In this document: piece by piece, positions 1-64,000 of the stretch
How the letters are laid out: each line of letters opens with the position of its first letter
Position numbering within the stretch: the first letter of the stretch is position 1
The notes under the pieces: generated by a model
What the model was told of the DNA's origin: nothing
What the model saw: the letters and a program-made list of their open reading frames with translations, nothing else
The model's database searches: none
NCBI RefSeq assembly: GCF_003075455.1
Contig: NZ_QDAE01000001.1
Location: 62,001 to 126,000, forward strand
DNA: 64,000 nucleotides
Direction of reading: 5' to 3'
Source of the DNA: Arthrobacter sp. Bz4
Lineage (GTDB): Bacteria > Actinomycetota > Actinomycetes > Actinomycetales > Micrococcaceae
Position numbers and translations under genes: made by a program

Positions 1-409
1 CCATCTGCTCGAAGTCCATCCGGTAGACGTGGTCGGCGCCAATCACCACCACAATGTCAGGGTTCGCATCGTGGATCAGATTGAGGGATTGGTAGATGGC
101 GTTGGCACTGCCCAGAAACCAGCTTTTTCCTCGCCGTTGCTGCGCCGGGACCGACGCCACATACTGCTGCAGCTGGGTGGACATGCGCCAGGTCTCGGAA
201 ATGTGGCGGTCCAGGCTGTGGGACTTGTACTGGGTGAGCACCACAATTTCCAGGTACCCCGAGTTTACGAGGTTCGAGAGTGCGAAGTCGATCAGCCGGT
301 AGATGCCGCCAAACGGCACTGCGGGCTTCGCACGATCGGCCGTGAGTGGCATGAGTCGTTTTCCCTCGCCCCCGGCTAGGACGATCGCCAGTACTTTTTT
401 CAATGCCAC
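1..409 (-). CDS. glgC: Glucose-1-phosphate adenylyltransferase, N-terminal part (cut by window edge)
   Basis: Makes ADP-glucose from glucose-1-phosphate and ATP, the activated donor for glycogen and alpha-glucan synthesis. The first 136 codons are present; the rest lies beyond position 1. The reverse strand shows the nucleotidyltransferase signature [13 protein letters not shown] immediately after the start, KPAVPFGG a little later (substrate and phosphate loop), and ALSNLVNSG and [13 protein letters not shown] further in, all standard GlgC segments. I chose GTG at 409 because the protein then opens [14 protein letters not shown], the usual N-terminus, and a purine-rich GGCAGGGGG stretch sits just upstream. 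It diverges from the glucan synthase gene that uses its product, the common actinobacterial arrangement. Confidence 0.93.
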
Positions 410-493
410 GAATGGCCCCCTGCCCTACTGTTGCTCTTCATTGAGTTATTACCTCTTGATTGACTCACACTAGATGAGATGGCCGCGCTGCAC

Positions 494-499
494 TACGTT
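494..499 (+). promoter_or_regulatory. Candidate -10 box of glgM (leaderless)
   Basis: TACGTT lies 7 bases before the GTG start at 507 and no Shine-Dalgarno sequence is visible. This fits a leaderless transcript starting at or next to the start codon. Confidence 0.45.
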
Positions 500-506
500 T
501 GGAAAC

Positions 507-1709
507 GTGCGTATAGACATTGTGACAAAAGAGTTCCCACCCGAGATCTACGGCGGCGCCGGAGTGCACGTTGCTGAGCTAAGCCGAGTGCTGGCCAGCC
601 AGGTGGATTTGCGGGTTCACTGCTTCGGCGCGGAGCGGAGTCCCGATTATCACGGGGCGACCGTGAGCACCTACCTGCCCCCGGCCGAGTTGAACCGCTC
701 GAACGCCGCGGTGCAGACCTTCGGAACCGATCTGGCGATGCTGGACGGGCTGGCTGGCGCGGATGTGGTGCACTCCCACACCTGGTACGCGAACATGGCG
801 GGGCATCTCGCATCCCTCCTGTACGGGGTGCCGCATGTCCTCAGTGCCCACAGTCTCGAGCCGTTACGGCCGTGGAAGGCTGAGCAGCTCGGCGGTGGCT
901 ACGCGCTGTCTTCGTGGGCCGAACGAACCTCCTACGAGGCCGCCGCAGCGGTCATTGCCGTCTCGCATGGGATGCGCGCGGATATCCTGCGCAGCTACCC
1001 GGATGTTGACCCCGATAAGGTGCAGGTCGTGCACAACGGCATCGATGTGAGCCTCTGGGAACGGGATACCAACCACGACGCCGTCAGGAAGTTGGGCATC
1101 GACCCGGACCGCCCCAGCGTGGTGTTCGTGGGACGGAACACCCGTCAGAAAGGCGTTCCCTACCTCCTCCGTGCAGCGGCGCTGCTGGAGCCCGGCGTGC
1201 AGTTGGTGCTCTGTCTCGGTGCCGCCGACACTCCCGAGCTGGCAGCCGAAACCGCTCAGCTGATCGCCGAGCTGGAAGCCAAGCGCGGATCGGTGGTGCT
1301 GATCGAACGCATGTTGCCCCGGAACGAGCTCATCCAGGTCCTGAGCACGGCCACCGTCTTCGCCTGCCCCTCCATCTACGAGCCCCTCGGCATCGTGAAC
1401 CTTGAGGCGATGGCGTGCGGCGCGGCAGTCGTTGCCAGCGCCACCGGAGGCATCCCGGAGGTGGTCGACGACGGCGTGACCGGCACCCTGGTCCCGCTGG
1501 AACAGGTGACCGACGGTACGGGTATCCCCTTGGATCCTGAACGGTTCGTCACCGACTTCGCGGCGGCCGTAAACGCCCTGGTTGCAGACCCGGACCGGGC
1601 CCGCCGGATGGGTGAGGCGGGGCGCCGTCGTGCTGAAGAGCACTTCTCGTGGGACTCGATTGCTGAGTCCACCCTCGAGGTCTACCGTTCAGTGATTACC
1701 AAGACCTGA
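507..1709 (+). CDS. glgM: Alpha-glucan / alpha-maltose-1-phosphate synthase (GlgM/GlgA type)
   Basis: Glycosyltransferase that uses ADP-glucose. In Actinobacteria this short form (400 aa here, against about 480 for classical GlgA) is known to make maltose-1-phosphate or to extend alpha-glucan. The start shows EFPPEIYGGAGVHVAEL (ADP-glucose-binding K-x-G-G-like region), the middle has VVHNGID and VVFVGRNTRQKG, and the C-terminal Rossmann half carries PSIYEPLGIVNLEAMACG, the GT4/GT5 nucleotide-sugar site. An upstream ATG at 474 is in frame, but its extra 11 residues look unlike the family, so GTG at 507 is preferred. It diverges from glgC. Whether it acts as GlgM or GlgA cannot be settled from sequence alone. 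Confidence 0.9.
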   Translation: MRIDIVTKEFPPEIYGGAGVHVAELSRVLASQVDLRVHCFGAERSPDYHGATVSTYLPPAELNRSNAAVQTFGTDLAMLDGLAGADVVHSHTWYANMAGHLASLLYGVPHVLSAHSLEPLRPWKAEQLGGGYALSSWAERTSYEAAAAVIAVSHGMRADILRSYPDVDPDKVQVVHNGIDVSLWERDTNHDAVRKLGIDPDRPSVVFVGRNTRQKGVPYLLRAAALLEPGVQLVLCLGAADTPELAAETAQLIAELEAKRGSVVLIERMLPRNELIQVLSTATVFACPSIYEPLGIVNLEAMACGAAVVASATGGIPEVVDDGVTGTLVPLEQVTDGTGIPLDPERFVTDFAAAVNALVADPDRARRMGEAGRRRAEEHFSWDSIAESTLEVYRSVITKT

Positions 1710-1787
1710 GCACACCGGCAACCCGGTAGTTCTTGACACCGCCCAGCGTAGGGTGGCGTACCACCATCAACCACGGAGGACTCATCA

Positions 1788-2018
1788 GTGACCGAACACC
1801 CCAGCCCAGTGTCACCGGACTCACCCGACTCACCGGATTCGCCGGACTCAGCAGCTTCGGCGCCTTCGCCCGATGAGGCGAATGTTCCCGAGTTGAATGA
1901 GACGGAGGTCGACGAGGCAGTGATGGACGAGTCTGCCGAGAACCCGGCCCTCGACGAGGGGCGGGTCACCACCCCCGTCGATGAAGAGAACGAGGATGAC
2001 GACCCGCGCCAGGTTTAG
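1788..2018 (+). CDS. Small acidic low-complexity protein
   Basis: A 76-aa protein starting at GTG, with CGGAGGA just upstream as ribosome binding site. It is dominated by Ser, Pro, Asp and Glu: four Pro-Asp-Ser units near residues 9-20, then Glu/Asp-rich stretches to the end. There is no hydrophobic segment and no recognisable domain, so it should be soluble and largely disordered. The good ribosome binding site and length argue that it is expressed. It lies between glgM and the convergent acyl-CoA oxidase gene, and its function is unknown. Confidence 0.55.
   Translation: MTEHPSPVSPDSPDSPDSPDSAASAPSPDEANVPELNETEVDEAVMDESAENPALDEGRVTTPVDEENEDDDPRQV
1812..1847 (+). repeat. 9-bp tandem repeat, four imperfect copies
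   Basis: TCACCGGAC, TCACCCGAC, TCACCGGAT and TCGCCGGAC follow each other directly and encode the repeated Ser-Pro-Asp units of the small acidic protein. The repeat number could vary between strains. Confidence 0.8.
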
Positions 2019-2026
2019 GTGCGTCT

Positions 2027-4123
2027 TTAGCGCTTCGCTTTAGCCTTCGCCTTGCGGGCCAGCACCGTTTTCTCGTCGATGGGGAACGTACCGCTGGCCC
2101 GCTGCTGCCGCGCGTAGGCCATCGCTTCGGCCTGGCGTTTCTTCTCCGCGCCGGTGGCAATCGCTGACCGTAGATGTTCAGGGCCGTACCCAAAGGCGTC
2201 AACAAGATCGACGGCGTGTGGGCGGATCTTCGCGAGCAGACGGTTGATGTACGGCGAGAGCGTCCGGGCCCGCTGGGTGGAAAGTCGGCCGTTCATCAGA
2301 TACCAGGCGAGATTGCGCTCAATCAGGCACAACCCAAACAGGTCCCGCACCCAGGTGAGCACCTGTTTGGTGCCCGCGTCATCGACCTGGTGAACTGCGG
2401 CGGTGAACGCCTCCCACTGCAGCAGTTCCGCGTGTGCCTTGGCCGTCTCGATCAGTTCGTGCTGATGTTCGTTGAACTTCTCGGCGGCGGCTTCCTGTGG
2501 CAGCTTCCGTACCCCGCGCAGCTCGCCGGCCAGTTCAGCGACCATGGCCTCGACGCGGTCGGACAGCAGCTCGTGCTGGGTGTGTTCATCCCGCAGCGCG
2601 ATCGCGGATTTCCGTTCGGATCCGGCGTCGACGACGGTCTGCACTACCCGCCGCAGACCCGAGCGGTGCAGGGTTTTCTCGGCACGCTGGGTGACCACGT
2701 AGCGTGCGAGCACACCGAAGTCGACGCCGCTGAACTCTTTCGCGTAATCCGCGAGGAGGCGCTTGGCCACCAGTTGCAGCAGGACGTTGTTATCACCCTC
2801 AAAGGTTGCGTAGACATCCATGTCCGCACGCAGGGAGGTAAACCTGTTCTCGGTCAGGAACCCTGCCCCACCACAGGCTTCCCGGCATTCCTGCAGCGTG
2901 TCGAGGGCATGCCAGGTCGACAACGGCTTGAGCGCGGCTGCGAGGGTTTCGAGGTCCTGACGATCCTCGTCTGTGTCGTGGGCGCCGGAGAAGACGTCGT
3001 CGAACTTGGCCAGCAGTTCCTCGTGGGCGAAGGATGCCGCGTAGGTGGCGGCTATCAGGGGGAGGAGCCTGCGCTGGTGCTGCTGGTAGTCGAGCAGCAC
3101 CTCTTCCTTGAGGTCCGAACCCGCGTTGAATTGCCGCCGCTCCACTGAGTACTGCACCGCGGTTTTCAGCGCGAGCTTGGTGACAGCCACCGCCGCTCCG
3201 TCCAGTGAGACGCGACCCTGCACCAGGGTGCCCAGCATGGTGAAGAAACGACGTCCGGGAGAAGCAATCGGCGAGGTGTACACGCCTTCACTGTCGACGT
3301 TGCCGTAACGGTTGAGCAGGTTGGTGCGGGGGATTCGCACCTTGGTGAAGTGGAGCCGACCGTTGTCGATGCCGTTGAGTCCACCCTTCAGCCCGTCGTC
3401 TTCGCCGCCGATTCCCGGCATGAAGTTGCCATCAGCATCGCGAAGCTCAACGTAGAACGCGTGAACCCCATGGTTCACCCCGCCAGTAATGAGCTGCGCA
3501 AAGAGGACTGCGGCCCGGCCGTCGATCGCCGCATTACCGATGTAGTCCTTCCAGGCCGCCCTGAATGGGGTGTGAATCTCGAACTCGTCGGTTTCGGGCT
3601 GGTAGACCGCGGTGGTGGCGATGCTGGCGACATCGGACCCGTGTCCGGTTTCGGTCATCGCGAAACAACCCGGGATGTCCATGTTCATGATGCCCGGAAT
3701 CCACGCCCGGTGATGCTCGGCCGTGCCCAGGTGGAGCACCGCGCTGCCGAAGAGGCCCCACTGCACTCCCGCCTTGATCTGCAACGATGGGTCAGCGACA
3801 ACCAGCTCCTCGAAGCCCGCAATATTGGCTCCGTGATTGTCTTCACCACCGAGTTCAGCGGGAAACGCCCGGTGCACTGCCTTGTTCTCCACCAGGTAGT
3901 GCAGTTGATCAAAGCAGCGGCTCCGCTGGTCTGCGTGGGACTGCCCCTCGATTCGGTGGACTTCCGGGCGACCCGCAAGCTCGCGGGCAACCCGGCGGGT
4001 GGCTGCCCACCGGCCCAGCAGCAGCTCACCCAGCGCTTCGACGTCGACGACGGCGCGGTCGTCATCGTGGATGGCCGCCGTTGCGGGAACGTTGAGCTCG
4101 GATCGCGTGGCTGTCTGTGTCAT
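2027..4123 (-). CDS. Acyl-CoA oxidase / acyl-CoA dehydrogenase family protein
   Basis: A 698-aa flavoprotein that should introduce the 2,3-double bond into acyl-CoA, the first step of beta-oxidation. The FAD-binding middle domain shows CFAMTETGHGSDVASI and the C-terminal half shows ACGGAGFLTENR and ATFEGDNNVLLQL, the region that carries the catalytic glutamate of acyl-CoA oxidases. The length of about 700 aa is typical of oxidases (two C-terminal helical domains) and not of 380-aa dehydrogenases. Its ATG overlaps the stop of the TetR gene by four bases, so the two are co-transcribed. The setting resembles fadE5 next to fadA2-fabG4-htdX in Mycobacterium, so an electron-transfer-flavoprotein-linked dehydrogenase is the alternative. 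Confidence 0.88.
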   Translation of the reverse strand: MTQTATRSELNVPATAAIHDDDRAVVDVEALGELLLGRWAATRRVARELAGRPEVHRIEGQSHADQRSRCFDQLHYLVENKAVHRAFPAELGGEDNHGANIAGFEELVVADPSLQIKAGVQWGLFGSAVLHLGTAEHHRAWIPGIMNMDIPGCFAMTETGHGSDVASIATTAVYQPETDEFEIHTPFRAAWKDYIGNAAIDGRAAVLFAQLITGGVNHGVHAFYVELRDADGNFMPGIGGEDDGLKGGLNGIDNGRLHFTKVRIPRTNLLNRYGNVDSEGVYTSPIASPGRRFFTMLGTLVQGRVSLDGAAVAVTKLALKTAVQYSVERRQFNAGSDLKEEVLLDYQQHQRRLLPLIAATYAASFAHEELLAKFDDVFSGAHDTDEDRQDLETLAAALKPLSTWHALDTLQECREACGGAGFLTENRFTSLRADMDVYATFEGDNNVLLQLVAKRLLADYAKEFSGVDFGVLARYVVTQRAEKTLHRSGLRRVVQTVVDAGSERKSAIALRDEHTQHELLSDRVEAMVAELAGELRGVRKLPQEAAAEKFNEHQHELIETAKAHAELLQWEAFTAAVHQVDDAGTKQVLTWVRDLFGLCLIERNLAWYLMNGRLSTQRARTLSPYINRLLAKIRPHAVDLVDAFGYGPEHLRSAIATGAEKKRQAEAMAYARQQRASGTFPIDEKTVLARKAKAKAKR

Positions 4124-4860
4124 GGGGTGTCCTCCAGAACTGAAATGGTGCTAGCGGGTGTTGGAACGTGATTGGCGATGCCCTCGAAGAGCCAGGTGGT
4201 GAGTTGCTCGCTGAGCTGGGCCTCGGTGGGTTTTGTGGGGCCGTCTGGGGTGGCGAGCCATAGCTCGCCGGCCGCCCGGACCATGCCGATCGCCGCCTGC
4301 GGCCAGAGGGTGAGCGCCGGGCCACCGAGCTGCCTGGCCCGTGGATCGGAGGCGAGGAACGATTTCATCGGACTGGCGAGCATGCTGGTGACCGCCTCGA
4401 AGAAGTGGCTCAACAATTCGGACGTTTGGGGGTCAGCAGGATTGGTGAGAGCGTCCGCGGCGCCCAACCGGGTGACAAAGGCGTACACATTGGGTGAGGT
4501 CTGGGCCATCTGCAGGTATGCCGACACCATCGCGTGGAGCCCCTCGCGTGGTGAGGCCGCCTGCCGTGCCGCATCGAGCACCTTGTCCTGCATCTGGGCG
4601 ATAACCACCTCGCCCATGGCCTGCTGCAGCCCGGCTTTGTCACCGAAATAGCGGTAGTACACGGATTTGGACGTGCCAGCGGCCGTGGCGATGTCTTCCA
4701 TCGATGCGCTGTAGCCGAGCGAATGCACCGCGCGGCGGGCGGTTTTCACCAGTGCACGACGTCGTTTGTCCCGGTGCGCTTGCCACCGACTTGAGCGACC
4801 ATCGCCGGCTGCCGCGGCGGGACGTGCTGCTGGTCTTGGCGCAAGGGCCTGCTTGTTCAC
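4120..4860 (-). CDS. TetR-family transcriptional regulator of the fatty-acid cluster
   Basis: A 246-aa repressor with an N-terminal helix-turn-helix (AAGTSKSVYYRYFGDK, roughly residues 57-72) preceded by a basic arm (RWQAHRDKRRRALVKTARR). The C-terminal domain is helical and ligand-binding. Starts further upstream are open in frame, but GTG at 4860 gives a normal TetR N-terminus. It coincides with the edge of a 14-bp palindrome, so the operator overlaps the start. TACGCT lies 7 bases upstream, so the mRNA may be leaderless. It is co-transcribed with the acyl-CoA oxidase and diverges from the thiolase operon, so it probably represses both itself and the beta-oxidation genes. An acyl-CoA ligand is inference. 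Confidence 0.87.
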   Translation of the reverse strand: MNKQALAPRPAARPAAAAGDGRSSRWQAHRDKRRRALVKTARRAVHSLGYSASMEDIATAAGTSKSVYYRYFGDKAGLQQAMGEVVIAQMQDKVLDAARQAASPREGLHAMVSAYLQMAQTSPNVYAFVTRLGAADALTNPADPQTSELLSHFFEAVTSMLASPMKSFLASDPRARQLGGPALTLWPQAAIGMVRAAGELWLATPDGPTKPTEAQLSEQLTTWLFEGIANHVPTPASTISVLEDTP

Positions 4861-4892
4861 GATACTCAGCGTATCAGGTACGCTGAGTATCG
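4860..4892. promoter_or_regulatory. Palindromic operator between TetR gene and thiolase operon
   Basis: CGATACTCAGCGTA (4860-4873), spacer TCAGG, then its exact reverse complement TACGCTGAGTATCG (4879-4892). The perfect 14-bp arms cover the start of the TetR gene and the promoter region of the divergent operon, which is where an autoregulating repressor should bind. Confidence 0.85.
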
Positions 4893-4926
4893 GTAACTCA
4901 CCGTTTTGGCGAAGGAGAATCACAGC

Positions 4927-6255
4927 ATGGTCGACCAATCAGCAGAGCAGGGCAGCACGCAGCCCTCCACATCCGTCCGCAACGCGGTGGTCATTGGCGG
5001 AAACCGGATCCCATTCGCACGGTCCGGCGGGCCTTACGCGTATTCCTCCAACAAGGACATGCTGACCGCGGCGATTGACGGCCTCGTGGCACGGTTCGGT
5101 TTGCAGGGGGAGCGGATCGGCGAAGTCGCGGCCGGAGCCGTACTGAAGCACTCACGCGACTTCAACCTCACCCGAGAAGCAGTACTGGGTTCAGCCCTGG
5201 CGGCCGACACTCCCGCCTACGATGTGCAGCAGGCCTGCGCGACCGGCCTTGAAACCGTCATCGGCCTGGCCAACAAAATCAAGCTCGGGCAGATCGAATC
5301 AGGTATTGCCGGCGGCGTGGACTCAGCCTCCGATGCGCCAATCGCCGTCAGCGAAGGACTACGCCGCGTCCTCCTTGACCTGTCCCGCGCAAAGACCACA
5401 CCCCAGAAGCTTTCCGTCCTCAGCCGCCTCCGGCCCCGGGACCTCACGCCCAACGCCCCAACGACCGGCGAGCCGCGCACCGGCCTGTCAATGGGCGAGC
5501 ATCAGGCCATCACCACCGCCAAATGGGAGATCACCCGCGAGGCACAGGATCAGCTGGCGCTGAACAGCCACCACAACCTCGCCGCAGCCTACGACCGGGG
5601 ATTCTTCTCCGACCTGGTCACCCCGTACCGCGGCGTCACCCGGGACGCCAATCTCAGGGCCGATACCTCGCTGGAGAAACTGGCCAAGCTGAAGCCTGTC
5701 TTCGGTAAGGGCGCAGCCGGGGCCACCATGACGGCAGGCAACTCCACCCCCTTGACCGACGGCGCGGCCACGGTCCTGCTCGGTTCAGAAGATTACGCCC
5801 GCCGGCACAACCTGCCCATGCTCGCCAACGTGGTGGACGCAGAGGCTGCAGCAGTGGACTTCGTGCACGGCGCCGAAGGCCTCCTCATGGCACCGGTCTA
5901 CGCGATGCCCCGGATGTTGCAGCGCAACGGGCTGACCTTCGACGATTTCGACTTCTTCGAAATCCACGAAGCTTTCGCCGGTACCGTGCTCAGTTCCCTC
6001 GCAGCATGGGAGAACGAAGACTTCTGCCGGAATACGCTGGGGCTCGACGGCGCCCTCGGCACCGTCGACCGGAGCAAACTCAACGTCAATGGCTCATCGC
6101 TGGCCGCGGGCCACCCCTTTGCCGCGACCGGCGGCCGGATCGTTGCGTCGCTCGCCAAGACACTGGCAGAGAAGGGTTCGGGTAGGGGACTGATCTCCGT
6201 GTGCGCTGCGGGCGGCATGGGCGTCGTCGCCATTCTGGAGGCACGCGAACAGTGA
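4927..6255 (+). CDS. Acetyl-CoA C-acyltransferase (thiolase, FadA2/FadI type)
   Basis: Thiolase of 442 aa that cleaves 3-ketoacyl-CoA with CoA in the last step of beta-oxidation, or runs in reverse. The nucleophile is C104 in QQACATGLE. EIHEAFAG, AAGHPFAATGGR and the C-terminal CAAGGMG carry the other active-site residues. The ATG at 4927 is preceded by GAAGGAG at 4911-4917. A TTG at 4906 is in frame but lies upstream of that ribosome binding site, so it is rejected. It is the first gene of an operon in which the next start overlaps its stop. The order thiolase, long FabG, MaoC-like matches fadA2-fabG4-htdX of mycobacteria. Confidence 0.93.
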   Translation: MVDQSAEQGSTQPSTSVRNAVVIGGNRIPFARSGGPYAYSSNKDMLTAAIDGLVARFGLQGERIGEVAAGAVLKHSRDFNLTREAVLGSALAADTPAYDVQQACATGLETVIGLANKIKLGQIESGIAGGVDSASDAPIAVSEGLRRVLLDLSRAKTTPQKLSVLSRLRPRDLTPNAPTTGEPRTGLSMGEHQAITTAKWEITREAQDQLALNSHHNLAAAYDRGFFSDLVTPYRGVTRDANLRADTSLEKLAKLKPVFGKGAAGATMTAGNSTPLTDGAATVLLGSEDYARRHNLPMLANVVDAEAAAVDFVHGAEGLLMAPVYAMPRMLQRNGLTFDDFDFFEIHEAFAGTVLSSLAAWENEDFCRNTLGLDGALGTVDRSKLNVNGSSLAAGHPFAATGGRIVASLAKTLAEKGSGRGLISVCAAGGMGVVAILEAREQ

Positions 6256-7586
6256 CTGACAACTACCTGAACCTGGTCAACTCCGGTCCTGCCGGAAAGC
6301 TCGCCAAGAAGCTGGGGCTGCCTCGACCGGCGGTACTCCGCAGGCACAAACAGGGCGCACCTCTGGTCCCCGGACCGTTGTTGGTGCTCGGAGCTGGGGC
6401 TGCGGCCGACTCGCTCGCCTCCGAGTTGCTCGGATGGAACCAGGATGTCCGCCGCCACGCCGCGCCCGGTGAGAAGCTCGGCGCCGTCGTCGTCGTGCTG
6501 GAAAACGTCACGGCACCCGGTGACCTCGGCGCCCCCATCCTGGAACTCGGTCAGGCAGTGCGCCAGCTTGCGCGTGGCGGCCGCATCGTCACGGTCTCCC
6601 GTCCGGCGAAGGAAACCACCGACCCCGCCGAGGCTGCAGCCAGGCAGGGAATCGACGGAATTGTCAGGTCGGTCGGCCGGGAACTGCGTGCCGGTGCCAC
6701 CGCAAACGGCATTCTGCTCCGCGACGGCGCCTCGGTGCAGGCCGCCGCCGGTGCCCTTAGGTTCCTGCTGTCCGGAAAAAGCGCCTTCGTCAGCGGGCAG
6801 TTCATCACCGTCCGCGACAGCGGGCAGGCCGGCGGCCAGGACGAGGACCGTCCGCTGGCCGGCCAGACGGCCGTCGTCACCGGTGCTGCCCGCGGTATCG
6901 GCGCCGAAATCGCGGCGGTGCTGAGCCGCGACGGAGCGCAGGTGGTCGTCGTGGACGTGCCGGCTGCCGGAGAGCAGCTCGCCGCAGTGGCCAACCGGAT
7001 TGGCGGGACCGCCCTGCAGTTGGACATCACCACTGCTGACGCTGCCGCGAGGATACTTGAGCATGTGCAGCAACGGTATGGCTCCCTGGATCTGCTGGTG
7101 CACAACGCCGGAATCACCCGCGACAAGCTGCTCGCGAACATGGATACCGCCCGATGGGACTCGGTACTGGCAGTGAATCTTGAGTCGCAGCTGCGAATCA
7201 ATGAGACGTTGCTCGGCTCCGAGGTGTTTGCTGCAACTGGCCGGATTGTCTGTCTCGCCTCGACCAGCGGCATCGCAGGCAACCGTGGCCAGTCCAACTA
7301 CGCAGCCTCCAAGGCCGGGGTGATCGGCATGGTGCGCAGCACCGGCGTAGCCCTTGACGGCACCGATCGCACGATTAACGCCGTCGCGCCCGGATTCATC
7401 GAAACCGAGATGACAGCGAAAATGCCTTTCGCGACCCGTGAAGCGGCACGCCGCCTGAGCAGCCTGCAGCAGGGCGGACTGCCCATCGATGTGGCTGAGA
7501 CGATTGCATTCCTCGCGTCGCCGGCCGCTGCTGGGGTCAATGGAGAGGTGCTCCGCGTGTGCGGACAGTCTCTGGTGGGCGCGTGA
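6252..7586 (+). CDS. 3-oxoacyl-[ACP]/acyl-CoA reductase, long FabG4 type
   Basis: Short-chain dehydrogenase of 444 aa. The C-terminal half is a canonical SDR: VVTGAARGIGAEIA binds NAD(P), then HNAG, the catalytic Ser in CLASTSGIAGN and the NYAASKAG motif with catalytic Tyr and Lys. The first 200 residues form an extra domain, as in the high-molecular-weight FabG4 family, which prefers NADH and acyl-CoA substrates. GTG at 6252 overlaps the thiolase stop by four bases, so translation is coupled. It should interconvert 3-ketoacyl- and 3-hydroxyacyl-CoA between the MaoC-like hydratase and the thiolase. The long form rules out the ordinary 250-aa FabG of fatty-acid synthesis. Confidence 0.9.
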   Translation: MTDNYLNLVNSGPAGKLAKKLGLPRPAVLRRHKQGAPLVPGPLLVLGAGAAADSLASELLGWNQDVRRHAAPGEKLGAVVVVLENVTAPGDLGAPILELGQAVRQLARGGRIVTVSRPAKETTDPAEAAARQGIDGIVRSVGRELRAGATANGILLRDGASVQAAAGALRFLLSGKSAFVSGQFITVRDSGQAGGQDEDRPLAGQTAVVTGAARGIGAEIAAVLSRDGAQVVVVDVPAAGEQLAAVANRIGGTALQLDITTADAAARILEHVQQRYGSLDLLVHNAGITRDKLLANMDTARWDSVLAVNLESQLRINETLLGSEVFAATGRIVCLASTSGIAGNRGQSNYAASKAGVIGMVRSTGVALDGTDRTINAVAPGFIETEMTAKMPFATREAARRLSSLQQGGLPIDVAETIAFLASPAAAGVNGEVLRVCGQSLVGA

Positions 7587-8500
7587 GCGAGCTAATCCTG
7601 GACTCGGTTCCGGGACTCCCGTCGCTGTACCGCAGCGCCCTGATCAGCAGTGTTCCACTGCCGTGGGCCCGCGGGCGGTCGGCCAAAGGTTCAGGCATCC
7701 CGGAACTGCCGACCGTCCGGCATAGCGTTGCAGGAGTCCAGGCTTCGGTCGCCGACCTGACCAGGTTCCAGCAGTTGATCGGGGCGCCAGCCCACGACCT
7801 GCTGCCGTCTGGTTTCATCCACACCATTGCGTTCCCGGTGGCGATGAGCGTCATGGCACGAGCGGATTTCCCGCTGCCGCTGCTCGGAATGATCCACCTC
7901 CGAAATTCGGTTGAACACCGGCGAGCGATTCACTTCAGCGAAAAACTCAGCATTTCCGCCTGGGCTGGAGACCTGCGCCCCCACCCTTCCGGCGCCCAGG
8001 TGGACCTGGTCACCGAAGTCACCGTGGCGGGCGAAGCCGTGTGGACCGGCCGCTCCACCTATCTCGCGAAAGGGTCGCGGCTGGCGGGCGCAGCTATCGC
8101 ACCGAAAGAGGAACGGACCACCTTCGTTCCACCCCGGCTCACCACCCTGTGGGACCTCCCGGGGAGTACTGGGCGCAGCTATGCGGCGGTGTCGGGGGAT
8201 TACAACCCGATCCACCTCAATGCCCTGGCGGCCAAGGCACTCGGGATGAAGCAGACCATCGCTCACGGCATGTATCTCGCGTCGCGCATGGTCCAGGAGA
8301 GCAAACCGGCCGGGGTGGAATCATTCGCCTGGAGCATCGACTTCCGGTCACCGGTGCTGCTGCCCGCCCGGGTGGCCCTGGCCATCACGCCGCGTCAGGA
8401 AGCTGGCACCTGGCGCGGAGCCGAGATCACCGCCTGGAATGCCCGTCGCGCCCGCGAGCATTTTACGGGCACCCTCACCCGGCTGGCCGGGACGGACTAG
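7583..8500 (+). CDS. MaoC-like 3-hydroxyacyl-thioester dehydratase (HtdX-like)
   Basis: A 305-aa double-hotdog protein. The C-terminal hotdog carries the hydratase-2 signature SGDYNPIHLNALAAKALG followed by IAHGMYLASR, with catalytic Asp and His. The N-terminal half is the non-catalytic hotdog found in eukaryotic-type and mycobacterial HtdX proteins. GTG at 7583 overlaps the reductase stop by four bases. It should hydrate or dehydrate 2-enoyl/3-hydroxyacyl thioesters, completing with its neighbours a beta-oxidation or chain-remodelling set: oxidase, hydratase, reductase/dehydrogenase, thiolase. It is the last gene of the operon and a strong hairpin follows. Confidence 0.87.
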   Translation: MSELILDSVPGLPSLYRSALISSVPLPWARGRSAKGSGIPELPTVRHSVAGVQASVADLTRFQQLIGAPAHDLLPSGFIHTIAFPVAMSVMARADFPLPLLGMIHLRNSVEHRRAIHFSEKLSISAWAGDLRPHPSGAQVDLVTEVTVAGEAVWTGRSTYLAKGSRLAGAAIAPKEERTTFVPPRLTTLWDLPGSTGRSYAAVSGDYNPIHLNALAAKALGMKQTIAHGMYLASRMVQESKPAGVESFAWSIDFRSPVLLPARVALAITPRQEAGTWRGAEITAWNARRAREHFTGTLTRLAGTD

Positions 8501-8525
8501 CCGAGCAGGTCCTGCCCATGCGGCA

Positions 8526-8565
8526 CCAGCTGCCCTTCCCACTCACCGGTGGGGAGGGCAGCTGG
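8526..8565 (+). terminator. Hairpin terminator after the thiolase operon
   Basis: A 17-bp stem with one G-T pair (8526-8542 with 8549-8565) and loop TCACCG lies 25 bases after the MaoC-like stop. No T-run follows, which is usual for this GC class. Confidence 0.75.
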
Positions 8566-8567
8566 CG

Positions 8568-8595
8568 TTGGGCGTCTGTTGTTCGGGCCTAAACT
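8568..8595 (+). promoter_or_regulatory. Promoter of kynU
   Basis: TTGGGC (8568-8573), 16-base spacer, TAAACT (8590-8595). The expected transcription start coincides with the ATG at 8602, so the transcript would be leaderless. Confidence 0.6.
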
Positions 8596-8601
8596 GTGAT
8601 C

Positions 8602-9834
8602 ATGAGCGAGAACGTACCCCTGCTTACCCGTGCCCGCGCCCTCGACGCCGCGGACCCCCTGTCCAGTTACCGGTCCAGGTTCGAGGGTCATGACGATCCC
8701 GACGTTGTTGCCTATCTGGACGGCAACTCGCTGGGCCGGCCACTGACTGACACGCTGGGACGGCTTGAGTCCTTTGTCCGCGAGCAGTGGGCAGGCAGGC
8801 TCATCCGGGGCTGGGATGAAGGCTGGCTGGACCTGCCGGAGCAGGTAGGTGACCTGATTGGGCGGGTGGCGATTGGTGCCGCGGCAGGCCAGTGCACGGT
8901 CGCCGATTCGACCAGTGTGTTGCTGTACAAACTTGCCCGTGCAGCGGTCGCCGCCCGGCCCGGACGCACCGAGATCGTCATTGACCGGGACAATTTTCCC
9001 ACTGACCGTTTCATCATGGAGGGTATCGCCGCCGAGCGGGGACTCCAGCTGCGCTGGGTGGAACTCCAGTACGACGGCGGTGCTACCCCCGCCGACGTCG
9101 CGGCAGCCGTCGGCCCACAAACAGCGTTGGTGGTACTCAGCCACGTCGCTTACCGCTCAGGGCACCTGGCCGACGTCCCCGCGATCACCGAGGTGGTGCA
9201 CGACGCCGGCGCACTGGTCCTGTGGGATTTGAGCCACTCCGTCGGCTCGGTGCCCGCCGAGCTGGACCGATGGAACGTGGACTATGCAACGGGGTGCAGC
9301 TACAAGTACCTCAACGGCGGTCCCGGCGCTCCAGCCTGGGCTTATGTGGCCCAGCGGCATCTGGAGGATTTTCAGCAGCCGATCCAGGGGTGGCTCGGCA
9401 GCGCCGACCCCTTTGGCATGGGCTCGGACTTCGAACCCGCCCCGGGGATCAGGCGGATCATCTCGGGCACCCCGCCCATCATCGGAATGCTGGCAATGCA
9501 GGACATGCTCGGACTGATTGCCGAGGTGGGCATGGACGCAGTCCGCGCCAAATCCGTGTCGCTGACCTCGTTTGCGGTGGAAGCGGTGGACGCGCTGATG
9601 GGGGAGCACGGCGTCGTCGTCACCTCTCCGCGCGACCCGGGACAGCGCGGGAGCCACATCACCATCGACCACCCCGGCTTCAAGGACCTGATCCCCGAGC
9701 TGTGGGCGAAGGGGGTCATCCCGGACTACCGCAACCCCGCGGGTATCCGGCTGGGACTCTCGCCGCTGTCGACGTCGTTCGAGGAGACCTACCTCGGAAT
9801 CCAGCGGATCGCCGAAAGCCTGCCTCCCGCCTAA
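8602..9834 (+). CDS. kynU: Kynureninase
   Basis: PLP enzyme that cleaves kynurenine to anthranilate and alanine in tryptophan degradation. The 410-aa length is typical. YLDGNSLGRP opens the fold, ADSTSVLLYKL binds the cofactor phosphate, WDLSHSVGS contains the PLP-nitrogen Asp and K235 in GCSYKYLNGG is the Schiff-base lysine. GTG at 8596 is an alternative start, but TAAACT exactly 6 bases before ATG 8602 favours a leaderless start there. No tryptophan dioxygenase or formamidase gene is adjacent, so it stands as a single-gene unit between two unrelated blocks. Confidence 0.93.
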   Translation: MSENVPLLTRARALDAADPLSSYRSRFEGHDDPDVVAYLDGNSLGRPLTDTLGRLESFVREQWAGRLIRGWDEGWLDLPEQVGDLIGRVAIGAAAGQCTVADSTSVLLYKLARAAVAARPGRTEIVIDRDNFPTDRFIMEGIAAERGLQLRWVELQYDGGATPADVAAAVGPQTALVVLSHVAYRSGHLADVPAITEVVHDAGALVLWDLSHSVGSVPAELDRWNVDYATGCSYKYLNGGPGAPAWAYVAQRHLEDFQQPIQGWLGSADPFGMGSDFEPAPGIRRIISGTPPIIGMLAMQDMLGLIAEVGMDAVRAKSVSLTSFAVEAVDALMGEHGVVVTSPRDPGQRGSHITIDHPGFKDLIPELWAKGVIPDYRNPAGIRLGLSPLSTSFEETYLGIQRIAESLPPA

Positions 9835-9883
9835 ACCCCGGCGAAGAAGCTGACTTCTCGGCATTCCGTCCCGGCTTCACCCA

Positions 9884-9947
9884 GAAGCGGCCGCCGCAGC
9901 AAGGTTTGCCGGGTGCAAGCGGCGGTTCTGAGCCTATCGGCCGCTTC
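9884..9947. terminator. Inverted repeat between convergent kynU and DUF4193 genes
   Basis: GAAGCGGCCG (9884-9893) pairs exactly with CGGCCGCTTC (9938-9947). An inner CCGCCGC/GCGGCGG pair gives a second possible stem. Its place between two convergent stops fits a bidirectional terminator. Confidence 0.5.
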
Positions 9948-9955
9948 GTTGTCGG

Positions 9956-10258
9956 CTAACCCTCACACTCGGCGCAGTACTTGTCGCCGTTCTTCTCGCG
10001 TGCGAGCTGTGTGCGGTGCTTCACCAGGAAGCAGGACATGCAGGTGAATTCGTCTTCCCGTTCGGGGATCACCGAAATAAGGAGTTCTTCCTCAAGGACG
10101 GCACCTGGAAGATCGAAGCCCTCAGCGGTGTCGCTTTCATCGGTGTCGATCGTGGACGACTGGGTGGTGGCGCTGCGTTGAGCCTGAATCGCCTCAAGCG
10201 ATTCATTGACAGGCTGGTCTTCGGGCCTGACGCGTGGTTCGTCGTAGTCAGTTGCCAT
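9956..10258 (-). CDS. DUF4193 family protein
   Basis: A 100-aa protein of a family known in Actinobacteria but without assigned function. The N-terminal half is acidic and Ser/Thr-rich. The C-terminal third has CMSCFLV and CAEC, four cysteines spaced as a zinc ribbon. No membrane segment is visible. It starts opposite the histidine phosphatase gene with more than 300 bases between them, so it has its own promoter. GGAG occurs upstream on the reverse strand but rather far from the ATG. A nucleic-acid or RNA-polymerase-binding role is guesswork. Confidence 0.82.
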   Translation of the reverse strand: MATDYDEPRVRPEDQPVNESLEAIQAQRSATTQSSTIDTDESDTAEGFDLPGAVLEEELLISVIPEREDEFTCMSCFLVKHRTQLAREKNGDKYCAECEG

Positions 10259-10492
10259 GCGGGCGGTGCTTCTCCTTCAGTTGTGTGATCAATCAGAGTA
10301 CAGGGAGCGCCAGCGGAAAGTGGCGGCTTACGCTAACAGCGTGTGGGATACAGATTAAGTTCCCCGATTGTCAAGGGACAAGGTAGCAGGGACGACACTC
10401 AGTAGCGCAATCGCGCGGCTGATCGGGCCGGACGCACCCGGTTGGGCCCACCTCACCCGGTCGGTCCGCCTCACCCCTACCTTCCCGCAGCA

Positions 10493-10550
10493 ACTGCCGT
10501 CCGGCACAGAACCGCCGGAAGAAACCGGCAAGGCTGTGCCGGACGGCAGT
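10493..10550. repeat. 58-bp two-tier palindrome
   Basis: ACTGCCGTCCGGCACAG (10493-10509) is the exact reverse complement of 10534-10550. Inside it GCCGG (10514-10518) pairs with CCGGC (10525-10529) around loop AAGAAA, leaving a symmetric 4 x 4 internal loop. It lies 43 bases upstream of the phosphatase start. Confidence 0.85.
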
Positions 10551-10580
10551 TTCCGGGCCGGGATGCACCACCGGGTTCGT

Positions 10581-10586
10581 TACTCT
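10581..10586 (+). promoter_or_regulatory. -10 box of the histidine phosphatase gene (leaderless)
   Basis: TACTCT lies exactly 6 bases before ATG 10593, with no ribosome binding site. Confidence 0.55.
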
Positions 10587-10592
10587 AAAGAG

Positions 10593-11300
10593 ATGGCCAC
10601 AGTTATCCTCGTGCGGCACGGCCGCACCACAGCGAATGCCGCCGGACTCCTCGCCGGGCGGACCGTCGGCGTGAACCTGGACCAGGTCGGACGTGACCAG
10701 GCAGCCCTGACGGGTGACCGTCTGGCGGCCGTCCCGGTCGTCGGCGTGGTATCCAGCCCACTCGAGCGGTGTCAGCAGACCGCCCAGTTCATCCTCGATC
10801 GTCAACTAGGCAACCCGCTCACTCCCATCGACCCCGATCTGACCGAATGTGATTACGGCCAATGGCAGGGACGCACCCTCAGCGACCTTGCGACCGAAGA
10901 CCTGTGGACCGTTGTGCAAGCCCAGCCGTCAGCGGTGACCTTTCCCGGCGGTGAATCCATGGCAGCAATGCAGGCCCGGTCCGTAGCCGCGATTCGCCGC
11001 CACGATGCGGCCTTCGAGGCCGAGCACGGGGCAGGTGCGGTGTGGGTGGCGGTGAGCCACGGTGACATCATCAAGTCGATCCTCGCTGACGCACTCGGGA
11101 TGCACCTGGACCTGTTCCAGCGCATCAATGTGGGGCCGGCCTCCGTATCGATTGTGCGGTACGGCACAAGCCGGCCGAGCGTCTATGCCACCAACACCGA
11201 TGCCGGGGATCTGTCCTGGTTGTCGACAACGGTCCACGCGGCTGATGCACCGGTCGGCGGCGGCGCGGGACCGCAGCCCCCACGAACCTCAATCACCTAA
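10593..11300 (+). CDS. Histidine phosphatase family protein (phosphoglycerate-mutase-like)
   Basis: A 235-aa protein with the RHG motif at the start (VILVRHGRTTANAAG), acid residue ECDYGQWQG and second catalytic His in WVAVSHGD, so it is a phosphohistidine phosphatase or mutase of the branch-1 superfamily. The C-terminal tail of about 40 residues is Gly/Pro-rich. ATG 10593 is set by the RHG motif position and the -10 box. The order histidine phosphatase, DUF3090, SCO1664-family, then mshC further on is conserved in many Actinobacteria. A link to mycothiol or inositol phosphate metabolism is only contextual; the substrate is unknown. Confidence 0.85.
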   Translation: MATVILVRHGRTTANAAGLLAGRTVGVNLDQVGRDQAALTGDRLAAVPVVGVVSSPLERCQQTAQFILDRQLGNPLTPIDPDLTECDYGQWQGRTLSDLATEDLWTVVQAQPSAVTFPGGESMAAMQARSVAAIRRHDAAFEAEHGAGAVWVAVSHGDIIKSILADALGMHLDLFQRINVGPASVSIVRYGTSRPSVYATNTDAGDLSWLSTTVHAADAPVGGGAGPQPPRTSIT

Positions 11301-11303
11301 AAT
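11298..11303 (+). promoter_or_regulatory. -10 box of the DUF3090 gene (leaderless)
   Basis: TAAAAT overlaps the phosphatase stop codon and lies exactly 6 bases before ATG 11310. The DUF3090 gene therefore probably has its own leaderless transcript. Confidence 0.6.
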
Positions 11304-11309
11304 AGCTGT

Positions 11310-11876
11310 ATGCCTACTAAAGTTCATGAGTTCACCTGGCCTGATCGAGTTGTTGTCGGAACGATCGGCGCTCCGGGGTCGCGCACGTTCTATCTCCAGG
11401 TACGTGCCGGGGCGCAGATCGTCAGCATCGCCCTGGAAAAGCAGCAGTCGGCCCAGCTTGCCGAGAAGATTGACGAGATTCTCGACCAGCTCATCACCCT
11501 GGAGGGCAACCCGTTCAGCATTCCTGCGAGCACTCCCATTGAACTGGTCGACAATGACCAGCTCGAACCCGTGGAAGAGCAGTTCCGCACCGGGGCCCTG
11601 ACTCTCGGTTGGGACCCATCGACAGTTCAGCTGGTCATCGAGGCCTACCCGATCACCGAGATTGATACTGAGGACGACGGCGACGCCGTTGATGAGTCGA
11701 TCGGTGCAGAAGGGGTCGAGGTGTCCGAAATGCTACTGGTCCGGATGCCGGTCGGTACCGCCCGCGCATTCGCGAAACGCACCCGCGAGATTGTCGACGC
11801 TGGCCGCCCCACCTGCCCACTGTGCGGGGAACCGGTCGACATCGATGGGCACACCTGCACCCCTCCTGAGGCCTGA
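11310..11876 (+). CDS. DUF3090 family protein
   Basis: A 188-aa protein. The opening HEFTWPDRVVVGTIGAPG and the middle TFYLQVRAG are characteristic of DUF3090. The C-terminus has a CPLCGEP...HTC cluster that could bind zinc. The function is unknown; the family is confined to Actinobacteria and nearly always sits beside the SCO1664-type gene, as here, where the stop overlaps the next ATG by one base (TGATG). The coupling implies equal expression of the two proteins and possibly a complex, which is inference. Confidence 0.9.
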   Translation: MPTKVHEFTWPDRVVVGTIGAPGSRTFYLQVRAGAQIVSIALEKQQSAQLAEKIDEILDQLITLEGNPFSIPASTPIELVDNDQLEPVEEQFRTGALTLGWDPSTVQLVIEAYPITEIDTEDDGDAVDESIGAEGVEVSEMLLVRMPVGTARAFAKRTREIVDAGRPTCPLCGEPVDIDGHTCTPPEA

Positions 11877-12643
11877 TGCCGACGCCTGACCTTGCGACGG
11901 CCGAGCTGACGCTTACCGGTCGCATCACGACAGCGTCGAACGCCACGTTCCTGGGCAGTATCGGCACCGAGGCGGTCGTCTATAAACCCATCGCGGGGGA
12001 GCATCCGCTCTGGGATTTTCCCGGCGGAACCCTCGCACACCGGGAGGTCGCCGCGTACCTGGTCTCGCAGTCGTTCGGCTGGAACGTCGTGCCCTTCACC
12101 TGGCTGCGTGAGGGTCCGCTGGGCAAAGGAATGGTGCAACTCTGGCAGGAGCAGGACCCGGAGCAGAACCCCGTGGACCTCGTCCCCTCCCACCGGGTGC
12201 CCGAGACTGGCTGGAAGCAGGTGTTGAAGGGTCAGGACGAAAACGGTCGGATGGTCGCCCTCCTTCACGAGGACACGCCGGCATTGCGGCGGATGGCAGT
12301 GTTCGACGTCGTCGTCAACAACGCCGACCGCAAAGGTGACCACATACTCGCGATGGGCGACGGACACCGGCACGGGGTCGACCATGGGCTCACCTTCCAC
12401 AGCGACCACAAGCTGCGCACGGTGCTGTGGGGATGGCTGGGCGACCCCCTGACCGCGGATGAGCTCGACGGTATTGACCGTGTCAGTGTGGGGCTGACCG
12501 GTGACCTTGGGGGCGCCCTGGCGGACCTGCTCAGCGCGGAGGAAATCGCTTCGCTGGCCGCACGCTGCGACAAGCTGCGGGCGGACGGGCGTTTTCCGGC
12601 GCCGAGCGGTGAGATGTCGGCGGTACCCTGGCCGCTGTTTTAG
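11876..12643 (+). CDS. SCO1664 family protein (phosphatidylinositol-kinase-like fold)
   Basis: A 255-aa protein of the SCO1664 family, distantly related to PI3/PI4 kinases. It shows VYKPIAGEHPLWDFPGG near the N-terminus (ATP-lysine region in kinase terms), the central VVNNADRKGDHIL (equivalent to a catalytic loop) and GVDHGLTFH (equivalent to the metal-binding DFG-like segment). It is coupled to DUF3090 by a one-base overlap. In related genomes mshC often follows directly; here mshC lies 11 kb downstream, after ArfB, the tRNA-Leu island and other genes. The substrate is unknown. Confidence 0.85.
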   Translation: MPTPDLATAELTLTGRITTASNATFLGSIGTEAVVYKPIAGEHPLWDFPGGTLAHREVAAYLVSQSFGWNVVPFTWLREGPLGKGMVQLWQEQDPEQNPVDLVPSHRVPETGWKQVLKGQDENGRMVALLHEDTPALRRMAVFDVVVNNADRKGDHILAMGDGHRHGVDHGLTFHSDHKLRTVLWGWLGDPLTADELDGIDRVSVGLTGDLGGALADLLSAEEIASLAARCDKLRADGRFPAPSGEMSAVPWPLF

Positions 12644-12655
12644 GGATGTGCCGCG

Positions 12656-13078
12656 ATGGATCTTGAGGTGTCAGCGAAGCTCGTCATTCCCGAGCGGGAA
12701 CTCGGCTGGCGCTTTTCCAGATCATCCGGGCCGGGCGGGCAGCACGTGAATACCTCCGACAGCCGGGTCGAGTTGTTCTGGAATATTGCGGACTCGACGG
12801 TCCTCTCCGACGAGCAGCGCATGATGCTCCTGCACCGACTCAGCCGCCACATCGTTGCCGGAACGGTCACTGTCGCCGCCTCCGAGCAGCGTTCTCAGCT
12901 GCGCAACCGCGACACGGCGCTGCGCAAACTCGCCGATCTGGTCACCGGGGGACTGGCCCCCGACCCGAAACCACGGCGTCCGACCAGGCCCACGCGCGGC
13001 TCCGCCCGGCGGCATCTCGCCGCGAAGCAACAGCGGTCGGCCACGAAACGAAACCGGCAGCGCCCGACCGCCGACTAG
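12656..13078 (+). CDS. arfB: Peptidyl-tRNA hydrolase ArfB (ribosome rescue)
   Basis: Small release-factor-like protein of 140 aa that frees peptides from stalled ribosomes. SSGPGGQHVNTSDSRVEL holds the GGQ catalytic motif at residues 25-27. There is no stop-codon-reading domain, and the C-terminus is strongly basic (RPTRPTRGSARR, ATKRNRQR), as required for insertion into the mRNA channel. Length and architecture match ArfB (YaeJ) and not RF1/RF2. It starts 12 bases after the SCO1664-family gene and may be co-transcribed with it. Confidence 0.92.
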   Translation: MDLEVSAKLVIPERELGWRFSRSSGPGGQHVNTSDSRVELFWNIADSTVLSDEQRMMLLHRLSRHIVAGTVTVAASEQRSQLRNRDTALRKLADLVTGGLAPDPKPRRPTRPTRGSARRHLAAKQQRSATKRNRQRPTAD

Positions 13079-13268
13079 GGCGGTGGTGGCCCCTGGCTGG
13101 TCGTTGCCCTGGAACCCTCGTCCGCGCGAGGTCCCGGTCAGCCGACGCTGCGCAGGTGCGTGCTAGTAACTGGATCAACCTGGTTCATGAACCCCTGGCC
13201 CGCGGCGGAGGGAGTCGACCACAGCCGTATAGTGGACCCACCGATTGCATCACTTCCTGGGGGAACAA

Positions 13269-13751
13269 ATGACTGCACCTACTCCGGCCCTAGCTGTGCC
13301 CGACCCGCCGCTCTTTCTGCCGCACTACGGGGCATCACCGAGGGTTGCAGTGCAGCGCTTCTTCAAAAAGTACGCCACGACATCGGGGCGGGCCAGCCGC
13401 AGCGAATTTTGGTGGTGGGTTCTCGTCTCAGGAATTGTGTGCAGCCTCCTGAACCTATTGATGACCTCTGGCGGCCGTGTTTATCCATCATTCGGGCACC
13501 TCACTGCCGAACCAGTTGTTGCCATCGGGTACGCGTTATTCCTGCTCTGGATAGTGGCCACAGCCATCCCAAGCATTGCCTTGGGTGTCCGTCGACTTCA
13601 CGACGCCAACGAAAGTGGATGGCTACTATTGACAGTCGCAATACCGGTTGTTGGTCAGCTGGTGCTGCTCTTTCTGCTGATCCTCGGCCCGAACGCGGAA
13701 GGTCGTCGGTACGATGAGCAACCTTCAGATGATGGAGCGATCCGCTCCTAG
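13269..13751 (+). CDS. DUF805 family membrane protein
   Basis: A 160-aa membrane protein. The family hallmark appears as FKKYATTSGRASRSEFWWW followed by a hydrophobic segment, then two more hydrophobic stretches (VAIGYALFLLWIVATAIPS and the GWLLLTVAIPVVGQL region) around SIALGVRRLHDANESGW, the other DUF805 signature. ATG 13269 follows TGGGGGAA, a usable ribosome binding site; a TATAGT -10 box lies at 13228. The function is not known. It sits at the left flank of the accessory patch and could be native or part of it. Confidence 0.87.
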   Translation: MTAPTPALAVPDPPLFLPHYGASPRVAVQRFFKKYATTSGRASRSEFWWWVLVSGIVCSLLNLLMTSGGRVYPSFGHLTAEPVVAIGYALFLLWIVATAIPSIALGVRRLHDANESGWLLLTVAIPVVGQLVLLFLLILGPNAEGRRYDEQPSDDGAIRS

Positions 13752-13812
13752 CCTGGCTTGAGCAGTTCTGCGTCCGCCTCGATGACACCCGCGGTGCCAG
13801 AAGGATGACGCG

Positions 13813-13983
13813 ATGCCCGAGTCGCAGCTACAGACTGAATACATGAACCCCACGGAGGTCGCTGTGCGTCTCTCGGTCATGCCCTCTGGTGTGCGGCAGC
13901 GGGGCACAGCGCCCAGCCATGTGACCAGTTCAGGGCCGGCAACCGTCTCCCGGGCTCTATCGCCGCTGCGACCAGCAACGTAG
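13813..13983 (+). CDS. Possible short ORF (56 aa), doubtful
   Basis: ATG 13813 to TAG 13983 is open and ends just before the next gene. Residues 11-19 (MNPTEVAVR) weakly resemble the opening of an excisionase-type helix-turn-helix, but the remainder is Ser/Pro-rich and unlike any domain I know. No clear ribosome binding site is seen. If real it may be a decayed DNA-binding gene of the adjacent element. Confidence 0.15.
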   Translation: MPESQLQTEYMNPTEVAVRLSVMPSGVRQRGTAPSHVTSSGPATVSRALSPLRPAT

Positions 13984-13989
13984 GGTCAG

Positions 13990-14444
13990 ATGATGAGGGA
14001 AAACACGACTCCACTGTCAGGTGCGTTCTTTAAGATGGTGCTCGCCGGCGGAATCATAGGAGCCGTAATTGTGCTCATCTTCGCTGTAGCGGGGTGGCTC
14101 AATCCGTCTCCGCTGGCAGTCACAGCTTCCATCTGGGCGCCAGTGTACGGGTTCTTCATGGGCTTGGTGGTGGCAGCTTCGGCAGCTGCGCCGGCCATCG
14201 GACTGCACGCCCTGGCTGCAGCCAAAGCCCCTAAGCTTCGTGCCGCGGCGGCGCCTTCGGCGGTGCGGCGGGACCGGTAGCAGCATTCAGCCTGGTCATG
14301 GGGGTGTCCTTGGCCGACTCACGTGTGGCGGCAATCTGGTGGATGCTACTACTACCGGTCGCGTCCCTTGCCGCTGTCTACTTCACGAGGCCGCTCCGGG
14401 AGCCGGAACAGCAAGGGGTCGCCCTAGATAGCTCAGAGCCCTAG
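13990..14444 (+). pseudogene. Small multi-helix membrane protein, frameshifted
   Basis: The first frame from ATG 13990 encodes 96 aa with two hydrophobic helices (MVLAGGIIGAVIVLIFAVAG and the VYGFFMGLVVAASAAAPAIG region) and then turns into Arg/Ala-rich sequence ending at 14280. From about 14245 another frame carries AAFSLVMGVSLADSR and a further helix (WWMLLLPVASLAAVYF) with a charged tail, ending at 14444. Read together with one base lost around 14240-14260, the two parts give a coherent 4-helix protein of about 150 aa. The family is not recognised. It is either a broken gene or a base-calling error in the GGCGGC-rich stretch. Confidence 0.5.
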
Positions 14445-14808
14445 GCAGCCCCAACGCTATTCCCCGGCGCTCTGGAGAATGAATCCGGCGACGGCGAAAT
14501 CCTCGGGCAACATCACCGCTGTGGCCATTATTTGACGGATGCTTTGCCCGTCCTAAGCGGCGCCACCTTGGACCAGCTGCATGACCCGCCTGTTTAAGCG
14601 GGTAGGGCATCGAATGCCGTTGTGAGTGTGGGTGTGTCGACCTTGAGATGGACTGCTGCAGACATGTACATGGTCGAGACGCCCAGGGATTCCGCGGGCA
14701 CGTCTGACCACTGCTTGACCTGAAGGGATACTGTTGAGCGAAATCGGGTGATGGGGGATCACAACGGGACGACCGACACACGCCGCGACCTCGATCATAG
14801 CGGCACTC
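14445..14808. other. 364 bp without a credible gene
   Basis: No ORF with protein-like composition on either strand. CCCGC(8)GCGGG around 14584 can form a short hairpin. The stretch lies inside the accessory patch and probably holds decayed sequence. Confidence 0.5.
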
Positions 14809-15174
14809 ATGCTGAGCTCCTGCGGAGTAGGCCAAGCTTTTACCGATGCCGTTGGTGAGGAATCGCTGGACACAGCGGAGGTAGTCGCCTCGGCTTCGGC
14901 GGCTGCTGACCTCCAGGCGGAGCCTCTTGATCTGGGGCTTGACCCGACGGCGGTGATTATTGCAGGTGAAGGCGATGCCGGGACGCTCAACCGGATCGGG
15001 TGGGAGGGCACCGAGCTTCCTGTTGGTGAGTACACTGCCCACCTCCAGTGTCGTGGCACGAAGGATGTCACTTTTACCTACCATCCCGTTGATAGTGGGG
15101 GTGTGCTGCAAAACTTCAGTTGCGGCGCCCCACAACAAATCAAGGTCTCAACGCTCTGGCTGACGTTGGGCTAG
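14752..15174 (+). pseudogene. Lipoprotein gene lacking a start and truncated at the 3' end
   Basis: The open frame begins after a stop at 14749 and reads a basic start, hydrophobic SIIAALML and lipobox LSSC, a typical lipoprotein signal, but it contains no ATG, GTG or TTG before the hydrophobic core; the first ATG (14809) cuts the core in half. The body has GEYTAHLQCRGTKDVTFTY and a second Cys near the end, suggesting a small disulfide-bonded extracellular domain. From about 15140 the frame runs into sequence that belongs to a different gene. It therefore looks broken at both ends. The identity is unknown. Confidence 0.45.
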
Positions 15175-15470
15175 AGCCGCGCCGTCATTACTTCGTGGTC
15201 CTCGATGAGCTGTGGCGGGCGCTGCGGGCCGGTAAAGGCATGGTGGACCGGGTTGACGCGCTAACCCGGCTGAACCGCTCTGTCGGTGTGGGTCAGGTGA
15301 TGATCTCGCACACGATGAGTGACCTGCTGGCTCTGCCTGCGGAAGAAGATCGAATGAAGGCGCAAGGGTTTGTGGAGCGCTCGGGCATGGTCATCTGTGG
15401 TGGCCTACCGGCCTCTGAAATGGCGTTGCTGACCAAAGCGATTCCGCTCTCCCGGCAGGAGGAAACGTGA
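15145..15470 (+). pseudogene. Fragment of a conjugation ATPase (VirB4/TraE-like)
   Basis: About 105 residues from the C-terminal third of a large conjugative-transfer ATPase: YFVVLDELWRALRAG contains the Walker B acid residues and VGQVMISHTMSDLLALP the sensor region, followed by ERSGMVICGGLPASEM. The Walker A part and the last part of the protein are missing. The frame opens directly out of the truncated lipoprotein sequence and ends where the next fragment begins. This is direct evidence that an integrative conjugative element or plasmid once sat here. The family assignment rests on remembered actinobacterial conjugation proteins. Confidence 0.65.
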
Positions 15471-15975
15471 ACCTGAGGAAGAGACGGCCACCGCATGGAA
15501 AGACATTGACCCCTCAGCTCAGGAAGCCGCCGAGCGTATCCGCCGCGAAGTGCAGGGACGCTACGGCGTGGACGTGAACAGCCCCGGAGCGGACCCGAAC
15601 GCAGTCAGCGAAGCACTAGCCCGCGCAGAACGGGACAGGGCCGAAGCAGACCGGCAGCGCACCGCCGGGAACAATGACGGCATAGAGGCAGGCGTGGTGA
15701 TGGGAGCTGCTGGCAGAGAGGACCGCAACCGAGCCGCAGAGGTCGAAGCCGAGAACGCCGCAGCGAAGCAAGCCGCCCCACTGTACGACAGCGAGGAACG
15801 CCGGCAAGCTTTCGCTTCATCACTGGACGGCAAAGCAGACGCCGAAACCATCAACGCCCGGATAGTGGCCGACCGTGACCAAGCCACACCACCCACCGAG
15901 GCAATCGCCGGGAAGCCAAGCAGAGCAAAAACAGTCAAGCGCGGCAACGCGGGCGTGGGAGCATCTGCGCCGTGA
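15433..15975 (+). pseudogene. Fragment of a plasmid/ICE mobilisation protein
   Basis: Open from 15433 without a good start; GTG 15550 is internal to the conserved part. It reads AWKDIDPSAQEAAERIR then RYGVDVNSPGADPNAV and a long Ala/Glu/Arg-rich helical region with ERDRAEADRQR. Such sequence is typical of the C-terminal tail of relaxase or transfer proteins in actinobacterial plasmids, but I cannot name the exact family. It overlaps the end of the ATPase fragment and the start of the DUF4913 fragment in other frames, as expected for deletion junctions. Confidence 0.45.
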
Positions 15976-16147
15976 CGGAAAAACGGGCATGAGCTCGTGG
16001 TGGCGTGAACACGCTGACCACCACATGCCGATCCTGCTCTCCACTGACGGGCCATTCAAAGGGTGCACACCGGAAAAGGGTCACAATCCACGGCTCGACC
16101 CGCTGCCCTGCGCACCTGCACCCGCCGGCTTATTCGTCAGCGCATGA
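15944..16147 (+). pseudogene. C-terminal fragment of a DUF4913 protein
   Basis: Reads ATRAWEHLRRDGKTGMSSWW, then a HADHHMPILLS block, DGPFKGCTPEKGH and a Pro-rich end, the C-terminal signature of DUF4913 proteins found on actinobacterial phages and conjugative elements. The N-terminal part is absent and the fragment is fused out of frame to the preceding mobilisation fragment. Confidence 0.6.
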
Positions 16148-16444
16148 CCCGCGAGCAGCAAAGAACACACCGCCGCCGCTCACTACTGTGAAGATCCTGG
16201 CAAGCAATAGGCATGGCGATTTTTGGCGAACTCCACCTTCCAGGTTCCCGTAAACTCGTGCAGCGGAGCGAAGCCGGAACCAAGAGAACTTTGCCATCCC
16301 CAAATAACGCAAGTATGTATAAACGGTGTTCGACCACACGTCAATACTCTGACGAAAAGATCGACGGTCAAGATTTAGAACATTAACCTGTGAATTATCA
16401 GATCAAGCACTCAAAAATGAGGGCACTGTTATGGGGAGAAAACT
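16148..16444. other. 297-bp spacer, visibly richer in A+T
   Basis: No gene seen. Base composition differs by eye from the surrounding high-GC genes, suggesting acquired DNA. It should hold the promoter of the secreted-protein gene, but I could not fix a -35/-10 pair with confidence. Confidence 0.4.
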
Positions 16445-16948
16445 TTGAAAACTCTGAATCGTCGTGCTTCAGCGACTGCTGCAATAGCAATGTTTGCGAC
16501 ACTGAGCGCTGGGTTCCTTGCGGGACCAGCTCACGCCAGCCCAGCGGCAACTACTACGGTTTCAATAACTGAAGCGAAAGCTCAAATCCCAACGAATCTA
16601 GTGGCTCCTGGAAGTCCACGGTTCGGGGGCGGAGGGAATGCAGAGACGCAAGGCGTGAAGTCTTGGCTGGTAAAGCAAGCGCTTCGCGGCGTTGCCGGCA
16701 CAGTCAGAGGCGGATCGAACACTTTCATTAATCTGGCCGGCAACTGGCTAGATAGCGGCGCAAAGTCAGCACTGCGGAAGAACTCAGGACGTATCGCAGA
16801 CGTCATCGACGATGTAGCTGACCTTCCCGACCTTGCTACTCACGCCGTCCGCGGACATGTTTACAACGGTTTGAAGGGATTCCTAGGCCACGGAACCGCT
16901 AACGTCATTGCTAACGCAGTTGAAGGGGTCATGTGGATCCTTCTCTAA
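16445..16948 (+). CDS. Secreted orphan protein, candidate bacteriocin-like
   Basis: A 167-aa protein from TTG 16445, 5 bases after GGGGAGAA. Residues 1-31 form a clear Sec signal peptide (Lys/Arg start, hydrophobic core AIAMFATLSAGFLAG, cleavage after AHA). The mature part of about 135 aa is basic and Gly-rich, with GGGGN near residue 60, two helical stretches with alternating charge (ALRKNSGRIADVIDDVADL) and a hydrophobic C-terminus ending EGVMWILL. No enzyme motif and no cysteine pair are seen. Small size, signal peptide, amphipathic helices and orphan neighbours are compatible with an exported antimicrobial or cell-surface peptide, but I recognise no family and this is inference. Confidence 0.7.
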   Translation: MKTLNRRASATAAIAMFATLSAGFLAGPAHASPAATTTVSITEAKAQIPTNLVAPGSPRFGGGGNAETQGVKSWLVKQALRGVAGTVRGGSNTFINLAGNWLDSGAKSALRKNSGRIADVIDDVADLPDLATHAVRGHVYNGLKGFLGHGTANVIANAVEGVMWILL

Positions 16949-17000
16949 GAATTGGCGATCTCTTCTCCTATTAGCACTTCTAAGAAGCAAGGAAAGCCCA

Positions 17001-17417
17001 ATGCAAAACTCTAAGGAACAGCAAATAGCCTCACTCGAAGCACGAGTTGCGGCATTGGAGGACCGCCTCCATACGCTGGTCCTCTGTGTCCAGTACCAGG
17101 AGGATGAGCCTTTTGACGCCGAGATCAGTCGGCTGATGCTTCATGGAGAGGACCGCGTTGTTTTGAACCTAGTTCTTAGCGCAATACTTGATCGGGCGAG
17201 CGGCAAGCAACTACCCAAACGTCCTGATCCTGCTCATCTAGACCACCCTGCTCTGGATGCAGCCTTTGTCTCCGAGACGGTTTCGGCGGATGAAGCTGTT
17301 CGCCTCGTCTCGATGGTGGTTGGGGGCGATTATGCTGCTGAACGAGTAATTAGGGCTCACCAAAAGCGTGGTTTCGGGGAGGCCGGGTATCAAAAACTAG
17401 GCGTTCCTGCCGGCTAG
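17001..17417 (+). CDS. Hypothetical protein with N-terminal coiled coil
   Basis: A 138-aa protein; ATG 17001 follows AAGGAAAG at about 8 bases. The first 35 residues (KEQQIASLEARVAALEDRL) form a heptad-rich coiled coil, and the remainder is a compact helical region without membrane segments or known motifs. It lies 52 bases after the secreted orphan and could be transcribed with it. A partner or immunity role for the secreted protein is possible but unsupported. The C-terminal VIRAHQKRGFGEAGY is basic. Codon choice is less GC-rich than in the flanking genes. Confidence 0.6.
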   Translation: MQNSKEQQIASLEARVAALEDRLHTLVLCVQYQEDEPFDAEISRLMLHGEDRVVLNLVLSAILDRASGKQLPKRPDPAHLDHPALDAAFVSETVSADEAVRLVSMVVGGDYAAERVIRAHQKRGFGEAGYQKLGVPAG

Positions 17418-17453
17418 AACAGCAGTAGAGCGTCCGGTCTTGATACATATTTC

Positions 17454-17816
17454 TTGAGACCGGACGGTTTGCCGTTAAGACTTTATTCTAAACGCTTGGG
17501 CGGTCTCTTTGTCAGACCTGGCATCGGAGGGAAGAACATCAATTCACACGAAGGCGACCTATTTTGTTTTTTCTGGGAAGGAGACCGAACGGATCCGTCG
17601 GGAACAGATGACCATTACAGAATTATGGAAATTAAATCTGTAGATATAGACGCTCTACATGTACTGGTCTTCAAACAACGCTACGAAAGACCGCCGGACA
17701 AGGTTCGCCTTGAATCCCTGGTCCCGATCCAACTGCACGCAGTAATTGGCGGCCCGGTCGTCCTTCCGTTTAGCTCCTTCGACCCATGTTCGCTTCAGCC
17801 CGTCGATCTCCTGTAG
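17454..17816 (+). CDS. Hypothetical orphan protein
   Basis: A 120-aa reading frame from TTG 17454 with no good ribosome binding site. It contains EGDLFCFFWEGDR and DDHYRIMEIKSVDIDALHV, with regular spacing of hydrophobic and charged residues as in a small beta-rich domain, and ends in less ordered sequence. The frame starting at ATG 17786 appears to continue it, so the natural C-terminus may lie there (see the next entry). No family recognised. It lies in the A+T-richer accessory patch, and true coding is likely but not certain. Confidence 0.4.
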   Translation: MRPDGLPLRLYSKRLGGLFVRPGIGGKNINSHEGDLFCFFWEGDRTDPSGTDDHYRIMEIKSVDIDALHVLVFKQRYERPPDKVRLESLVPIQLHAVIGGPVVLPFSSFDPCSLQPVDLL

Positions 17817-17920
17817 CGCCTGAACCCGGCTATTTCCTGGGATTCAACGCACGGGCTGACACGACCGAAGGCATCGAATACATCTTCGCGGTCACCGCTT
17901 TGGACTACCAACACAGCTAG
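17786..17920 (+). pseudogene. Probable shifted C-terminal part of the preceding orphan
   Basis: ATG 17786 to TAG 17920 encodes EPGYFLGFNARADTTEGIEY and FAVTALDYQHS, which look like real protein. It overlaps the end of the preceding frame and is offset by one base, so either one base has been lost near 17780 or two fragments are fused. Confidence 0.3.
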
Positions 17921-18123
17921 CAACGCAGCGATCGCACTATCAGCGCATGGGAAACGGTATGACCCGCCATGTACTTTCACCGCTTCGCTCCGCCTCGGCT
18001 CCGCCTCATCGTCCGGCTTAGCTAGGACCCAGCCCCAACCAGTCCTCCGCTAACGCTGCCGATCGGTTCTTATCAACTAGCCCATCGGGGCGGGTTTGAT
18101 TAGTGATCGGCTACCACCGGTGA

Positions 18124-18296
18124 TCAGACGAAAGCTCGGTTCATCACCGCTGCAGTGTCTGAAACGCCCTCCGGCAACAGGTGAGAGTAACGGTCGATGG
18201 TGGTGCTTGCGTCCGCTTGCCGGACTTCTTGTCGACCCAGCGTAGGAGATGTGCGGTGGATCCGTCTTTGCGAAGACGTCTTTCGATGTTGGTCAT
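18124..18296 (-). pseudogene. Collapsed tyrosine-recombinase integrase
   Basis: On the reverse strand ATG 18296 opens MTNIERRLRKDGSTAHLLRW, the usual N-terminal arm-binding start of phage or ICE integrases. After only about 28 residues, and out of frame, it is joined to TTIDRYSHLLPEG with a short tail and stop at 18124, the C-terminus of the same enzyme class including the nucleophilic Tyr. Some 300 residues in between, with the Arg-His-Arg active site, are gone. It lies downstream of the tRNA-Leu 3' end, the place and orientation expected for an integrase that used this tRNA as attachment site. Confidence 0.8.
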
Positions 18297-18384
18297 GCTG
18301 ATTACTATGCGTCCACTTTGCCGATGGCCGTCGGAGATAACCAACTCGCGTGGTCGAATACAGGGCCCGTCTGGTCGAGGGCAT

Positions 18385-18413
18385 AAAAAAACCCCGGCGG
18401 ACCGGGGTTTTTT
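18385..18413. terminator. Bidirectional intrinsic terminator downstream of tRNA-Leu
   Basis: A-run 18385-18391, stem CCCCGG/CCGGGG around loop CGGA, T-run 18408-18413. It is perfect in both directions and terminates the leftward tRNA-Leu transcript. Confidence 0.92.
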
Positions 18414-18418
18414 CACAG

Positions 18419-18501
18419 TGCGCGGAGGGGGACTTGAACCCCCACCCTCGTTAGAGGACTAGCACCTCAAGCTAGCGCGTCTGCCATTCCGCCACCCGCG
18501 C
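18419..18501 (-). tRNA. tRNA-Leu, anticodon GAG
   Basis: Reverse strand: acceptor arm GCGCGGG pairs with TCCGCGC (one G-T pair), discriminator A, D-arm GGCGGAATGGCAGA, anticodon stem CTAGC/GCTAG with loop TTGAGGT, long variable arm as in class II tRNAs, and T-arm GGGGGTTCAAGTCCCCC. CCA is not encoded. The long variable arm plus GAG anticodon identify leucine (CUC/CUU codons). Confidence 0.95.
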
Positions 18502-18654
18502 AGGTGATGTTTTCCGTAGCTCTAAACCTCGGAAGCAGCGAAAAAAACTCTAACACGATCAAGGCCCAAGAGTTTAATCCGCTGCTCGCGGGACCCTCCA
18601 GACAAAGTGGTTAGGCTGGTGACACAGCTCATTCGCCACCAGGAGGCCCGCACG

Positions 18655-19956
18655 ATGAATATCAAGCCCGAAGACGAAGTTGTCCGCATCTGCCAGGAAC
18701 TCATCCGCATCGACACCTCCAACTATGGTGACAACGTGGGCCCCGGCGAACGAGCGGCTGCTGAGTACACGGCGGGCCTGATCGAGGAAGTGGGCCTTGG
18801 CACCCAGATTTTCGAGTCCGAACCGGGCCGGGCCTCCGTAATTGCCCGGATGCCCGGCTCTGATCCCTCCCTGCCCGCACTGGTGGTGCATGGCCACCTC
18901 GACGTCGTCCCCGCCCAGAAAGAGGACTGGACAGTCGATCCGTTCAGCGGCGAGGAAAAGGATGGCCTGATCTGGGGCCGCGGTGCAGTGGACATGAAAG
19001 ACATGGACGCCATGATTCTCTCGGTCGTCCGCAACATGCAGCGCGAGAAAATCCAGCCCAAGCGCGACCTGATCTTCGGTTTCTTCGCCGATGAGGAGGC
19101 CGGCGGTAAATACGGGGCATCCTGGCTGGTCGACACCCAGCCGGGCCTCTTCGAGGGAGCCACCGAAGCTATCTCCGAGGTTGGCGGCTTCTCAGCGAAC
19201 ATCGGCGGTCAGCGCACCTACCTGCTGCAGACTGCGGAAAAGGGCATTTCCTGGCTCCGTCTGGTAGCCCACGGCCGCGCCGGTCACGGCTCGCAGATCA
19301 ACACCGACAACGCCGTCACCCGGCTGGCCCGCGCCGTCACAAGGGTGGGGGAGTACCAGTGGCCGATTGAGCTGACCCCCACCACCCGCCAGTTCCTCGA
19401 CGGTGTGACCGAACTCACCGGCGTCGAATTCGATCCTGACAACCCCGAGACGCTCCTCGCCGAACTCGGCACCGTGGCCCGCTTCGTCGGAGCCACCCTG
19501 CAAAACACCTCCAACCCCACGGTGCTCAAGAGCGGCTACAAGCACAACGTCATCCCGGGCACCGCCGAAGCCCTGATCGACGTCCGCACCCTGCCCGGCC
19601 AGGAGGAACAGGTCCTCGCCACCATCAAGGAGCTCGCAGGCGACGGCGTCGACGTCACCTACGACCACAAGGACGTTTCGCTTGAGGTGCCATTCGCCGG
19701 CAACCTGGTGGACTCCATGATCGACGCCCTGCATAGCCAGGACCCCGGCGCGAAGGTCCTGCCGTACACGCTGTCCGGCGGCACCGACAACAAGTCGCTA
19801 AGCCGCCTCGGCATCACCGGCTACGGGTTCGCCCCGCTGCAGCTGCCCGACGAACTCGACTTCACCGGCATGTTCCACGGCGTCGACGAGCGGGTACCCA
19901 CCGAGTCGCTCAAGTTTGGTTCCAAGGTGCTCCACCGCCTGCTCACCACCTACTAG
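18655..19956 (+). CDS. M20/M25/M40 family metallo-hydrolase
   Basis: A 433-aa zinc amidohydrolase or peptidase of the ArgE/DapE/carboxypeptidase-G2 class. The metal ligands are visible in VVHGHLDVVP, WGRGAVDMKDMDAM and FFADEEAGGKYG (Glu-Glu pair with catalytic base), and near the end in SGGTDNKSL with MFHGVDERVP. A dimerisation domain separates the halves. ATG 18655 follows CAGGAGG, so the upstream GTG at 18607 is not used. TAGGCT at 18612 may be the -10 box. The exact substrate (dipeptide, acyl-amino acid or succinyl-diaminopimelate-like) cannot be told. The next gene follows at 9 bases. Confidence 0.9.
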   Translation: MNIKPEDEVVRICQELIRIDTSNYGDNVGPGERAAAEYTAGLIEEVGLGTQIFESEPGRASVIARMPGSDPSLPALVVHGHLDVVPAQKEDWTVDPFSGEEKDGLIWGRGAVDMKDMDAMILSVVRNMQREKIQPKRDLIFGFFADEEAGGKYGASWLVDTQPGLFEGATEAISEVGGFSANIGGQRTYLLQTAEKGISWLRLVAHGRAGHGSQINTDNAVTRLARAVTRVGEYQWPIELTPTTRQFLDGVTELTGVEFDPDNPETLLAELGTVARFVGATLQNTSNPTVLKSGYKHNVIPGTAEALIDVRTLPGQEEQVLATIKELAGDGVDVTYDHKDVSLEVPFAGNLVDSMIDALHSQDPGAKVLPYTLSGGTDNKSLSRLGITGYGFAPLQLPDELDFTGMFHGVDERVPTESLKFGSKVLHRLLTTY

Positions 19957-19965
19957 GCAGCGTCC

Positions 19966-21126
19966 ATGGACACCCCCGAGGAAATCCTCCCGGACCGACT
20001 CCTGGACACGTTCCGGGAGCGGGCCGCCGGCTACGACGCACGGAACGAGTTCTTCCACGCGGATCTGGCCGATCTCCAAGCCATCGGCTATCTCGCGTTG
20101 ATGGCACCCGTGAACGACGGCGGCCGGGGGTTGGGTGTCGCAGCGGTTGCCGCGTGCCAACGGCGGCTGGCGTCCGCGGCACCCGCCACCGCCCTGGCCA
20201 TCAACATGCACCTGGTCTGGACCGGGGTGGCCCTGATGCTGCAACGCCTGGGGGACCACTCCCTGGGTTTCGTCCTGCAGGAGGCCACCCAAGGGGAGCT
20301 GTACGCCTTCGGACTCTCCGAGCCGGGCAACGACGCCGTCCTGTTCGACTCCTTCACCACCGCCACACCACAGGCCGACGGCGGGTACTCGTTCACTGGA
20401 ACCAAAATCTTCACCAGCCTCGCACCCGCGTGGACGCGGCTCGGGATTTTTGGCAAGGCCACCACACCCGACGGCGCCGGGGAGCTGGTGCACGGAATCG
20501 TGACCCGGGGGACCGCAGGGGTCCACACGGTCGAGGACTGGGACACCATGGGCATGCGGGCCAGCCAGTCACACACCACCCGGCTGGACGACGTCGTCGT
20601 ACCCGCCGAACGGATCTTCAGGCACCTCCCGGTCGGCCCCAACGCAGACCCCCTCGTCTTCGCCATCTTCGGGGTCTTCGAGACGCTGCTGTCAGCGGTG
20701 TACACGGGGATTGGCGACCGGTCGCTGACCCTTGCCATCGACTCGGCCCGGCAGCGCGCCACCGGTCGCGACGGCGTGGCCCTGTCGCAGACGCCCGAGG
20801 TGCGCTGGCAGATCGCCGATGCCGCAATGGCCCTCGACTCACTCGATGCCCAGCTACGGTCTGTGGCGCGGGACCTGGACGAGGGTGCAGATCATGGGAG
20901 CCAGTGGTTCGCCAAGCTGGTGGGCCTCAAGCTGCGGGCCACCACCGTGGCCCGGCAGGTCAACGACGCGGCAATGCACCTTGCCGGCGGGCGCGGCTAC
21001 CAGGCTGGTAGCGAAATCGGCAGGCTCCACCGTGACGTGTTGGCGGGCCAGTACCATCCGTCGTCCACCGAGTCGGCTCACCGCACGGTAGCGACCGCCT
21101 GGTTGGGTCCGCAGGGGGACAGTTAG
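19966..21126 (+). CDS. Acyl-CoA dehydrogenase family protein
   Basis: A 386-aa flavoprotein of normal dehydrogenase length. The N-terminal helical domain contains LMAPVNDGGRGLGV, the FAD beta-domain GLSEPGNDAVLF and YSFTGTKIFTSLAP, with DTMGMRASQS after it, and the C-terminal helices AMHLAGGRGYQAGSEIGRLHRDVLAGQYHP in two adjoining motifs. The usual catalytic Glu (in YEGT or YGGT-like positions) is not obvious, so the substrate may not be a standard acyl-CoA. It starts 9 bases after the M20 gene, so the two are probably co-transcribed, which is an uncommon pairing. Confidence 0.82.
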   Translation: MDTPEEILPDRLLDTFRERAAGYDARNEFFHADLADLQAIGYLALMAPVNDGGRGLGVAAVAACQRRLASAAPATALAINMHLVWTGVALMLQRLGDHSLGFVLQEATQGELYAFGLSEPGNDAVLFDSFTTATPQADGGYSFTGTKIFTSLAPAWTRLGIFGKATTPDGAGELVHGIVTRGTAGVHTVEDWDTMGMRASQSHTTRLDDVVVPAERIFRHLPVGPNADPLVFAIFGVFETLLSAVYTGIGDRSLTLAIDSARQRATGRDGVALSQTPEVRWQIADAAMALDSLDAQLRSVARDLDEGADHGSQWFAKLVGLKLRATTVARQVNDAAMHLAGGRGYQAGSEIGRLHRDVLAGQYHPSSTESAHRTVATAWLGPQGDS

Positions 21127-21138
21127 GGCCTCCGGCTC

Positions 21139-21372
21139 CTAGGCCGTGCGTTCCACCCGGAGGACCTTGCGCCGCATCCAGTACCGGCGTCCGCCACCGA
21201 TGTAGATGCAACTGCGTTCCAGTTCCCATTTGCCGTACTCGGCGTGTTCGGTCAGCGCCTGACGGGCGGCGTTCACCGGTTCGCCCGCGTTGACGGTCAA
21301 CACCAGATACTCGTACCGGCGTTCGACGTCTCGCCGGGGCGCCGTGGCTGCGTTCAGAAATTGTTCTCGCAT
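21139..21372 (-). CDS. DUF5703 family protein
   Basis: A 77-aa protein with YEYLVLTVNAGEPVNAAR and a YGKWELERSCIYIGGGRRY block, the pattern of the actinobacterial DUF5703 family. It ends in basic YWMRRKVLRV. GGAGGG precedes the ATG on the reverse strand. No membrane segment or catalytic motif is seen. It diverges from the small acidic-tailed gene with only 40 bases between starts, so their promoters overlap. The function is unknown. Confidence 0.85.
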   Translation of the reverse strand: MREQFLNAATAPRRDVERRYEYLVLTVNAGEPVNAARQALTEHAEYGKWELERSCIYIGGGRRYWMRRKVLRVERTA

Positions 21373-21400
21373 TTCCCTCCAATTTTGATCACTTTACCGA

Positions 21401-21406
21401 TAACGT
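21401..21406 (+). promoter_or_regulatory. -10 box (leaderless) of the 77-aa gene
   Basis: TAACGT lies exactly 6 bases before ATG 21413. Confidence 0.5.
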
Positions 21407-21412
21407 CTACCC

Positions 21413-21646
21413 ATGAGTATTGATCCGCGTGTCGCGCTCCAAACCCTGGTTTCGGCGCTTGAGGAGCATCTTAACGCTGCCGCATCCCGGCGCGGGGACG
21501 AGGATCCGGCCGTTGAGGCCGCCTACCTGGCCATCGCCGACGCCTTCGACACCTATGAGGAAGTCCTCTACGACGCCCACGGGGAAGTGACGCCGCTGGT
21601 CATCTATGAAGACGGCGACGACGACGACGAATCCGACGAGTCCTAG
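21413..21646 (+). CDS. Small helical protein with acidic tail
   Basis: A 77-aa protein. The first 60 residues form amphipathic helices (ALQTLVSALEEHLNAAASRR, AYLAIADAFDTYEEVLYDA) and the last 12 are almost all Asp/Glu. No family name comes to mind, though the divergent pairing with DUF5703 and the leaderless -10 box support a real gene. Its stop overlaps the convergent aldo/keto reductase stop by four bases. The function is unknown. Confidence 0.65.
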   Translation: MSIDPRVALQTLVSALEEHLNAAASRRGDEDPAVEAAYLAIADAFDTYEEVLYDAHGEVTPLVIYEDGDDDDESDES

Positions 21647-22581
21647 GACTGGGCCGACACTTCGTCGAGCACCGCGGAGATTTGCGCGGGGAGCGGGTCC
21701 TGCCCCGCTGACAGGACATCCTTGAGCTGGTGGCTGGTCCGCGCACCGGTCATCGCGGCAGCCACCGTCGGCCGGTGCAGTACCCACCGCAGCGCCACTT
21801 CCAGTGGCGCCAGGTCCAGGCCTTTGGCGGCGGTGACCAGTGCCTCGGTGATCCGCTGCGGCCGTCCCGTGAGATACGGCTCCACGTAGGGCGCCCAGAG
21901 GTCCGATGCCGCCCGCGAATCCGCCGGGGTCTGACCCCGGTACTTTCCGGTCAGGACCCCACGACCCAGTGGCGCCCACGCCACCAGGCCCACCCCGAGG
22001 GCCTCCGCGGCAGGTGTCGCCTCCCGTTCCACGGTGCGGTTCAGCAGCGAGTATTCAGCCTCGTGCGCCGTCAACGGGAAACCAGCTGTGGCCGAGGCGA
22101 GGGCAAGTTCCCAACCCGCTTGGTTGGAGACGCCCACGTAGCGGGCCCGCCCCGTCCGGTAGGCCAGTTCCAGTGCCCCGAGGGTCTCATCCAACGGAAC
22201 GGCATCAAGGCGGGCCGGGGCCAGCCACAGGTCCACGTGGTCGGTTCCCAGCCGAGCCAGGGAAGCATCAAGGGAATCGAGGAGTCCCTTCCGGGACCCG
22301 TCAGCGCGCCGCACCCCGCCGTGCTGGCGTGCCGACCCACCCTGGACGGCAAGAACCAGCTCGGACCGGGCGACGGTATCGCCGATCAGGTCCCCGAGCA
22401 TCGCCTCCGCCCGGCCATCCGAGTAGCGGGCGGCGGTCCCCACCAGGGTGCCGCCGGCCTCGGTGAACAGACGAAGCTGTTCCCGTGCCGTCTCCTCATC
22501 CGCGTCCTGCCCCCAGGTCATTGTGCCCAATCCCACACGGGATACCGTCAGACCGCTGCTACCCACGTTTTGCCACTGCAT
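21643..22581 (-). CDS. Aldo/keto reductase family protein with degenerate active site
   Basis: A 312-aa TIM-barrel of the AKR family: start [22 protein letters not shown], middle [20 protein letters not shown], end [19 protein letters not shown] (NADPH-phosphate loop). Of the catalytic tetrad Asp-Tyr-Lys-His only the Tyr is seen (TAARYSDG). The Asp position reads Gly (LVGTAARY), the Lys strand reads VLAVQGG with Gln, and the His position in VDLWLAPAR reads Ala. It may therefore bind nucleotide without normal reductase activity. The reverse-strand promoter TAGGCT (22588-22593) lies 6 bases before the ATG, so the mRNA is probably leaderless. Confidence 0.85.
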
Positions 22582-22642
22582 ACGGTAAGCCTAAAGCCTC
22601 GGGGAGGGCTGTCGCCTACCGGAGGTTGACGGCTGAGTACTC

Positions 22643-22648
22643 TAAGGT
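22643..22648 (+). promoter_or_regulatory. Candidate -10 box of uppP
   Basis: TAAGGT lies 7 bases before GTG 22656; TACTCT just upstream overlaps it as an alternative. No ribosome binding site is seen. Confidence 0.4.
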
Positions 22649-22655
22649 CTTACTT

Positions 22656-23480
22656 GTGAATTGGATCGAAGCTGCCATCCTGGGCCTGGTGCAGGGCCTG
22701 ACGGAATTCCTGCCCATCTCCTCAAGCGCCCACCTCCGGATTGTCGGCGAGTTTCTACCGAACGCCCAGGACCCAGGCGCCGCGTTCACGGCGATCACCC
22801 AACTTGGCACTGAAACCGCCGTGGTGGTGTTTTTCTGGCGCGACATTGTCAGGATCATTCGGGCCTGGAGTGGGTCGCTCGTCGGGAAAGTACCCACCAG
22901 CGACCCGGATGTGAGGATGGGTTGGCTCGTGATCCTCGGCAGCCTCCCGATCGGTGTGCTGGGGCTGCTCTTCCAGGACCAGATCGAGAGCACCCTGCGC
23001 AGCATGTGGCTGACCGCCACCATGTTGATCGTGTTTGGGCTCATCCTGGCGGTGGCGGACGCCGTCGGAAAGCAGAACCGGTCCCTGGACCAGTTGACGT
23101 ACCGGCACGGCATCTTCTACGGCTTCGCCCAGGCGCTGGCCCTCATCCCGGGCGTCTCCCGGTCGGGCGGCACCATCACCGCCGGCCTTTTCATGGGGTA
23201 CAACCGCGAAGCCGCAGCACGCTATTCGTTCCTGCTGGCCATTCCTGCCGTGTTTGCCAGTGGCTTTTTCCAGTTGTTCAAGAGCATCGGCGAGCCGGGC
23301 CCCTACGGGCTGGGGGAGACGGCACTGGCCACCGGTATCGCCTTCGTGGTCGGGTTCATCATCATTGGCTGGTTCCTGAAGTTCGTCTCCACCCGCAGCT
23401 ACGGCCTCTTCGTCTGGTACCGCATCCTGCTGGGCCTGGCCCTGTTCCTGCTCCTCGGATTCGGCATCATCAACCCCTGA
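22656..23480 (+). CDS. uppP: Undecaprenyl-diphosphatase
   Basis: Integral membrane phosphatase (BacA type) that recycles undecaprenyl diphosphate to the monophosphate carrier for peptidoglycan and other wall polymers. 274 aa. [15 protein letters not shown] (with the E-P-S-S residues) and [13 protein letters not shown] are the two active-site motifs facing each other in the membrane, and about eight hydrophobic segments are visible. GTG 22656 gives the typical start [13 protein letters not shown]; frames upstream of it are not protein-like. It precedes mshC by 72 bases. Confidence 0.95.
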
Positions 23481-23540
23481 TTCCCCTGTCAGCAGAACGT
23501 CTGGGGCGGATCGCTGGTCGGGTCACCGCTGCAAGGAACG

Positions 23541-23546
23541 TATTGT
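23541..23546 (+). promoter_or_regulatory. -10 box of mshC (leaderless)
   Basis: TATTGT lies exactly 6 bases before GTG 23553. Confidence 0.55.
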
Positions 23547-23552
23547 AGAAGT

Positions 23553-24830
23553 GTGATTGCGTGGAACTCTCGACCTATTCCTGTCCTGCCCGGCGAAAGC
23601 GCCGATATCGGCCTGTATGACACCAAGCAGCAGCAGTACGTTACGCTGCCGACGGACTCCCGGCATGGCCTCTACGTCTGCGGGATTACACCCTACGACG
23701 CCACCCATATGGGCCACGCCGCGACCTATGTGGCATTCGACCTCCTGAACCGCCTCTGGCGTGACTCAAGCGCCGTCGTGAACTATGTCCAGAACGTCAC
23801 CGACATCGACGACCCGCTGCTGGAGCGGGCGGCCGCCACGGGGGTGGACTGGACTGATCTCGCCACGCAGCAGACGGATCTGTTCCGCGAGGACATGTAC
23901 GAGCTCAACGTGATCCCCCCGGACCACTACATTGGGGCGGTCGAATCGATCGAGTGGATTGTCCCGGTGATCGAATCACTGCTGGAACGCGGCATCGCGT
24001 ACCCCGTCGCCGGCGACGGGGCGGAGCCCGACGGCGACATTTACTTCTCGGTGGATGCAGCGTCCGCATCGCTGACAGGGCCGGAGGCCTGGTTCCTGGG
24101 CGCCGTTTCCCACCTCGGCCAGGAGGAGATGACCGGGCTCTTCGCCGAACGCGGCGGGGACCCTGCCCGCCCCGGGAAGAAGCATCCGATGGACCCCCTG
24201 CTGTGGCGGGTGGCTCGGGCCGGCGAGCCTGACTGGGACGGCAACACCCTCGGCAGGGGCCGTCCCGGCTGGCACATCGAATGTGCAGTGATTGCGCAGC
24301 GGTTCCTCGAACTGCCGTTCACCGTGCAGGCAGGCGGCTCTGACCTGGTATTCCCCCACCATGAGATGAGCGCAGCCCACGCGGAGGCAGCAACCGGCAC
24401 GCCTCTGGCCAGGCATTACTCGCACGCCGGGATGGTCGGCCTGGACGGCGAGAAAATGAGCAAGTCCCGCGGCAACCTGGTGCTGGTGTCGTCCCTGCGC
24501 AGGGACGGCGTGGATCCGGCCGCGATCAGGCTGGCCATTCTCAACCACCATTACAGGTCGGACTGGTCATGGACCGACAAGGTGATTCCCCGTGCCCAGG
24601 ACCAGCTGTCCAGCTGGCGGCTTGCACTGGGATCGGCGACTGAGGAATCGGCTGCCGCACTGACCGCTGAACTCCGTGCAGCGCTGGCCAACGACCTCGA
24701 CGCCCCCGCGGGGGTGGCAGCTGTGGACCGTTGGGCCGCCGAAGCACCCATCTCCGGCGGGACAGCTGACGGTGCCGCCGGCGTCGTCGACGCACTGGAT
24801 GCGCTGCTCGGCATCAGGCTGACCCGCTAG
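23553..24830 (+). CDS. mshC: Cysteine:1D-myo-inosityl 2-amino-2-deoxy-alpha-D-glucopyranoside ligase (MshC)
   Basis: ATP-dependent ligase that joins cysteine to glucosaminyl-inositol in mycothiol synthesis; a cysteinyl-tRNA-synthetase relative lacking the anticodon domain. 425 aa. Zn-ligand C43 in [15 protein letters not shown] is followed by the HIGH-like [15 protein letters not shown] and [10 protein letters not shown] give the remaining zinc ligands, and [10 protein letters not shown] is the KMSKS loop. The opening [12 protein letters not shown] is typical of MshC and not CysS. It has its own leaderless promoter after uppP and is convergent with the PAC2 gene. Its presence shows that the organism uses mycothiol. 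Confidence 0.96.
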
Positions 24831-24834
24831 AGAG

Positions 24835-24853
24835 GGGTCCTCCGCCCGGACCC
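24835..24853. terminator. Short hairpin between convergent mshC and PAC2 genes
   Basis: GGGTCC (24835-24840) and GGACCC (24848-24853) around a 7-base loop lie between the two stop codons. No T-run. Confidence 0.4.
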
Positions 24854-24857
24854 TAGC

Positions 24858-25745
24858 TCAGTCCTTGCGACGCTTTTTCAGGTACCGCTCGAACTCCCGG
24901 GCAATCGATTCCCCGCTCGCCTCGGGCAGGTCGGCGGTGTCCTTGGCTTCTTCCAGTTGCCGCACATAGGCGGCCACCTCGGGGTCTTCGATAGCCAGCT
25001 CGTCAACACCGCGCTCCCACGCCTCAGACTCTTCGACCAGCACGTGCATGTCCAGGGACAGGTGCAGCATCTCTTCGAGCCGGTTGAGCAGGGCAAGCTG
25101 CGCCTTGGGGGACGGGGACTGCCCCACATAGTGCGGTACGGCCGCCCACAGTGACAGCGTCGGAATGTCGGCCAGCAAGCCCACCTCACTGAGCACTCCG
25201 ACTATCCCGATTGGACCCTCATAGGTGGACGGTTCAATGTCGAGGTTCTCCCGCACCAGATCATCATCCGAGGTGACCGTGACCGGGATGGGCCGGGTGT
25301 GCGGCACATCCGCGAGCAGAGCCCCCACCAGGATGATGCAGTCAACATTGAGTTCTTTGGCCGAGGCAATCAGTTCGGCTGTGTACGCACGCCACTTATA
25401 GGACGGTTCCACACCGTGCACCAGGATGAGGTCCACGTTCGTCTCGGGGACCGGGGCCTTGCTGATCCGTGTGGTGGGCCACTTGATTTTGCGCCGGCCC
25501 TGGGCGTTCCGGCTAACCACCGGGCGGGTGAACTGGAAATCGTAGAACTCGTCAGCGTCGATGCTGGCAACCTTCTCGCTGCCCCAGTACCTGCCCATGA
25601 ATTTCAGCGCGTCGCTGGCCGCTTCGCCGGCGTCATTCCACCCCTCGAAGGCGGCAAGCATGATCGTCACCCGCCGGTCGGGGGAACCACTGTCCTGGAA
25701 AAGGCCACGAATTCCGGGCTGGACGCTCTCATCAAAGGTACTCAC
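24858..25745 (-). CDS. PAC2 family protein (proteasome-assembly-chaperone-like)
   Basis: A 295-aa soluble protein of the PAC2 family, related to eukaryotic proteasome assembly chaperone 2. Family marks are AAFEGWNDAGEAASDAL near the start, LILVHGVEPSYKWRAY and ADIPTLSLWAAVPHYVG. The C-terminus is a charged helix ending KKRRKD. Two tandem GTG codons are possible. TAGGGT (25752-25757, reverse strand) lies 6 bases before the second (25745), which fits the leaderless pattern, so I chose it over 25748. Whether it has any link to the bacterial proteasome encoded 3 kb away is untested. Confidence 0.88.
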   Translation of the reverse strand: MSTFDESVQPGIRGLFQDSGSPDRRVTIMLAAFEGWNDAGEAASDALKFMGRYWGSEKVASIDADEFYDFQFTRPVVSRNAQGRRKIKWPTTRISKAPVPETNVDLILVHGVEPSYKWRAYTAELIASAKELNVDCIILVGALLADVPHTRPIPVTVTSDDDLVRENLDIEPSTYEGPIGIVGVLSEVGLLADIPTLSLWAAVPHYVGQSPSPKAQLALLNRLEEMLHLSLDMHVLVEESEAWERGVDELAIEDPEVAAYVRQLEEAKDTADLPEASGESIAREFERYLKKRRKD

Positions 25746-25837
25746 CACTTCACCCTAAACCTCCCCGCGCGGTGTTGGCAGCTATTGACTGCACCTTCGC
25801 GCAGAGCCAAAGCGGCCGCCGGGCATTAGCCTCCCCG

Positions 25838-25843
25838 TAGACT
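25838..25843 (+). promoter_or_regulatory. -10 box of the HAD gene (leaderless)
   Basis: TAGACT lies exactly 6 bases before ATG 25850. Confidence 0.55.
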
Positions 25844-25849
25844 GGGGGT

Positions 25850-26626
25850 ATGGCTAATTCCGATCCCAGTACAGTTGCGTCCATTTCCGGGCACGCCACC
25901 CACGACGACGACGACGGCCTCCAGGCAGTCCTCTGGGACATGGACGGGACCATCGTCGATACCGAGCCGTACTGGATCCAGGCCGAAAAGGATCTGGTCG
26001 CGAAGCATGGCGGCACCTGGTCCACCGCCGACGCCGAAGCCCTGGTGGGGCAGGCGCTGTCCTTCTCGGCGGGGGTCCTGCAACAGGCCGGCGTTGAGCT
26101 GGAAATCCGCGAGATCATCGACCACCTGACCACCGAGGTCCAGACCCGGGTCGCCGAAGCTGCGCCCTGGCGACCAGGAGCCGTCGAGCTGCTGGCCGAG
26201 CTGAAGGCGCAACAGATTCCGTGCGCCATGGTCACCATGTCCGAGGGGCCCCTCGCCGCTGAGGTGGCAAGTCAGCTGCCGGCTGGGACGTTCGAGTTCC
26301 TGGTCACCGGGGACATGGTGCGGCGGGGAAAACCCGATCCGGAGGCCTACCAGCTGGGGTTTGACTCCCTCGACGGATCGAGGGGCACGCTATCCAAGCA
26401 CCGGGTGGTCGCGATCGAGGACTCCCTTCCGGGCGCGACGTCGGCTGGAGCCGCCGGGCTGGTGACGCTGACCGTACCCCACATGATGCCGCTCCCGACC
26501 GATCGGGGCTGGTATCAATGGCCCACCCTGAGGCAGAAATCCGTGGCTGACCTCAACCGGCTGGTCCTCGACCACGCGGCGTCGCTCACCGAGCCAGCCG
26601 TCCCGGCAGAGTCGGCCTCGCGGTGA
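25850..26626 (+). CDS. HAD-superfamily phosphatase (subfamily IA)
   Basis: A 258-aa phosphatase. Motif I DMDGTIVDTEP holds the nucleophilic Asp, motif II is AMVTMS, the motif III lysine is in RRGKPDPEAY and motif IV is VAIEDSLPGATSAG. The helical cap lies between motifs I and II, as in beta-phosphoglucomutase or phosphoglycolate-phosphatase relatives. The substrate is unknown. The downstream protease start overlaps its stop by four bases. It diverges from the PAC2 gene with about 100 bases between. Confidence 0.9.
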   Translation: MANSDPSTVASISGHATHDDDDGLQAVLWDMDGTIVDTEPYWIQAEKDLVAKHGGTWSTADAEALVGQALSFSAGVLQQAGVELEIREIIDHLTTEVQTRVAEAAPWRPGAVELLAELKAQQIPCAMVTMSEGPLAAEVASQLPAGTFEFLVTGDMVRRGKPDPEAYQLGFDSLDGSRGTLSKHRVVAIEDSLPGATSAGAAGLVTLTVPHMMPLPTDRGWYQWPTLRQKSVADLNRLVLDHAASLTEPAVPAESASR

Positions 26627-27780
26627 CCTCACCCGAGGCTCCTGGGCTGCAGCGGCGGGAGGGAATTTCCCTGGGGCGGCTTTGGGGGATTCCCATCGTT
26701 CTGGCCTGGTCCTGGTTCGTCATCGCCCTGTTTGTGGTGGTGGTCTTCGGCCCGCAGGTGGCCCGCGCCTTTCCCGGGATCGGGGCCGGAGCCTACGGCG
26801 TGGCCCTCGGGTACGCGCTGCTGCTCGCCGCGTCAGTGCTGGTCCACGAGCTCGCCCACGCGCTGTCAGCCCGGGTCTTCGGCTGGCCGACCACGCGCAT
26901 TGTGCTCAACCTCTGGGGCGGGCACACCCAGTTCGAAAACTTCAACGCCAGCCCGGGCCGCTCGCTGATCGTGGCGCTGGCCGGCCCGGCGGCGAACTTT
27001 CTCCTCGCCCTCGCTGGCTGGTTGGCGGTCCCACTCTTTGAACCCCAGTCGGTAGGCCGCCTGCTCGCTGACATTTTCGTGTGGGCAAACCTGTTGGTGG
27101 CCGTGTTCAACGTGCTGCCGGGCCTGCCCCTCGACGGCGGACGAATTGTTGAATCTGCTGTCTGGAAGGCTACCGGCAACCAGGACAAGGGCACCGTGGC
27201 GGCGGGCTGGGCTGGCCGCGTCATTGTGATCCTGCTCGTGGTTGCCGTCCTCGGACTTCCCTTGCTGGCCGGAGGGACGCCCGACCTGATGGTGGTCATC
27301 ATCGCAGCGGTGATGGGCGCGTTCCTTTGGATGGGTGCGACGGCGGCCATCAATAACGCCCAGATGCGGCTCCGCCTCCCGGCGATCAGTGCTGGCCGGT
27401 TGAAGCAGCCAGCCTTCAGCATCCCGGCCGGAACCACCGTGCACACGGTCAGGAAACTCGTCCGGGACAACCCGGGGGCGGCGATTGTCCTGACCGGTGC
27501 GGGCGGACAACCCGAAGCAGTAGTCGATACCGGCGCCCTGCTCAGCGTCCCGGACGATGCGGCCGAGACCACACCGATCAATGCGGTGGCCCGGGCACTC
27601 TCTCCCGGGGCCTACGTGCCGGAAGCAGCCGTTGGCCAGGAACTGGTGCAGTTCCTGGCCAAGCTGCCCGGCAGCGAATACGCGGTCATCGACCGGATGG
27701 GACGGGTCACCGGCCTGCTCCACCAGTCGACGGTGGTGTCGGCGATCACCGGCAAACCCTTCCCTGGCCAAAATTCTTGA
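26623..27780 (+). CDS. Site-2 (M50) family membrane metalloprotease with CBS-like C-terminus
   Basis: A 385-aa intramembrane zinc protease. H75-E-L-A-H79 is the catalytic HExxH in a hydrophobic segment, and NVLPGLPLDGG (residues 163-173) supplies the third zinc ligand Asp. Six or so membrane helices fill residues 20-240. The C-terminal 150 residues are soluble and resemble a CBS pair (SIPAGTTVHTVRKL, EYAVIDRMGRVTGLL). This is the S2P group fused to CBS domains, not RseP/Rip1 with PDZ. GTG 26623 overlaps the HAD stop, so translation is coupled. Substrate unknown. Confidence 0.92.
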   Translation: MTSPEAPGLQRREGISLGRLWGIPIVLAWSWFVIALFVVVVFGPQVARAFPGIGAGAYGVALGYALLLAASVLVHELAHALSARVFGWPTTRIVLNLWGGHTQFENFNASPGRSLIVALAGPAANFLLALAGWLAVPLFEPQSVGRLLADIFVWANLLVAVFNVLPGLPLDGGRIVESAVWKATGNQDKGTVAAGWAGRVIVILLVVAVLGLPLLAGGTPDLMVVIIAAVMGAFLWMGATAAINNAQMRLRLPAISAGRLKQPAFSIPAGTTVHTVRKLVRDNPGAAIVLTGAGGQPEAVVDTGALLSVPDDAAETTPINAVARALSPGAYVPEAAVGQELVQFLAKLPGSEYAVIDRMGRVTGLLHQSTVVSAITGKPFPGQNS

Positions 27781-27835
27781 CCTGCCGCCACCGACGTGTG
27801 CGTGCTCTACCCCCAATAGCTAAGGACGATCGTTG

Positions 27836-28924
27836 ATGAACACCCCCGGAAGCACCCCCGCGGAACACCCTCCCCATGGTGCAGCCGTCCGCCGAGGCCC
27901 TTTCCGTGCAGGGGAGCGTGTGCAGCTGACCGACGAGAAGGGCCGCATGAACACCATCACGCTGACCCCCGGCGGCGCGTTTCACACCCACAAGGGGTTC
28001 CTGCTCCACGATGGGCTGATCGGTTCCCTGGAAGGGACTGTTCTCACCAACACCAGCGGCCAGCTGTATCAGGCGCTGCGCCCGCTTCTGTCGGACTTCG
28101 TGCTCTCCATGCCCCGCGGCGCAGCAGTGGTCTATCCCAAGGATGCCGGCCAGATCATCACCATGGCCGATATCTATCCGGGTGCGCGAGTGGTGGAAGC
28201 CGGGGTTGGCTCCGGTGCCCTCTCCATCTCGCTGCTCCGCGCCGTCGGCGACGCCGGTTACCTGCATTCTTTTGAACGGCGGGCCGAATTCGCTGACATT
28301 GCGCAGGGAAACGTCGAGACCATTTTTGGTGGGCCCCATCCGGCCTGGAAAATCACCCTGGGCGATTTTCAGGAGCAGGTGGTCGAGCAGGAGGAACCCG
28401 GCAGCGTTGATCGGGTGGTTCTTGACATGCTCGCACCCTGGGAATGCCTCGACGCGGTAGCCACCGTCCTGGCGCCGGGCGGGGTGTGGATCAACTATGT
28501 TGCAACGGTGACGCAGCTGTCCCGCACCGCCGAAGCCATCCGGGCTGATGGGCGTTTCACCGAACCGGACGCCTGGGAATCGATGGTCCGTGGCTGGCAC
28601 CTGGAAGGGCTCGCCGTCCGACCCGACCACCGCATGGTCGCGCACACCGGCTTCCTCCTGATCACCCGCCGGTTGGCTCACGGGGTCACCGGTCTGACGA
28701 CCAAGCGGCGCCCCTCGAAAACGGATTTCAGCGCAGAGGATCTGAACGCCTGGACACCCCAGGCTGTGGGTGAGCGTGAGGTTTCGGACAAGCGTCTGCG
28801 CCGGGTGGCCCGCGATGCGAGCTCAACGATCCAGCGCGGCGCGCTACCCGCTGACGAGGCGCAGGCCCGTCGTGACCAGATCGCGGACGCTGCCCGTGAG
28901 GCGGACGGGCCGACAGAAAGCTAG
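27836..28924 (+). CDS. trmI: tRNA (adenine(58)-N(1))-methyltransferase
   Basis: Class I methyltransferase of 362 aa that makes m1A58 in the T-loop of tRNAs. The Trm61/TrmI N-terminal domain reads GPFRAGERVQLTDEKGR and GAFHTHKGFLLHDGLIG. The SAM site is VVEAGVGSGALSISLL and the catalytic-loop region VVLDMLAPWECLD. The C-terminal extension of about 60 charged residues is common in Actinobacteria. ATG 27836 has AAGGA 10 bases upstream; a TTG directly before it is possible. The position just upstream of arc matches other actinobacterial genomes. Confidence 0.93.
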   Translation: MNTPGSTPAEHPPHGAAVRRGPFRAGERVQLTDEKGRMNTITLTPGGAFHTHKGFLLHDGLIGSLEGTVLTNTSGQLYQALRPLLSDFVLSMPRGAAVVYPKDAGQIITMADIYPGARVVEAGVGSGALSISLLRAVGDAGYLHSFERRAEFADIAQGNVETIFGGPHPAWKITLGDFQEQVVEQEEPGSVDRVVLDMLAPWECLDAVATVLAPGGVWINYVATVTQLSRTAEAIRADGRFTEPDAWESMVRGWHLEGLAVRPDHRMVAHTGFLLITRRLAHGVTGLTTKRRPSKTDFSAEDLNAWTPQAVGEREVSDKRLRRVARDASSTIQRGALPADEAQARRDQIADAAREADGPTES

Positions 28925-29025
28925 GGCCGAATGCTACCCGGGGCGGCGACTATCAGGAATAACCCGGCTCACTGCGCTATGGTCGAATGAGAGCATTAAT
29001 CGAGCACTGAAGGTGGGCGATACGC

Positions 29026-30786
29026 ATGGCTGACTTCGAGAACGTAGACCCTCCGGAACTGTCCGCTGCCGCCCCGCCCGAGGCCGGGGCGGGGGCGAGC
29101 CAGCTCGCTGCGACTCAACGGCAACTGAACGTCCTGCGGGACCGGCTGCGCAACATTGACCGGCAGTTGTCGTCTGCGGCCCAGAACAACACCAAGCTGG
29201 TTGCCGCCCTGGAGGCGGCGCGTGCCGAAATTGTCAGGCTCAAGGGGGCCCTCGAGAACGAAGGCGCCACCCCGTTCAGTTTCGGCACCATCATCGAACT
29301 CAATGCGCTGCGGCCCGGCGACGCGGCGTCCGCCGCGTCCCAGGACAGTGCTGACATTCTGCAGTCCGGTAGGAAGCTGCGGGTCGCGATCAGCCCGTTG
29401 GTCAATCTGGCGCAACTGATGCCCGGCCAGGAAGTACTGCTCAACGAATCCCTGACCATCATCGCGGGGCTGGGGTTCGAACGCTCCGGCGAGCTGGTGA
29501 CCGTCAAGGAACTCCTGGGCTCCGACCGCGCCCTGGTTATCGGGCGGGCGGATGAGGAGCGGGTGGTCAGGCTCAACGGTCCGCTCCAGTCCGAGCGGAT
29601 CCGTGTTGGTGATGCGCTCTCGGTCGACAACCGGTCCGGCTACGCACTCGAAAAGGTCCCGCGCAGTGAGGTTGAGAACCTGGTGCTCGAAGAGGTCCCG
29701 GACATCGCGTACGAGGACATCGGGGGGCTCGGGCCGCAGATCGAGCAGATTCGCGACGCCGTCGAGCTTCCGTTCCTGCACCCTGACCTCTACCGGGAAC
29801 ACGGTTTGAAGGCACCCAAAGGCATCCTGCTCTACGGTCCGCCCGGTTGCGGTAAGACCCTGATCGCCAAGGCCGTCGCGAACTCTCTCGCGGCGCGTGC
29901 CATTGAACGCACCGGGTCCACCGAGACGCGCAGCTACTTCCTCAACATTAAGGGACCCGAGCTGCTGGATAAGTATGTGGGGGAGACCGAGCGCCACATC
30001 CGGCTGATCTTCGCCCGGGCCCGCGAGAAGGCTTCGGACGGCAGCCCGGTGGTGGTGTTCTTCGATGAGATGGATTCCCTGTTCCGGACGCGGGGTACCG
30101 GCGTCTCCTCGGACGTTGAAACGACTATCGTTCCTCAGCTCCTCAGTGAGATCGACGGCGTCGAAAAGCTTGAGAACGTCATCGTGATTGGTGCCTCCAA
30201 CCGGGAAGACATGATCGACCCGGCCATCCTCAGGCCCGGCCGGCTGGACGTGAAGATCAAGATCCACCGCCCCGACGCCGAGGGTGCAGCCGAGATTTTC
30301 GGCAAGTACATCACCGAGAACCTGCCACTGCACGACGACGACCTCAACGAGTACAGCGGCAGCCGCGCAGCAACCGTGCAGGCAATCATCCGGCGCACGG
30401 TCGAAAAAATGTACTCCACCGAAAAGTCCAACGAATACCTCGAGGTCACCTACGCAAACGGTGACACCGAAATGCTCTACTTCAAGGACTTCAACTCCGG
30501 CGCTGTCATCCAGAACGTGGTGGACCGGGCCAAGAAGTACGCCATCAAGGATCTGCTCCTGGACGGCCAGAAGGGCCTGCGCATTGAGCATTTCCTCCGG
30601 GCCGTCGTCGACGAGTTCCGTGAACATGAGGATCTCCCCAATACCACGAACCCCGATGACTGGGCCCGGATTTCCGGCAAGAAGGGGGAGCGGATCACCT
30701 ATATCCGCACCATCGTGCAGGGCAAGGCTGGGCAGGAGCCGGGGAAGACCATCGAAACCACGCCCAATACCGGACAGTATCTGTGA
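29026..30786 (+). CDS. arc: Proteasome-associated ATPase ARC/Mpa
   Basis: Hexameric AAA unfoldase that feeds pupylated proteins to the 20S proteasome. 586 aa. Residues 24-78 form the coiled coil that binds Pup, followed by two OB domains (about 80-220). Walker A GPPGCGKT is at 271-278, Walker B VVFFDEMD around 342-349, and arginine-finger region [11 protein letters not shown] follows. The protein ends with QYL, the penultimate Tyr being the key that opens the proteasome gate. AAGGTGGG precedes the ATG. The dop start overlaps its stop by four bases, so the two are translated as a coupled pair. Confidence 0.97.
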
Positions 30787-32438
30787 CACCAGCCGGACAC
30801 CACGCCGATCCGTCAGTCCTCGACCCCGAACGGTTTTCTGCCCACCGCGTGATGGGCACCGAAACCGAGTACGGAATCATCGCGCCGTCGATTCCGGACG
30901 CCAACGCCACAGTCCTGTCGTCCCAGGTGGTGAACGCCTACGCGGCGACCCTGCGGGAGGGTCTCGGCAACCTCGCGGGCACCCGCTGGGACTACACGGA
31001 TGAGGCACCCCTGGCTGACGCCCGCGGGTGGCAACAGGCCCGGCACGCAGCCGATCCATCCCAGCTGACCGACAGTCCGCCGATCCTCACGGCCGAGCAG
31101 GTTGCCCTGGTCGATGCGGCGCTCGACGACGTCGGCCCGCTGGACTCGGCAGTCCTGATGAACCTGGTCCTCAACAACGGGGCACGGCTGTACGTCGATC
31201 ACGCCCATCCCGAATATTCCTCGCCCGAGGTGACCAACCCGCTGGACGCCGTCCTGTGGGACCGGGCCGGCGACTCCGTGGCGCTGGCAGCCATGCGCCG
31301 GATCGCCGCCACCCCGGGCTTCGCTCCAGTCAACCTGTATAAAAACAACACCGACAACAAGAGCGTGTCCTACGGGTCGCATGAAAATTATCTGGTGCCC
31401 CGCAGCGTGCCCTTCAACCACATCGCAGCGGTGCTGATTCCGTTCTTCGTCTCCCGCCAGACAATCTGTGGCTCAGGCCGGGTAGGAATCGGCGCCTCCC
31501 ATCAGTCACCCGGGTTCCAGCTCAGCCAACGTGCCGACTTTTTCGAGAACGAGATCGGCCTGGAAACGACCGTCCGCCGACCCATCATCAACACCCGGGA
31601 CGAGCCTCATGCGGTCGCCGAAAAGTACCGGCGGCTCCATGTAATCATCGGCGACGCCAATCTGAGCGAAATTTCGAACTATCTGAAGATGGGAACCACC
31701 TCCCTGGTGTTGTCCCTGATCGACAGGGACAACGCGCCGATTCCCGAGATCCAGGACCCGGTCCGGGAGCTGCAGGCGGTCAGCCACGACCCCACGCTGA
31801 GTCACCGCATCAGGCTGGCAGACGGCCGGTCGGTGACCGCCCTGGACCTGCAGGAAATCTACCTCGACGCCTGCCTGACGGAATCGGACCGGCAGGGTGG
31901 AACCGATCCGCAGAGCGCCGACGTGTTGCAACGCTGGGGCGCCCTCATCGATACACTGCGCCGGGACCCCTTCGACGCCGCACACCAACTTGACTGGGTG
32001 GCAAAGCTCAAAGTGCTTGAGGCGTATCGCAGCCGCGACGGAATGGCCTGGGATGACCCCCGTCTGGCCCTGGTGGACCTGCAGTACTCCGACCTCCGGC
32101 CAGAGAAAAGCATCTACCACCGGCTCAGCGCCCGCGGCCAGATTGACCGGTTGGTAACCGATGAGCAGGTGAACGCCGCCGTGTCCCACCCGCCCGAAGA
32201 CACCCGGGCCTACTTCCGTGGCCGCTGCATCAGCAGTTTTCCCCGCGAAGTGGTCGGCGCCAGCTGGGACTCAATCATCTTCGAGTTGCCGTCCCAGCGT
32301 CGGCTGCAACGAATCCAGACCCGTGAGCCCCTGCGGGGAACAGCTGCCCTCACCAAAGAGTTGTTCGCTGCATCGGCCGACGCCGAAGAATTTGTTGCGC
32401 GGCTTTTGAGCAGGCCCCAATCCAACATGGCACCATAG
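30783..32438 (+). CDS. dop: Deamidase/depupylase of Pup
   Basis: Converts the C-terminal Gln of Pup to Glu and also removes Pup from substrates. 551 aa, longer than PafA because of the Dop-loop after the first strand (about residues 40-90). MGTETEYGI carries the ATP/Mg Glu residues and catalytic Asp region; [20 protein letters not shown] (20 residues) is the shared glutamine-synthetase-like core, and [10 protein letters not shown] binds nucleotide. GTG 30783 overlaps the arc stop. The Gln-ending Pup encoded next makes Dop necessary. Confidence 0.96.
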
Positions 32439-32488
32439 ACATCACTAGGTTTTGCGCATCACATCCTCAGCAATGAAAGGTGCCAGCC

Positions 32489-32704
32489 ATGGCTACACAG
32501 GACCGCAGGAATACCGGGTCACGGCCCGAACAGCAGGACGAACAGCAGGACACTCCGGCCCCGGACACCGGCGGAGCACCCGAGGGCGGCGCACCCACTG
32601 CACAGACCCAGGGGGTCGATGATCTGCTGGACGAAATCGACGGAGTGCTCGAATCCAACGCCGAAGAATTTGTCCGCGGCTTTGTCCAGAAGGGCGGCCA
32701 GTAA
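32489..32704 (+). CDS. pup: Prokaryotic ubiquitin-like protein Pup
   Basis: A 71-aa disordered modifier that is attached through its C-terminus to substrate lysines by PafA. The N-terminal half is Gln/Pro/Gly-rich and disordered; [19 protein letters not shown] is the helix that pairs with the ARC coiled coil; the C-terminus is FVQKGGQ, so it needs deamidation by Dop to GGE. ATG 32489 follows GAAAGG. The start gives the usual opening with an ATQD-like beginning. Only 5 bases separate it from prcB. Confidence 0.97.
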
Positions 32705-32709
32705 CCTTA

Positions 32710-33534
32710 ATGATTCCGGAAGACGCTACCGCGTCGATTGGCCGTGCAGCCTCCACGTCGTTCAGCGGGTATCTGGGGTCGAACCACCCCGATCTGCTGC
32801 CCTCCAGCCGGTCGGCCGGAGGGTTGACCCCGGCCAGCGCCGCGACGGTGGCGCCGCACGCCACCACCATTGTGTCCATGACGTACGCTGGCGGCGTCCT
32901 GATGGCCGGTGACCGGCGCGCCACGATGGGCAACATTATCGCCAGCCGGCACATCGAAAAAGTCTTCCCAGCCGACATGTTCTCCGTACTCGGCATTGCT
33001 GGTAGCGCCGGAATAGCGCTCGACATCATGCGGCTCTTCCAGGTGGAGCTTGAGCACTACGAAAAAATCGAGGGCACCCTGATGAGCCTCGATGGCAAGG
33101 CCAACCGGCTGGCAGCAATGATCCGGGCCAACCTCCCACTCGCGCTGCAGGGGCTGGCGGTCGTCCCCCTCTTCGCCGGCTTCGACACCGTCCAGCGGGT
33201 CGGCAGGCTCTTCTCCTACGACGTGACGGGCGGTCGCTATGAGGAGCAGGAACACCACAGCGTCGGTTCCGGCGCTGCCTTCGCCCGGGGCGCCCTGAAG
33301 AAGCTGTGGAAACCGAATCTCGACGAGGACCGCGCGGTTCGGGTCGCCGTCGAATCCCTCTACGACGCGGCCGACGACGATTCGGCGACCGGCGGCCCCG
33401 ACGTCGTCCGCCAGCTGTGGCCGGTGGTGTACACGGTCAATAGTGCTGGCGCCCGCCGGATTCCGGAGCGGGAGCTGGCGCTGGCTGCCGCGCAGGTCAT
33501 CGACTCGCGCTCGGTGGCAGGACGGGAGGCATGA
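32710..33534 (+). CDS. prcB: 20S proteasome beta subunit
   Basis: Catalytic subunit, 274 aa as precursor. The propeptide of 51 residues ends at HA and the mature enzyme begins T52-T-I-V-S-M-T-Y, with Thr52 as nucleophile. [13 protein letters not shown] provides the Asp/Lys-equivalent pocket residues, and [19 protein letters not shown] follows. The C-terminal [16 protein letters not shown] is usual. It assembles with PrcA into the alpha7-beta7-beta7-alpha7 core particle. The prcA ATG overlaps its stop by four bases. Confidence 0.96.
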
Positions 33535-34268
33535 GCATGACACAACAGTTCTACGTTTCGCCTGAGCAGCTCACCAAGGACCGGGCCGATTTTGCCCGGA
33601 AAGGGATCGCCCGCGGACGATCGGTGGTGGTGCTCAGTTGCCGCGATGGGATTGCACTGGTCGCCGAGAACCCCTCACCGTCCCTGCACAAGGTGGGCGA
33701 AATCTATGACCGCATCGCTTTTGCCGCCGTGGGGAAGTACAACGAGTTCGAGAGCCTCCGCCAGGCGGGTGTCCGCTACGCCGATGTGCGGGGATATTCC
33801 TACGACCGGGAAGACGTCACCGCCCGCGGGCTGGCCAGTGTCTACGCCCAAAGTCTTGGCGCAGTGTTCACCGCCGACAGCAAACCCTTTGAGGTGGAGC
33901 TGGCCGTCGCCGAGGTAGGGCCCCGCACCGACGCTGACCACCTGTACCGCCTCACGTTCGACGGTTCGATCGCCGACGAACGACGGTTCATCGTGATGGG
34001 CGGGCAGGCGGATGCCGTCGGTGACGCCCTGACCGATCAGTGGGACGCCGAGCATAGTTTCGCGGAAGCGGTCAGGACCGCGGTGGATGCGCTGCGGCAC
34101 GGCGGCGGCGCGACCGGCGCTCCCCGGACGCGCCTCAACCCCGACACCCTTGAGGTTGCAGTCCTGGATAGGGACCCGCTGACCACCCGCGGCGCCCGGC
34201 GGGCGTTCCGGCGGATCCTTCCCACCGAAGTGGGAGACATGCTGGGCTTCGGGAAGGACGGCCTCTGA
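33531..34268 (+). CDS. prcA: 20S proteasome alpha subunit
   Basis: Outer-ring subunit, 245 aa, lacking the catalytic Thr. The N-terminal gate segment [20 protein letters not shown] is followed by [39 protein letters not shown] and YGQ-like [13 protein letters not shown] 33531 overlaps the prcB stop; a second ATG two codons later is possible. The tail is short and basic. Together with PrcB it forms the core capped by ARC. The pafA ATG overlaps its stop by one base (TGATG). Confidence 0.96.
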
Positions 34269-35629
34269 TGGACCGCCGGATTTTCGGCATCGAAACGGAA
34301 TTCGGCATCGCCTACTCGGGGCCCAACTCCCGCCCGCTGTCACCCGAGGAGGTGGCCCGGTATCTGTTCCGCAAGGTGGTCAGCTGGGGACGCTCCTCCA
34401 ACGTGTTCCTCACCAACGGGTCCCGGTTGTACCTGGATGTCGGTTCCCACCCCGAGTACGCCACGGCAGAGTGCGACGACGTCGCCCAGCTCATCGCGCA
34501 CGACCGGGCCGGCGAGCTGATCCTGGAGGATCTGGTGGCCGAGGCGCAGCGCAGGCTCGCGCAGGAGGGCTACGACGGACGGGTGTACCTGTTCAAGAAC
34601 AACACCGACTCGGCGGGGAACTCCTACGGCAGCCACGAAAACTACCTCATTCCCCGGAAGCTCGAGTTCAGCCGGCTGGCCGACATCCTGATCCCGTTCC
34701 TCGTCACCCGGCAGCTCCTGGTCGGTGCCGGTAAGGTCCTCAAAACCCAGACCGGCGCGCTTTACGCCTTCTCCCAGCGTGCCGACCACATTTGGGAGGG
34801 TGTGTCTTCGGCCACCACCCGGTCGCGGCCCATCATCAACACCCGGGACGAGCCGCACGCCGACGCCGAGTACTACCGCAGACTCCACGTCATCGCCGGC
34901 GATTCCAACATGTCCGAGACCACCGCCCTCCTGAAAGTGGGATCGGTTGACCTGATCCTGCGGATGATCGAGGCGGGCGTCATCATGAAGGATTTCCGGC
35001 TGGAAAACCCGATCCGCAGCATCAGGGAAATTTCCCACGATCTCACCGGACGCCAGCCGTTGAAGCTGGCTAGTGGACGCACCATGTCCGCGCTCGACAT
35101 GCAGCAGGAATATCTCGCGCGGGTGCGCCAGTTCGTGGAAACGAACGGGGCCCACACCCCGCATGTTGAACGGATCCTCGAGCTGTGGGGGAGGACCCTG
35201 CAGGCAATCGGCACCGGCGACCATCGGCTCATCGACCGTGAGATTGACTGGGCCATCAAGAAGAAGCTGATTGACAGCTACCGGGACCGGCACAGTCTTG
35301 GCCTGGAGTCCGCGAGGGTGGCACAACTGGATCTCACCTATCACGACATTTCCCGGGAACGCGGCCTGTATTTCCTGCTCCAGCAGCGGGGGGAGACCGA
35401 GCGCGTGGTCACCGACGTCGACATCAAAAATGCCGTGGACATTCCACCGCAGACCACCCGCGCGCGGCTCCGGGGGGAATTCGTCCGACGCGCGAAGGAC
35501 GCCAACCGGGACTTCACCGTCGATTGGGTGCATCTGAAGCTCAACGACCGCGCCCAGCAAACCATCCTGTGCAAAGACCCCTTCCAATCGGTCGACGAAC
35601 GGGTCGAAGCGCTGCTCGCCCAGCTGTGA
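34268..35629 (+). CDS. pafA: Pup-protein ligase
   Basis: Joins the C-terminal Glu of deamidated Pup to lysines of target proteins, using ATP. 453 aa, glutamine-synthetase-like fold. It opens [16 protein letters not shown] with metal-binding glutamates. [20 protein letters not shown] (20 residues) parallels Dop but the Dop-loop is absent, which separates the two. [20 protein letters not shown] and the C-terminal Pup-binding domain ([20 protein letters not shown], 20 residues) are present. The one-base overlap with prcA indicates coupled translation. It is the last gene of the overlapping pup cluster. Confidence 0.96.
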
Positions 35630-35764
35630 ATCCCCGGTGAAACTGCTCGACGGGAGAAACCACCGGCCCTAAACCGTTACGCTGGATAGGTTCATTCACG
35701 AAAAATGGCCAGCTTCCTGCGGCCCCCACGGCACGCGCCACCGATCACCTGCGAAAGAAGCACC

Positions 35765-36691
35765 GTGCGAAAAGCTCTCACCCTTGCTCTGCCCGTCCTG
35801 TTAGTGCTGTCCGCCTGCGGCGGTGATACCGGCGACGCTGAACTGAAGACCGCCGGTGACGCCGCGATCCTTGAATCCGTCCGGGTTGAGGGCGGCTCCG
35901 ATGAGGAAGCTCCTGAGGTGACCTTCGAATCACCGCTGGACGTGACCGGCCCCGCCGCTGCCACGATCACCGCCGGCGACGGCGAGCCAATCGCCGACGG
36001 CGACCGCGTCTCCTTCCACCTGGTGGGTCTGAACGCCGAGGACGGCTCAGTCCTCGGCGACACCTATTCCGCCGAGCCGCAGACCCTCGACCTGATCGAG
36101 AAACTGCAGGAAGACGACCCTGAACTCTACGAAGTGCTGGTGGGCACCACCATCGGGTCGCAGATCGCCTACACCAATGTGATCGAAGGCCAAGAGCCCC
36201 AGCAGCTGATCGTGATGCAGGTACTCAGTGCCGAGGCAGCACCACCGGTGCCCGAGGTGCTCAGCCCCGAAGCCGTTGAAGAGCTCGACGCCGACGGCCA
36301 GCTTCCCACCTTCACGTTTGACGACGACGACGCACCTGTCATCGAGATTCCCGACAACGAACCCTCAGATGACCTGGTCATCAAGGTTCTCGAAGCCGGC
36401 GACGGTGAAGTGATCACCGAAGAAGACACCATCGCTGCCAACTATGCCGGGTGGCGCTGGGAAGACGGAGAGCAGTTCGACTCCAGCTACCCCGGTGGCG
36501 AGCCGATCGAGTTCCCGCTTTCCGGCGTCATCGAGGGCTGGACCAAGGGACTGGCCGGCCAGACGGTCGGCAGCAAAGTCCTGCTCGTCATCCCCGCACC
36601 GATGGGCTACGGGGATCCTGCCCCGGAGGGACGCCCCTCCGGCACCCTGGCGTTCTACGTAGAAATCGTCGAAAAGGTGACGGCCGAGTAA
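35765..36691 (+). CDS. FKBP-type peptidyl-prolyl isomerase lipoprotein
   Basis: A 308-aa exported lipoprotein. GTG 35765 starts VRKALTLALPVLLVLSACGG, with the lipobox LSAC near residue 18. The C-terminal 110 residues form an FKBP domain (YAGWRWEDGEQFDSSY, GVIEGWTKGLAGQTVGSKV, IPAPMGYGD). The region 60-170 looks like a second, degenerate FKBP fold (GDRVSFHLVGLNAEDGSVLG) without the active-site aromatic set. It should assist folding of secreted proteins outside the membrane. It lies between pafA and a cytosolic FKBP, a frequent order in Actinobacteria, and close to the Tat genes. Confidence 0.9.
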   Translation: MRKALTLALPVLLVLSACGGDTGDAELKTAGDAAILESVRVEGGSDEEAPEVTFESPLDVTGPAAATITAGDGEPIADGDRVSFHLVGLNAEDGSVLGDTYSAEPQTLDLIEKLQEDDPELYEVLVGTTIGSQIAYTNVIEGQEPQQLIVMQVLSAEAAPPVPEVLSPEAVEELDADGQLPTFTFDDDDAPVIEIPDNEPSDDLVIKVLEAGDGEVITEEDTIAANYAGWRWEDGEQFDSSYPGGEPIEFPLSGVIEGWTKGLAGQTVGSKVLLVIPAPMGYGDPAPEGRPSGTLAFYVEIVEKVTAE

Positions 36692-36733
36692 TTCCGGCCG
36701 CCCCCGCCAACCACCACCACTTAGAGGAGAAAT

Positions 36734-37129
36734 ATGTCTATCGGATCCAACGGCACCGCCCGCACCAAGCCCGAAATTGAGTTTCCCGGCACCGACGTAC
36801 CTACCGAACTGGTCATCTCCGACCTGATTGAGGGCTCCGGCGAGGAAGCCAAGGCTGGCGACACCGTCTCCGCCCACTACGTCGGCGTCGCCTTTTCCAC
36901 CGGCGAGGAATTCGACTCGTCCTGGAACCGCGGTGCACCACTCGACTTCAAGGTCGGCATTGGCCAGGTCATCCAGGGCTGGGATCAGGGCCTCCTCGGA
37001 ATGAAGGTTGGCGGCCGCCGCCGGCTGGAGATCCCCGCCAATCTGGCCTACGGGGACCGTGGCGCTGGTGGAGCGATCGCCCCCGGTGAGTCCCTCATCT
37101 TCGTCGTCGACCTGATGGGTCTGCGCTAA
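36734..37129 (+). CDS. FKBP-type peptidyl-prolyl cis-trans isomerase
   Basis: A 131-aa single-domain FKBP without signal peptide, so cytosolic. Core motifs are VSAHYVGVAFSTGEEFDSSW, FKVGIGQVIQGWDQGLLGMKVGG shortened here as GQVIQGWDQGL, RRRLEIPANLAYGDRG and LIFVVDLMGL. The aromatic pocket residues (Tyr, Phe, Trp, Tyr, Phe) are all present, so it should be active and FK506-sensitive. GAGGAGA precedes the ATG. It follows the lipoprotein FKBP by about 40 bases and is probably co-transcribed with it. A GC-rich hairpin follows. Confidence 0.95.
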   Translation: MSIGSNGTARTKPEIEFPGTDVPTELVISDLIEGSGEEAKAGDTVSAHYVGVAFSTGEEFDSSWNRGAPLDFKVGIGQVIQGWDQGLLGMKVGGRRRLEIPANLAYGDRGAGGAIAPGESLIFVVDLMGLR

Positions 37130-37151
37130 CCAGGACACGCACGTCATGATG

Positions 37152-37180
37152 AGGGCCGGGGCGCAGTGTGCCCCGGCCCT
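37152..37180 (+). terminator. Hairpin after the FKBP gene
   Basis: AGGGCCGGGGC (37152-37162) pairs exactly with GCCCCGGCCCT (37170-37180), loop GCAGTGT. It lies 22 bases after the stop. No T-run. Confidence 0.75.
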
Positions 37181-37191
37181 CCTCATGCGGG

Positions 37192-37197
37192 TACTCT
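37192..37197 (+). promoter_or_regulatory. -10 box of pafBC (leaderless)
   Basis: TACTCT lies 7 bases before GTG 37205, with no ribosome binding site. Confidence 0.5.
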
Positions 37198-37204
37198 TTC
37201 CAAC

Positions 37205-37757
37205 GTGTCAGCTAAACGAACCGAACGCCTTCTCTCCCTGGTCATGCTGCTGCTCTCCACCCAGCGTGGCTACTCCAAAGAGGAACTGTTCCACGAAATA
37301 GAGCTCTACGGTGGGGCGCCCACCCCCGCCGCCCGGGAAAAGCTCTTCGACCGGGACAAGGCCATGCTGCGTGAACAGGGCATCCCCGTCCAGTCGTTCA
37401 GCGACGACCCGGCGTTCGACCACGACAACTCGATTCGGCGTTACCGGATCGACGCCGCCGAATACCGTCTCCCGGCGGTCACCTTCACCGCCGAGGAGTC
37501 TGCTGCGCTGACCCTCGCCGCCGGGATGTGGGATGTCGCCACCCTCGACTCGGCCGCCGCCCGGGCGCTGCGGAAGCTCCAGGATCGCGGTGCTGCCCGC
37601 GAGGACGCAGCCGCCATGCTCGTGGAACCGCGCATCCGCACCAACGAACCGCACTGGGATGAGGTCTGGCGCGCCACCACCTCCCGCCGGCCCATCTCGT
37701 TCGGCTATCGCGCGGCGAGCACCGGCAGGGAGGAACAGCGACAGCTTCAGCCTGGGG
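37205..37757 (+). pseudogene. pafB: PafB part of a PafB-PafC fusion, frameshifted
   Basis: Transcription activator of the mycothiol-era DNA-damage response; PafB and PafC are fused in Micrococcaceae. GTG 37205 opens the winged helix-turn-helix (RTERLLSLVMLLLSTQRGYS) and the first WYL half runs to QRQLQP near 37750. There the frame changes: the expected continuation WGMGSRYGHWYVVGRD is in the next frame. One base appears lost in CAGCCTGGGG (37745-37755). The original frame continues as nonsense to 38134. Either a real inactivation or an assembly indel. No heptamer of the usual slippery kind is present. Confidence 0.8.
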
Positions 37758-37758
37758 C

Positions 37759-39177
37759 ATGGGTAGCCGCTACGGGCACTGGTATGTGGTTGGCCGTGAC
37801 CTTGACCGGGGTGAGGAGCGGTATTTCAGGCTCTCCCGCATCACCACCGCGCCAGTCCTGCTCGATGGATCCTTTGACGTCCCCGAAGATTTCACGATGC
37901 TTGCCTCGCTGGCCTCCCTCGACCGGGCCCACGAGCCGTTCGAAGCGGTGGTCGCTGTCCGGCCCGACACCTGCCACCTGTTGCGTACCCGACGCGGTGC
38001 GCAGAGCGACGGTGCCAGCGACGGCTGGGACCTGCTCCGGTTTCCGTACGGTGACACCGGCGAAACCGCAGCCGATATTGCAGCCTTCGGCCCGCGGGCG
38101 CGGGCGATCGCACCACCGGAGCTGGTGGCCCTGACGGGGGAGCAGCTCACCCAGGCCGCCGCTACCCAGAACGGGCCGTTCCCTGACCTCGAGTTCACCA
38201 AGGCAGCGCGCCGACCGGCCCGCCCCAAGACCTCGGCTGATGCTCATTTGCGCCGCCTCCTCGACCTGGTCCCGTACCTGCTCGATCATCCCGGCGCGGA
38301 CATGGATGAGACGGCCGCCCACTTTGGCGTTACCCGCACGCACCTGGCCGCCGACCTCGAGCTCCTGTTTGTCAGCGGCCCCCGCTACTACCCGGATGGG
38401 CTGATCGAAGTCAGCCTCGACGAGGACCGGATCTTCCTCAGCAATGCCGACAACCTGGCCGAACCGCTCCGCCTGAACCTTGATGAGGCCTGCACCCTCA
38501 TCGTCGGCCTGGATACCCTCCGGCGGCTACCGGGACTGGACCCGGGCTCAGCGGCAGCCACCGCCCACGCCAAGCTCACCCAGGCGGCCGGCGACGCCGG
38601 CCGTGCGGGCAGTGCCATCGCCGCGACCCTGACCGAGGAAGCGGTCGGGTCAACCCTTGAAACCGTCCAGGAAGCCCTCCGGTCCCAAGTCCGCCTGGAA
38701 CTGACCTATCTGGTGCCCACACGGGACGAGGTTACCCAGCGCACCGTCGATCCGATCCGGGCATTTTCCCGGCACGATAGCTGGTACCTCGAGGCGTGGT
38801 GCACCAGCGCCCGGTCGGTCCGGAACTTCCGCCTCGACCGGATGCAGGCCGTCAGACTCACCACTGATCCGGTGGACGCCGGGCGGCAGCCCGAAGCCGA
38901 CGGCGACGACGGCGTCCTGTTCCGGCCAACGCCCGGCGATGAGCTTGTCACCTTGCTGCTGCACCCGCCGGCCCGATGGGTGGCTGAACACTACGCCGCC
39001 GAGCGAACCCAGGAACTCGCTGATGGCCGCCTTGCTGCGGAAATCAGGGTGGCCACCACGGGGTGGATTCCTGGCCTCATCAGCAGGTTGGGGGGAGCTG
39101 CCGCTGTCGCCGGTCCCGAGTCACTTCGACGCGAGTGCTCGGTGTGGTTGGCTGCGGCCCTGGCGAACCGTCCCTGA
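37759..39177 (+). CDS. pafC: Remainder of PafB WYL domain plus PafC (DNA-damage response regulator)
   Basis: The continuing frame of the fusion, 472 codons from an internal ATG. It contains the rest of the PafB WYL domain (YGHWYVVGRDLDRGEERYF), a linker (ARRPARPKTSADAHLRRLLD), the PafC winged helix-turn-helix (ETAAHFGVTRTHLAADLELL) and the PafC WYL domain (RTVDPIRAFSRHDSWYLEAW). Known PafBC binds single-stranded DNA through WYL domains and activates repair promoters with sigma factor. Alone this piece would lack the N-terminal DNA-binding domain. If the frameshift is an assembly error, 37205-39177 is a single protein of about 656 aa. Confidence 0.85.
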   Translation: MGSRYGHWYVVGRDLDRGEERYFRLSRITTAPVLLDGSFDVPEDFTMLASLASLDRAHEPFEAVVAVRPDTCHLLRTRRGAQSDGASDGWDLLRFPYGDTGETAADIAAFGPRARAIAPPELVALTGEQLTQAAATQNGPFPDLEFTKAARRPARPKTSADAHLRRLLDLVPYLLDHPGADMDETAAHFGVTRTHLAADLELLFVSGPRYYPDGLIEVSLDEDRIFLSNADNLAEPLRLNLDEACTLIVGLDTLRRLPGLDPGSAAATAHAKLTQAAGDAGRAGSAIAATLTEEAVGSTLETVQEALRSQVRLELTYLVPTRDEVTQRTVDPIRAFSRHDSWYLEAWCTSARSVRNFRLDRMQAVRLTTDPVDAGRQPEADGDDGVLFRPTPGDELVTLLLHPPARWVAEHYAAERTQELADGRLAAEIRVATTGWIPGLISRLGGAAAVAGPESLRRECSVWLAAALANRP

Positions 39178-39225
39178 CCTCGGTCGAGGCGGGTCCAGCT
39201 GTCCCCGCTGCCGTCCCGGCTCCCT

Positions 39226-39231
39226 TAGACT
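39226..39231 (+). promoter_or_regulatory. -10 box (leaderless) of the 112-aa membrane gene
   Basis: TAGACT lies 7 bases before ATG 39239. Confidence 0.45.
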
Positions 39232-39238
39232 TGGGGGT

Positions 39239-39577
39239 ATGCCTTGGTGGACGTGGATTGTGATTTGGGTGGCCCTGCTGGCGCTGACCCTGTTGGTACT
39301 GGCCGCGCTCGGTTACTTCCTGTTCCGGAAGGTCAAGGCCCTCCTCAAAGAGGTTGAGCACGCCAGCGAGGTGCTGGACCGGACGACCAACCCGCCCACC
39401 AGCGCGGACGGAGCCGTAAGGGAGCCCAGCATCGCGGTCTTCAGGGATCCGGGAACGGTCCGGGACGAAGGCGCCGAGGCCAAGGCACTGCGGGTCGCCT
39501 ACCGCCGGGAACGCCGGATTCGGCGCAGGGTTGGCCGCGGACAGCCGGTAAGCCTTCGAGACCTCCCCCACGTGTGA
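39239..39577 (+). CDS. Small single-pass membrane protein
   Basis: A 112-aa protein. Residues 1-30 are one hydrophobic helix (WIVIWVALLALTLLVLAALG) followed by a basic cytoplasmic start FRKVKALLKEVEHASEVLD, probably a short coiled coil, and a disordered tail ending in Arg-rich RRERRIRRRVGRG. The gene occupies the same place between pafBC and tatA in related genomes. I know no function. A helper of the Tat system or of cell envelope assembly is possible only by position. Confidence 0.75.
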   Translation: MPWWTWIVIWVALLALTLLVLAALGYFLFRKVKALLKEVEHASEVLDRTTNPPTSADGAVREPSIAVFRDPGTVRDEGAEAKALRVAYRRERRIRRRVGRGQPVSLRDLPHV

Positions 39578-39640
39578 CACCCCAACCGGGGCATCACCTA
39601 CCAGCGTTACCCCGGTTGAGAACTATGAAAGGATTTCATT

Positions 39641-39940
39641 ATGAGACCTGAAGGTTGGGCACTAGTTGCCATCATTGTCGTCGCCCTGCTGCTCTTCGGT
39701 GCCCCGAAGCTGCCCGGACTGGCCCGCAGTGTTGGCCAGTCGTTGCGGATTTTCAAGTCCGAGGTGAAGCAGATGAAGGACGACAACCCGAACGACGCAT
39801 CTGAACCGGGTTCCCCGGTTGAAGGACGCATTGTTCCTCCGGCGCACACCGCCACCGACCAGCCGGAGCAGACCGGGACGGCCGCACCTGGACAGCACAA
39901 TCCACCAGGGTCAGCCGATCCGACCTCCCGCACACCCTAG
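39641..39940 (+). CDS. tatA: Sec-independent protein translocase TatA
   Basis: Pore-forming subunit for export of folded twin-arginine proteins. 99 aa: a short membrane helix (WALVAIIVVALLLFG) with the conserved FG hinge, then the amphipathic helix PKLPGLARSVGQSLRIFKSE and a disordered Pro/Gly-rich acidic tail. AAAGGA precedes the ATG at a good distance. Next comes tatC, 12 bases after the stop, so the two form an operon. No tatB is seen, as is usual in some Actinobacteria where it lies elsewhere. Confidence 0.95.
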   Translation: MRPEGWALVAIIVVALLLFGAPKLPGLARSVGQSLRIFKSEVKQMKDDNPNDASEPGSPVEGRIVPPAHTATDQPEQTGTAAPGQHNPPGSADPTSRTP

Positions 39941-39952
39941 GGTAAGCGGGCG

Positions 39953-40786
39953 GTGCCAAAGGTGAGCGGCAGGAGCCGCAAATCCAACCCCGAGGGTCGG
40001 ATGGCCCTCGGGGAGCACCTGAAAGAGGCCCGAAACCGGCTGATCAAATCGGGCATTGCACTGGTGGTGGCCACCGTTGTTGGTTTCTTCATCTACAACC
40101 CGGTCCTCACAGCTCTCTCCGAACCCATCCTGGACCTCAACGCCAGGGAGGGCAGGGAAGCCGTCCTGAACTTCGACGGGGTCGCGTCACCATTCGACCT
40201 CCTGGTTCAGGTCTCGGTCTTCATCGGAATCATCCTGGCCAGCCCCGTCTGGCTCTACCAGTTCTGGGCCTTCATTACCCCCGGACTGAAGACCAAGGAG
40301 CGCCGCGTGGCGCTCTCTTTCATCGCCGTCGCCGTTCCCCTGTTCCTGGCCGGCATCTACCTCTCCTGGCTGGTGTTGCCGAACGCGGTGCGGGTCCTCA
40401 CCGACTTCACCCCCAGCGGGTTCTCGAACATCATCCTGGTGACTGCCTACATCACGTTCGTGCTGCGCCTGATGCTGGCGTTCGGTATCGCCTTCCTTTT
40501 GCCGGTGGTCCTGTTCGGATTGAATCTGGTGGGGATCCTCACCGGCAAACAAATCCTCAAGGCCTGGCGGATCACCGTCTTCCTGATCTGCGTCTTCGCG
40601 GCGATGGCCGCACCGGGCGGCGACGCCCTCGGCATGCTCTACCTGGCGGCACCCATGCTGGTGTTGTTCTTCATTGCCATCATGCTGTGCCTGCTCAACG
40701 ACAAACGCCGCGATCGCCGGCGGGCCGCCCAGGACGCCGAGGTGGAGGCCAGCGCCGACACAGCATCCGACCTGGACGGACTCTGA
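39953..40786 (+). CDS. tatC: Sec-independent protein translocase TatC
   Basis: Receptor subunit for twin-arginine signal peptides, 277 aa, six membrane helices. Conserved features: HLKEARNRL at the N-terminus (signal-peptide contact), FVGIIL-like SVFIGIILASPVWLYQFWAF, FITPGLKTKERR in the first loops, and FGIAFLLPVVLFGLNLVGIL in the later helices. The C-terminal tail is charged and Arg/Asp-rich. GTG 39953 is chosen as the first plausible start after tatA. It is followed at 55 bases by helY, which has its own -10 box. Confidence 0.95.
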   Translation: MPKVSGRSRKSNPEGRMALGEHLKEARNRLIKSGIALVVATVVGFFIYNPVLTALSEPILDLNAREGREAVLNFDGVASPFDLLVQVSVFIGIILASPVWLYQFWAFITPGLKTKERRVALSFIAVAVPLFLAGIYLSWLVLPNAVRVLTDFTPSGFSNIILVTAYITFVLRLMLAFGIAFLLPVVLFGLNLVGILTGKQILKAWRITVFLICVFAAMAAPGGDALGMLYLAAPMLVLFFIAIMLCLLNDKRRDRRRAAQDAEVEASADTASDLDGL

Positions 40787-40828
40787 CGTCCGCCCCGACT
40801 GGTTGCCAGGTGACGAGCTGGGAGAGAT

Positions 40829-40834
40829 TAGGCT
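40829..40834 (+). promoter_or_regulatory. -10 box of helY (leaderless)
   Basis: TAGGCT lies 7 bases before ATG 40842. Confidence 0.45.
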
Positions 40835-40841
40835 AGATCGT

Positions 40842-43664
40842 ATGACCTCCCCCGCCGAGCGGTACCAGCTAGCACGGGCGCGTACCGCACACACCACCAC
40901 TTCACTGTTTCAGTTCGAGCAGACCCTGGGGTTCGACCTGGACCCATTCCAGCGGGACGCCTGCGTCTGTCTCGAGGCCGGCCGCGGGGTGCTCGTGGCG
41001 GCGCCCACGGGAGCCGGGAAAACTGTGGTGGGAGAGTTCGCCGTCTACCTGGCCCTCGAGAAGGGCCTGAAAGCGTTCTACACCACCCCGATCAAGGCGC
41101 TGAGCAACCAGAAGTATTCCGAGCTCTGCGCGGTGTATGGGGCCGACCGGGTTGGGCTGCTCACCGGCGACACGTCAATCAACCCTGACGCCGCCGTGGT
41201 GGTGATGACCACCGAGGTGTTGCGGAACATGCTGTATGCGAATTCGGACACCCTCGACGACCTCGGCTACGTGGTGATGGACGAGGTGCATTACCTCGCC
41301 GACCGCTTCAGGGGCGCCGTCTGGGAGGAAGTAATTATCCACCTGCCCTCGGAGGTGCGGCTGGTCTCCCTGAGCGCGACAGTCTCAAATGCTGAGGAGT
41401 TTGGCGCGTGGCTGGATACGGTGCGCGGCCAGACCGATGTGGTGGTCTCGGAGCATCGACCGGTTCCGCTCTGGCAGCACGTCATGGTGGGACAGAACCT
41501 CCTCGACCTCTTCGCCGGTGACGTGGCCTTCGACGAGGCCGCACCCGCCGGTCCGGATGCGGGAGCCGAGGACCGGTACGAGGTCAACCCTGAACTCCTT
41601 GAACTCGCCAGTTCGGAGACCCGGCTCAACCAGCGTGCCGGGTGGGGAGCGGGCGGCGGGTCACGGCGGGGCCGTGGGCCCGCGAAGCGGCCGCCAGCGG
41701 CAGCGTCACGGGTCAGGCGTGCCACCCGGCCACAGGTGATCAGTGCCCTGGACCGGGACGGTCTCCTGCCAGCCATCACGTTCATCTTCTCCCGCAACGG
41801 GTGTGAGGCGGCGGTCAGCCAGTGCCTCGACGCCGGTCTGTGGCTCACCACCGAACCGGAACGCGAAATCATCAGCCAGCGGGTCGACGAAGCGGCGGTG
41901 GACCTGCCGCCCGAGGACCTGGCCGTCCTCGGTTTCTGGGAGTGGCGGGAGGGCCTGATCAGGGGCTTCTCAGCCCACCACGCCGGGATGCTTCCCACCT
42001 TCAAGGAAGTGGTGGAGAAACTCTTTGCGCTGGGACTGGTGAAGGCGGTGTTCGCGACCGAGACCCTGGCCCTCGGCGTCAACATGCCAGCCCGTTCGGT
42101 GGTGCTGGAAAAGTTGGACAAATTCAACGGCGAGGCGCACGTCAACGTCACAGCGGGGGAGTACACCCAGCTGACGGGGCGGGCTGGCCGACGCGGCATT
42201 GATGTGGAAGGGCACGCCGTCGTACTGTGGCAGCCGGGGACGGACCCGGGAGCCGTGGCGGGTCTCGCCTCCCGGCGGACCTACCCGTTGAACTCGAGCT
42301 TCAGGCCCACCTACAACATGAGCATCAACCTCGTCGCCCAATTTGGCCAGCACCGATCCCGGGAGATCCTCGAAACCTCGTTCGCCCAGTTCCAGGCGGA
42401 CCGGTCGGTGGTGGGACTCGCGAAACAGGTGCGGACCCGTGAGGAGTCGCTGCGGGGCTATGAGCAGTCCATGACCTGCCATCTCGGCGACTTCACCGAA
42501 TACTCGAGGCTTCGCCGTGAAATTTCCGATCTGGAGGATCGGGCAGCGAAAACCAACTCGCGGAGCCTGCGCTCGGCGGCGGCTTCGTCGCTCGAAATGC
42601 TGCGACCCGGCGACGTCGTCGACGTGCCGGCAGGACGCAGCCAGGGCTATGCGGTGGTCCTCAGCTCCGACACCTCTCGGGAGCCCCGCCCAACGGTCCT
42701 CACCGAAGACAAGCAGCTCCGTCGGGTCGGGGTGCAGGACCTCAGCGGGCCCCTTGAGGTTCTCTCCCACATCAGGATCCCCAAAAACTTCAACGCCCGC
42801 AGCCCCAAAGACCGCCGGGACCTGAGTTCGTCGCTCCGGAACGCACTCCATGACAAGCGTCCACCCCGTCGCGGTCCCGGCCAGGACGGTTTCCTCTCCG
42901 GTGCCACCGAGCGCCAGGAGGCCGCCATCGCAGAGCTGCGACGCAAGCTGCGGTCCCACCCCTGCCACGGGTGCAGCGACCGGGAGCAGCATGCCCGGTG
43001 GGCTGAACGCTGGTGGAAGCTGCGCCGCGAGACTGACCGGTTGGCCGGTCAGATCAGGGGCCGCACCAACACGATCGCAAAAACCTTCGACCGGGTGTCG
43101 GACGTCCTCCTGCACTACGGGTACCTGCAGGACACCCCGTCCGGGACCACCATCACCGCTGCCGGCCGTAAGCTGCGCCGGGTCTATGGGGAGAAGGACC
43201 TGCTGATCGCGCTCTCCCTCGAGCATGGCGCCTTCGAAGGACTCGACGCCGCTGAGACCGCCGCTTTGGCCTCGGTGCTGGTGTACCAGGCCAAACGGGA
43301 AGAACGCGGCCTGCGCCCGAAAATGCCCGGCGTCGCACTCGACCCGTCGATCGACGTCGTCGTCCGCCAGTGGTCAGCCCTGACCGATCTGGAGGAGCAG
43401 TTCAAGCTTCCGGTCACCGGTGAACCCGAGCTGGGTCTCGTCTGGCCCATGCATAAGTGGGCCAGGGGCAAGGCCCTGCAGGCTGCGCTGAGCGGAACCG
43501 AACTGGCGGCCGGCGACTTCGTGAGATGGACCAAACAGGTGGTGGACCTGTTGGATCAGCTCGCCAAAATTGATGATCTGCCTCCCGGCCAACGCCGTCT
43601 GTTTATCGACGCGATTGGCCTGATCCGTCGCGGTGTGGTGGCCTACTCGGCCATCAGCGACTAA
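40842..43664 (+). CDS. helY: DEAD/DEAH-box RNA helicase, Ski2/Mtr4-like (HelY)
   Basis: A 940-aa superfamily-2 helicase. Walker A APTGAGKT is at residues 54-61, the DEVH box at 147-150, motif III SATVSN follows, then an Arg/Pro-rich insertion (about 270-300, SRRGRGPAKRPPAAASR), and motif VI QLTGRAGRRGIDVEGHAV. The C-terminal part carries the DSHCT domain (ERGLRPKMPGVALDPSIDV). Such helicases unwind structured RNA for decay or processing; the bacterial partner is not established. ATG 40842 is supported by the leaderless -10 box, and the upstream frame back to 40674 overlaps tatC. Downstream of tatAC, as in most Actinobacteria. Confidence 0.95.
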   Translation: MTSPAERYQLARARTAHTTTSLFQFEQTLGFDLDPFQRDACVCLEAGRGVLVAAPTGAGKTVVGEFAVYLALEKGLKAFYTTPIKALSNQKYSELCAVYGADRVGLLTGDTSINPDAAVVVMTTEVLRNMLYANSDTLDDLGYVVMDEVHYLADRFRGAVWEEVIIHLPSEVRLVSLSATVSNAEEFGAWLDTVRGQTDVVVSEHRPVPLWQHVMVGQNLLDLFAGDVAFDEAAPAGPDAGAEDRYEVNPELLELASSETRLNQRAGWGAGGGSRRGRGPAKRPPAAASRVRRATRPQVISALDRDGLLPAITFIFSRNGCEAAVSQCLDAGLWLTTEPEREIISQRVDEAAVDLPPEDLAVLGFWEWREGLIRGFSAHHAGMLPTFKEVVEKLFALGLVKAVFATETLALGVNMPARSVVLEKLDKFNGEAHVNVTAGEYTQLTGRAGRRGIDVEGHAVVLWQPGTDPGAVAGLASRRTYPLNSSFRPTYNMSINLVAQFGQHRSREILETSFAQFQADRSVVGLAKQVRTREESLRGYEQSMTCHLGDFTEYSRLRREISDLEDRAAKTNSRSLRSAAASSLEMLRPGDVVDVPAGRSQGYAVVLSSDTSREPRPTVLTEDKQLRRVGVQDLSGPLEVLSHIRIPKNFNARSPKDRRDLSSSLRNALHDKRPPRRGPGQDGFLSGATERQEAAIAELRRKLRSHPCHGCSDREQHARWAERWWKLRRETDRLAGQIRGRTNTIAKTFDRVSDVLLHYGYLQDTPSGTTITAAGRKLRRVYGEKDLLIALSLEHGAFEGLDAAETAALASVLVYQAKREERGLRPKMPGVALDPSIDVVVRQWSALTDLEEQFKLPVTGEPELGLVWPMHKWARGKALQAALSGTELAAGDFVRWTKQVVDLLDQLAKIDDLPPGQRRLFIDAIGLIRRGVVAYSAISD

Positions 43665-43696
43665 CCACTTATGCCCACCATCTGTCTGGAGCACGA

Positions 43697-45355
43697 ATGA
43701 CCCCGACCCGCCCAATTCTGTACCGTAACGGCTCCGTGTATAGCGCCGCAGACCCGTTCGCCACCGCGATGCTGGTCGACGGCGACACGGTCGCCTGGAT
43801 CGGCTCCGAGCATGCGGCCGAATCGCTGGCCGATGCCACCATGACCGTCGTTGACCTGGCCGGCGCCCTCATCACCCCGGGCTTCGTGGACTCCCACGTC
43901 CACACCACAGAGACCGGTCTGGCCCTGGAATCCATCGACCTTTCCTCCTGCACCGGCATCACTGACCTGCTGGACCGGGTCGCAGCGGCGGCGCGCACCG
44001 GCGTCAGCACCGTGTTGGGGCACGGCTGGGATGAGTCGCGGTGGCCGGAGCGCATGGTCCCCACCGCCGGGCAACTGGACGCAGCCGGCGGAGGTAAGCA
44101 CGTCTATCTGGCCCGCGCCGATGTTCATTCGGCGGTGGTTTCCGGGTCCCTCGCAGCTGCGCTGGACCTGGCGAACCTCGACGGCTGGGACAACGGCTTC
44201 GTGGTGCGCGACGCCCACGTCACGGCGCGGCTGGCCTCGCGCGATCTGGCCGACGGCGAACGCTCCGCCTACCAGAGCGCTGCGCTCCGGCGGGCCGCAG
44301 CCAACGGAATCGTGGCGGTCGCAGAGATGGGCGCGCCCCATATCTCACCGGTCGCCGACCTCCAGGCATTGCTCCGGATCGGCCAGGACCCCCTGGGGGA
44401 GCAGCTCCCGGAGATCCTGCCGTACTGGGGACAGCCTGTTACGTCGGTCACCGAGCTTCAGGAGGTGCTGGACCTGTTCGGCGGCAGCCTGGCTGGCATC
44501 GGCGGAGACCTCAACGTGGACGGTTCCCTTGGGTCCCGGACCGCGGCGCTCCGGGAACCCTATGCCGATGACGTCCATCGGGGTTCGGTTTTCCTCCAGG
44601 CCGACACCGTCGCAGCGCATCTGGGTGCCGCCACCAGCATAGGAATGCAGGCAGGGTTCCATGTCATTGGGGACGCCGGCCTGGACGTGGTCCTGCAGGG
44701 TCTCGCCCTGGCAGCCGATGCCCACGGTATCGAGGCGGTCCGGCGGGCACGCCACCGCCTGGAACACGTCGAACTCGCCGACGCTGAGGCTATCGCCCGA
44801 CTGGTGCATTTTGGGGTCACCGTCAGTGCCCAGCCGGCCTTCGATGCGCGTTGGGGTGCTGCTGGCGGGTTGTACAGCCAGCGCCTCGGAGCTGCGCGGA
44901 TGACCGGGATGAACCCGTTCGCGAGCTTCCTGGCGGCAGGGGTCCCGCTGTGCTTCGGTTCCGACAGCCCCGTGACATCCCTCAACCCGTGGGCCACCCT
45001 CCGGGCGAGTGTGATGCACAACAACCCCGCGCAACGGATCTCCGCTCGTGCAGCCTTCATCGCCCACACCCGGGCCGGTTGGCGGGCCGTAGGCACGGGA
45101 CACCCGTTGTTGGGCCAGCTTGTCCCTGGTGCTCCGGCGTCGTACGCCGTGTGGGAGGTGGAGGAGCTGATGGTGCAGACGGCTGACAGCAGGGTGCAAT
45201 CGTGGAGCACCGACCCCAGGGCGGGGACACCGCTCCTTCCTGCCCTCGATACCGGCGCGGACCCGGTGTGTCTTGAGACGGTCCATCGGGGCCGACAATT
45301 GTTCCAGGCCCCAGGTTTCAACGAAATTTCATCGCCCCTACGGTCCGTGTCCTGA
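43697..45355 (+). CDS. Amidohydrolase family 3 protein (YtcJ-like)
   Basis: A 552-aa metal-dependent hydrolase with an N-terminal composite beta-domain (LYRNGSVYSAADPFATAMLV), metal-binding TPGFVDSHVHTTETG, the GHGWDESRWPE segment typical of YtcJ, a barrel with NVDGSLGSRTAALREPY and HVIGDAGLD, RHRLEHVELAD and the final FGSDSPVTSLNPWATLR containing the catalytic Asp. Relatives act on amides, hydantoins or N-acyl compounds; the substrate is not deducible. GGAGCACG precedes the ATG. It starts 32 bases after helY and may share its transcript. A hairpin overlaps its stop. Confidence 0.9.
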   Translation: MTPTRPILYRNGSVYSAADPFATAMLVDGDTVAWIGSEHAAESLADATMTVVDLAGALITPGFVDSHVHTTETGLALESIDLSSCTGITDLLDRVAAAARTGVSTVLGHGWDESRWPERMVPTAGQLDAAGGGKHVYLARADVHSAVVSGSLAAALDLANLDGWDNGFVVRDAHVTARLASRDLADGERSAYQSAALRRAAANGIVAVAEMGAPHISPVADLQALLRIGQDPLGEQLPEILPYWGQPVTSVTELQEVLDLFGGSLAGIGGDLNVDGSLGSRTAALREPYADDVHRGSVFLQADTVAAHLGAATSIGMQAGFHVIGDAGLDVVLQGLALAADAHGIEAVRRARHRLEHVELADAEAIARLVHFGVTVSAQPAFDARWGAAGGLYSQRLGAARMTGMNPFASFLAAGVPLCFGSDSPVTSLNPWATLRASVMHNNPAQRISARAAFIAHTRAGWRAVGTGHPLLGQLVPGAPASYAVWEVEELMVQTADSRVQSWSTDPRAGTPLLPALDTGADPVCLETVHRGRQLFQAPGFNEISSPLRSVS

Positions 45356-45386
45356 CCTGCACAAACAAGTGTTTACGCAGGTCAGG
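45351..45386 (+). terminator. Hairpin at the end of the amidohydrolase gene
   Basis: CCTGACCTGC (45351-45360, including the stop codon) pairs exactly with GCAGGTCAGG (45377-45386). Inside, AAAC/GTTT pairs around AAGT. Confidence 0.7.
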
Positions 45387-45392
45387 GGGCTG

Positions 45393-45430
45393 TTGACACT
45401 CGCTCCACAGCACGTAAGCTGTGGAGTCAA
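45393..45430 (+). promoter_or_regulatory. Strong consensus promoter with embedded palindrome
   Basis: TTGACA (45393-45398), 16-base spacer, TAAGCT (45415-45420). The spacer and -10 box hold a perfect palindrome, CTCCACAGC (45403-45411) and GCTGTGGAG (45418-45426), a likely operator. No ORF follows for 340 bases. Confidence 0.7.
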
Positions 45431-45690
45431 CGGGTCAGGAACTCAGAGAAGATTCACTGACCCGACCGAGCCGATTCAACGCAGGTCCTAGGCAGCCACC
45501 GTTTTTCAGTGGGCCTCGCCGCGCGTCACGGCATCGGTACCCCGGAACGGGTAGGTTCGCGCGTCAGTAGAAAACAGCTGTGATTCTTGGATCCGTGCTG
45601 GCCCGAAGGCGCGCGGATCTACCCGACCCTCCACGGCATCCCGATTCGATCGGCCTGGTGGCTCTTTTTCTGTCCCACGCGGGCATCCAA
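45427..45690 (+). other. Transcribed-looking region without ORF, possible small RNA
   Basis: Lies directly after the 45393 promoter. Near its start CGGGTCAG (45431-45438) pairs with CTGACCCG (45457-45464). Further on TACCC/GGGTA and CCGAT/ATCGG can pair, and TTTTT follows near 45665. No protein-like frame. It matches no RNA family I know. Confidence 0.3.
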
Positions 45691-45696
45691 TATACT
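45691..45696 (+). promoter_or_regulatory. -10 box for ppm1
   Basis: TATACT lies 70 bases before GTG 45767. A T-rich stretch near 45665-45672 is a weak -35 candidate. Confidence 0.45.
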
Positions 45697-45766
45697 GGGC
45701 GTTTGGTTCCGGGCCCCGGGATCCGTGCGCCACGGCGTATCAGCTACGTGATCGAAGGTTGCCTGA

Positions 45767-46498
45767 GTGCGAGTCGTCACCATCATTCCCACCTACAACG
45801 AGATCGAGTCGCTTCCCCTGACAGTCGAACGACTGCGCCGGGCCGTACCTCACTCCGACGTCCTGGTGGTGGACGACAACAGCCCCGATGGTACCGGCGG
45901 GCTCGCCGACACCCTGGCAGGTGCCGACCCGCAGATCCATGTCCTGCACCGCACGGGTAAGGCGGGTCTGGGAGCCGCGTACATCGCGGGATTCACCTGG
46001 GCGCTGGACGCTGGCTACGACGTACTGGTCGAGATGGATGCTGACGGCTCCCACCGACCCGAGCAGCTACAGTCCCTGCTCGACAAGGTGGCTGACGCCG
46101 ACCTCGTCATTGGGTCGCGGTGGGTCCCCGGCGGCAGCGTGGTGAACTGGCCGCGACGCAGGAAATTGCTCTCCCGGGCCGGCAGCACCTACTCCAGGCT
46201 GATGCTGGGCATCGATGTCCGGGATATCACCGCAGGCTACCGTGCGTTCCGCCGGGAAACCCTCGAAAAGGTTGAGCTGACAACCGTTGACTCGGTGGGG
46301 TACGGATTCCAGGTGGACATGACCTTCCGGGTGGCTACGCTGGGCCTGAAAATTGTTGAGGTGCCGATCACTTTCGTGGAACGGGAGTTCGGGGCATCGA
46401 AGATGAGTGGCGGAATTGTCCTCGAGGCCATTGCCAACGTCACCCGGTGGGGACTCGCCGCACGGTGGCGGGCACTGACCTCGCGCGACAAGAAGTAG
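45767..46498 (+). CDS. ppm1: Polyprenol monophosphomannose synthase
   Basis: GT2 family enzyme that transfers mannose from GDP-mannose to polyprenyl phosphate, giving the donor for lipomannan synthesis and protein O-mannosylation. 243 aa. [19 protein letters not shown] binds the nucleotide, [10 protein letters not shown] and [13 protein letters not shown] contain the DXD-type metal site, and [14 protein letters not shown] and [14 protein letters not shown] follow. No membrane domain or acyltransferase fusion is present, unlike mycobacterial Ppm1. GTG 45767 is preceded by GAAGGTT. It faces rbpA across a bidirectional terminator. Confidence 0.93.
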
Positions 46499-46601
46499 CT
46501 TCCACAACCCGCCAGGACAGAAACAGCCCGCAGTGTCAGGGTTGCCGGTTCCTTCCGGCAATCCTTGCTGTCGGGGCCGCTTCTGGGGCTGGCGGGCACG
46601 A

Positions 46602-46638
46602 AAAAGCCGGGCTGACCCTGAGGGTTGACCCGGCTTTT
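46602..46638. terminator. Bidirectional terminator between ppm1 and rbpA
   Basis: AAAA-GCCGGG (46602-46611) and CCCGGC-TTTT (46629-46638) form the outer stem. ACCC/GGGT pair inside. Confidence 0.9.
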
Positions 46639-46654
46639 CCAACTTCCTGTACTG

Positions 46655-47002
46655 CTAGGCGGACTGGCGCTCTCCGCGGCGTTCCCGCAGGATGGTCAAC
46701 CGATCCTGGAGGATCTGCTCCAGCTCGTCCATGCTGCGACGCTCCAGCAGCATGTCCCAGTGAGTACGTACTGGCTTGTCACCTGAGGTGTCGGGGCGTT
46801 CCCCGTCCACCAGCAACGCTTCCTTACCGGTTTTGGAAACCCAGACCGGTGGGACGTCAGCTTCCGCTGCAAAAGTGACGAACACCCGCTCGCCGTCTCC
46901 GCAACGGTATTCAACCCGCTGCCGTGGAGCTGGCTCAACACCGGATTCAGTCTCCATGCTTTGCGCTCCGAGGCGCATACCGCGCAAGCTACGATCGCTC
47001 AT
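46655..47002 (-). CDS. rbpA: RNA polymerase-binding protein RbpA
   Basis: Actinobacterial transcription factor that binds sigma-A and stabilises the open complex. 115 aa. N-terminal tail SDRSLRGMRLGAQSMETESG, core domain EYRCGDGERVFVTFAAEADV with RbpA-type beta structure, linker KPVRTHWDMLLERRSMDELE that is the sigma-interaction domain with its DNA-contacting Arg residues, then a C-terminal helix. TAGGAGAT precedes the ATG on the reverse strand, so this mRNA is leadered. It helps promoters that lack good -35 boxes, which fits the many leaderless TANNNT-only starts here. Confidence 0.96.
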   Translation of the reverse strand: MSDRSLRGMRLGAQSMETESGVEPAPRQRVEYRCGDGERVFVTFAAEADVPPVWVSKTGKEALLVDGERPDTSGDKPVRTHWDMLLERRSMDELEQILQDRLTILRERRGERQSA

Positions 47003-47162
47003 GTAATCTCCTACTCAACAATTTGGCATCCGTAACGGCGGATGATGGTGCGGTAGTGGCTACCGCAACCTGCCACTTACATAACGCTGTGGACGTGACG
47101 TCTGTTCCCGATCTGACCAGCGAAAGTACGGCAAACACCCAATTATACGCTGGGGCAGGGCA

Positions 47163-47207
47163 CAAAAAGAAACCGAACAGCCGACGCGAGCCAGCCGTCC
47201 GGTTTCT
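47163..47207 (-). terminator. Intrinsic terminator of the SPFH/NfeD operon
   Basis: On the reverse strand AGAAACCG (47200-47207) pairs with CGGTTTCT (47168-47175), with further pairing inside and a T-run at the 3' side. It begins 7 bases after the SPFH stop. Confidence 0.8.
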
Positions 47208-47213
47208 ACGGTG

Positions 47214-48149
47214 TCAGGCGCTGTGGGTACGGGACGGGCTATCGCCGTCGGGCGCATCAGCGGTCGCGTTGCCCAGGACGTTACCGATACCCTTGAGCGC
47301 TTCACCCACCTCACTGGGAATAATCCACAGCTTGTTGGACGATCCTTCGGCGAGCTTGGGAAGGGTCTGCAGGTATTGATAGGCGAGGAGCTTCTGGGTC
47401 GGGTTGCCCTTGTGGATGGCATCGAACACCTTCTGAATGGCCTGCGACTCGCCGTCGGCGCGGAGAATGGCCGCCTTGGCGTCACCTTCCGCGGCGAGGA
47501 TGGCGGCCTGTCGCTGGCCCTCGGCTGTGAGGATCTGCGACTGTTTGGTTCCCTCGGCAGTCAAAATGGCTGCGCGGCGGTCCCGCTCGGCTCGCATCTG
47601 CTTCTCCATCGAGTCCTGGATGGACAGGGGAGGGTCGATAGCCTTCAGTTCCACCCGGGATACCCGGATGCCCCAGCGACCAGTGGCCTCATCAAGCACT
47701 CCGCGCAGTTGGCCGTTGATCTGGTCGCGGGAGGTCAGGGCCTCCTCAAGGTTCAGACCACCAACCACGTTGCGCAGGGTGGTGGTGGTGAGCTGTTCCA
47801 CGGCCTGGATGTAATTGGCGATCTCATAGGTAGCCGCCCGAGGATCAGTGACCTGGAAGTAGACCACCGTGTCGATCGAAACCACCAGGTTGTCTTCGGT
47901 GATGACGGGCTGGGGAGGGAATGACACCACCTGTTCGCGCAAGTCCAGCAGGGGCAGCAGCCGGTCCACGAAAGGGATCAGGATGGTCAACCCGGGTTGG
48001 AGGGTTCGCTGGTATTTTCCGAGCCGTTCCACCACACCGGCGCGAGCCTGCGGGACAATTCGCACCGACTTCACCAGCACGACCAGAACGAAAATGATCA
48101 GGGCAATCAGGACGACTGTCAGTCCGATTGCCCCTGCGTCGGTAGGCAT
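47214..48149 (-). CDS. SPFH/Band 7/PHB domain protein (stomatin-like)
   Basis: A 311-aa membrane-anchored scaffold protein. One N-terminal helix (TVVLIALIIFVLVVLVKSV) is followed by the SPFH domain (IVPQARAGVVERLGKYQRTL, DLREQVVSFPPQPVITEDN, TTTTLRNVVGG) and a long Ala/Glu-rich coiled coil with three ILTAEG/ILAAEG-type repeats that drives oligomerisation. ATG 48149 follows AAAGGGGAAC; an upstream in-frame extension to 48275 is Pro/Arg-rich and not part of the family. It pairs with the NfeD gene directly upstream, the classical stomatin-NfeD operon involved in membrane microdomains and quality control. Confidence 0.93.
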   Translation of the reverse strand: MPTDAGAIGLTVVLIALIIFVLVVLVKSVRIVPQARAGVVERLGKYQRTLQPGLTILIPFVDRLLPLLDLREQVVSFPPQPVITEDNLVVSIDTVVYFQVTDPRAATYEIANYIQAVEQLTTTTLRNVVGGLNLEEALTSRDQINGQLRGVLDEATGRWGIRVSRVELKAIDPPLSIQDSMEKQMRAERDRRAAILTAEGTKQSQILTAEGQRQAAILAAEGDAKAAILRADGESQAIQKVFDAIHKGNPTQKLLAYQYLQTLPKLAEGSSNKLWIIPSEVGEALKGIGNVLGNATADAPDGDSPSRTHSA

Positions 48150-48231
48150 ATGTTCCCCTTTTGGTAGGTTGGCGCGATCGTTGGGTAAGTCTGGGCAACC
48201 GCGGTTGGGCGGCCCGTCTGGGCAACCGCGT

Positions 48232-48711
48232 CTAGACAGCCCCGGAATCGGCGGCTTGCGGGCGGGCGGGGGCACTGATCAGCGCAGTGGCACCGTCGAT
48301 TCGGGTGACGGCGACACGTTCGCCGGCGGGAATCAGCGACCCGTCGAGGGTGCGGGCCGACCAGGTGTCACCGCCGATCTTCACAGTGCCGGATTCGCCG
48401 GTCACGATGTCGAGGGTGAGAGCCGACTCCCCGATGAGTCGGTCCACGTTGCTGAGCTGTTCGGGGGAGCCCCGCTTGAGGTGTTTCAGCGCCACCGGGC
48501 GGACCACCAGCACCATCAGGAGCGACACCACGCTGAAGATGATGACCTGCAGGAAGAACGCCGCGCCGAGGAAGGTGCTGATCATGGCTGCGAGGGCACC
48601 CATCGCCATCATGACGAAAAACAGGTCAAGAGTCAGGGTTTCCACTGCGGCAAGACCAAGGAAGAGAACCAGCCACAGGATCCAGCCGTTCTCCAAAAGC
48701 CACTCAAACAT
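48232..48711 (-). CDS. NfeD family membrane protein
   Basis: A 159-aa partner of the SPFH protein. Three hydrophobic segments (WILWLVLFLGLAAVETLTL, MAMGALAAMISTFLGAAFFL, VIIFSVVSLLMVLVV) precede a C-terminal OB-fold (LIGESALTLDIVTGESGTVK, GERVAVTRIDGATALI), the short NfeD1b-type layout without the ClpP-like protease domain. ATG 48711 follows GGGGAAGAC; the upstream frame to 48759 is ignored. It is the first gene of a two-gene operon with the stomatin-like protein. Confidence 0.92.
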   Translation of the reverse strand: MFEWLLENGWILWLVLFLGLAAVETLTLDLFFVMMAMGALAAMISTFLGAAFFLQVIIFSVVSLLMVLVVRPVALKHLKRGSPEQLSNVDRLIGESALTLDIVTGESGTVKIGGDTWSARTLDGSLIPAGERVAVTRIDGATALISAPARPQAADSGAV

Positions 48712-48831
48712 GTCTTCCCCTCTGGCTAAGGCGCCGTGAGCGCATACTGCGTTCTTCAATCATGCCAAAGCGGGGTGCGGAAACCTAGGGGTCGAGGCCT
48801 CACCGGACCGGTTGTTATCGATCCGCAAGCC

Positions 48832-49683
48832 TCAGCGGTCCTGGTGCCGCCGGAAAACCTGGACGGTGAACCGGGCACTGGCTGGAGTCCGTTCGGGGAG
48901 CACCGCCAAATCCGCCCACAGGTCTTCTGGGACCAGATGGTGGCCAGCCGGGCCCATCAGCGCGACATTGTAGATATCGGTGTGGGACAGCTGCAGGGAG
49001 AGCTCAACGGTTGCCGAATCGGCCTCGTCGAACAGTCCGGTCAGGCTGGTTGCCACCGCCGTGGCCTTATCCGGGCGCACCTCAAGCAAACCGGCGTCGT
49101 CGGCGATTTCGGCAAGGTGCCCCGGCAGGGGGGTGACAACGACCAGCACACCGCCGTGATTCAGCACGCGATGGAACTCTTCGGGGTTGCGGGGCGCAAA
49201 AACGTTGAGGATGATGTCGACCCCTGAATCCCGCACCGGCAACTGCCGCCACACATCCCAGACCACGCACACACCGTCCCGCAGGATTCCGGCTGCCCGG
49301 CGCAGGGCGAACTTCGAAATATCGAGGGCCAGCACCGCGGCCCCGGGATGTCGGCGCTCCAGTTCGGCCAGATAGTATCCGGTACCGGCGCCGGCGTCGA
49401 GGATTACCCTGGGCTCGGCGACGTGCCGTTGCGCCAGGTCGGCCACAACCGCCTGGAGTGGGGCGTAGTGGCCTGCGCCGAGAAAGTCGGTGCGTGCCTG
49501 CACCATCACTGCGGTGTCCGACTGGAATTCGGTGCCCCTGCCAGTGAGCAGGTTGAAGTAGCCCTGCTTTGCCGCATCGAACCGGTGACCCGCCCCGCAC
49601 ACCAGCGCGCCCGCACCGTCCAGGAGTCCCAGCGGCGCTGCGCACACGGGGCAGCACAACAGGTTCTCCGGAAGGTGGGGCAT
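48832..49683 (-). CDS. 23S rRNA (guanine-N1)-methyltransferase, RlmA/TlrB-like
   Basis: A 283-aa SAM-dependent methyltransferase. The N-terminal zinc finger CPVCAAPL...CGAGH binds rRNA, and GYFNLLTGRG follows, both typical of RlmA. SAM motif I is ILDAGAGTGYYLAEL, motif II AVLALDISKFALRRA and the later motif DIILNVFAPRNPEEFHR. In Gram-positives this family methylates G748 and can confer resistance to tylosin-type macrolides; that activity is inferred from family. TAGGAT on the reverse strand (49690-49695) lies 6 bases before the ATG, so the mRNA is probably leaderless. It diverges from the S9 peptidase. Confidence 0.88.
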   Translation of the reverse strand: MPHLPENLLCCPVCAAPLGLLDGAGALVCGAGHRFDAAKQGYFNLLTGRGTEFQSDTAVMVQARTDFLGAGHYAPLQAVVADLAQRHVAEPRVILDAGAGTGYYLAELERRHPGAAVLALDISKFALRRAAGILRDGVCVVWDVWRQLPVRDSGVDIILNVFAPRNPEEFHRVLNHGGVLVVVTPLPGHLAEIADDAGLLEVRPDKATAVATSLTGLFDEADSATVELSLQLSHTDIYNVALMGPAGHHLVPEDLWADLAVLPERTPASARFTVQVFRRHQDR

Positions 49684-49727
49684 AGATTCATCCTAGGGCC
49701 GGAATTGGGAACACCCAGCGACTGATC

Positions 49728-49733
49728 TAGTCT
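49728..49733 (+). promoter_or_regulatory. -10 box of the S9 peptidase gene (leaderless)
   Basis: TAGTCT lies 7 bases before GTG 49741. Confidence 0.5.
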
Positions 49734-49740
49734 CGGACTT

Positions 49741-51795
49741 GTGAAACCACATGAGCTGAATCACCTCCAGTCCGTAAGTTCACCGTCGATCTCACCTGAT
49801 GCGCAGCGTTGTGTTGTGTCGGTGACCCGGCCCGATTTCGATGCCGACAGTTATGTTGGGCAGCTGTGGGACATTGCGGTTCCCGGGGGCGCCGCGCGAC
49901 GGTTGACCCGCGGTTTCCGCGACACCGCACCCCAGTATTCGCCGGACGGCGCCGCCATCGCCTTCCTCAGGGCAGAGCCCGGCGGCAAGCCTCAGCTGAT
50001 GATCGTTGACAGCCGCGGCGGCGAACCCCAGCGCCTGACGGACCAGAAAATGGGGGTTGGCTCGTTCAGCTTCTCGCCCGATTCGTCGAAGCTCACCTTC
50101 ACCTCCCGCGTTCCGGAGCACGGCCGCTACGGGACCGTCGACGGCGTCGGCCCCGGGCTGGAGGATCCCCGCCTGATCAGCACGTTCAAGTACCGGATGA
50201 ACGGGCTGGGCTATTCGCTGGACAAACGGACCCAGATTTTTGTTCTCGACGTACCGAGCCTCGACGCCGAACCTTTCGTGGAACCGGTCGGCAGGGCAAA
50301 GGAAGCTGCGGTGGACCCGGCTGGCAGCGAAAAGCCGGCAGCCAAGGAGAAGGCACCCGGCAAAGGGCTTCCGGAGGCCGTGCAGCTGACCACGGCAGAC
50401 GCGGATCACAACGAGCCTGTTTTCACCCGCGACGGGCGCCGCATCCTCTTCACCGCGGCGCTGCATTCCGACGCCGACACCACCCTCTACACCGATGTCC
50501 ATTCGATGGCGGTGGATGGGTCCGACGTCGTGCAACTCACCAACCGCGGCTCTGGTACCCGGCTGGGCTGCAGCCGGCCGGTCGAAAGCCTCGATGGACA
50601 CTGGCTGTTCTTCCTGGGCAGCGACCTTTCCGAGGACGGGCTGGACTTCCTGGCCCGCAACACCGCGCTCTACGTTGCTCCAGCCGCTGCACCCGGCGAA
50701 GCTCGGGCCATCACCGATGCCGAGACCGTGGACCTGGGCGAGGTGGGGGACATCGTGCCGCGCGGCGCCGATTCGGTGCTCGTCTTTAACCGGACCCGGG
50801 GCCGCGGCACCCTCCTCGAAGCCTCCGCCGACGGGACCGTCAGCACCCTGCTCGACGGCGAACTCATCGTGACAGGTGCAGCGGCGAAGGGCGACCTGGT
50901 GGTTGCCGCCTATACCGATCCCACCACGATGGGGGATCTGGCAGTAGTGTCCGGGGGCTCCCTCAAACCGCTCACAGACCTCTCCAACGACCTCCGGATG
51001 CAGACCGCAGTGGTGGCACCCAAAGAAGAAACCTTCACGGCCAGCGACGGGCACAGCGTGCATGGCTGGGTGCTGGAACCCGAGGGCGAGGGGCCCCACC
51101 CGGTCCTGCTCAACATTCACGGCGGCCCGTTCGCCCAATATGGCTGGGGATACTTCGACGAGGCGCAGGTCTATGTCAACGCCGGGTACGCCGTCGTCAT
51201 GTGCAACCCGCGGGGAGCGGCCGGGTACGGGCAGGAGCACGGCCGCGTGATCAAGGGAGCGATGGGTACCGTTGACCTCCTCGATGTCCTGGGCTTCCTG
51301 GACGGCGCACTGGAGAAATACCCGTCGTTTGATCGGGACCGGCTGGGCGTCATGGGCGGGTCCTACGGCGGCTACCTGACCGCGTGGACCATCTCCCAGG
51401 ACCATCGGTTCACGGCGGCAGTGGTCGAACGCGGCTACCTGGATCCGCCGTCGTTCGTCGGTTCATCGGACATTGGCTGGTTCTTCTCCGATGCCTACAC
51501 CGGCAACGATCCTGATCAGGTGAGGGCACAGAATCCGTTTGCACACGTCGACAAGGTGCAGACCCCCACCTTCGTGGTCCACTCCGAGGAGGATCTGCGC
51601 TGCCCGCTGGAGCAGGCTCAACGCTATTACACGGCGTTGAAGCTACGCGGAGTGCCAACAGAGCTTCTGGTGTTCCCGGGCGAGACCCACGAATTGTCCC
51701 GCGCCGGATCACCGTGGCACCGTCGGCAGCGGTTTGAGCACCTTCTCAACTGGTGGGCCAGATACCTGCCGACGGCGAAGAACCAGCAGCCGTAA
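49741..51795 (+). CDS. S9 family prolyl oligopeptidase / acylaminoacyl-peptidase
   Basis: A 684-aa serine peptidase. Residues 1-400 are the beta-propeller, with TolB/WD-like repeats (SPSISPDAQRCVVSVTRPD, YSPDGAAIAFLRAE, FSPDSSKLTFTSRVP). The C-terminal alpha/beta-hydrolase domain has LLNIHGGPFAQYGWG (oxyanion region), the nucleophile in GVMGGSYGGYLTAW, the Asp in HSEEDLRCPLEQ and His in FPGETHELSRAG. A Lys/Pro-rich insertion of about 30 residues interrupts the propeller (around 185-215). No signal peptide, so cytosolic. It should cleave oligopeptides or acyl-amino acids. GTG 49741 is supported by the leaderless -10 box. Confidence 0.92.
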   Translation: MKPHELNHLQSVSSPSISPDAQRCVVSVTRPDFDADSYVGQLWDIAVPGGAARRLTRGFRDTAPQYSPDGAAIAFLRAEPGGKPQLMIVDSRGGEPQRLTDQKMGVGSFSFSPDSSKLTFTSRVPEHGRYGTVDGVGPGLEDPRLISTFKYRMNGLGYSLDKRTQIFVLDVPSLDAEPFVEPVGRAKEAAVDPAGSEKPAAKEKAPGKGLPEAVQLTTADADHNEPVFTRDGRRILFTAALHSDADTTLYTDVHSMAVDGSDVVQLTNRGSGTRLGCSRPVESLDGHWLFFLGSDLSEDGLDFLARNTALYVAPAAAPGEARAITDAETVDLGEVGDIVPRGADSVLVFNRTRGRGTLLEASADGTVSTLLDGELIVTGAAAKGDLVVAAYTDPTTMGDLAVVSGGSLKPLTDLSNDLRMQTAVVAPKEETFTASDGHSVHGWVLEPEGEGPHPVLLNIHGGPFAQYGWGYFDEAQVYVNAGYAVVMCNPRGAAGYGQEHGRVIKGAMGTVDLLDVLGFLDGALEKYPSFDRDRLGVMGGSYGGYLTAWTISQDHRFTAAVVERGYLDPPSFVGSSDIGWFFSDAYTGNDPDQVRAQNPFAHVDKVQTPTFVVHSEEDLRCPLEQAQRYYTALKLRGVPTELLVFPGETHELSRAGSPWHRRQRFEHLLNWWARYLPTAKNQQP

Positions 51796-51834
51796 GCGGC
51801 TAGCCCACAGCGGCTGGCTTACAGCGGCTGGCGG
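51793..51834 (+). repeat. Three imperfect 14-bp tandem repeats after the S9 peptidase gene
   Basis: Units built on (A)AGCGGCTNG occur every 14 bases across the stop codon and just after it. Their end merges with the next inverted repeat. Confidence 0.6.
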
Positions 51835-51910
51835 CAGCGCAGCATGGCGGGGGAGCGGGATCTTAAAGCAGGCGCCCCAGCCCGGTCGGGAGACCACCGT
51901 TGCGCTGCCG
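51831..51910 (+). terminator. Long-loop inverted repeat downstream of the S9 peptidase gene
   Basis: GCGGCAGCGCA (51831-51841) is the exact reverse complement of 51900-51910, with a 58-base loop. It may act in termination. The rest of the spacer to 52049 shows no gene. Confidence 0.4.
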
Positions 51911-52049
51911 CCCGTGCATAACCGGTTGCCACCGTGCCGTCACCTGGAGCAGAATCAGACGATATCGAACGTACTGTTGGATGCTGGTGCGCACGAGGCT
52001 AGCGACGCCGTTGGGAGCCGCTGCGGCGACCCCGGCAGTAGGAGAGACG

Positions 52050-54443
52050 ATGAGCACGTCGACGACGACGACCGACCCACACGAGTTACCGTGGCACACC
52101 GCCGACCAACATGATCTGATCCGGGTTCAGGGTGCCCGTGAGAACAATCTCAAAGACCTCTCAGTCGACATTCCGAAGCGCCGCCTGACGGTTTTTACTG
52201 GCGTGTCTGGATCGGGCAAGAGTTCCCTGGTGTTCGCGACCATCGCTGCCGAGTCGCAGCGGATGATCAATGAAACCTACAGCGCATTTGTCCAGGGATT
52301 CATGCCCAGCCTGGCCCGCCCCGACGTCGACCGCCTGGAAGGCCTGACGACGGCGATCATCGTCGACCAGGAGCGGATGGGCGCCAATCCACGCTCGACG
52401 GTTGGCACCGCCACCGACGCCAACGCGATGCTTCGGATCCTCTTCAGCCGGCTTGGCTCACCGTATGTGGGACCGCCGACGGCGTTTTCCTTCAACGTGC
52501 CCACCCGTAAGGCCAGCGGAGTGATGAGTACCGACAAGGGCGGCCGGGTGGAGAAAAGCGTGGTCAGGGATGCCGTCTATCTGGGTGGCATGTGTGCACG
52601 CTGCGAGGGCATGGGATCGGTCTCCGATTTCGACCTGACGGCGCTCTTCGACGAGACCAAGTCGCTGGGGGAGGGAGCACTCACCATTCCCGGGTACAGC
52701 ATGGACGGCTGGTACGGCCGGATCTTCAGCGGTGCAGGGTTCGACATCGACAAACCGCTGGCCAGCTTCACCAAGAAGGAACTCGACGACCTCCTGTACA
52801 AGGAGCCGACCAAGGTGAAGGTCGAGGGCATCAACCTCACCTTCGAGGGAGTCATCCCGAAGATCCAGAAGTCGATGCTGTCCAAGGACGTTGAGGCGAT
52901 GCAACCTCATATCCGGGCGTTCGTGGAGCGGGCCATCACCTTCCAGCCGTGCCCCGAATGCCAAGGCACCCGGCTCAGTCCTGAAGCCAGGTCATCGACG
53001 ATTCAGGGCAAGAACATCGCCGATCTGTGCATCATGCAGATCGATGAGCTGGCGGCCTGGGTGCGTGCGTTGCAGGAACCGTCCGTGGCGCCCCTGTTGA
53101 AGGGCTTGCAACACCTGCTGGATTCTTTCGCGGAGATCGGGCTGGGATATCTATCGCTTGACCGGCCGGCCGGCACCCTGTCCGGGGGAGAGGCTCAGCG
53201 GACCAAGATGATCCGGCACCTCGGTTCCTCGCTGACCGATATCACCTACGTTTTTGATGAGCCGACCATCGGCCTGCACCCGCACGACATTCAGCGGATG
53301 AACGGGCTGCTGATCCAGTTGCGTGACAAAGGAAATACGGTGCTGGTGGTGGAGCACAAACCCGAGACCATAGCCATCGCTGATCATGTGATCGATCTGG
53401 GTCCTGGCGCTGGCACCCAGGGCGGCAGCGTCTGCTTCGAGGGCAGCGTCGATGGCCTGCGTACCAGTGACACCATCACCGGTCGACACCTCGACGACCG
53501 GGCAGCTGTCAAGGCAACGGTGCGTCAGCCCTCGGGCAGCCTGGAGGTGCGCGGCGCAGCAACCCACAACCTTCAGAACGTGGACGTTGACGTGCCGCTG
53601 GGTGTGCTCTGCGTAGTCACGGGGGTGGCTGGTTCAGGTAAGAGTTCGCTCATCCACGGGTCGGTCGCCGGACGCGAGGGTGTGGTGGTGATCGACCAGG
53701 GCGCCATCAAGGGGTCGCGCCGCAGCAATCCCGCCACCTACACGGGACTCCTTGAGCCGATCCGAAAGGCTTTCGCCAAAGCGAACGGCGTCAAACCGGC
53801 CCTGTTCAGTTCCAACTCCGAGGGTGCCTGCCCCACCTGCAACGGTGCTGGCATTATCTTCACTGAACTCGGGGTCATGGCCACTGTCGAGTCCACCTGC
53901 GAGGACTGCGAGGGGAGGAGATTCCAAGCGTCGGTCCTTGAGTACACCCTGGGGGGACGCAACATCGCCGAGGTACTTGCCATGTCGATGACCGAGGCTG
54001 AAACCTTCTTCGGTGCGGGCGACGCCCGCACCCCGGCCGCCCACAGAATCCTCGACCGCCTGGTGGATGTGGGGCTCGGTTATCTGACCCTCGGCCAGCC
54101 GCTCACCACCCTCTCGGGCGGTGAGCGGCAACGCGTCAAGCTGGCGACGCAGATGGCCGAAAAAGGCGACGTGTATGTGCTTGATGAGCCGACCACCGGT
54201 CTGCACCTGGCCGACGTGCAGAACCTGCTCGGGCTCCTCGACCGGCTCGTCGATTCCGGCAAATCGGTCCTGGTGATAGAACACCATCAGGCGGTGATGG
54301 CGCACGCCGACTGGCTGATCGATCTTGGGCCCGGCGCGGGTAACGACGGCGGCCGGGTGGTCTTCGAGGGAACCCCAGCCGAACTCGTCGCCGGCAAAAC
54401 GACGCTGACCGGCGAGCACCTGGCGGCCTACGTGGGCGGCTGA
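52050..54443 (+). CDS. UvrA-like ABC ATPase without UvrB-binding domain (UvrA2/DrrC type)
   Basis: A 797-aa protein, against about 950 for UvrA. Two ABC modules: Walker A GVSGSGKS at residues 51-58 and GVAGSGKS in the second half, signatures LSGGEAQR and LSGGERQR, and Walker B VFDEPTIGLHPHD and VLDEPTTGLHLAD. Zinc-type pairs CARCEGMG, CPECQGTR, CPTCNGAG and CEDCEGRR are kept, so it can still bind DNA. The short stretch between the first Walker A and its zinc module leaves no room for the full UvrB-binding domain. Such class II UvrAs are linked to tolerance of DNA-intercalating drugs; that role is inference. TAGGAGAGACG precedes ATG 52050. Confidence 0.88.
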   Translation: MSTSTTTTDPHELPWHTADQHDLIRVQGARENNLKDLSVDIPKRRLTVFTGVSGSGKSSLVFATIAAESQRMINETYSAFVQGFMPSLARPDVDRLEGLTTAIIVDQERMGANPRSTVGTATDANAMLRILFSRLGSPYVGPPTAFSFNVPTRKASGVMSTDKGGRVEKSVVRDAVYLGGMCARCEGMGSVSDFDLTALFDETKSLGEGALTIPGYSMDGWYGRIFSGAGFDIDKPLASFTKKELDDLLYKEPTKVKVEGINLTFEGVIPKIQKSMLSKDVEAMQPHIRAFVERAITFQPCPECQGTRLSPEARSSTIQGKNIADLCIMQIDELAAWVRALQEPSVAPLLKGLQHLLDSFAEIGLGYLSLDRPAGTLSGGEAQRTKMIRHLGSSLTDITYVFDEPTIGLHPHDIQRMNGLLIQLRDKGNTVLVVEHKPETIAIADHVIDLGPGAGTQGGSVCFEGSVDGLRTSDTITGRHLDDRAAVKATVRQPSGSLEVRGAATHNLQNVDVDVPLGVLCVVTGVAGSGKSSLIHGSVAGREGVVVIDQGAIKGSRRSNPATYTGLLEPIRKAFAKANGVKPALFSSNSEGACPTCNGAGIIFTELGVMATVESTCEDCEGRRFQASVLEYTLGGRNIAEVLAMSMTEAETFFGAGDARTPAAHRILDRLVDVGLGYLTLGQPLTTLSGGERQRVKLATQMAEKGDVYVLDEPTTGLHLADVQNLLGLLDRLVDSGKSVLVIEHHQAVMAHADWLIDLGPGAGNDGGRVVFEGTPAELVAGKTTLTGEHLAAYVGG

Positions 54444-54449
54444 CCGCGC

Positions 54450-55850
54450 CTAACCCGCCGGCTGGAGCGCAGTGCGCCCAGCGTATGCTCCCCGGTGGCC
54501 AGCCGCCCGATGCCGGTCCGGGAGGCGCGCTCCTTCGCCGAAAAACTTTTCCCGGAGGGTCCCGGACCGGTAATCGGACTGGGCCAGGCCCCGCTTTCGC
54601 AGTTCGGGCAGGACCCCCTCGATGAAGTCCTGATAGGAGCCGGGGATGGTCTGGTTGATGATGTTGATCCCGTCGATTCCCGCGTCCTGCCAGGATTCGA
54701 GCTGGTCGACGATCTGTTCAGGGGTACCAGCAATCTGCTGGTTGTACGCCCGGTAGCGCGCAACATCGGCGATCGTCGGATTCCCGCCAGGGACTGAGGC
54801 GAACAGGGCCTCAAGTACGCCGCGGGCGCCGTCGGTACGTACCTCCCCCAGAGTGGTGTCGAGGGGGAGCCCGCCGAGGTCAACCCCGATACCGCCGCCG
54901 ATGTGCGCCACGATCGTATCCAGGTCCAGGTAGTCGTCGAGCTCAGCCCGCTTTCGCGACACCTCGGCTTCGGTGGATCCGACCACAAAGGAGAGCCCGG
55001 CAAAGAATTTGATGTCCTCGTCGCGGCGACCCAGTTCGCGGGCAAGCGCGCGGACCGATGCTGTCGTCTTCCGGGCGTAGTCCACATTGGGTGCGAAGAG
55101 GAATGCTGCTTCAGCGTTGGCAGCGGCGAAGTGCTGTCCCCGTCCTGAGGAGCCGGCCTGGAACAGTAGCGGAGTGCGCTGCGGTGACGGAGCCACCAGG
55201 TGGGGGCCCTCCACCGAATAGCGGGCCCCGTGGTGATTGATCTTATGGACCTTCGACGGGTCGGCATGGCGGCCCGTCCGCTTGTCCTGGACGAGGGCGC
55301 CGTCGTCCCAGGAGCCCTCCCAGAGCTTGTAGCAGACCTCCAGGTACTCGTCGGCCCAGTCGTAGCGGCTGTCGTGTTCGACGAGCCCGTTGTGGCCGAA
55401 GTTCTTGAACGAATTTTCAAGCACGCTGGTGACAATGTTCCAGGCGACCCGCCCCTCGCTGAGATGGTCGAGGGTGGACAGTTGGCGGGCAAACTGGAAT
55501 GGATGAGACTGAACGACGGAGCTGGTCAGGGCCAAACCGAGATGTTCGGTTGTTGCCGCCAGCGCCGATTGCAGGACCAGCGGGTCGTTGGCGGGAACCT
55601 GGAGCCCGCGCTCGATGTGGGACGTCCAGCCGCCCCCATGGTTGCCGTACAGCCCGACGACGTCGGCAAGGAAGAGCGCATCGAATTTCGCTTCCTCCAG
55701 CGTTCGCGCCAGGTCTGTCCACAGCCGCAGGTCATTGAATCGGTGTTGTTGGGCTTCGGGGTGGCGCCACTGCCCGCCGAGGATGTGGCTTGTGGTGTTC
55801 ATCGCGAATGCGCTGAGGAGAAGACGTGGGCGTTCAGTGAAGACTGACAT
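54450..55850 (-). CDS. LLM-class flavin-dependent monooxygenase, NtaA/SnaA/DszA family
   Basis: A 466-aa FMNH2-dependent monooxygenase. Family features: LLLSAFAMNTTSHILGGQWR at the start, FDALFLADVVGLYGNHGGG, EGRVAWNIVTSVLENSFKNF, YDWADEYLEVCYKLWEGSWD and TPLLFQAGSSGRGQHFAA. Relatives open nitrilotriacetate, dibenzothiophene sulfone, S-(2-succino)cysteine or similar compounds and need a separate flavin reductase, which is not encoded nearby. Its ATG overlaps the stop of the acyl-CoA-dehydrogenase-like gene by one base. It is the last gene of the SAM-riboswitch operon, which favours an organosulfur substrate. It is convergent with the UvrA-like gene. Confidence 0.9.
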   Translation of the reverse strand: MSVFTERPRLLLSAFAMNTTSHILGGQWRHPEAQQHRFNDLRLWTDLARTLEEAKFDALFLADVVGLYGNHGGGWTSHIERGLQVPANDPLVLQSALAATTEHLGLALTSSVVQSHPFQFARQLSTLDHLSEGRVAWNIVTSVLENSFKNFGHNGLVEHDSRYDWADEYLEVCYKLWEGSWDDGALVQDKRTGRHADPSKVHKINHHGARYSVEGPHLVAPSPQRTPLLFQAGSSGRGQHFAAANAEAAFLFAPNVDYARKTTASVRALARELGRRDEDIKFFAGLSFVVGSTEAEVSRKRAELDDYLDLDTIVAHIGGGIGVDLGGLPLDTTLGEVRTDGARGVLEALFASVPGGNPTIADVARYRAYNQQIAGTPEQIVDQLESWQDAGIDGINIINQTIPGSYQDFIEGVLPELRKRGLAQSDYRSGTLREKFFGEGARLPDRHRAAGHRGAYAGRTALQPAG

Positions 55851-57165
55851 CAGGGGGTACCTCCGGTGGTGGATGAGGGGCGAGCGGTGGCGTCGCCGAT
55901 GCTGTTCAGGCCAGTGGGGGTGGTGCTGTTGATCAGATAGTCGCCGACTGAGCGCGCTTTGAATAGCGCCGGGTTGTGGGTGGCCACCGTCCTCGCGTTG
56001 CGCCAGTGGCGGTCCAGTGCCTTGTCCTTGCCGACTGCCGACGCCCCGGCGACGTCGAATAATTCGCTGGTTGCCGCCAGCACCAACGGGGGAACCGAGA
56101 CGTGAGCCTGGTCGACAGCCAGTTCGGCGCGGAGGAACGCTGCCTCGGGGGATAGTGCCAATGCCGGGTCGACGGCGGCGTCAAGGTCCCGGGCCGCCGC
56201 CGTCACGACGGCTTCGGCGGTGTACACCTTCGATGCCAGGACACCGACATGTTCCTGGATCTGGGGATCATCGCGGAACAGGCCGCCCGATCCCGTGTTG
56301 AAGTCCGGATCCGGGCTTGAACGAGGTTCACCGCGTCGCGGCGGGCAGCGCGGCCGATCCCGGCCAGCACCGCAAGGAGGAAGAGTTGAAAAAACGCTGG
56401 TTCGAGCGTACTTGTCACCTTCCGCTGCAGGATGTCCCCGGACTCGACCGGCACCCGGTCAAAGCGCGCGGTGCCGGTCCCCGTCAACGGCTGACCAAAA
56501 CCATCCCAGTCGTCCACGATCGTCACCCGCGGGTCGTCCGCCCTCACCAGCGCGTATTGTCTCCCTTCGAGCCCCTCAGTGCTCGCCATGACCACCACCC
56601 AGTCGGCGAAAATACTGCCGGTGGTGTAGAACTTTTCACCGGTGAGGAACCATTGCCCCTCCTCCTGGTGGAGCCTGGTCCGGGTTGTGCCGAGGGCGTT
56701 GCCCGAGCGTTCAGTGGCAGCGTTGCCGAAGATTTGGCCAGCAGCGATACGGGGGAACCAACGGTCCTGAAACTCTGCGGACTGCAGCGCGGCCGTTTCG
56801 ACAAACGAAAAATGGGAGCGCAACAGGTGGGAGACATTCGAGTCCGCCTCTGCCAGTTCAGTGACGAGCCGGAAGAGGTGTTCGTGGCTCACCGGATTGC
56901 CGCCGAACCGGGCGGGCACCCGAAGGGTGGTGAATCCTGCGTCCCTGAGCCACCCCACCTGGGCGAAGGGCAGGGTCCGGTCCGCTTCACGGGCGAGGGC
57001 GCCGTCGGCGATGCGCTGGAACACGGGCCGGAAACGCGCGGCGAGTTCCTCGTAACTGGCCTCTCCGGTGGCCGTACTGTGCTGGTGCCCGCTGTCCTGT
57101 GGTGCGTACGGCTGCGGTACGTCCGGCTGGGGTCCGCTGTGCTGGGCGCTGGTGGTGGTGGTCAT
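55850..57165 (-). pseudogene. Acyl-CoA-dehydrogenase-like monooxygenase (SfnB/DszC type), frameshifted
   Basis: Flavoprotein of the group that oxidises sulfur or nitrogen compounds with FMNH2. From ATG 57165, frame one gives FQRIADGALAREADRTLPF, FGRNPVS-like ARFGGNPVSHEHLFRLV, FGNAATERSGNALGTTRT and WFLTGEKFYTTGSIFADWV, up to NLVQARIRT near 56305. The expected FNTGSGGLFRDDPQIQEHV is in the next frame, which runs to 55850 (SKVYTAEAVVTAAARDL, ELFDVAGASAV). One T appears lost at 56301-56302. Whole length about 438 aa, normal for the family. It follows the transporter ATPase by 10 bases. Confidence 0.85.
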
Positions 57166-57175
57166 GGAGTTGTCC

Positions 57176-58894
57176 TTACGTGGTTGCGAGGGCGGCAATG
57201 CCGCTGCGAGTGGAGGCGTGGGCGCGAAGCCGGTGGCCCGGGTTGGAGTTGAGCAGCAGTTGGGTGTAATCACTGGTGGGATTGCCGAAGACCTCATTAG
57301 TGGGGCCCGTTTCGACGAGTTTCCCCCGGTGCATGACGCCAACGGCCGAAGAGATTCGTTCAACCACGTGAAGGTCATGGGAAATGAAGAGGTAAGTCAG
57401 TCCGAGTTCTTGTTGCAGGTCTGCCAGTAGGTCGAGGATCTGGGCCTGTGTCAGGACGTCGAGGGCTGACAGTGCCTCATCCAGCACCAAGGTGCGTGCC
57501 CCGAGCGCGAGCGCACGCGCAATTGCGACGCGTTGGCGCTGACCACCGGAGAGTTCAAGCGGACGTTTGTCCGCGAGGCTCGACGGGATATTCACCTGAT
57601 CCAGGAGTTCGGCCACTCGTTTGGCACGGGTTGTCCTGGAGCCGATCCGGTAGTTCCGGAGGGGCTCGCCGATGATGTCGCGGATAGGTAGGCGAGGATC
57701 GAGCGCGGAATCGGGGTTCTGATAAACCAGTTGCAGGTGTTTCCACGATTCTCTCTTCTGCTGTCGGGAGGCGGAGGTGACGTCCTGTCCGTGGATGAGG
57801 ATCTGTCCGGCTCCTGGATCGAGCAGGCGGAGAATCATGCGGGCAGTGGTCGATTTTCCGGATCCCGATTCTCCCACCAGGGCGAAGGTGGTGCCCTGGG
57901 CAACGCTGAAGGACACGCCGTCGACGGCCCGGTGCTGCTCGCCCGCCCTGTCAAAGTCCCGGATCAGGCCTCTTACTTCGATGGCCGCCGTTGCACCGGG
58001 CGCTGCGGTGGAGACGGCTCTGGCCACCGCAGGGCTGAGGTGGGGAGCGGCCTCCTCCAGCAGCCGGACCGTGTACTCGTTCGCCGGCGCCGCAAGAATG
58101 TCAGCCACCAGCCGGTCCTCGAGGATGCGGCCTTGCCGCATCACGACAATCCGCACGGCGTGGTCGGTGGCTACCGCCAGGTCGTGGGTCACAAAAATGA
58201 CTGCCGTGCCAAATTCGGTGGCCAGACGCTCAAAAACCTCGAGAATCTTCGCCTGGACGGTCACGTCAAGAGCCGATGTCGGTTCGTCAGCAATGAGCAG
58301 CTCCGGCCGGAGGCTGAAGGCAATCGCGATGAGAACACGCTGTTTCAGGCCCCCTGATAACTGGTGCGGGTACTGTTTCAGCCGTTCTTCAGGCCGGTCA
58401 ATTCCCACCAGATCGAGTAACCGGATGACCTCAGACCGGATCGACTCACGGGATTGCCGGGGACCGCCGGAGTGCAGCCGGAAGACCTCGGACAGCTGGG
58501 AACCGATCGTTTTGACGGGATCGAGCGAGGCTCCGGGGTCCTGCGGTACCAGTGAGATCCGTACCCCCCGAATTTTTTCCAGGTCCCTCTCTCGTGCGTT
58601 AGTGAGTGCGAGGTCTCCCAGGGAAATGGACCCCGCGGTCCGCTGCGCAGCTGCCGGGAGTAATCCGATGATCGATTTGGCCAGGGTGGATTTGCCCGAG
58701 CCTGATTCACCGACCAGTGCCACAATCTCACCGCGGCGGATGGTGAGGTCCACGCCGTCGACGGCGGTCTTCGCCTCAGTTCCGCGACCATATTCGATCC
58801 GCAGTCCCTGGATGGTCAGCAGTGATTCGTCGGTCCAGCGAGGAGTTTGTGCCATTTTTACGGCGGGGTTGGGTCGTGCGTGGGTAACGTCCAC
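57176..58894 (-). CDS. ABC transporter ATP-binding protein, fused DppD-DppF type
   Basis: A 572-aa protein with two complete peptide/nickel-type ATPase domains, so no second ATPase gene is needed. Domain 1: Walker A VGESGSGKSTLAKSI, SLVPQDPGASLDPVKT, signature LSGGLKQR, Walker B LLIADEPTSALD. Domain 2: Walker A VGESGSGKSTTARMI, LVYQNPDSALDPRLPI, signature LSGGQRQR, Walker B LVLDEALSALD (Ala replaces the usual Pro-Thr/Ser). GTG 58894 has TCAGGAGC just upstream; ATG 58855 is the alternative. It powers import of the ligand bound by the lipoprotein at 60829-62499. Confidence 0.93.
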   Translation of the reverse strand: MDVTHARPNPAVKMAQTPRWTDESLLTIQGLRIEYGRGTEAKTAVDGVDLTIRRGEIVALVGESGSGKSTLAKSIIGLLPAAAQRTAGSISLGDLALTNARERDLEKIRGVRISLVPQDPGASLDPVKTIGSQLSEVFRLHSGGPRQSRESIRSEVIRLLDLVGIDRPEERLKQYPHQLSGGLKQRVLIAIAFSLRPELLIADEPTSALDVTVQAKILEVFERLATEFGTAVIFVTHDLAVATDHAVRIVVMRQGRILEDRLVADILAAPANEYTVRLLEEAAPHLSPAVARAVSTAAPGATAAIEVRGLIRDFDRAGEQHRAVDGVSFSVAQGTTFALVGESGSGKSTTARMILRLLDPGAGQILIHGQDVTSASRQQKRESWKHLQLVYQNPDSALDPRLPIRDIIGEPLRNYRIGSRTTRAKRVAELLDQVNIPSSLADKRPLELSGGQRQRVAIARALALGARTLVLDEALSALDVLTQAQILDLLADLQQELGLTYLFISHDLHVVERISSAVGVMHRGKLVETGPTNEVFGNPTSDYTQLLLNSNPGHRLRAHASTRSGIAALATT

Positions 58895-58907
58895 TGGATG
58901 CTCCTGA

Positions 58908-59837
58908 CTAGATTCTGAAGGTTTTGAGTAGCTGTCGGCCCAGGGTCGCCAGTAAAAGGACCGTCAGGACAATGACGAGGCCAGGCAGCGTGGTCAACCA
59001 CCAGGCGGTCCCGAGATATTGCCGTCCTTCGGCGATCAGTAGGCCCCATTCCGGGGTGGGTGGTGGGGCGCCAAAGCCGAGGAAGCCCAACCCGGAGATG
59101 GCGAGGATTGCCGCACCCAGGTCAACCGCCAGCAACGCGAGGACGGGTCCGCTGGCATTCGGCAGGAGGTGGCGGGTAATGACTGACCAAAAAGTTCCAC
59201 CGTTGAGGAATGAAGCCTCGATGAAGTCAAGATTGCGTACCCTCAACACCTCTGATCGGACCACTCGGGCGAAGGAGGCGACCGAGGCGATGCCGATGCC
59301 GACGCCCAGCGAAATTGGCCCGGGGGAGAAGGCGGTGACTATGACGAGCGAGATGAGAAAGCCGGGCACGGCCAGCAGCACGTCCACTAGCCGCATCGCT
59401 GTGGTGTCGGCGGCCCGTCCCGCAGTTGCGGCAATGATCCCGACGAGCGTGCCCACCACCAGACCGATGAGGACCGCGAGTCCCGCGGTGAGGAGGGTCT
59501 GACGCGTACCGAACACCACCCGGGTGAAGACGTCCCGGCCGAGATGATCGGTGCCGAAAATGTGGTCAGCGTCGGGTGCACGAAAGTTGTCGCCCGGCAC
59601 CCCGTCGAGTGGGGAGAACGAGGTGAACAGGTCGGGAGCGAGCGCCCAGGCGGCGACGACGGTCAGGGGCGCCGCCGTCAACCAGAGGGACGGGCTACGA
59701 AGCGGTCCGCGCCGTCGTCGGGCTGACGGCACAGGAGCGGTCTCGGGCACCGCCGCCCCGAGGCCGGGACCGCCGTTCCTGCCTGGGCCTGGATCTGCAG
59801 TCAGTACTGGAGGGGGGAGATTATTGGTGGTTGGCAC
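58908..59837 (-). CDS. ABC transporter permease, DppC type
   Basis: A 309-aa inner-membrane permease. A Pro/Gly-rich N-terminal tail is followed by a helix (LTAAPLTVVAAWALAPDLF), HIFGTDHLGRDVFTRVVFG (the OppC/DppC signature) and five further helices with the ATPase-contact loop FIEASFLNGGTFWSVITRHL. The end GLLIAEGRQYLGTAWWLTTL with a last helix is usual. It pairs with the DppB-type permease directly upstream. It overlaps neither neighbour but spacing is tight (27 and 13 bases), consistent with one operon. Confidence 0.93.
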   Translation of the reverse strand: MPTTNNLPPPVLTADPGPGRNGGPGLGAAVPETAPVPSARRRRGPLRSPSLWLTAAPLTVVAAWALAPDLFTSFSPLDGVPGDNFRAPDADHIFGTDHLGRDVFTRVVFGTRQTLLTAGLAVLIGLVVGTLVGIIAATAGRAADTTAMRLVDVLLAVPGFLISLVIVTAFSPGPISLGVGIGIASVASFARVVRSEVLRVRNLDFIEASFLNGGTFWSVITRHLLPNASGPVLALLAVDLGAAILAISGLGFLGFGAPPPTPEWGLLIAEGRQYLGTAWWLTTLPGLVIVLTVLLLATLGRQLLKTFRI

Positions 59838-59864
59838 AGGGAAACCTTTATCGAAGGGAGGTCA

Positions 59865-60823
59865 TCAAGCAGCAAGGGCCCGCGGGGCGCCATCTCGACT
59901 GCTGGTGAGGATGCGGGGATCAAGGAGCGGATATAGGAGGTCAACTGCCAGGTTGACCACCACAAAGATCGAAGCCGTCAGGAGCACCAGTCCCTGCACC
60001 AACGGCACATCCTGGGTGGTGACTGCCGTCAGGACCACTGACCCGAGACCCGAGCGGGCGAAGACGGTTTCAGTGATCACCGACCCGGCGAAAAGCGTTC
60101 CAACCGTGATGCCCATGATTGTCAGGGCGGGACCCGCAGCGTTCTTCAGCGCGTGGCGGAAGAAGATCCAGGACCGTGAGGCACCCTTCGCCCGGAGCAC
60201 ATCTATGAAGGGCTGGTCATAGACGTGGTTGATGCTCTTGAGCAGCACCTGGGCCAGGGGAGCGGACACGACAGTGGCCAGTACCAGTACCGGGACGGCG
60301 AGGGACAGAAAGGAACCATCGGGGAACAACGACATGACTCCCCAGCGGATGGAGAGCAGATCGAGCAGCACAAGACCGAGCCAGAATGCTGGAATGGCCG
60401 CGAACAGGGGAGGCACGTTCACTAAAACCCGACGGATCACCGTCGAGCGGGTGAGTGTCGCGGCGCCGACAAGGGAAACGGCGATGAGTACCGCAGTGAT
60501 GAAGGCGGCGCCGGCCAGGGCGACGGTCGACCCGGCGACTCCACTGATCCGGTCCCACACTGACTGTCCGGAAGCCAGCGAGTACCCGAAATCACCGGAG
60601 AAGAGCCCCACCAGCTGGTTCAGGTATTGCGTCAGCATGGCTGGTCATAGCCGTACTGACTCTTCATGGCGTCGATCGCTGATTGATCGACCGCTGAGTC
60701 GGCGGTCAGGAAAATTGTTACCGGATCGCTGGGCAGAAGCTGTACGGCGAGAAACACCGCAGTGTAGGCGAGCCACACCACCAACAGGGCCTGACCTATC
60801 CGTTGCAAAAGATAGCGGATCAT
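59865..60823 (-). pseudogene. ABC transporter permease, DppB type, frameshifted
   Basis: Frame one from ATG 60823 encodes the normal N-terminus (MIRYLLQRIGQALLVVWLAY, SDPVTIFLTADSAVDQSAID, SQYGYDQP) and then stops (TGC TGA) at 60632-60637. The next frame, from ATG 60638, continues exactly where the family continues (LTQYLNQLVGLFSGDFGYSL) through five helices to 59865, including ATPase-contact loop FIDVLRAKGASRSWIFFRHA. One base appears lost in CAGCCATG. The ATG overlapping the stop could allow re-initiation, giving a split permease, but loss of function or an assembly error is more likely. Confidence 0.85.
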
Positions 60824-60828
60824 GGACG

Positions 60829-62499
60829 CTACCCGCCGGTTTTCCAGGCACCCTGGAATACCGGGGCGGTGCCGGACGTGAATTCAATCTGGGTCCCACT
60901 GTGGGCACCGTAAACCTGGACCTCGTCCCAGAGCACCAGGGAGTAGGCCTTATCCACCACCAACGCATACTGTTCCTCGGCCAGCAGCTCATCGCGCTCT
61001 TCGAGTGAGGTTGCCGCACGCTCGGCCGCGAAGATCGCGTTGAGGTCTTCGTCGCTGGTGTGCGTCATGGTGTTGTTTTCCGGCTCGAAGATCGGGCCGA
61101 GACCGCCGTAGATGAACTGTCGGGTGCCGAAAAACTCCACCGCTGGGTCAGGCATTGCTGAGGCGAGAAAGGTGTTGTCGCCGGCGCGGTTGTTGAGCTT
61201 GACACCAATCTCACGCCACTGCTGTTCAATCAGCTCGAAGGCCGGTTTGATGACAACCGAATTGTTGGAACTAGTGACGGTCACCTCGAGTGCTATTCCG
61301 TCTTTGGCCCGGATGCCGTCGGCCCCGACTTTCCAGCCCGCCTCGTCGAGCAGCTGCCGTGCTTCCTCGGGCTGGTATTCGAGTTCTTCGGACAGGTCGG
61401 TGAAGCCGGGTGCCCGGTGGTTCAGGACCGAGGCAGCCAGTTCGTAGCTGTCGGACAGGACGGTGTCCTTGAGACTTTGCCGGTCAATACCAATCTGCAG
61501 GGCCCGGCGGACGTTCTCGTCGGCCAGCTTCCCGCTGCCGACCCGGACCGCGGCCATGTTCACTGTCAGGTCCACGCCCTTCGCCGGGAGAACCTGATTA
61601 CCGGTCGCAGCAAGGGTTTCCTCATCCACCGGCTGGAGGCCCCTCACCAGGTCGACCTGCCCCGACTGGACCGCCCCAGCACGATGGGCGACCTCCGGCA
61701 GGTATTTGACGACGACCTTGTCGAGGTACGCGTCACCCTGGTTGTCAACGGTTTCCGGCGCCCAGGCGTAGTCCGGGCGCTTGGCCAGTACTACTTCCTC
61801 ATCAGGCTTCTCGGACTCGAAGGTGAAGGGTCCGGACCCGGATATCTGGGAGATGGCTGATTGCCCTGCCGCATCCAGCTCAAGTGTTGCGGGGGACACC
61901 AACCCGGCGGTGACCGAGGTGGTGGCCCGCAGGAAGTTCGCGTTAGGGGAGGACAGCGTCACCAGCACCTGATCGGCACCGATCACCTCGGCCGACTCGT
62001 ACCCGGCGAAGTCCACGTTCGGTTGAATCTGGGCCGCCTCAATCCCAAAGCCCTGGGCGTCGAGGTTCAGTTTGACTGCCTCGGCGTCTACCGGGGTGCC
62101 ATCACTGAACGTCACATCGGGTCGAATGGTGAAGGTGAACTCGGTTGCGTCTGCGTTAGCGGAGAACTCGGAGGCTATCCAGGGGACAATCTCACCCTGG
62201 TCGGCGTCGAAATACGTCAGGCGGTCCAGGACGCTGTTGAGGACATTGGACTTTTCATAGAACCTCGCGGACTGGGTCTGCCAGTTATTGATGGGGGTCA
62301 CCTCGGCATATACCAGGGTGCCGCCCTCGACCGGCTGCCCACTGGCCACACTTTCACCCGGAGCGGTAGTGGCGGTCGAACCGCAGGCGGTGAGCGCCAC
62401 TGCCGTAAGGCCGATGAGCGCCGCTACCCGCAGGGACCGCCGGCGTGGACCGGGATTGGGCGGTAGGACGTTGTGGTGTGAGACGGTGCGGGAAATCAT
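60829..62499 (-). CDS. ABC transporter substrate-binding lipoprotein, family 5
   Basis: A 556-aa exported lipoprotein. A twin-Arg-like basic start (GPRRRSLRVAALIGLTAVAL) leads to the lipobox LTAC. The mature part has the family-5 pattern: GGTLVYAEVTPINNWQTQ, LNSVLDRLTYFDADQGEIVP, DVTFSDGTPVDAEAVKLN, YLPEVAHRAGAVQSGQVDLV, ENVRRALQIGIDRQSLKD and a long C-terminal lobe. Family members bind peptides, nickel or opines; with this operon and a SAM riboswitch upstream, a sulfur compound or peptide is likely. GAGAGGA precedes ATG 62499. It is the first gene of the leftward operon. Confidence 0.92.
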   Translation of the reverse strand: MISRTVSHHNVLPPNPGPRRRSLRVAALIGLTAVALTACGSTATTAPGESVASGQPVEGGTLVYAEVTPINNWQTQSARFYEKSNVLNSVLDRLTYFDADQGEIVPWIASEFSANADATEFTFTIRPDVTFSDGTPVDAEAVKLNLDAQGFGIEAAQIQPNVDFAGYESAEVIGADQVLVTLSSPNANFLRATTSVTAGLVSPATLELDAAGQSAISQISGSGPFTFESEKPDEEVVLAKRPDYAWAPETVDNQGDAYLDKVVVKYLPEVAHRAGAVQSGQVDLVRGLQPVDEETLAATGNQVLPAKGVDLTVNMAAVRVGSGKLADENVRRALQIGIDRQSLKDTVLSDSYELAASVLNHRAPGFTDLSEELEYQPEEARQLLDEAGWKVGADGIRAKDGIALEVTVTSSNNSVVIKPAFELIEQQWREIGVKLNNRAGDNTFLASAMPDPAVEFFGTRQFIYGGLGPIFEPENNTMTHTSDEDLNAIFAAERAATSLEERDELLAEEQYALVVDKAYSLVLWDEVQVYGAHSGTQIEFTSGTAPVFQGAWKTGG

Positions 62500-62598
62500 G
62501 TCGATCCTCTCAGTCGTGATCGAGGTGCCCTACCCACGCACGCTGAAGCATCTGACCGCCAGGAATGGGGTCGACACCAACGGGGGATAAAACTTTCT

Positions 62599-62681
62599 CC
62601 ATCGGTCCTGGCAGTAGCACCGGCCCCGAGGGGTGGTTGCTGCGGCTTCAACGAGCCAGGTCTCTCAGCCGCTCTGGATGG
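62599..62681 (-). promoter_or_regulatory. SAM riboswitch (S-box leader)
   Basis: On the reverse strand an 83-nt element closes with CCATC/GATGG (P1). P2 is GCGGCT (62672-62667) pairing with AGCCGC. Between them lie the kink-turn GAGAGA and the loop ACCTGG, which can pair as pseudoknot with CCAGG near the 3' end. GCAACC, a CCCC-TCG-GGGG hairpin and GGTGCTACTGCCAGGACCGA follow in the order of SAM-I riboswitches. It lies 100 bases before the substrate-binding protein gene, so the operon should be shut off when S-adenosylmethionine is plentiful. I could not identify the switching hairpin. Confidence 0.82.
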
Positions 62682-63190
62682 TTGTTCAGTCCGGGGGAGC
62701 GATACCCTGCGGACTACGGCGATCTAATCGCATAATGATGGGGCAATCAAGAAAGTCCTGATCTGTACGACTTCCGACGCAACATTCAGCATTGGCAGGC
62801 CGGTGCAGGTGGGTATACATTTCGGTATGAGAGAGATCAGCACGGAGTGGCGGGTGATCGATAACGTTGCGACGGCATGGTTCGACGCGCGTTCGCTGAC
62901 CGTCGAATCCTCGAATCCGTCTGGATGAGAATATTCTGGCAGCGCGTGCTCGACTGCGCGCCTGCTGACGACGGCGGTTTGGCGGATCCGTTACGGCTCG
63001 ACCCCGCGCTACGGATCAACGCGCTACGGATAAAGGCAAAGAGTTGATGATCGTAAGTAGTTCATAATCTTCACCGGTGGGTCTTTATCTCGCGTCAGGC
63101 TGGCGGTAAAGGGAGTTCCCGGATCCGCTGCTGAACCCTTCCCGGAAACGCCGATAATCTACATTATGTCAACTAACGGATATCTGGTGG
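62682..63190. other. 509 bp with no convincing gene
   Basis: Should contain the riboswitch operon promoter. A 33-codon frame from ATG 62827 has a start faintly like a pterin dehydratase segment (EWRVIDNVATAWFDARSL) but stops at once. The rest looks like decayed sequence. Confidence 0.5.
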
Positions 63191-63727
63191 TCAGAAACAC
63201 GAGTCTTTCGTCATGGTCATTTTGATTCGCGCGTCAGAGACGTTGGTGTCCGGCCACTGCTCAGAGCGCACCCCAATTCCAGATGCAGTTCCCTGGCGGA
63301 CAGCTGCGGCGATTGATACTGCGGTCACCACATTAACCTGCTCCCCTGGGCCGATGACGTAGCCCTCAGCCGGTTCGGCCCGGTCCAGTATGGCTTGAAC
63401 CTCTGGGTCCTTTGTTAACGTCGAGCTCACGCCGAGGGTAGTACCTGGGCCTGACTGCATCGGAATAATGTAGGCGTCCTCCACCACCATGTCCTTAGCA
63501 TCCAGCAGCTTCACTTCCGTGACGGTGACCGGCTGATCTCCGTTGTTGGTGATTACCTCACCGACGAGGGTTTTCCCCTCGCTTGGCGGCACATCCACAA
63601 AGCACATTTCGTCGGTGCCCCCATCAGTCAGCACGCTTGAGTATCCCGGGCTGACGGAGCAGCCGGCCCCTGCCATCAGGAGGGCAAGGGCGAGCAGGGT
63701 GGTCGCACTGTTTCGCTTCGCATGCAT
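63191..63727 (-). CDS. Hypothetical lipoprotein
   Basis: A 178-aa protein with a lipoprotein signal peptide (KRNSATTLLALALLMAGAGC; lipobox AGAGC at about residue 23). The mature part is a probable beta-sandwich: CFVDVPPSEGKTLVGEVITN, GDQPVTVTEVKLLDAKDMVV and GPGEQVNVVTAVSIAAAVRQ, similar in style to Ig-like or DUF4352-like surface domains. It ends with MTMTKDSCF, giving a possible disulfide with the first mature Cys after the lipid anchor region. No family can be named. It has its own region downstream of an unclear gene at the window edge. Confidence 0.75.
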   Translation of the reverse strand: MHAKRNSATTLLALALLMAGAGCSVSPGYSSVLTDGGTDEMCFVDVPPSEGKTLVGEVITNNGDQPVTVTEVKLLDAKDMVVEDAYIIPMQSGPGTTLGVSSTLTKDPEVQAILDRAEPAEGYVIGPGEQVNVVTAVSIAAAVRQGTASGIGVRSEQWPDTNVSDARIKMTMTKDSCF

Positions 63728-63739
63728 TCTGTCCTCGGT

Positions 63740-64000
63740 TCAGCGATTCTTGCGGGGCTTCAGCAATTCCACCGACCCTGCTGGAATAACCTCGATCTCG
63801 GCCCCAAGCCCGGCCGCGCCGCCCTCGAAGCTAAACACTCCGAAGTCGCTTATGCAAGAGGTAGATCGACTCCGCCACGCGATCCCCAATGGCCAGCATC
63901 CCGGGCAAACCTATGACCCCGGCGCCGTCGTAGCTCGACAGAGAGGCGCCGGCCTTAGCCGATCGTTGTGCTCGTCCCGTCGGTGCTATCCAGGACATAG
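63740..64000 (-). other. Possible partial gene at the window edge, unclear frame
   Basis: Two reverse-strand frames look protein-like in turn: ATG 63998 to 63831 (SSYDGAGVIGLPGMLAIGD, AESIYLLHKRL) and then about 63845 to 63740 (VFSFEGGAAGLGAEIEVIPA, ending LKPRKNR). They overlap and differ by one base, so a single gene entering from beyond 64000 may be shifted, or two small genes overlap. No family recognised. Confidence 0.25.

Follow-up and report, generated by a model that had tools for sequence, protein, structure and literature searches.

A SAM-I riboswitch without P4 precedes a predicted organosulfur operon in Arthrobacter and related Micrococcaceae

What does a transporter import when its protein family points one way and the RNA in front of its genes points another? 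In Arthrobacter sp. Bz4, an operon for an ABC importer of a type that would suggest peptides or opines had been assigned to sulfur supply in an original prediction made from the sequence alone, on the strength of an S-box aptamer recognised upstream. We examined this locus within a window of 64,000 nucleotides (contig C1:62001-126000 of the 3.41 Mb genome); positions given below without a handle are those of the window. The original prediction was silent on three features described here: the location on the minus strand, the missing P4 helix of the aptamer, and frame splits in permease A and the SfnB-like gene.

Architecture and class of the aptamer

A cmscan search of the whole window matched the minus strand at 62684..62596 to RF00162 (SAM-I, S-box) with a score of 60.6 bits and an E-value of 1.4e-11, the gathering score being 44.4; the match spans the complete model from position 1 to 108. 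The covariance-model search proposed as the check on the predicted SAM riboswitch thus came out above threshold, and the prediction is borne out. This is the single riboswitch at gathering scores within the window, and its 89-nt RNA is a predicted SAM binder. SAM-I and SAM-IV belong to the same clan, and overlapping clan members were reduced to the best one, so RF00162 outscored SAM-IV at this site. Across the genome the element is the top of four RF00162 matches, three of them above the cut-off (150 of 340 first-look candidates scored). A genome search with SAM-IV (RF00634) at E up to 10 returned five matches, none at 62596-62684 (150 of 934 first-look candidates scored), and the SAM-I/IV variant model (RF01725) had no genome match at E up to 10, with all 95 candidates scored. 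Assignment of the element to SAM-IV or SAM-I/IV is therefore unsupported.

Every part expected from P1 to the pseudoknot was found, as had been claimed, and the limits first proposed, 62599-62681, run exactly from P1 to P1. All parts lie on the minus strand. Alignment and pair counts place the 5′ strand of P1 at 62677..62681 and its 3′ strand at 62599..62603. The RF00162 match, the alignment and the pair counts together define the hairpin of P2a, kink-turn loop and P2b (62642..62672), the 5′ side of the pseudoknot in the loop of that hairpin (62656-62660), and the P3 hairpin (62616..62641). The 3′ side of the pseudoknot, at 62607..62611, follows from the spacing measurement described below and from pair counts.

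We aligned the window aptamer with 25 relatives, giving 26 aptamers of which 25 distinct rows were counted. In P1, P2a, P2b, P3 and the pseudoknot, 99.8% of the 600 cells are occupied by standard pairs; sliding the partners by 1-3 columns lowers this to 22.8-51.0%. Both partners have changed in three pairs: two belong to P2a, one of which has done so in 12 rows, and the third, changed in a single row (L061), to the pseudoknot. As the rows share kinship, these counts are not independent events. The covariation score lay above all 500 shuffles, and further pair types were no more numerous than in the shuffles (8 against a mean of 9.0). Among the 25 distinct rows, no pair in P1, P2b or P3 changed on both sides, and these helices are therefore conserved rather than tested by covariation.

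P4 is absent from the window aptamer. Two bases replace 18 positions of the model, and the 3′ strand of P1 starts three bases after the 3′ side of the pseudoknot, which leaves no space for the helix. Measured from the GGUGC of P3 to the last eight model positions, the spacing in the window is 13 nt. We compared this value with 93 Micrococcaceae rows, comprising 59 from the loci described below, four from this genome and the 30 best family-search matches; these collections overlap, and some elements occur twice. The spacing was 12-14 nt in 90 of the 93 and exactly 13 nt in 86, with two unmeasured rows, one with a changed GGUGC and one without sequence, kept in the total. A SAM-I element at L023:1501-1611, whose 29-nt spacer could accommodate a P4, is the sole exception among the 91 measured Micrococcaceae rows. 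For other actinomycetes the spacing was 24-35 nt in 29 of the 30 best-scoring matches (one unmeasured, kept in the total), a selection that favours the canonical form; two shorter matches, G237 (94 nt) and G288 (97 nt), lie outside this measurement. Loss of P4 is the rule among the Micrococcaceae rows measured, the comparison group being the best-scoring matches of other actinomycetes.

The window aptamer shares with canonical SAM-I the helices P1, P2a, P2b and P3, the kink-turn loop, the pseudoknot and the conserved core, and it scores over the curated cut-off of RF00162. Canonical SAM-I has P4, whereas this element does not, and we class it as a SAM-I variant because the canonical P4 helix is missing. 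PMC6890682 describes SAM-IV as likewise lacking P4 and as carrying a P5 stem-loop and a second pseudoknot; judged from its sequence, the P3 loop of the window aptamer looks too short for such a second pseudoknot.

The operon and its relatives

The end of the aptamer sits 96 nt upstream of an operon on the same (minus) strand, and profile matches bear out the gene set and order that had been read from the sequence. The first gene encodes an extracellular solute-binding protein of family 5 (60829..62499; PF00496, 222 bits) with a lipobox visible in its sequence, scoring below the cut-off of TIGR04028 (366 against 468.5 bits). It is followed by two BPD_transp_1 permeases (PF00528): permease A at 59865..60823, which lies in two frames near 60638 and was delimited by tblastn with the protein of a relative, and permease B at 58908..59837. 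A fused double ATPase of the peptide/nickel transporter type, with two ABC_tran stretches, occupies 57176..58894.

Two flavoenzyme genes complete the operon. The first (55850..57165, in two frames near 56302) resembles SfnB, MsuC and DszC; its two pieces score 182 and 75 bits against TIGR04022, under the cut-off of 430.9, and for this reason we call the gene SfnB-like only. The intact protein of a relative (L036) is closest to the methanesulfinate monooxygenase 6u76 (135 bits) and to DszC-type enzymes. The second, at 54450..55850, encodes an FMN-dependent monooxygenase that belongs to the NtaA/DmoA subfamily TIGR03860 (498.3 bits, cut-off 279.7). On the other side of the riboswitch, a small gene with a lipoprotein-like start (63191-63727, minus strand) matches nothing in NCBIfam or Pfam at E 0.001.

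We collected related loci by searching with the binding protein rather than with the riboswitch. Of the 28 found, one (L062, from Neoroseomonas, at 30% identity and without RF00162) was set aside, leaving 27 close loci from Arthrobacter and related Micrococcaceae. An RF00162 element lies upstream of the first operon gene in all 27, at or above the gathering score in 25 and just below it in the other two (L041, 40.7 bits; L058, 42.3 bits), both of which have a long P3. The 25 include L054, where the genes are reordered and the element precedes permease A. The 27 close loci share ancestry and do not represent 27 independent events. All six genes are present in 24 of the 27, in the same order in 23 and in another order in L054; the remaining three loci (L038, L048 and L061) are cut by contig ends. 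In 25 leaders, among them that of the window, 92-128 nt separate the end of the aptamer from the script-assigned start codon. Across the 28 loci there are 59 RF00162 matches at the gathering score, and among 197 Micrococcaceae genomes 162 have a match, over the cut-off in 146.

The close loci also keep sulfur-type company. An additional NtaA-type gene (NtaA2), mostly together with SfnB2, occurs in 20 of the 27 neighbourhoods, ssu-type genes in seven and metN/metI-like genes in four; these counts are lower bounds, as the loci differ in length, and a 28% MetN-like match in L036 was left out of the met count.

Further afield, 29 loci with distant homologues of the binding protein (L110-L138, about 34-41% identity) were found. 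None of the 20 that were scanned, over about 4.5 kb each, had an RF00162 match, and no Rfam match was found over 20 kb in six of the distant-homologue genomes. Five of these six have an NtaA-type gene (28-58% identity) beside the transporter and one has an SfnB-like gene there, and at locus L153 SfnB-like, NtaA-type and ssu-like genes are all near it. With flavoenzymes beside distant transporters that have no riboswitch, the link between transporter and flavoenzymes reaches beyond the riboswitch. At L125:3549-3667, in another actinomycete and among the 20 loci scanned, a strong SAM-IV element (105.4 bits) points away from the gene for the distant binding protein.

Other SAM elements in the genome

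The Arthrobacter genome has three other SAM-I elements. One precedes genes for SfnG (625.6 bits, cut-off 382.95) and a MetY-type enzyme (TIGR01326, over the cut-off). Another, with a long P3 and 40.6 bits, below the cut-off (L103:11384-11518), lies before an ssu-like importer consisting of an ATPase, an SsuA-family binding protein (over its cut-off) and a permease. The last is followed by a 172-aa reading frame and then by a sodium/solute-symporter-like gene (below the cut-off). Because this L103 element, L041 and L058 are all near misses, the Rfam cut-off may undercount the long-P3 form of SAM-I. A gene for acetate--CoA ligase (L103:6532-8499; TIGR02188, over the cut-off) separates the ssu-like genes from the SAM-I/SfnG unit.

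Four of the five SAM-IV matches exceed the RF00634 cut-off (L105:4117-4230, L106:8048-8161, L107:8810-8945 and L108:8103-8219), so two classes of SAM switch are present in one genome. The genes behind the SAM-IV elements are a cysteine-desulfurase-like gene (below the cut-off), an SfnB paralogue (271 bits, below the cut-off) that comes after a 212-aa frame, MetX (over the cut-off of one model), and MetQ-, MetN- and MetI-like genes (below the cut-offs).

Control, competing readings and sulfur supply

We consider it probable that plentiful SAM leads the SAM-I riboswitch to reduce expression of an operon for organosulfur scavenging, and that scarcity allows the importer and the two flavoenzymes to be made. 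When sulfur, and hence SAM, is scarce, the aptamer would be empty, the leader would refold and the operon would be expressed, most likely by ribosomes gaining access to the binding-protein gene, a translational route that we infer together with SAM binding and the OFF direction at plentiful SAM. The products would form an ABC importer for an organic sulfur compound, and the SfnB/MsuC/DszC-like and NtaA/DmoA-family flavin-dependent enzymes would then oxidise or desulfurise what has been imported. The reading stands on three observations: the aptamer, its conservation in front of the operon, and the sulfur-type gene company. It is weakened by the frame splits in two of the six genes, by folds with a forced P1 that run the contrary way (below), by the pair types that did not exceed shuffles, by the lack of RF00162 at the 20 scanned distant loci, and by the SfnB and TIGR04028 matches below the NCBI cut-offs.

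How the switch would act is the less settled part. The binding-protein gene has a Shine-Dalgarno sequence, GAGAGG, at 62506-62511. In folds that leave out the pseudoknot and the ligand, a forced P1 opened up the Shine-Dalgarno sequence in 17 of 25 leaders, among them that of the window; access fell, as expected if P1 hid the sequence, in seven and stayed the same in one. This counts against simple masking by P1. The unconstrained minimum-energy fold of the window leader suggests an anti-P1 hairpin at 62576..62606 (minus strand) that may take up the 3′ strand of P1. Most aligned leaders (18 of 25) carry CUCGG ahead of the Shine-Dalgarno region and CCGAG inside it. The window leader belongs to the other seven, and there a short CCUC/GAGG stem (62506..62525, minus strand), weakly suggested by the leader alignment, is what could form over the Shine-Dalgarno sequence. 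For SfnG and the ssu-like ATPase in the same genome, the first possible start lies no more than about 8 nt from the end of the aptamer, a spacing that would fit direct masking.

It is possible, though we give it the lesser weight, that control is instead exerted on transcription, by Rho or some unusual terminator, or else depends on a short upstream frame starting inside P1, with no masking of the Shine-Dalgarno sequence. The contrary effect of forcing P1 agrees with this, as does an ATG that each of the 25 leaders carries in the 3′ strand of P1. Against it, a simple scan found no intrinsic-terminator-like site in 62400-63190 (shuffles expect only 0.4), and the frame from the P1 ATG varies from 4 to over 200 codons and in 14 of 25 leaders stops 30 nt or more short of the start codon; the variable length and early end of this frame led us to reject it as a conserved switch. 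The operon may also be a relic in this strain, an intact riboswitch before decayed copies of permease A and the SfnB-like gene with no working importer, although we think this somewhat unlikely. Both genes are split over two frames in the assembly with similar proteins matching on either side of the breaks (81-92% identity to L036 and 70-87% to G145), and each is in one frame in the relatives L036 and L037. The other four operon genes are open, and contig C1 as a whole has 5 of 107 genes flagged as split in comparison with the syntenic relative G145 (two in the operon, three elsewhere), against 1 of 108 in the reverse comparison, making single-base sequence error a live alternative to decay. 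G145 served as this control in place of stretches of G079, which had only nine orthologues on contig C1. The splits may be single-base assembly errors or operon decay; in another relative, L039, it is permease B that lies in two frames.

Two further readings concern the substrate. Import of methionine, a methionine peptide or another SAM precursor, with the flavoenzymes incidental, would suit a transporter family that includes peptide importers and the presence of SAM switches before methionine-type importers, such as the SAM-IV element before this genome's own MetQNI-like genes. That separate set is at the same time an argument against this reading, as is the presence of both SfnB-like and NtaA-family genes in the operon at 24 of 27 loci; we regard it as improbable. 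More remote still is an importer of nickel, opines or a metal chelate working with an NTA/EDTA-type monooxygenase, the SAM switch marking something else. By sequence, the nearest solved structures to the binding protein are NikA-type (4oer, 103.9 bits), and the permeases and ATPase resemble the Nik/Cnt families in profile searches. The NtaA-family protein, in turn, is closest to hexachlorobenzene oxidative dehalogenase (6lr1, 473 bits), alkane monooxygenase (3b9n, 436) and dimethyl-sulfide monooxygenase (6ak1, 417), and scores far lower against the NTA (3sdo, 195) and EDTA (5dqp, 162) monooxygenases; the retention of the SAM element at every close locus also speaks against a nickel or chelate importer.

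The original assignment to sulfur supply is thus well supported, chiefly by comparison, as a reading of sequence. It depends on comparison more than on the riboswitch alone, because the element recurs at 27 of 27 loci, the partner genes are of sulfur type, and other SAM elements precede sulfur genes. That the transporter imports organosulfur compounds is suggested by its regulation and gene company.

The sulfate-starvation enzymes SfnG, MsuC, DszC/DszA and DmoA belong to the same flavoenzyme families as those of the operon and the genome. The GsiABCD glutathione importer, which has a role in sulfur supply, likewise combines a family 5 binding protein with a peptide-type ABC importer; the GsiB model matches the operon's binding protein weakly (74 bits, cut-off 594), and to our knowledge the GsiABCD operon has no flavoenzymes. 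In Pelagibacter, according to PMC5069961, SAM riboswitches control methionine genes, and genes for organosulfur transporters are not activated. SAM switches there serve part of the sulfur-limitation response, a likeness to the present case, whereas here a switch precedes the importer. To judge from reference titles in PMC13352529, the dimethyl sulfone genes of Pseudomonas putida are under the protein regulators CysB and SfnR; in contrast, riboswitches precede such genes here.

What is new is the form without P4 and the operon behind the switch; the riboswitch class itself has been described before. No paper in open-licence PMC contained both 'SAM riboswitch' and 'SfnB'. Among the matches listed there, with subscription journals and RegPrecise outside the scope, none joined a SAM riboswitch to SfnB, SfnG or ssu genes in Micrococcaceae, and none described this riboswitch-operon arrangement. 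The Actinobacteria in the RNA-regulon survey PMC3766115 are Corynebacteriaceae and Mycobacteriaceae, and its main text contains no word beginning Micrococc.

The finding links a transporter with a nickel/peptide family name to sulfur nutrition and supplies a set of SAM-switch-associated genes, from bacteria common in soil, that can be put to the test. The natural P4-less aptamer provides material on the purpose of P4 and on the relation between SAM-I and SAM-IV. In the broadest reading, which we hold to be evenly balanced, Micrococcaceae would run an organosulfur regulon (the SBP_5 importer with its SfnB-like and NtaA-type flavoenzymes, SfnG and the ssu-like importer) by sensing SAM on the mRNA, through a minimal P4-less SAM-I that would stand structurally between SAM-I and SAM-IV, with both classes side by side in one genome.
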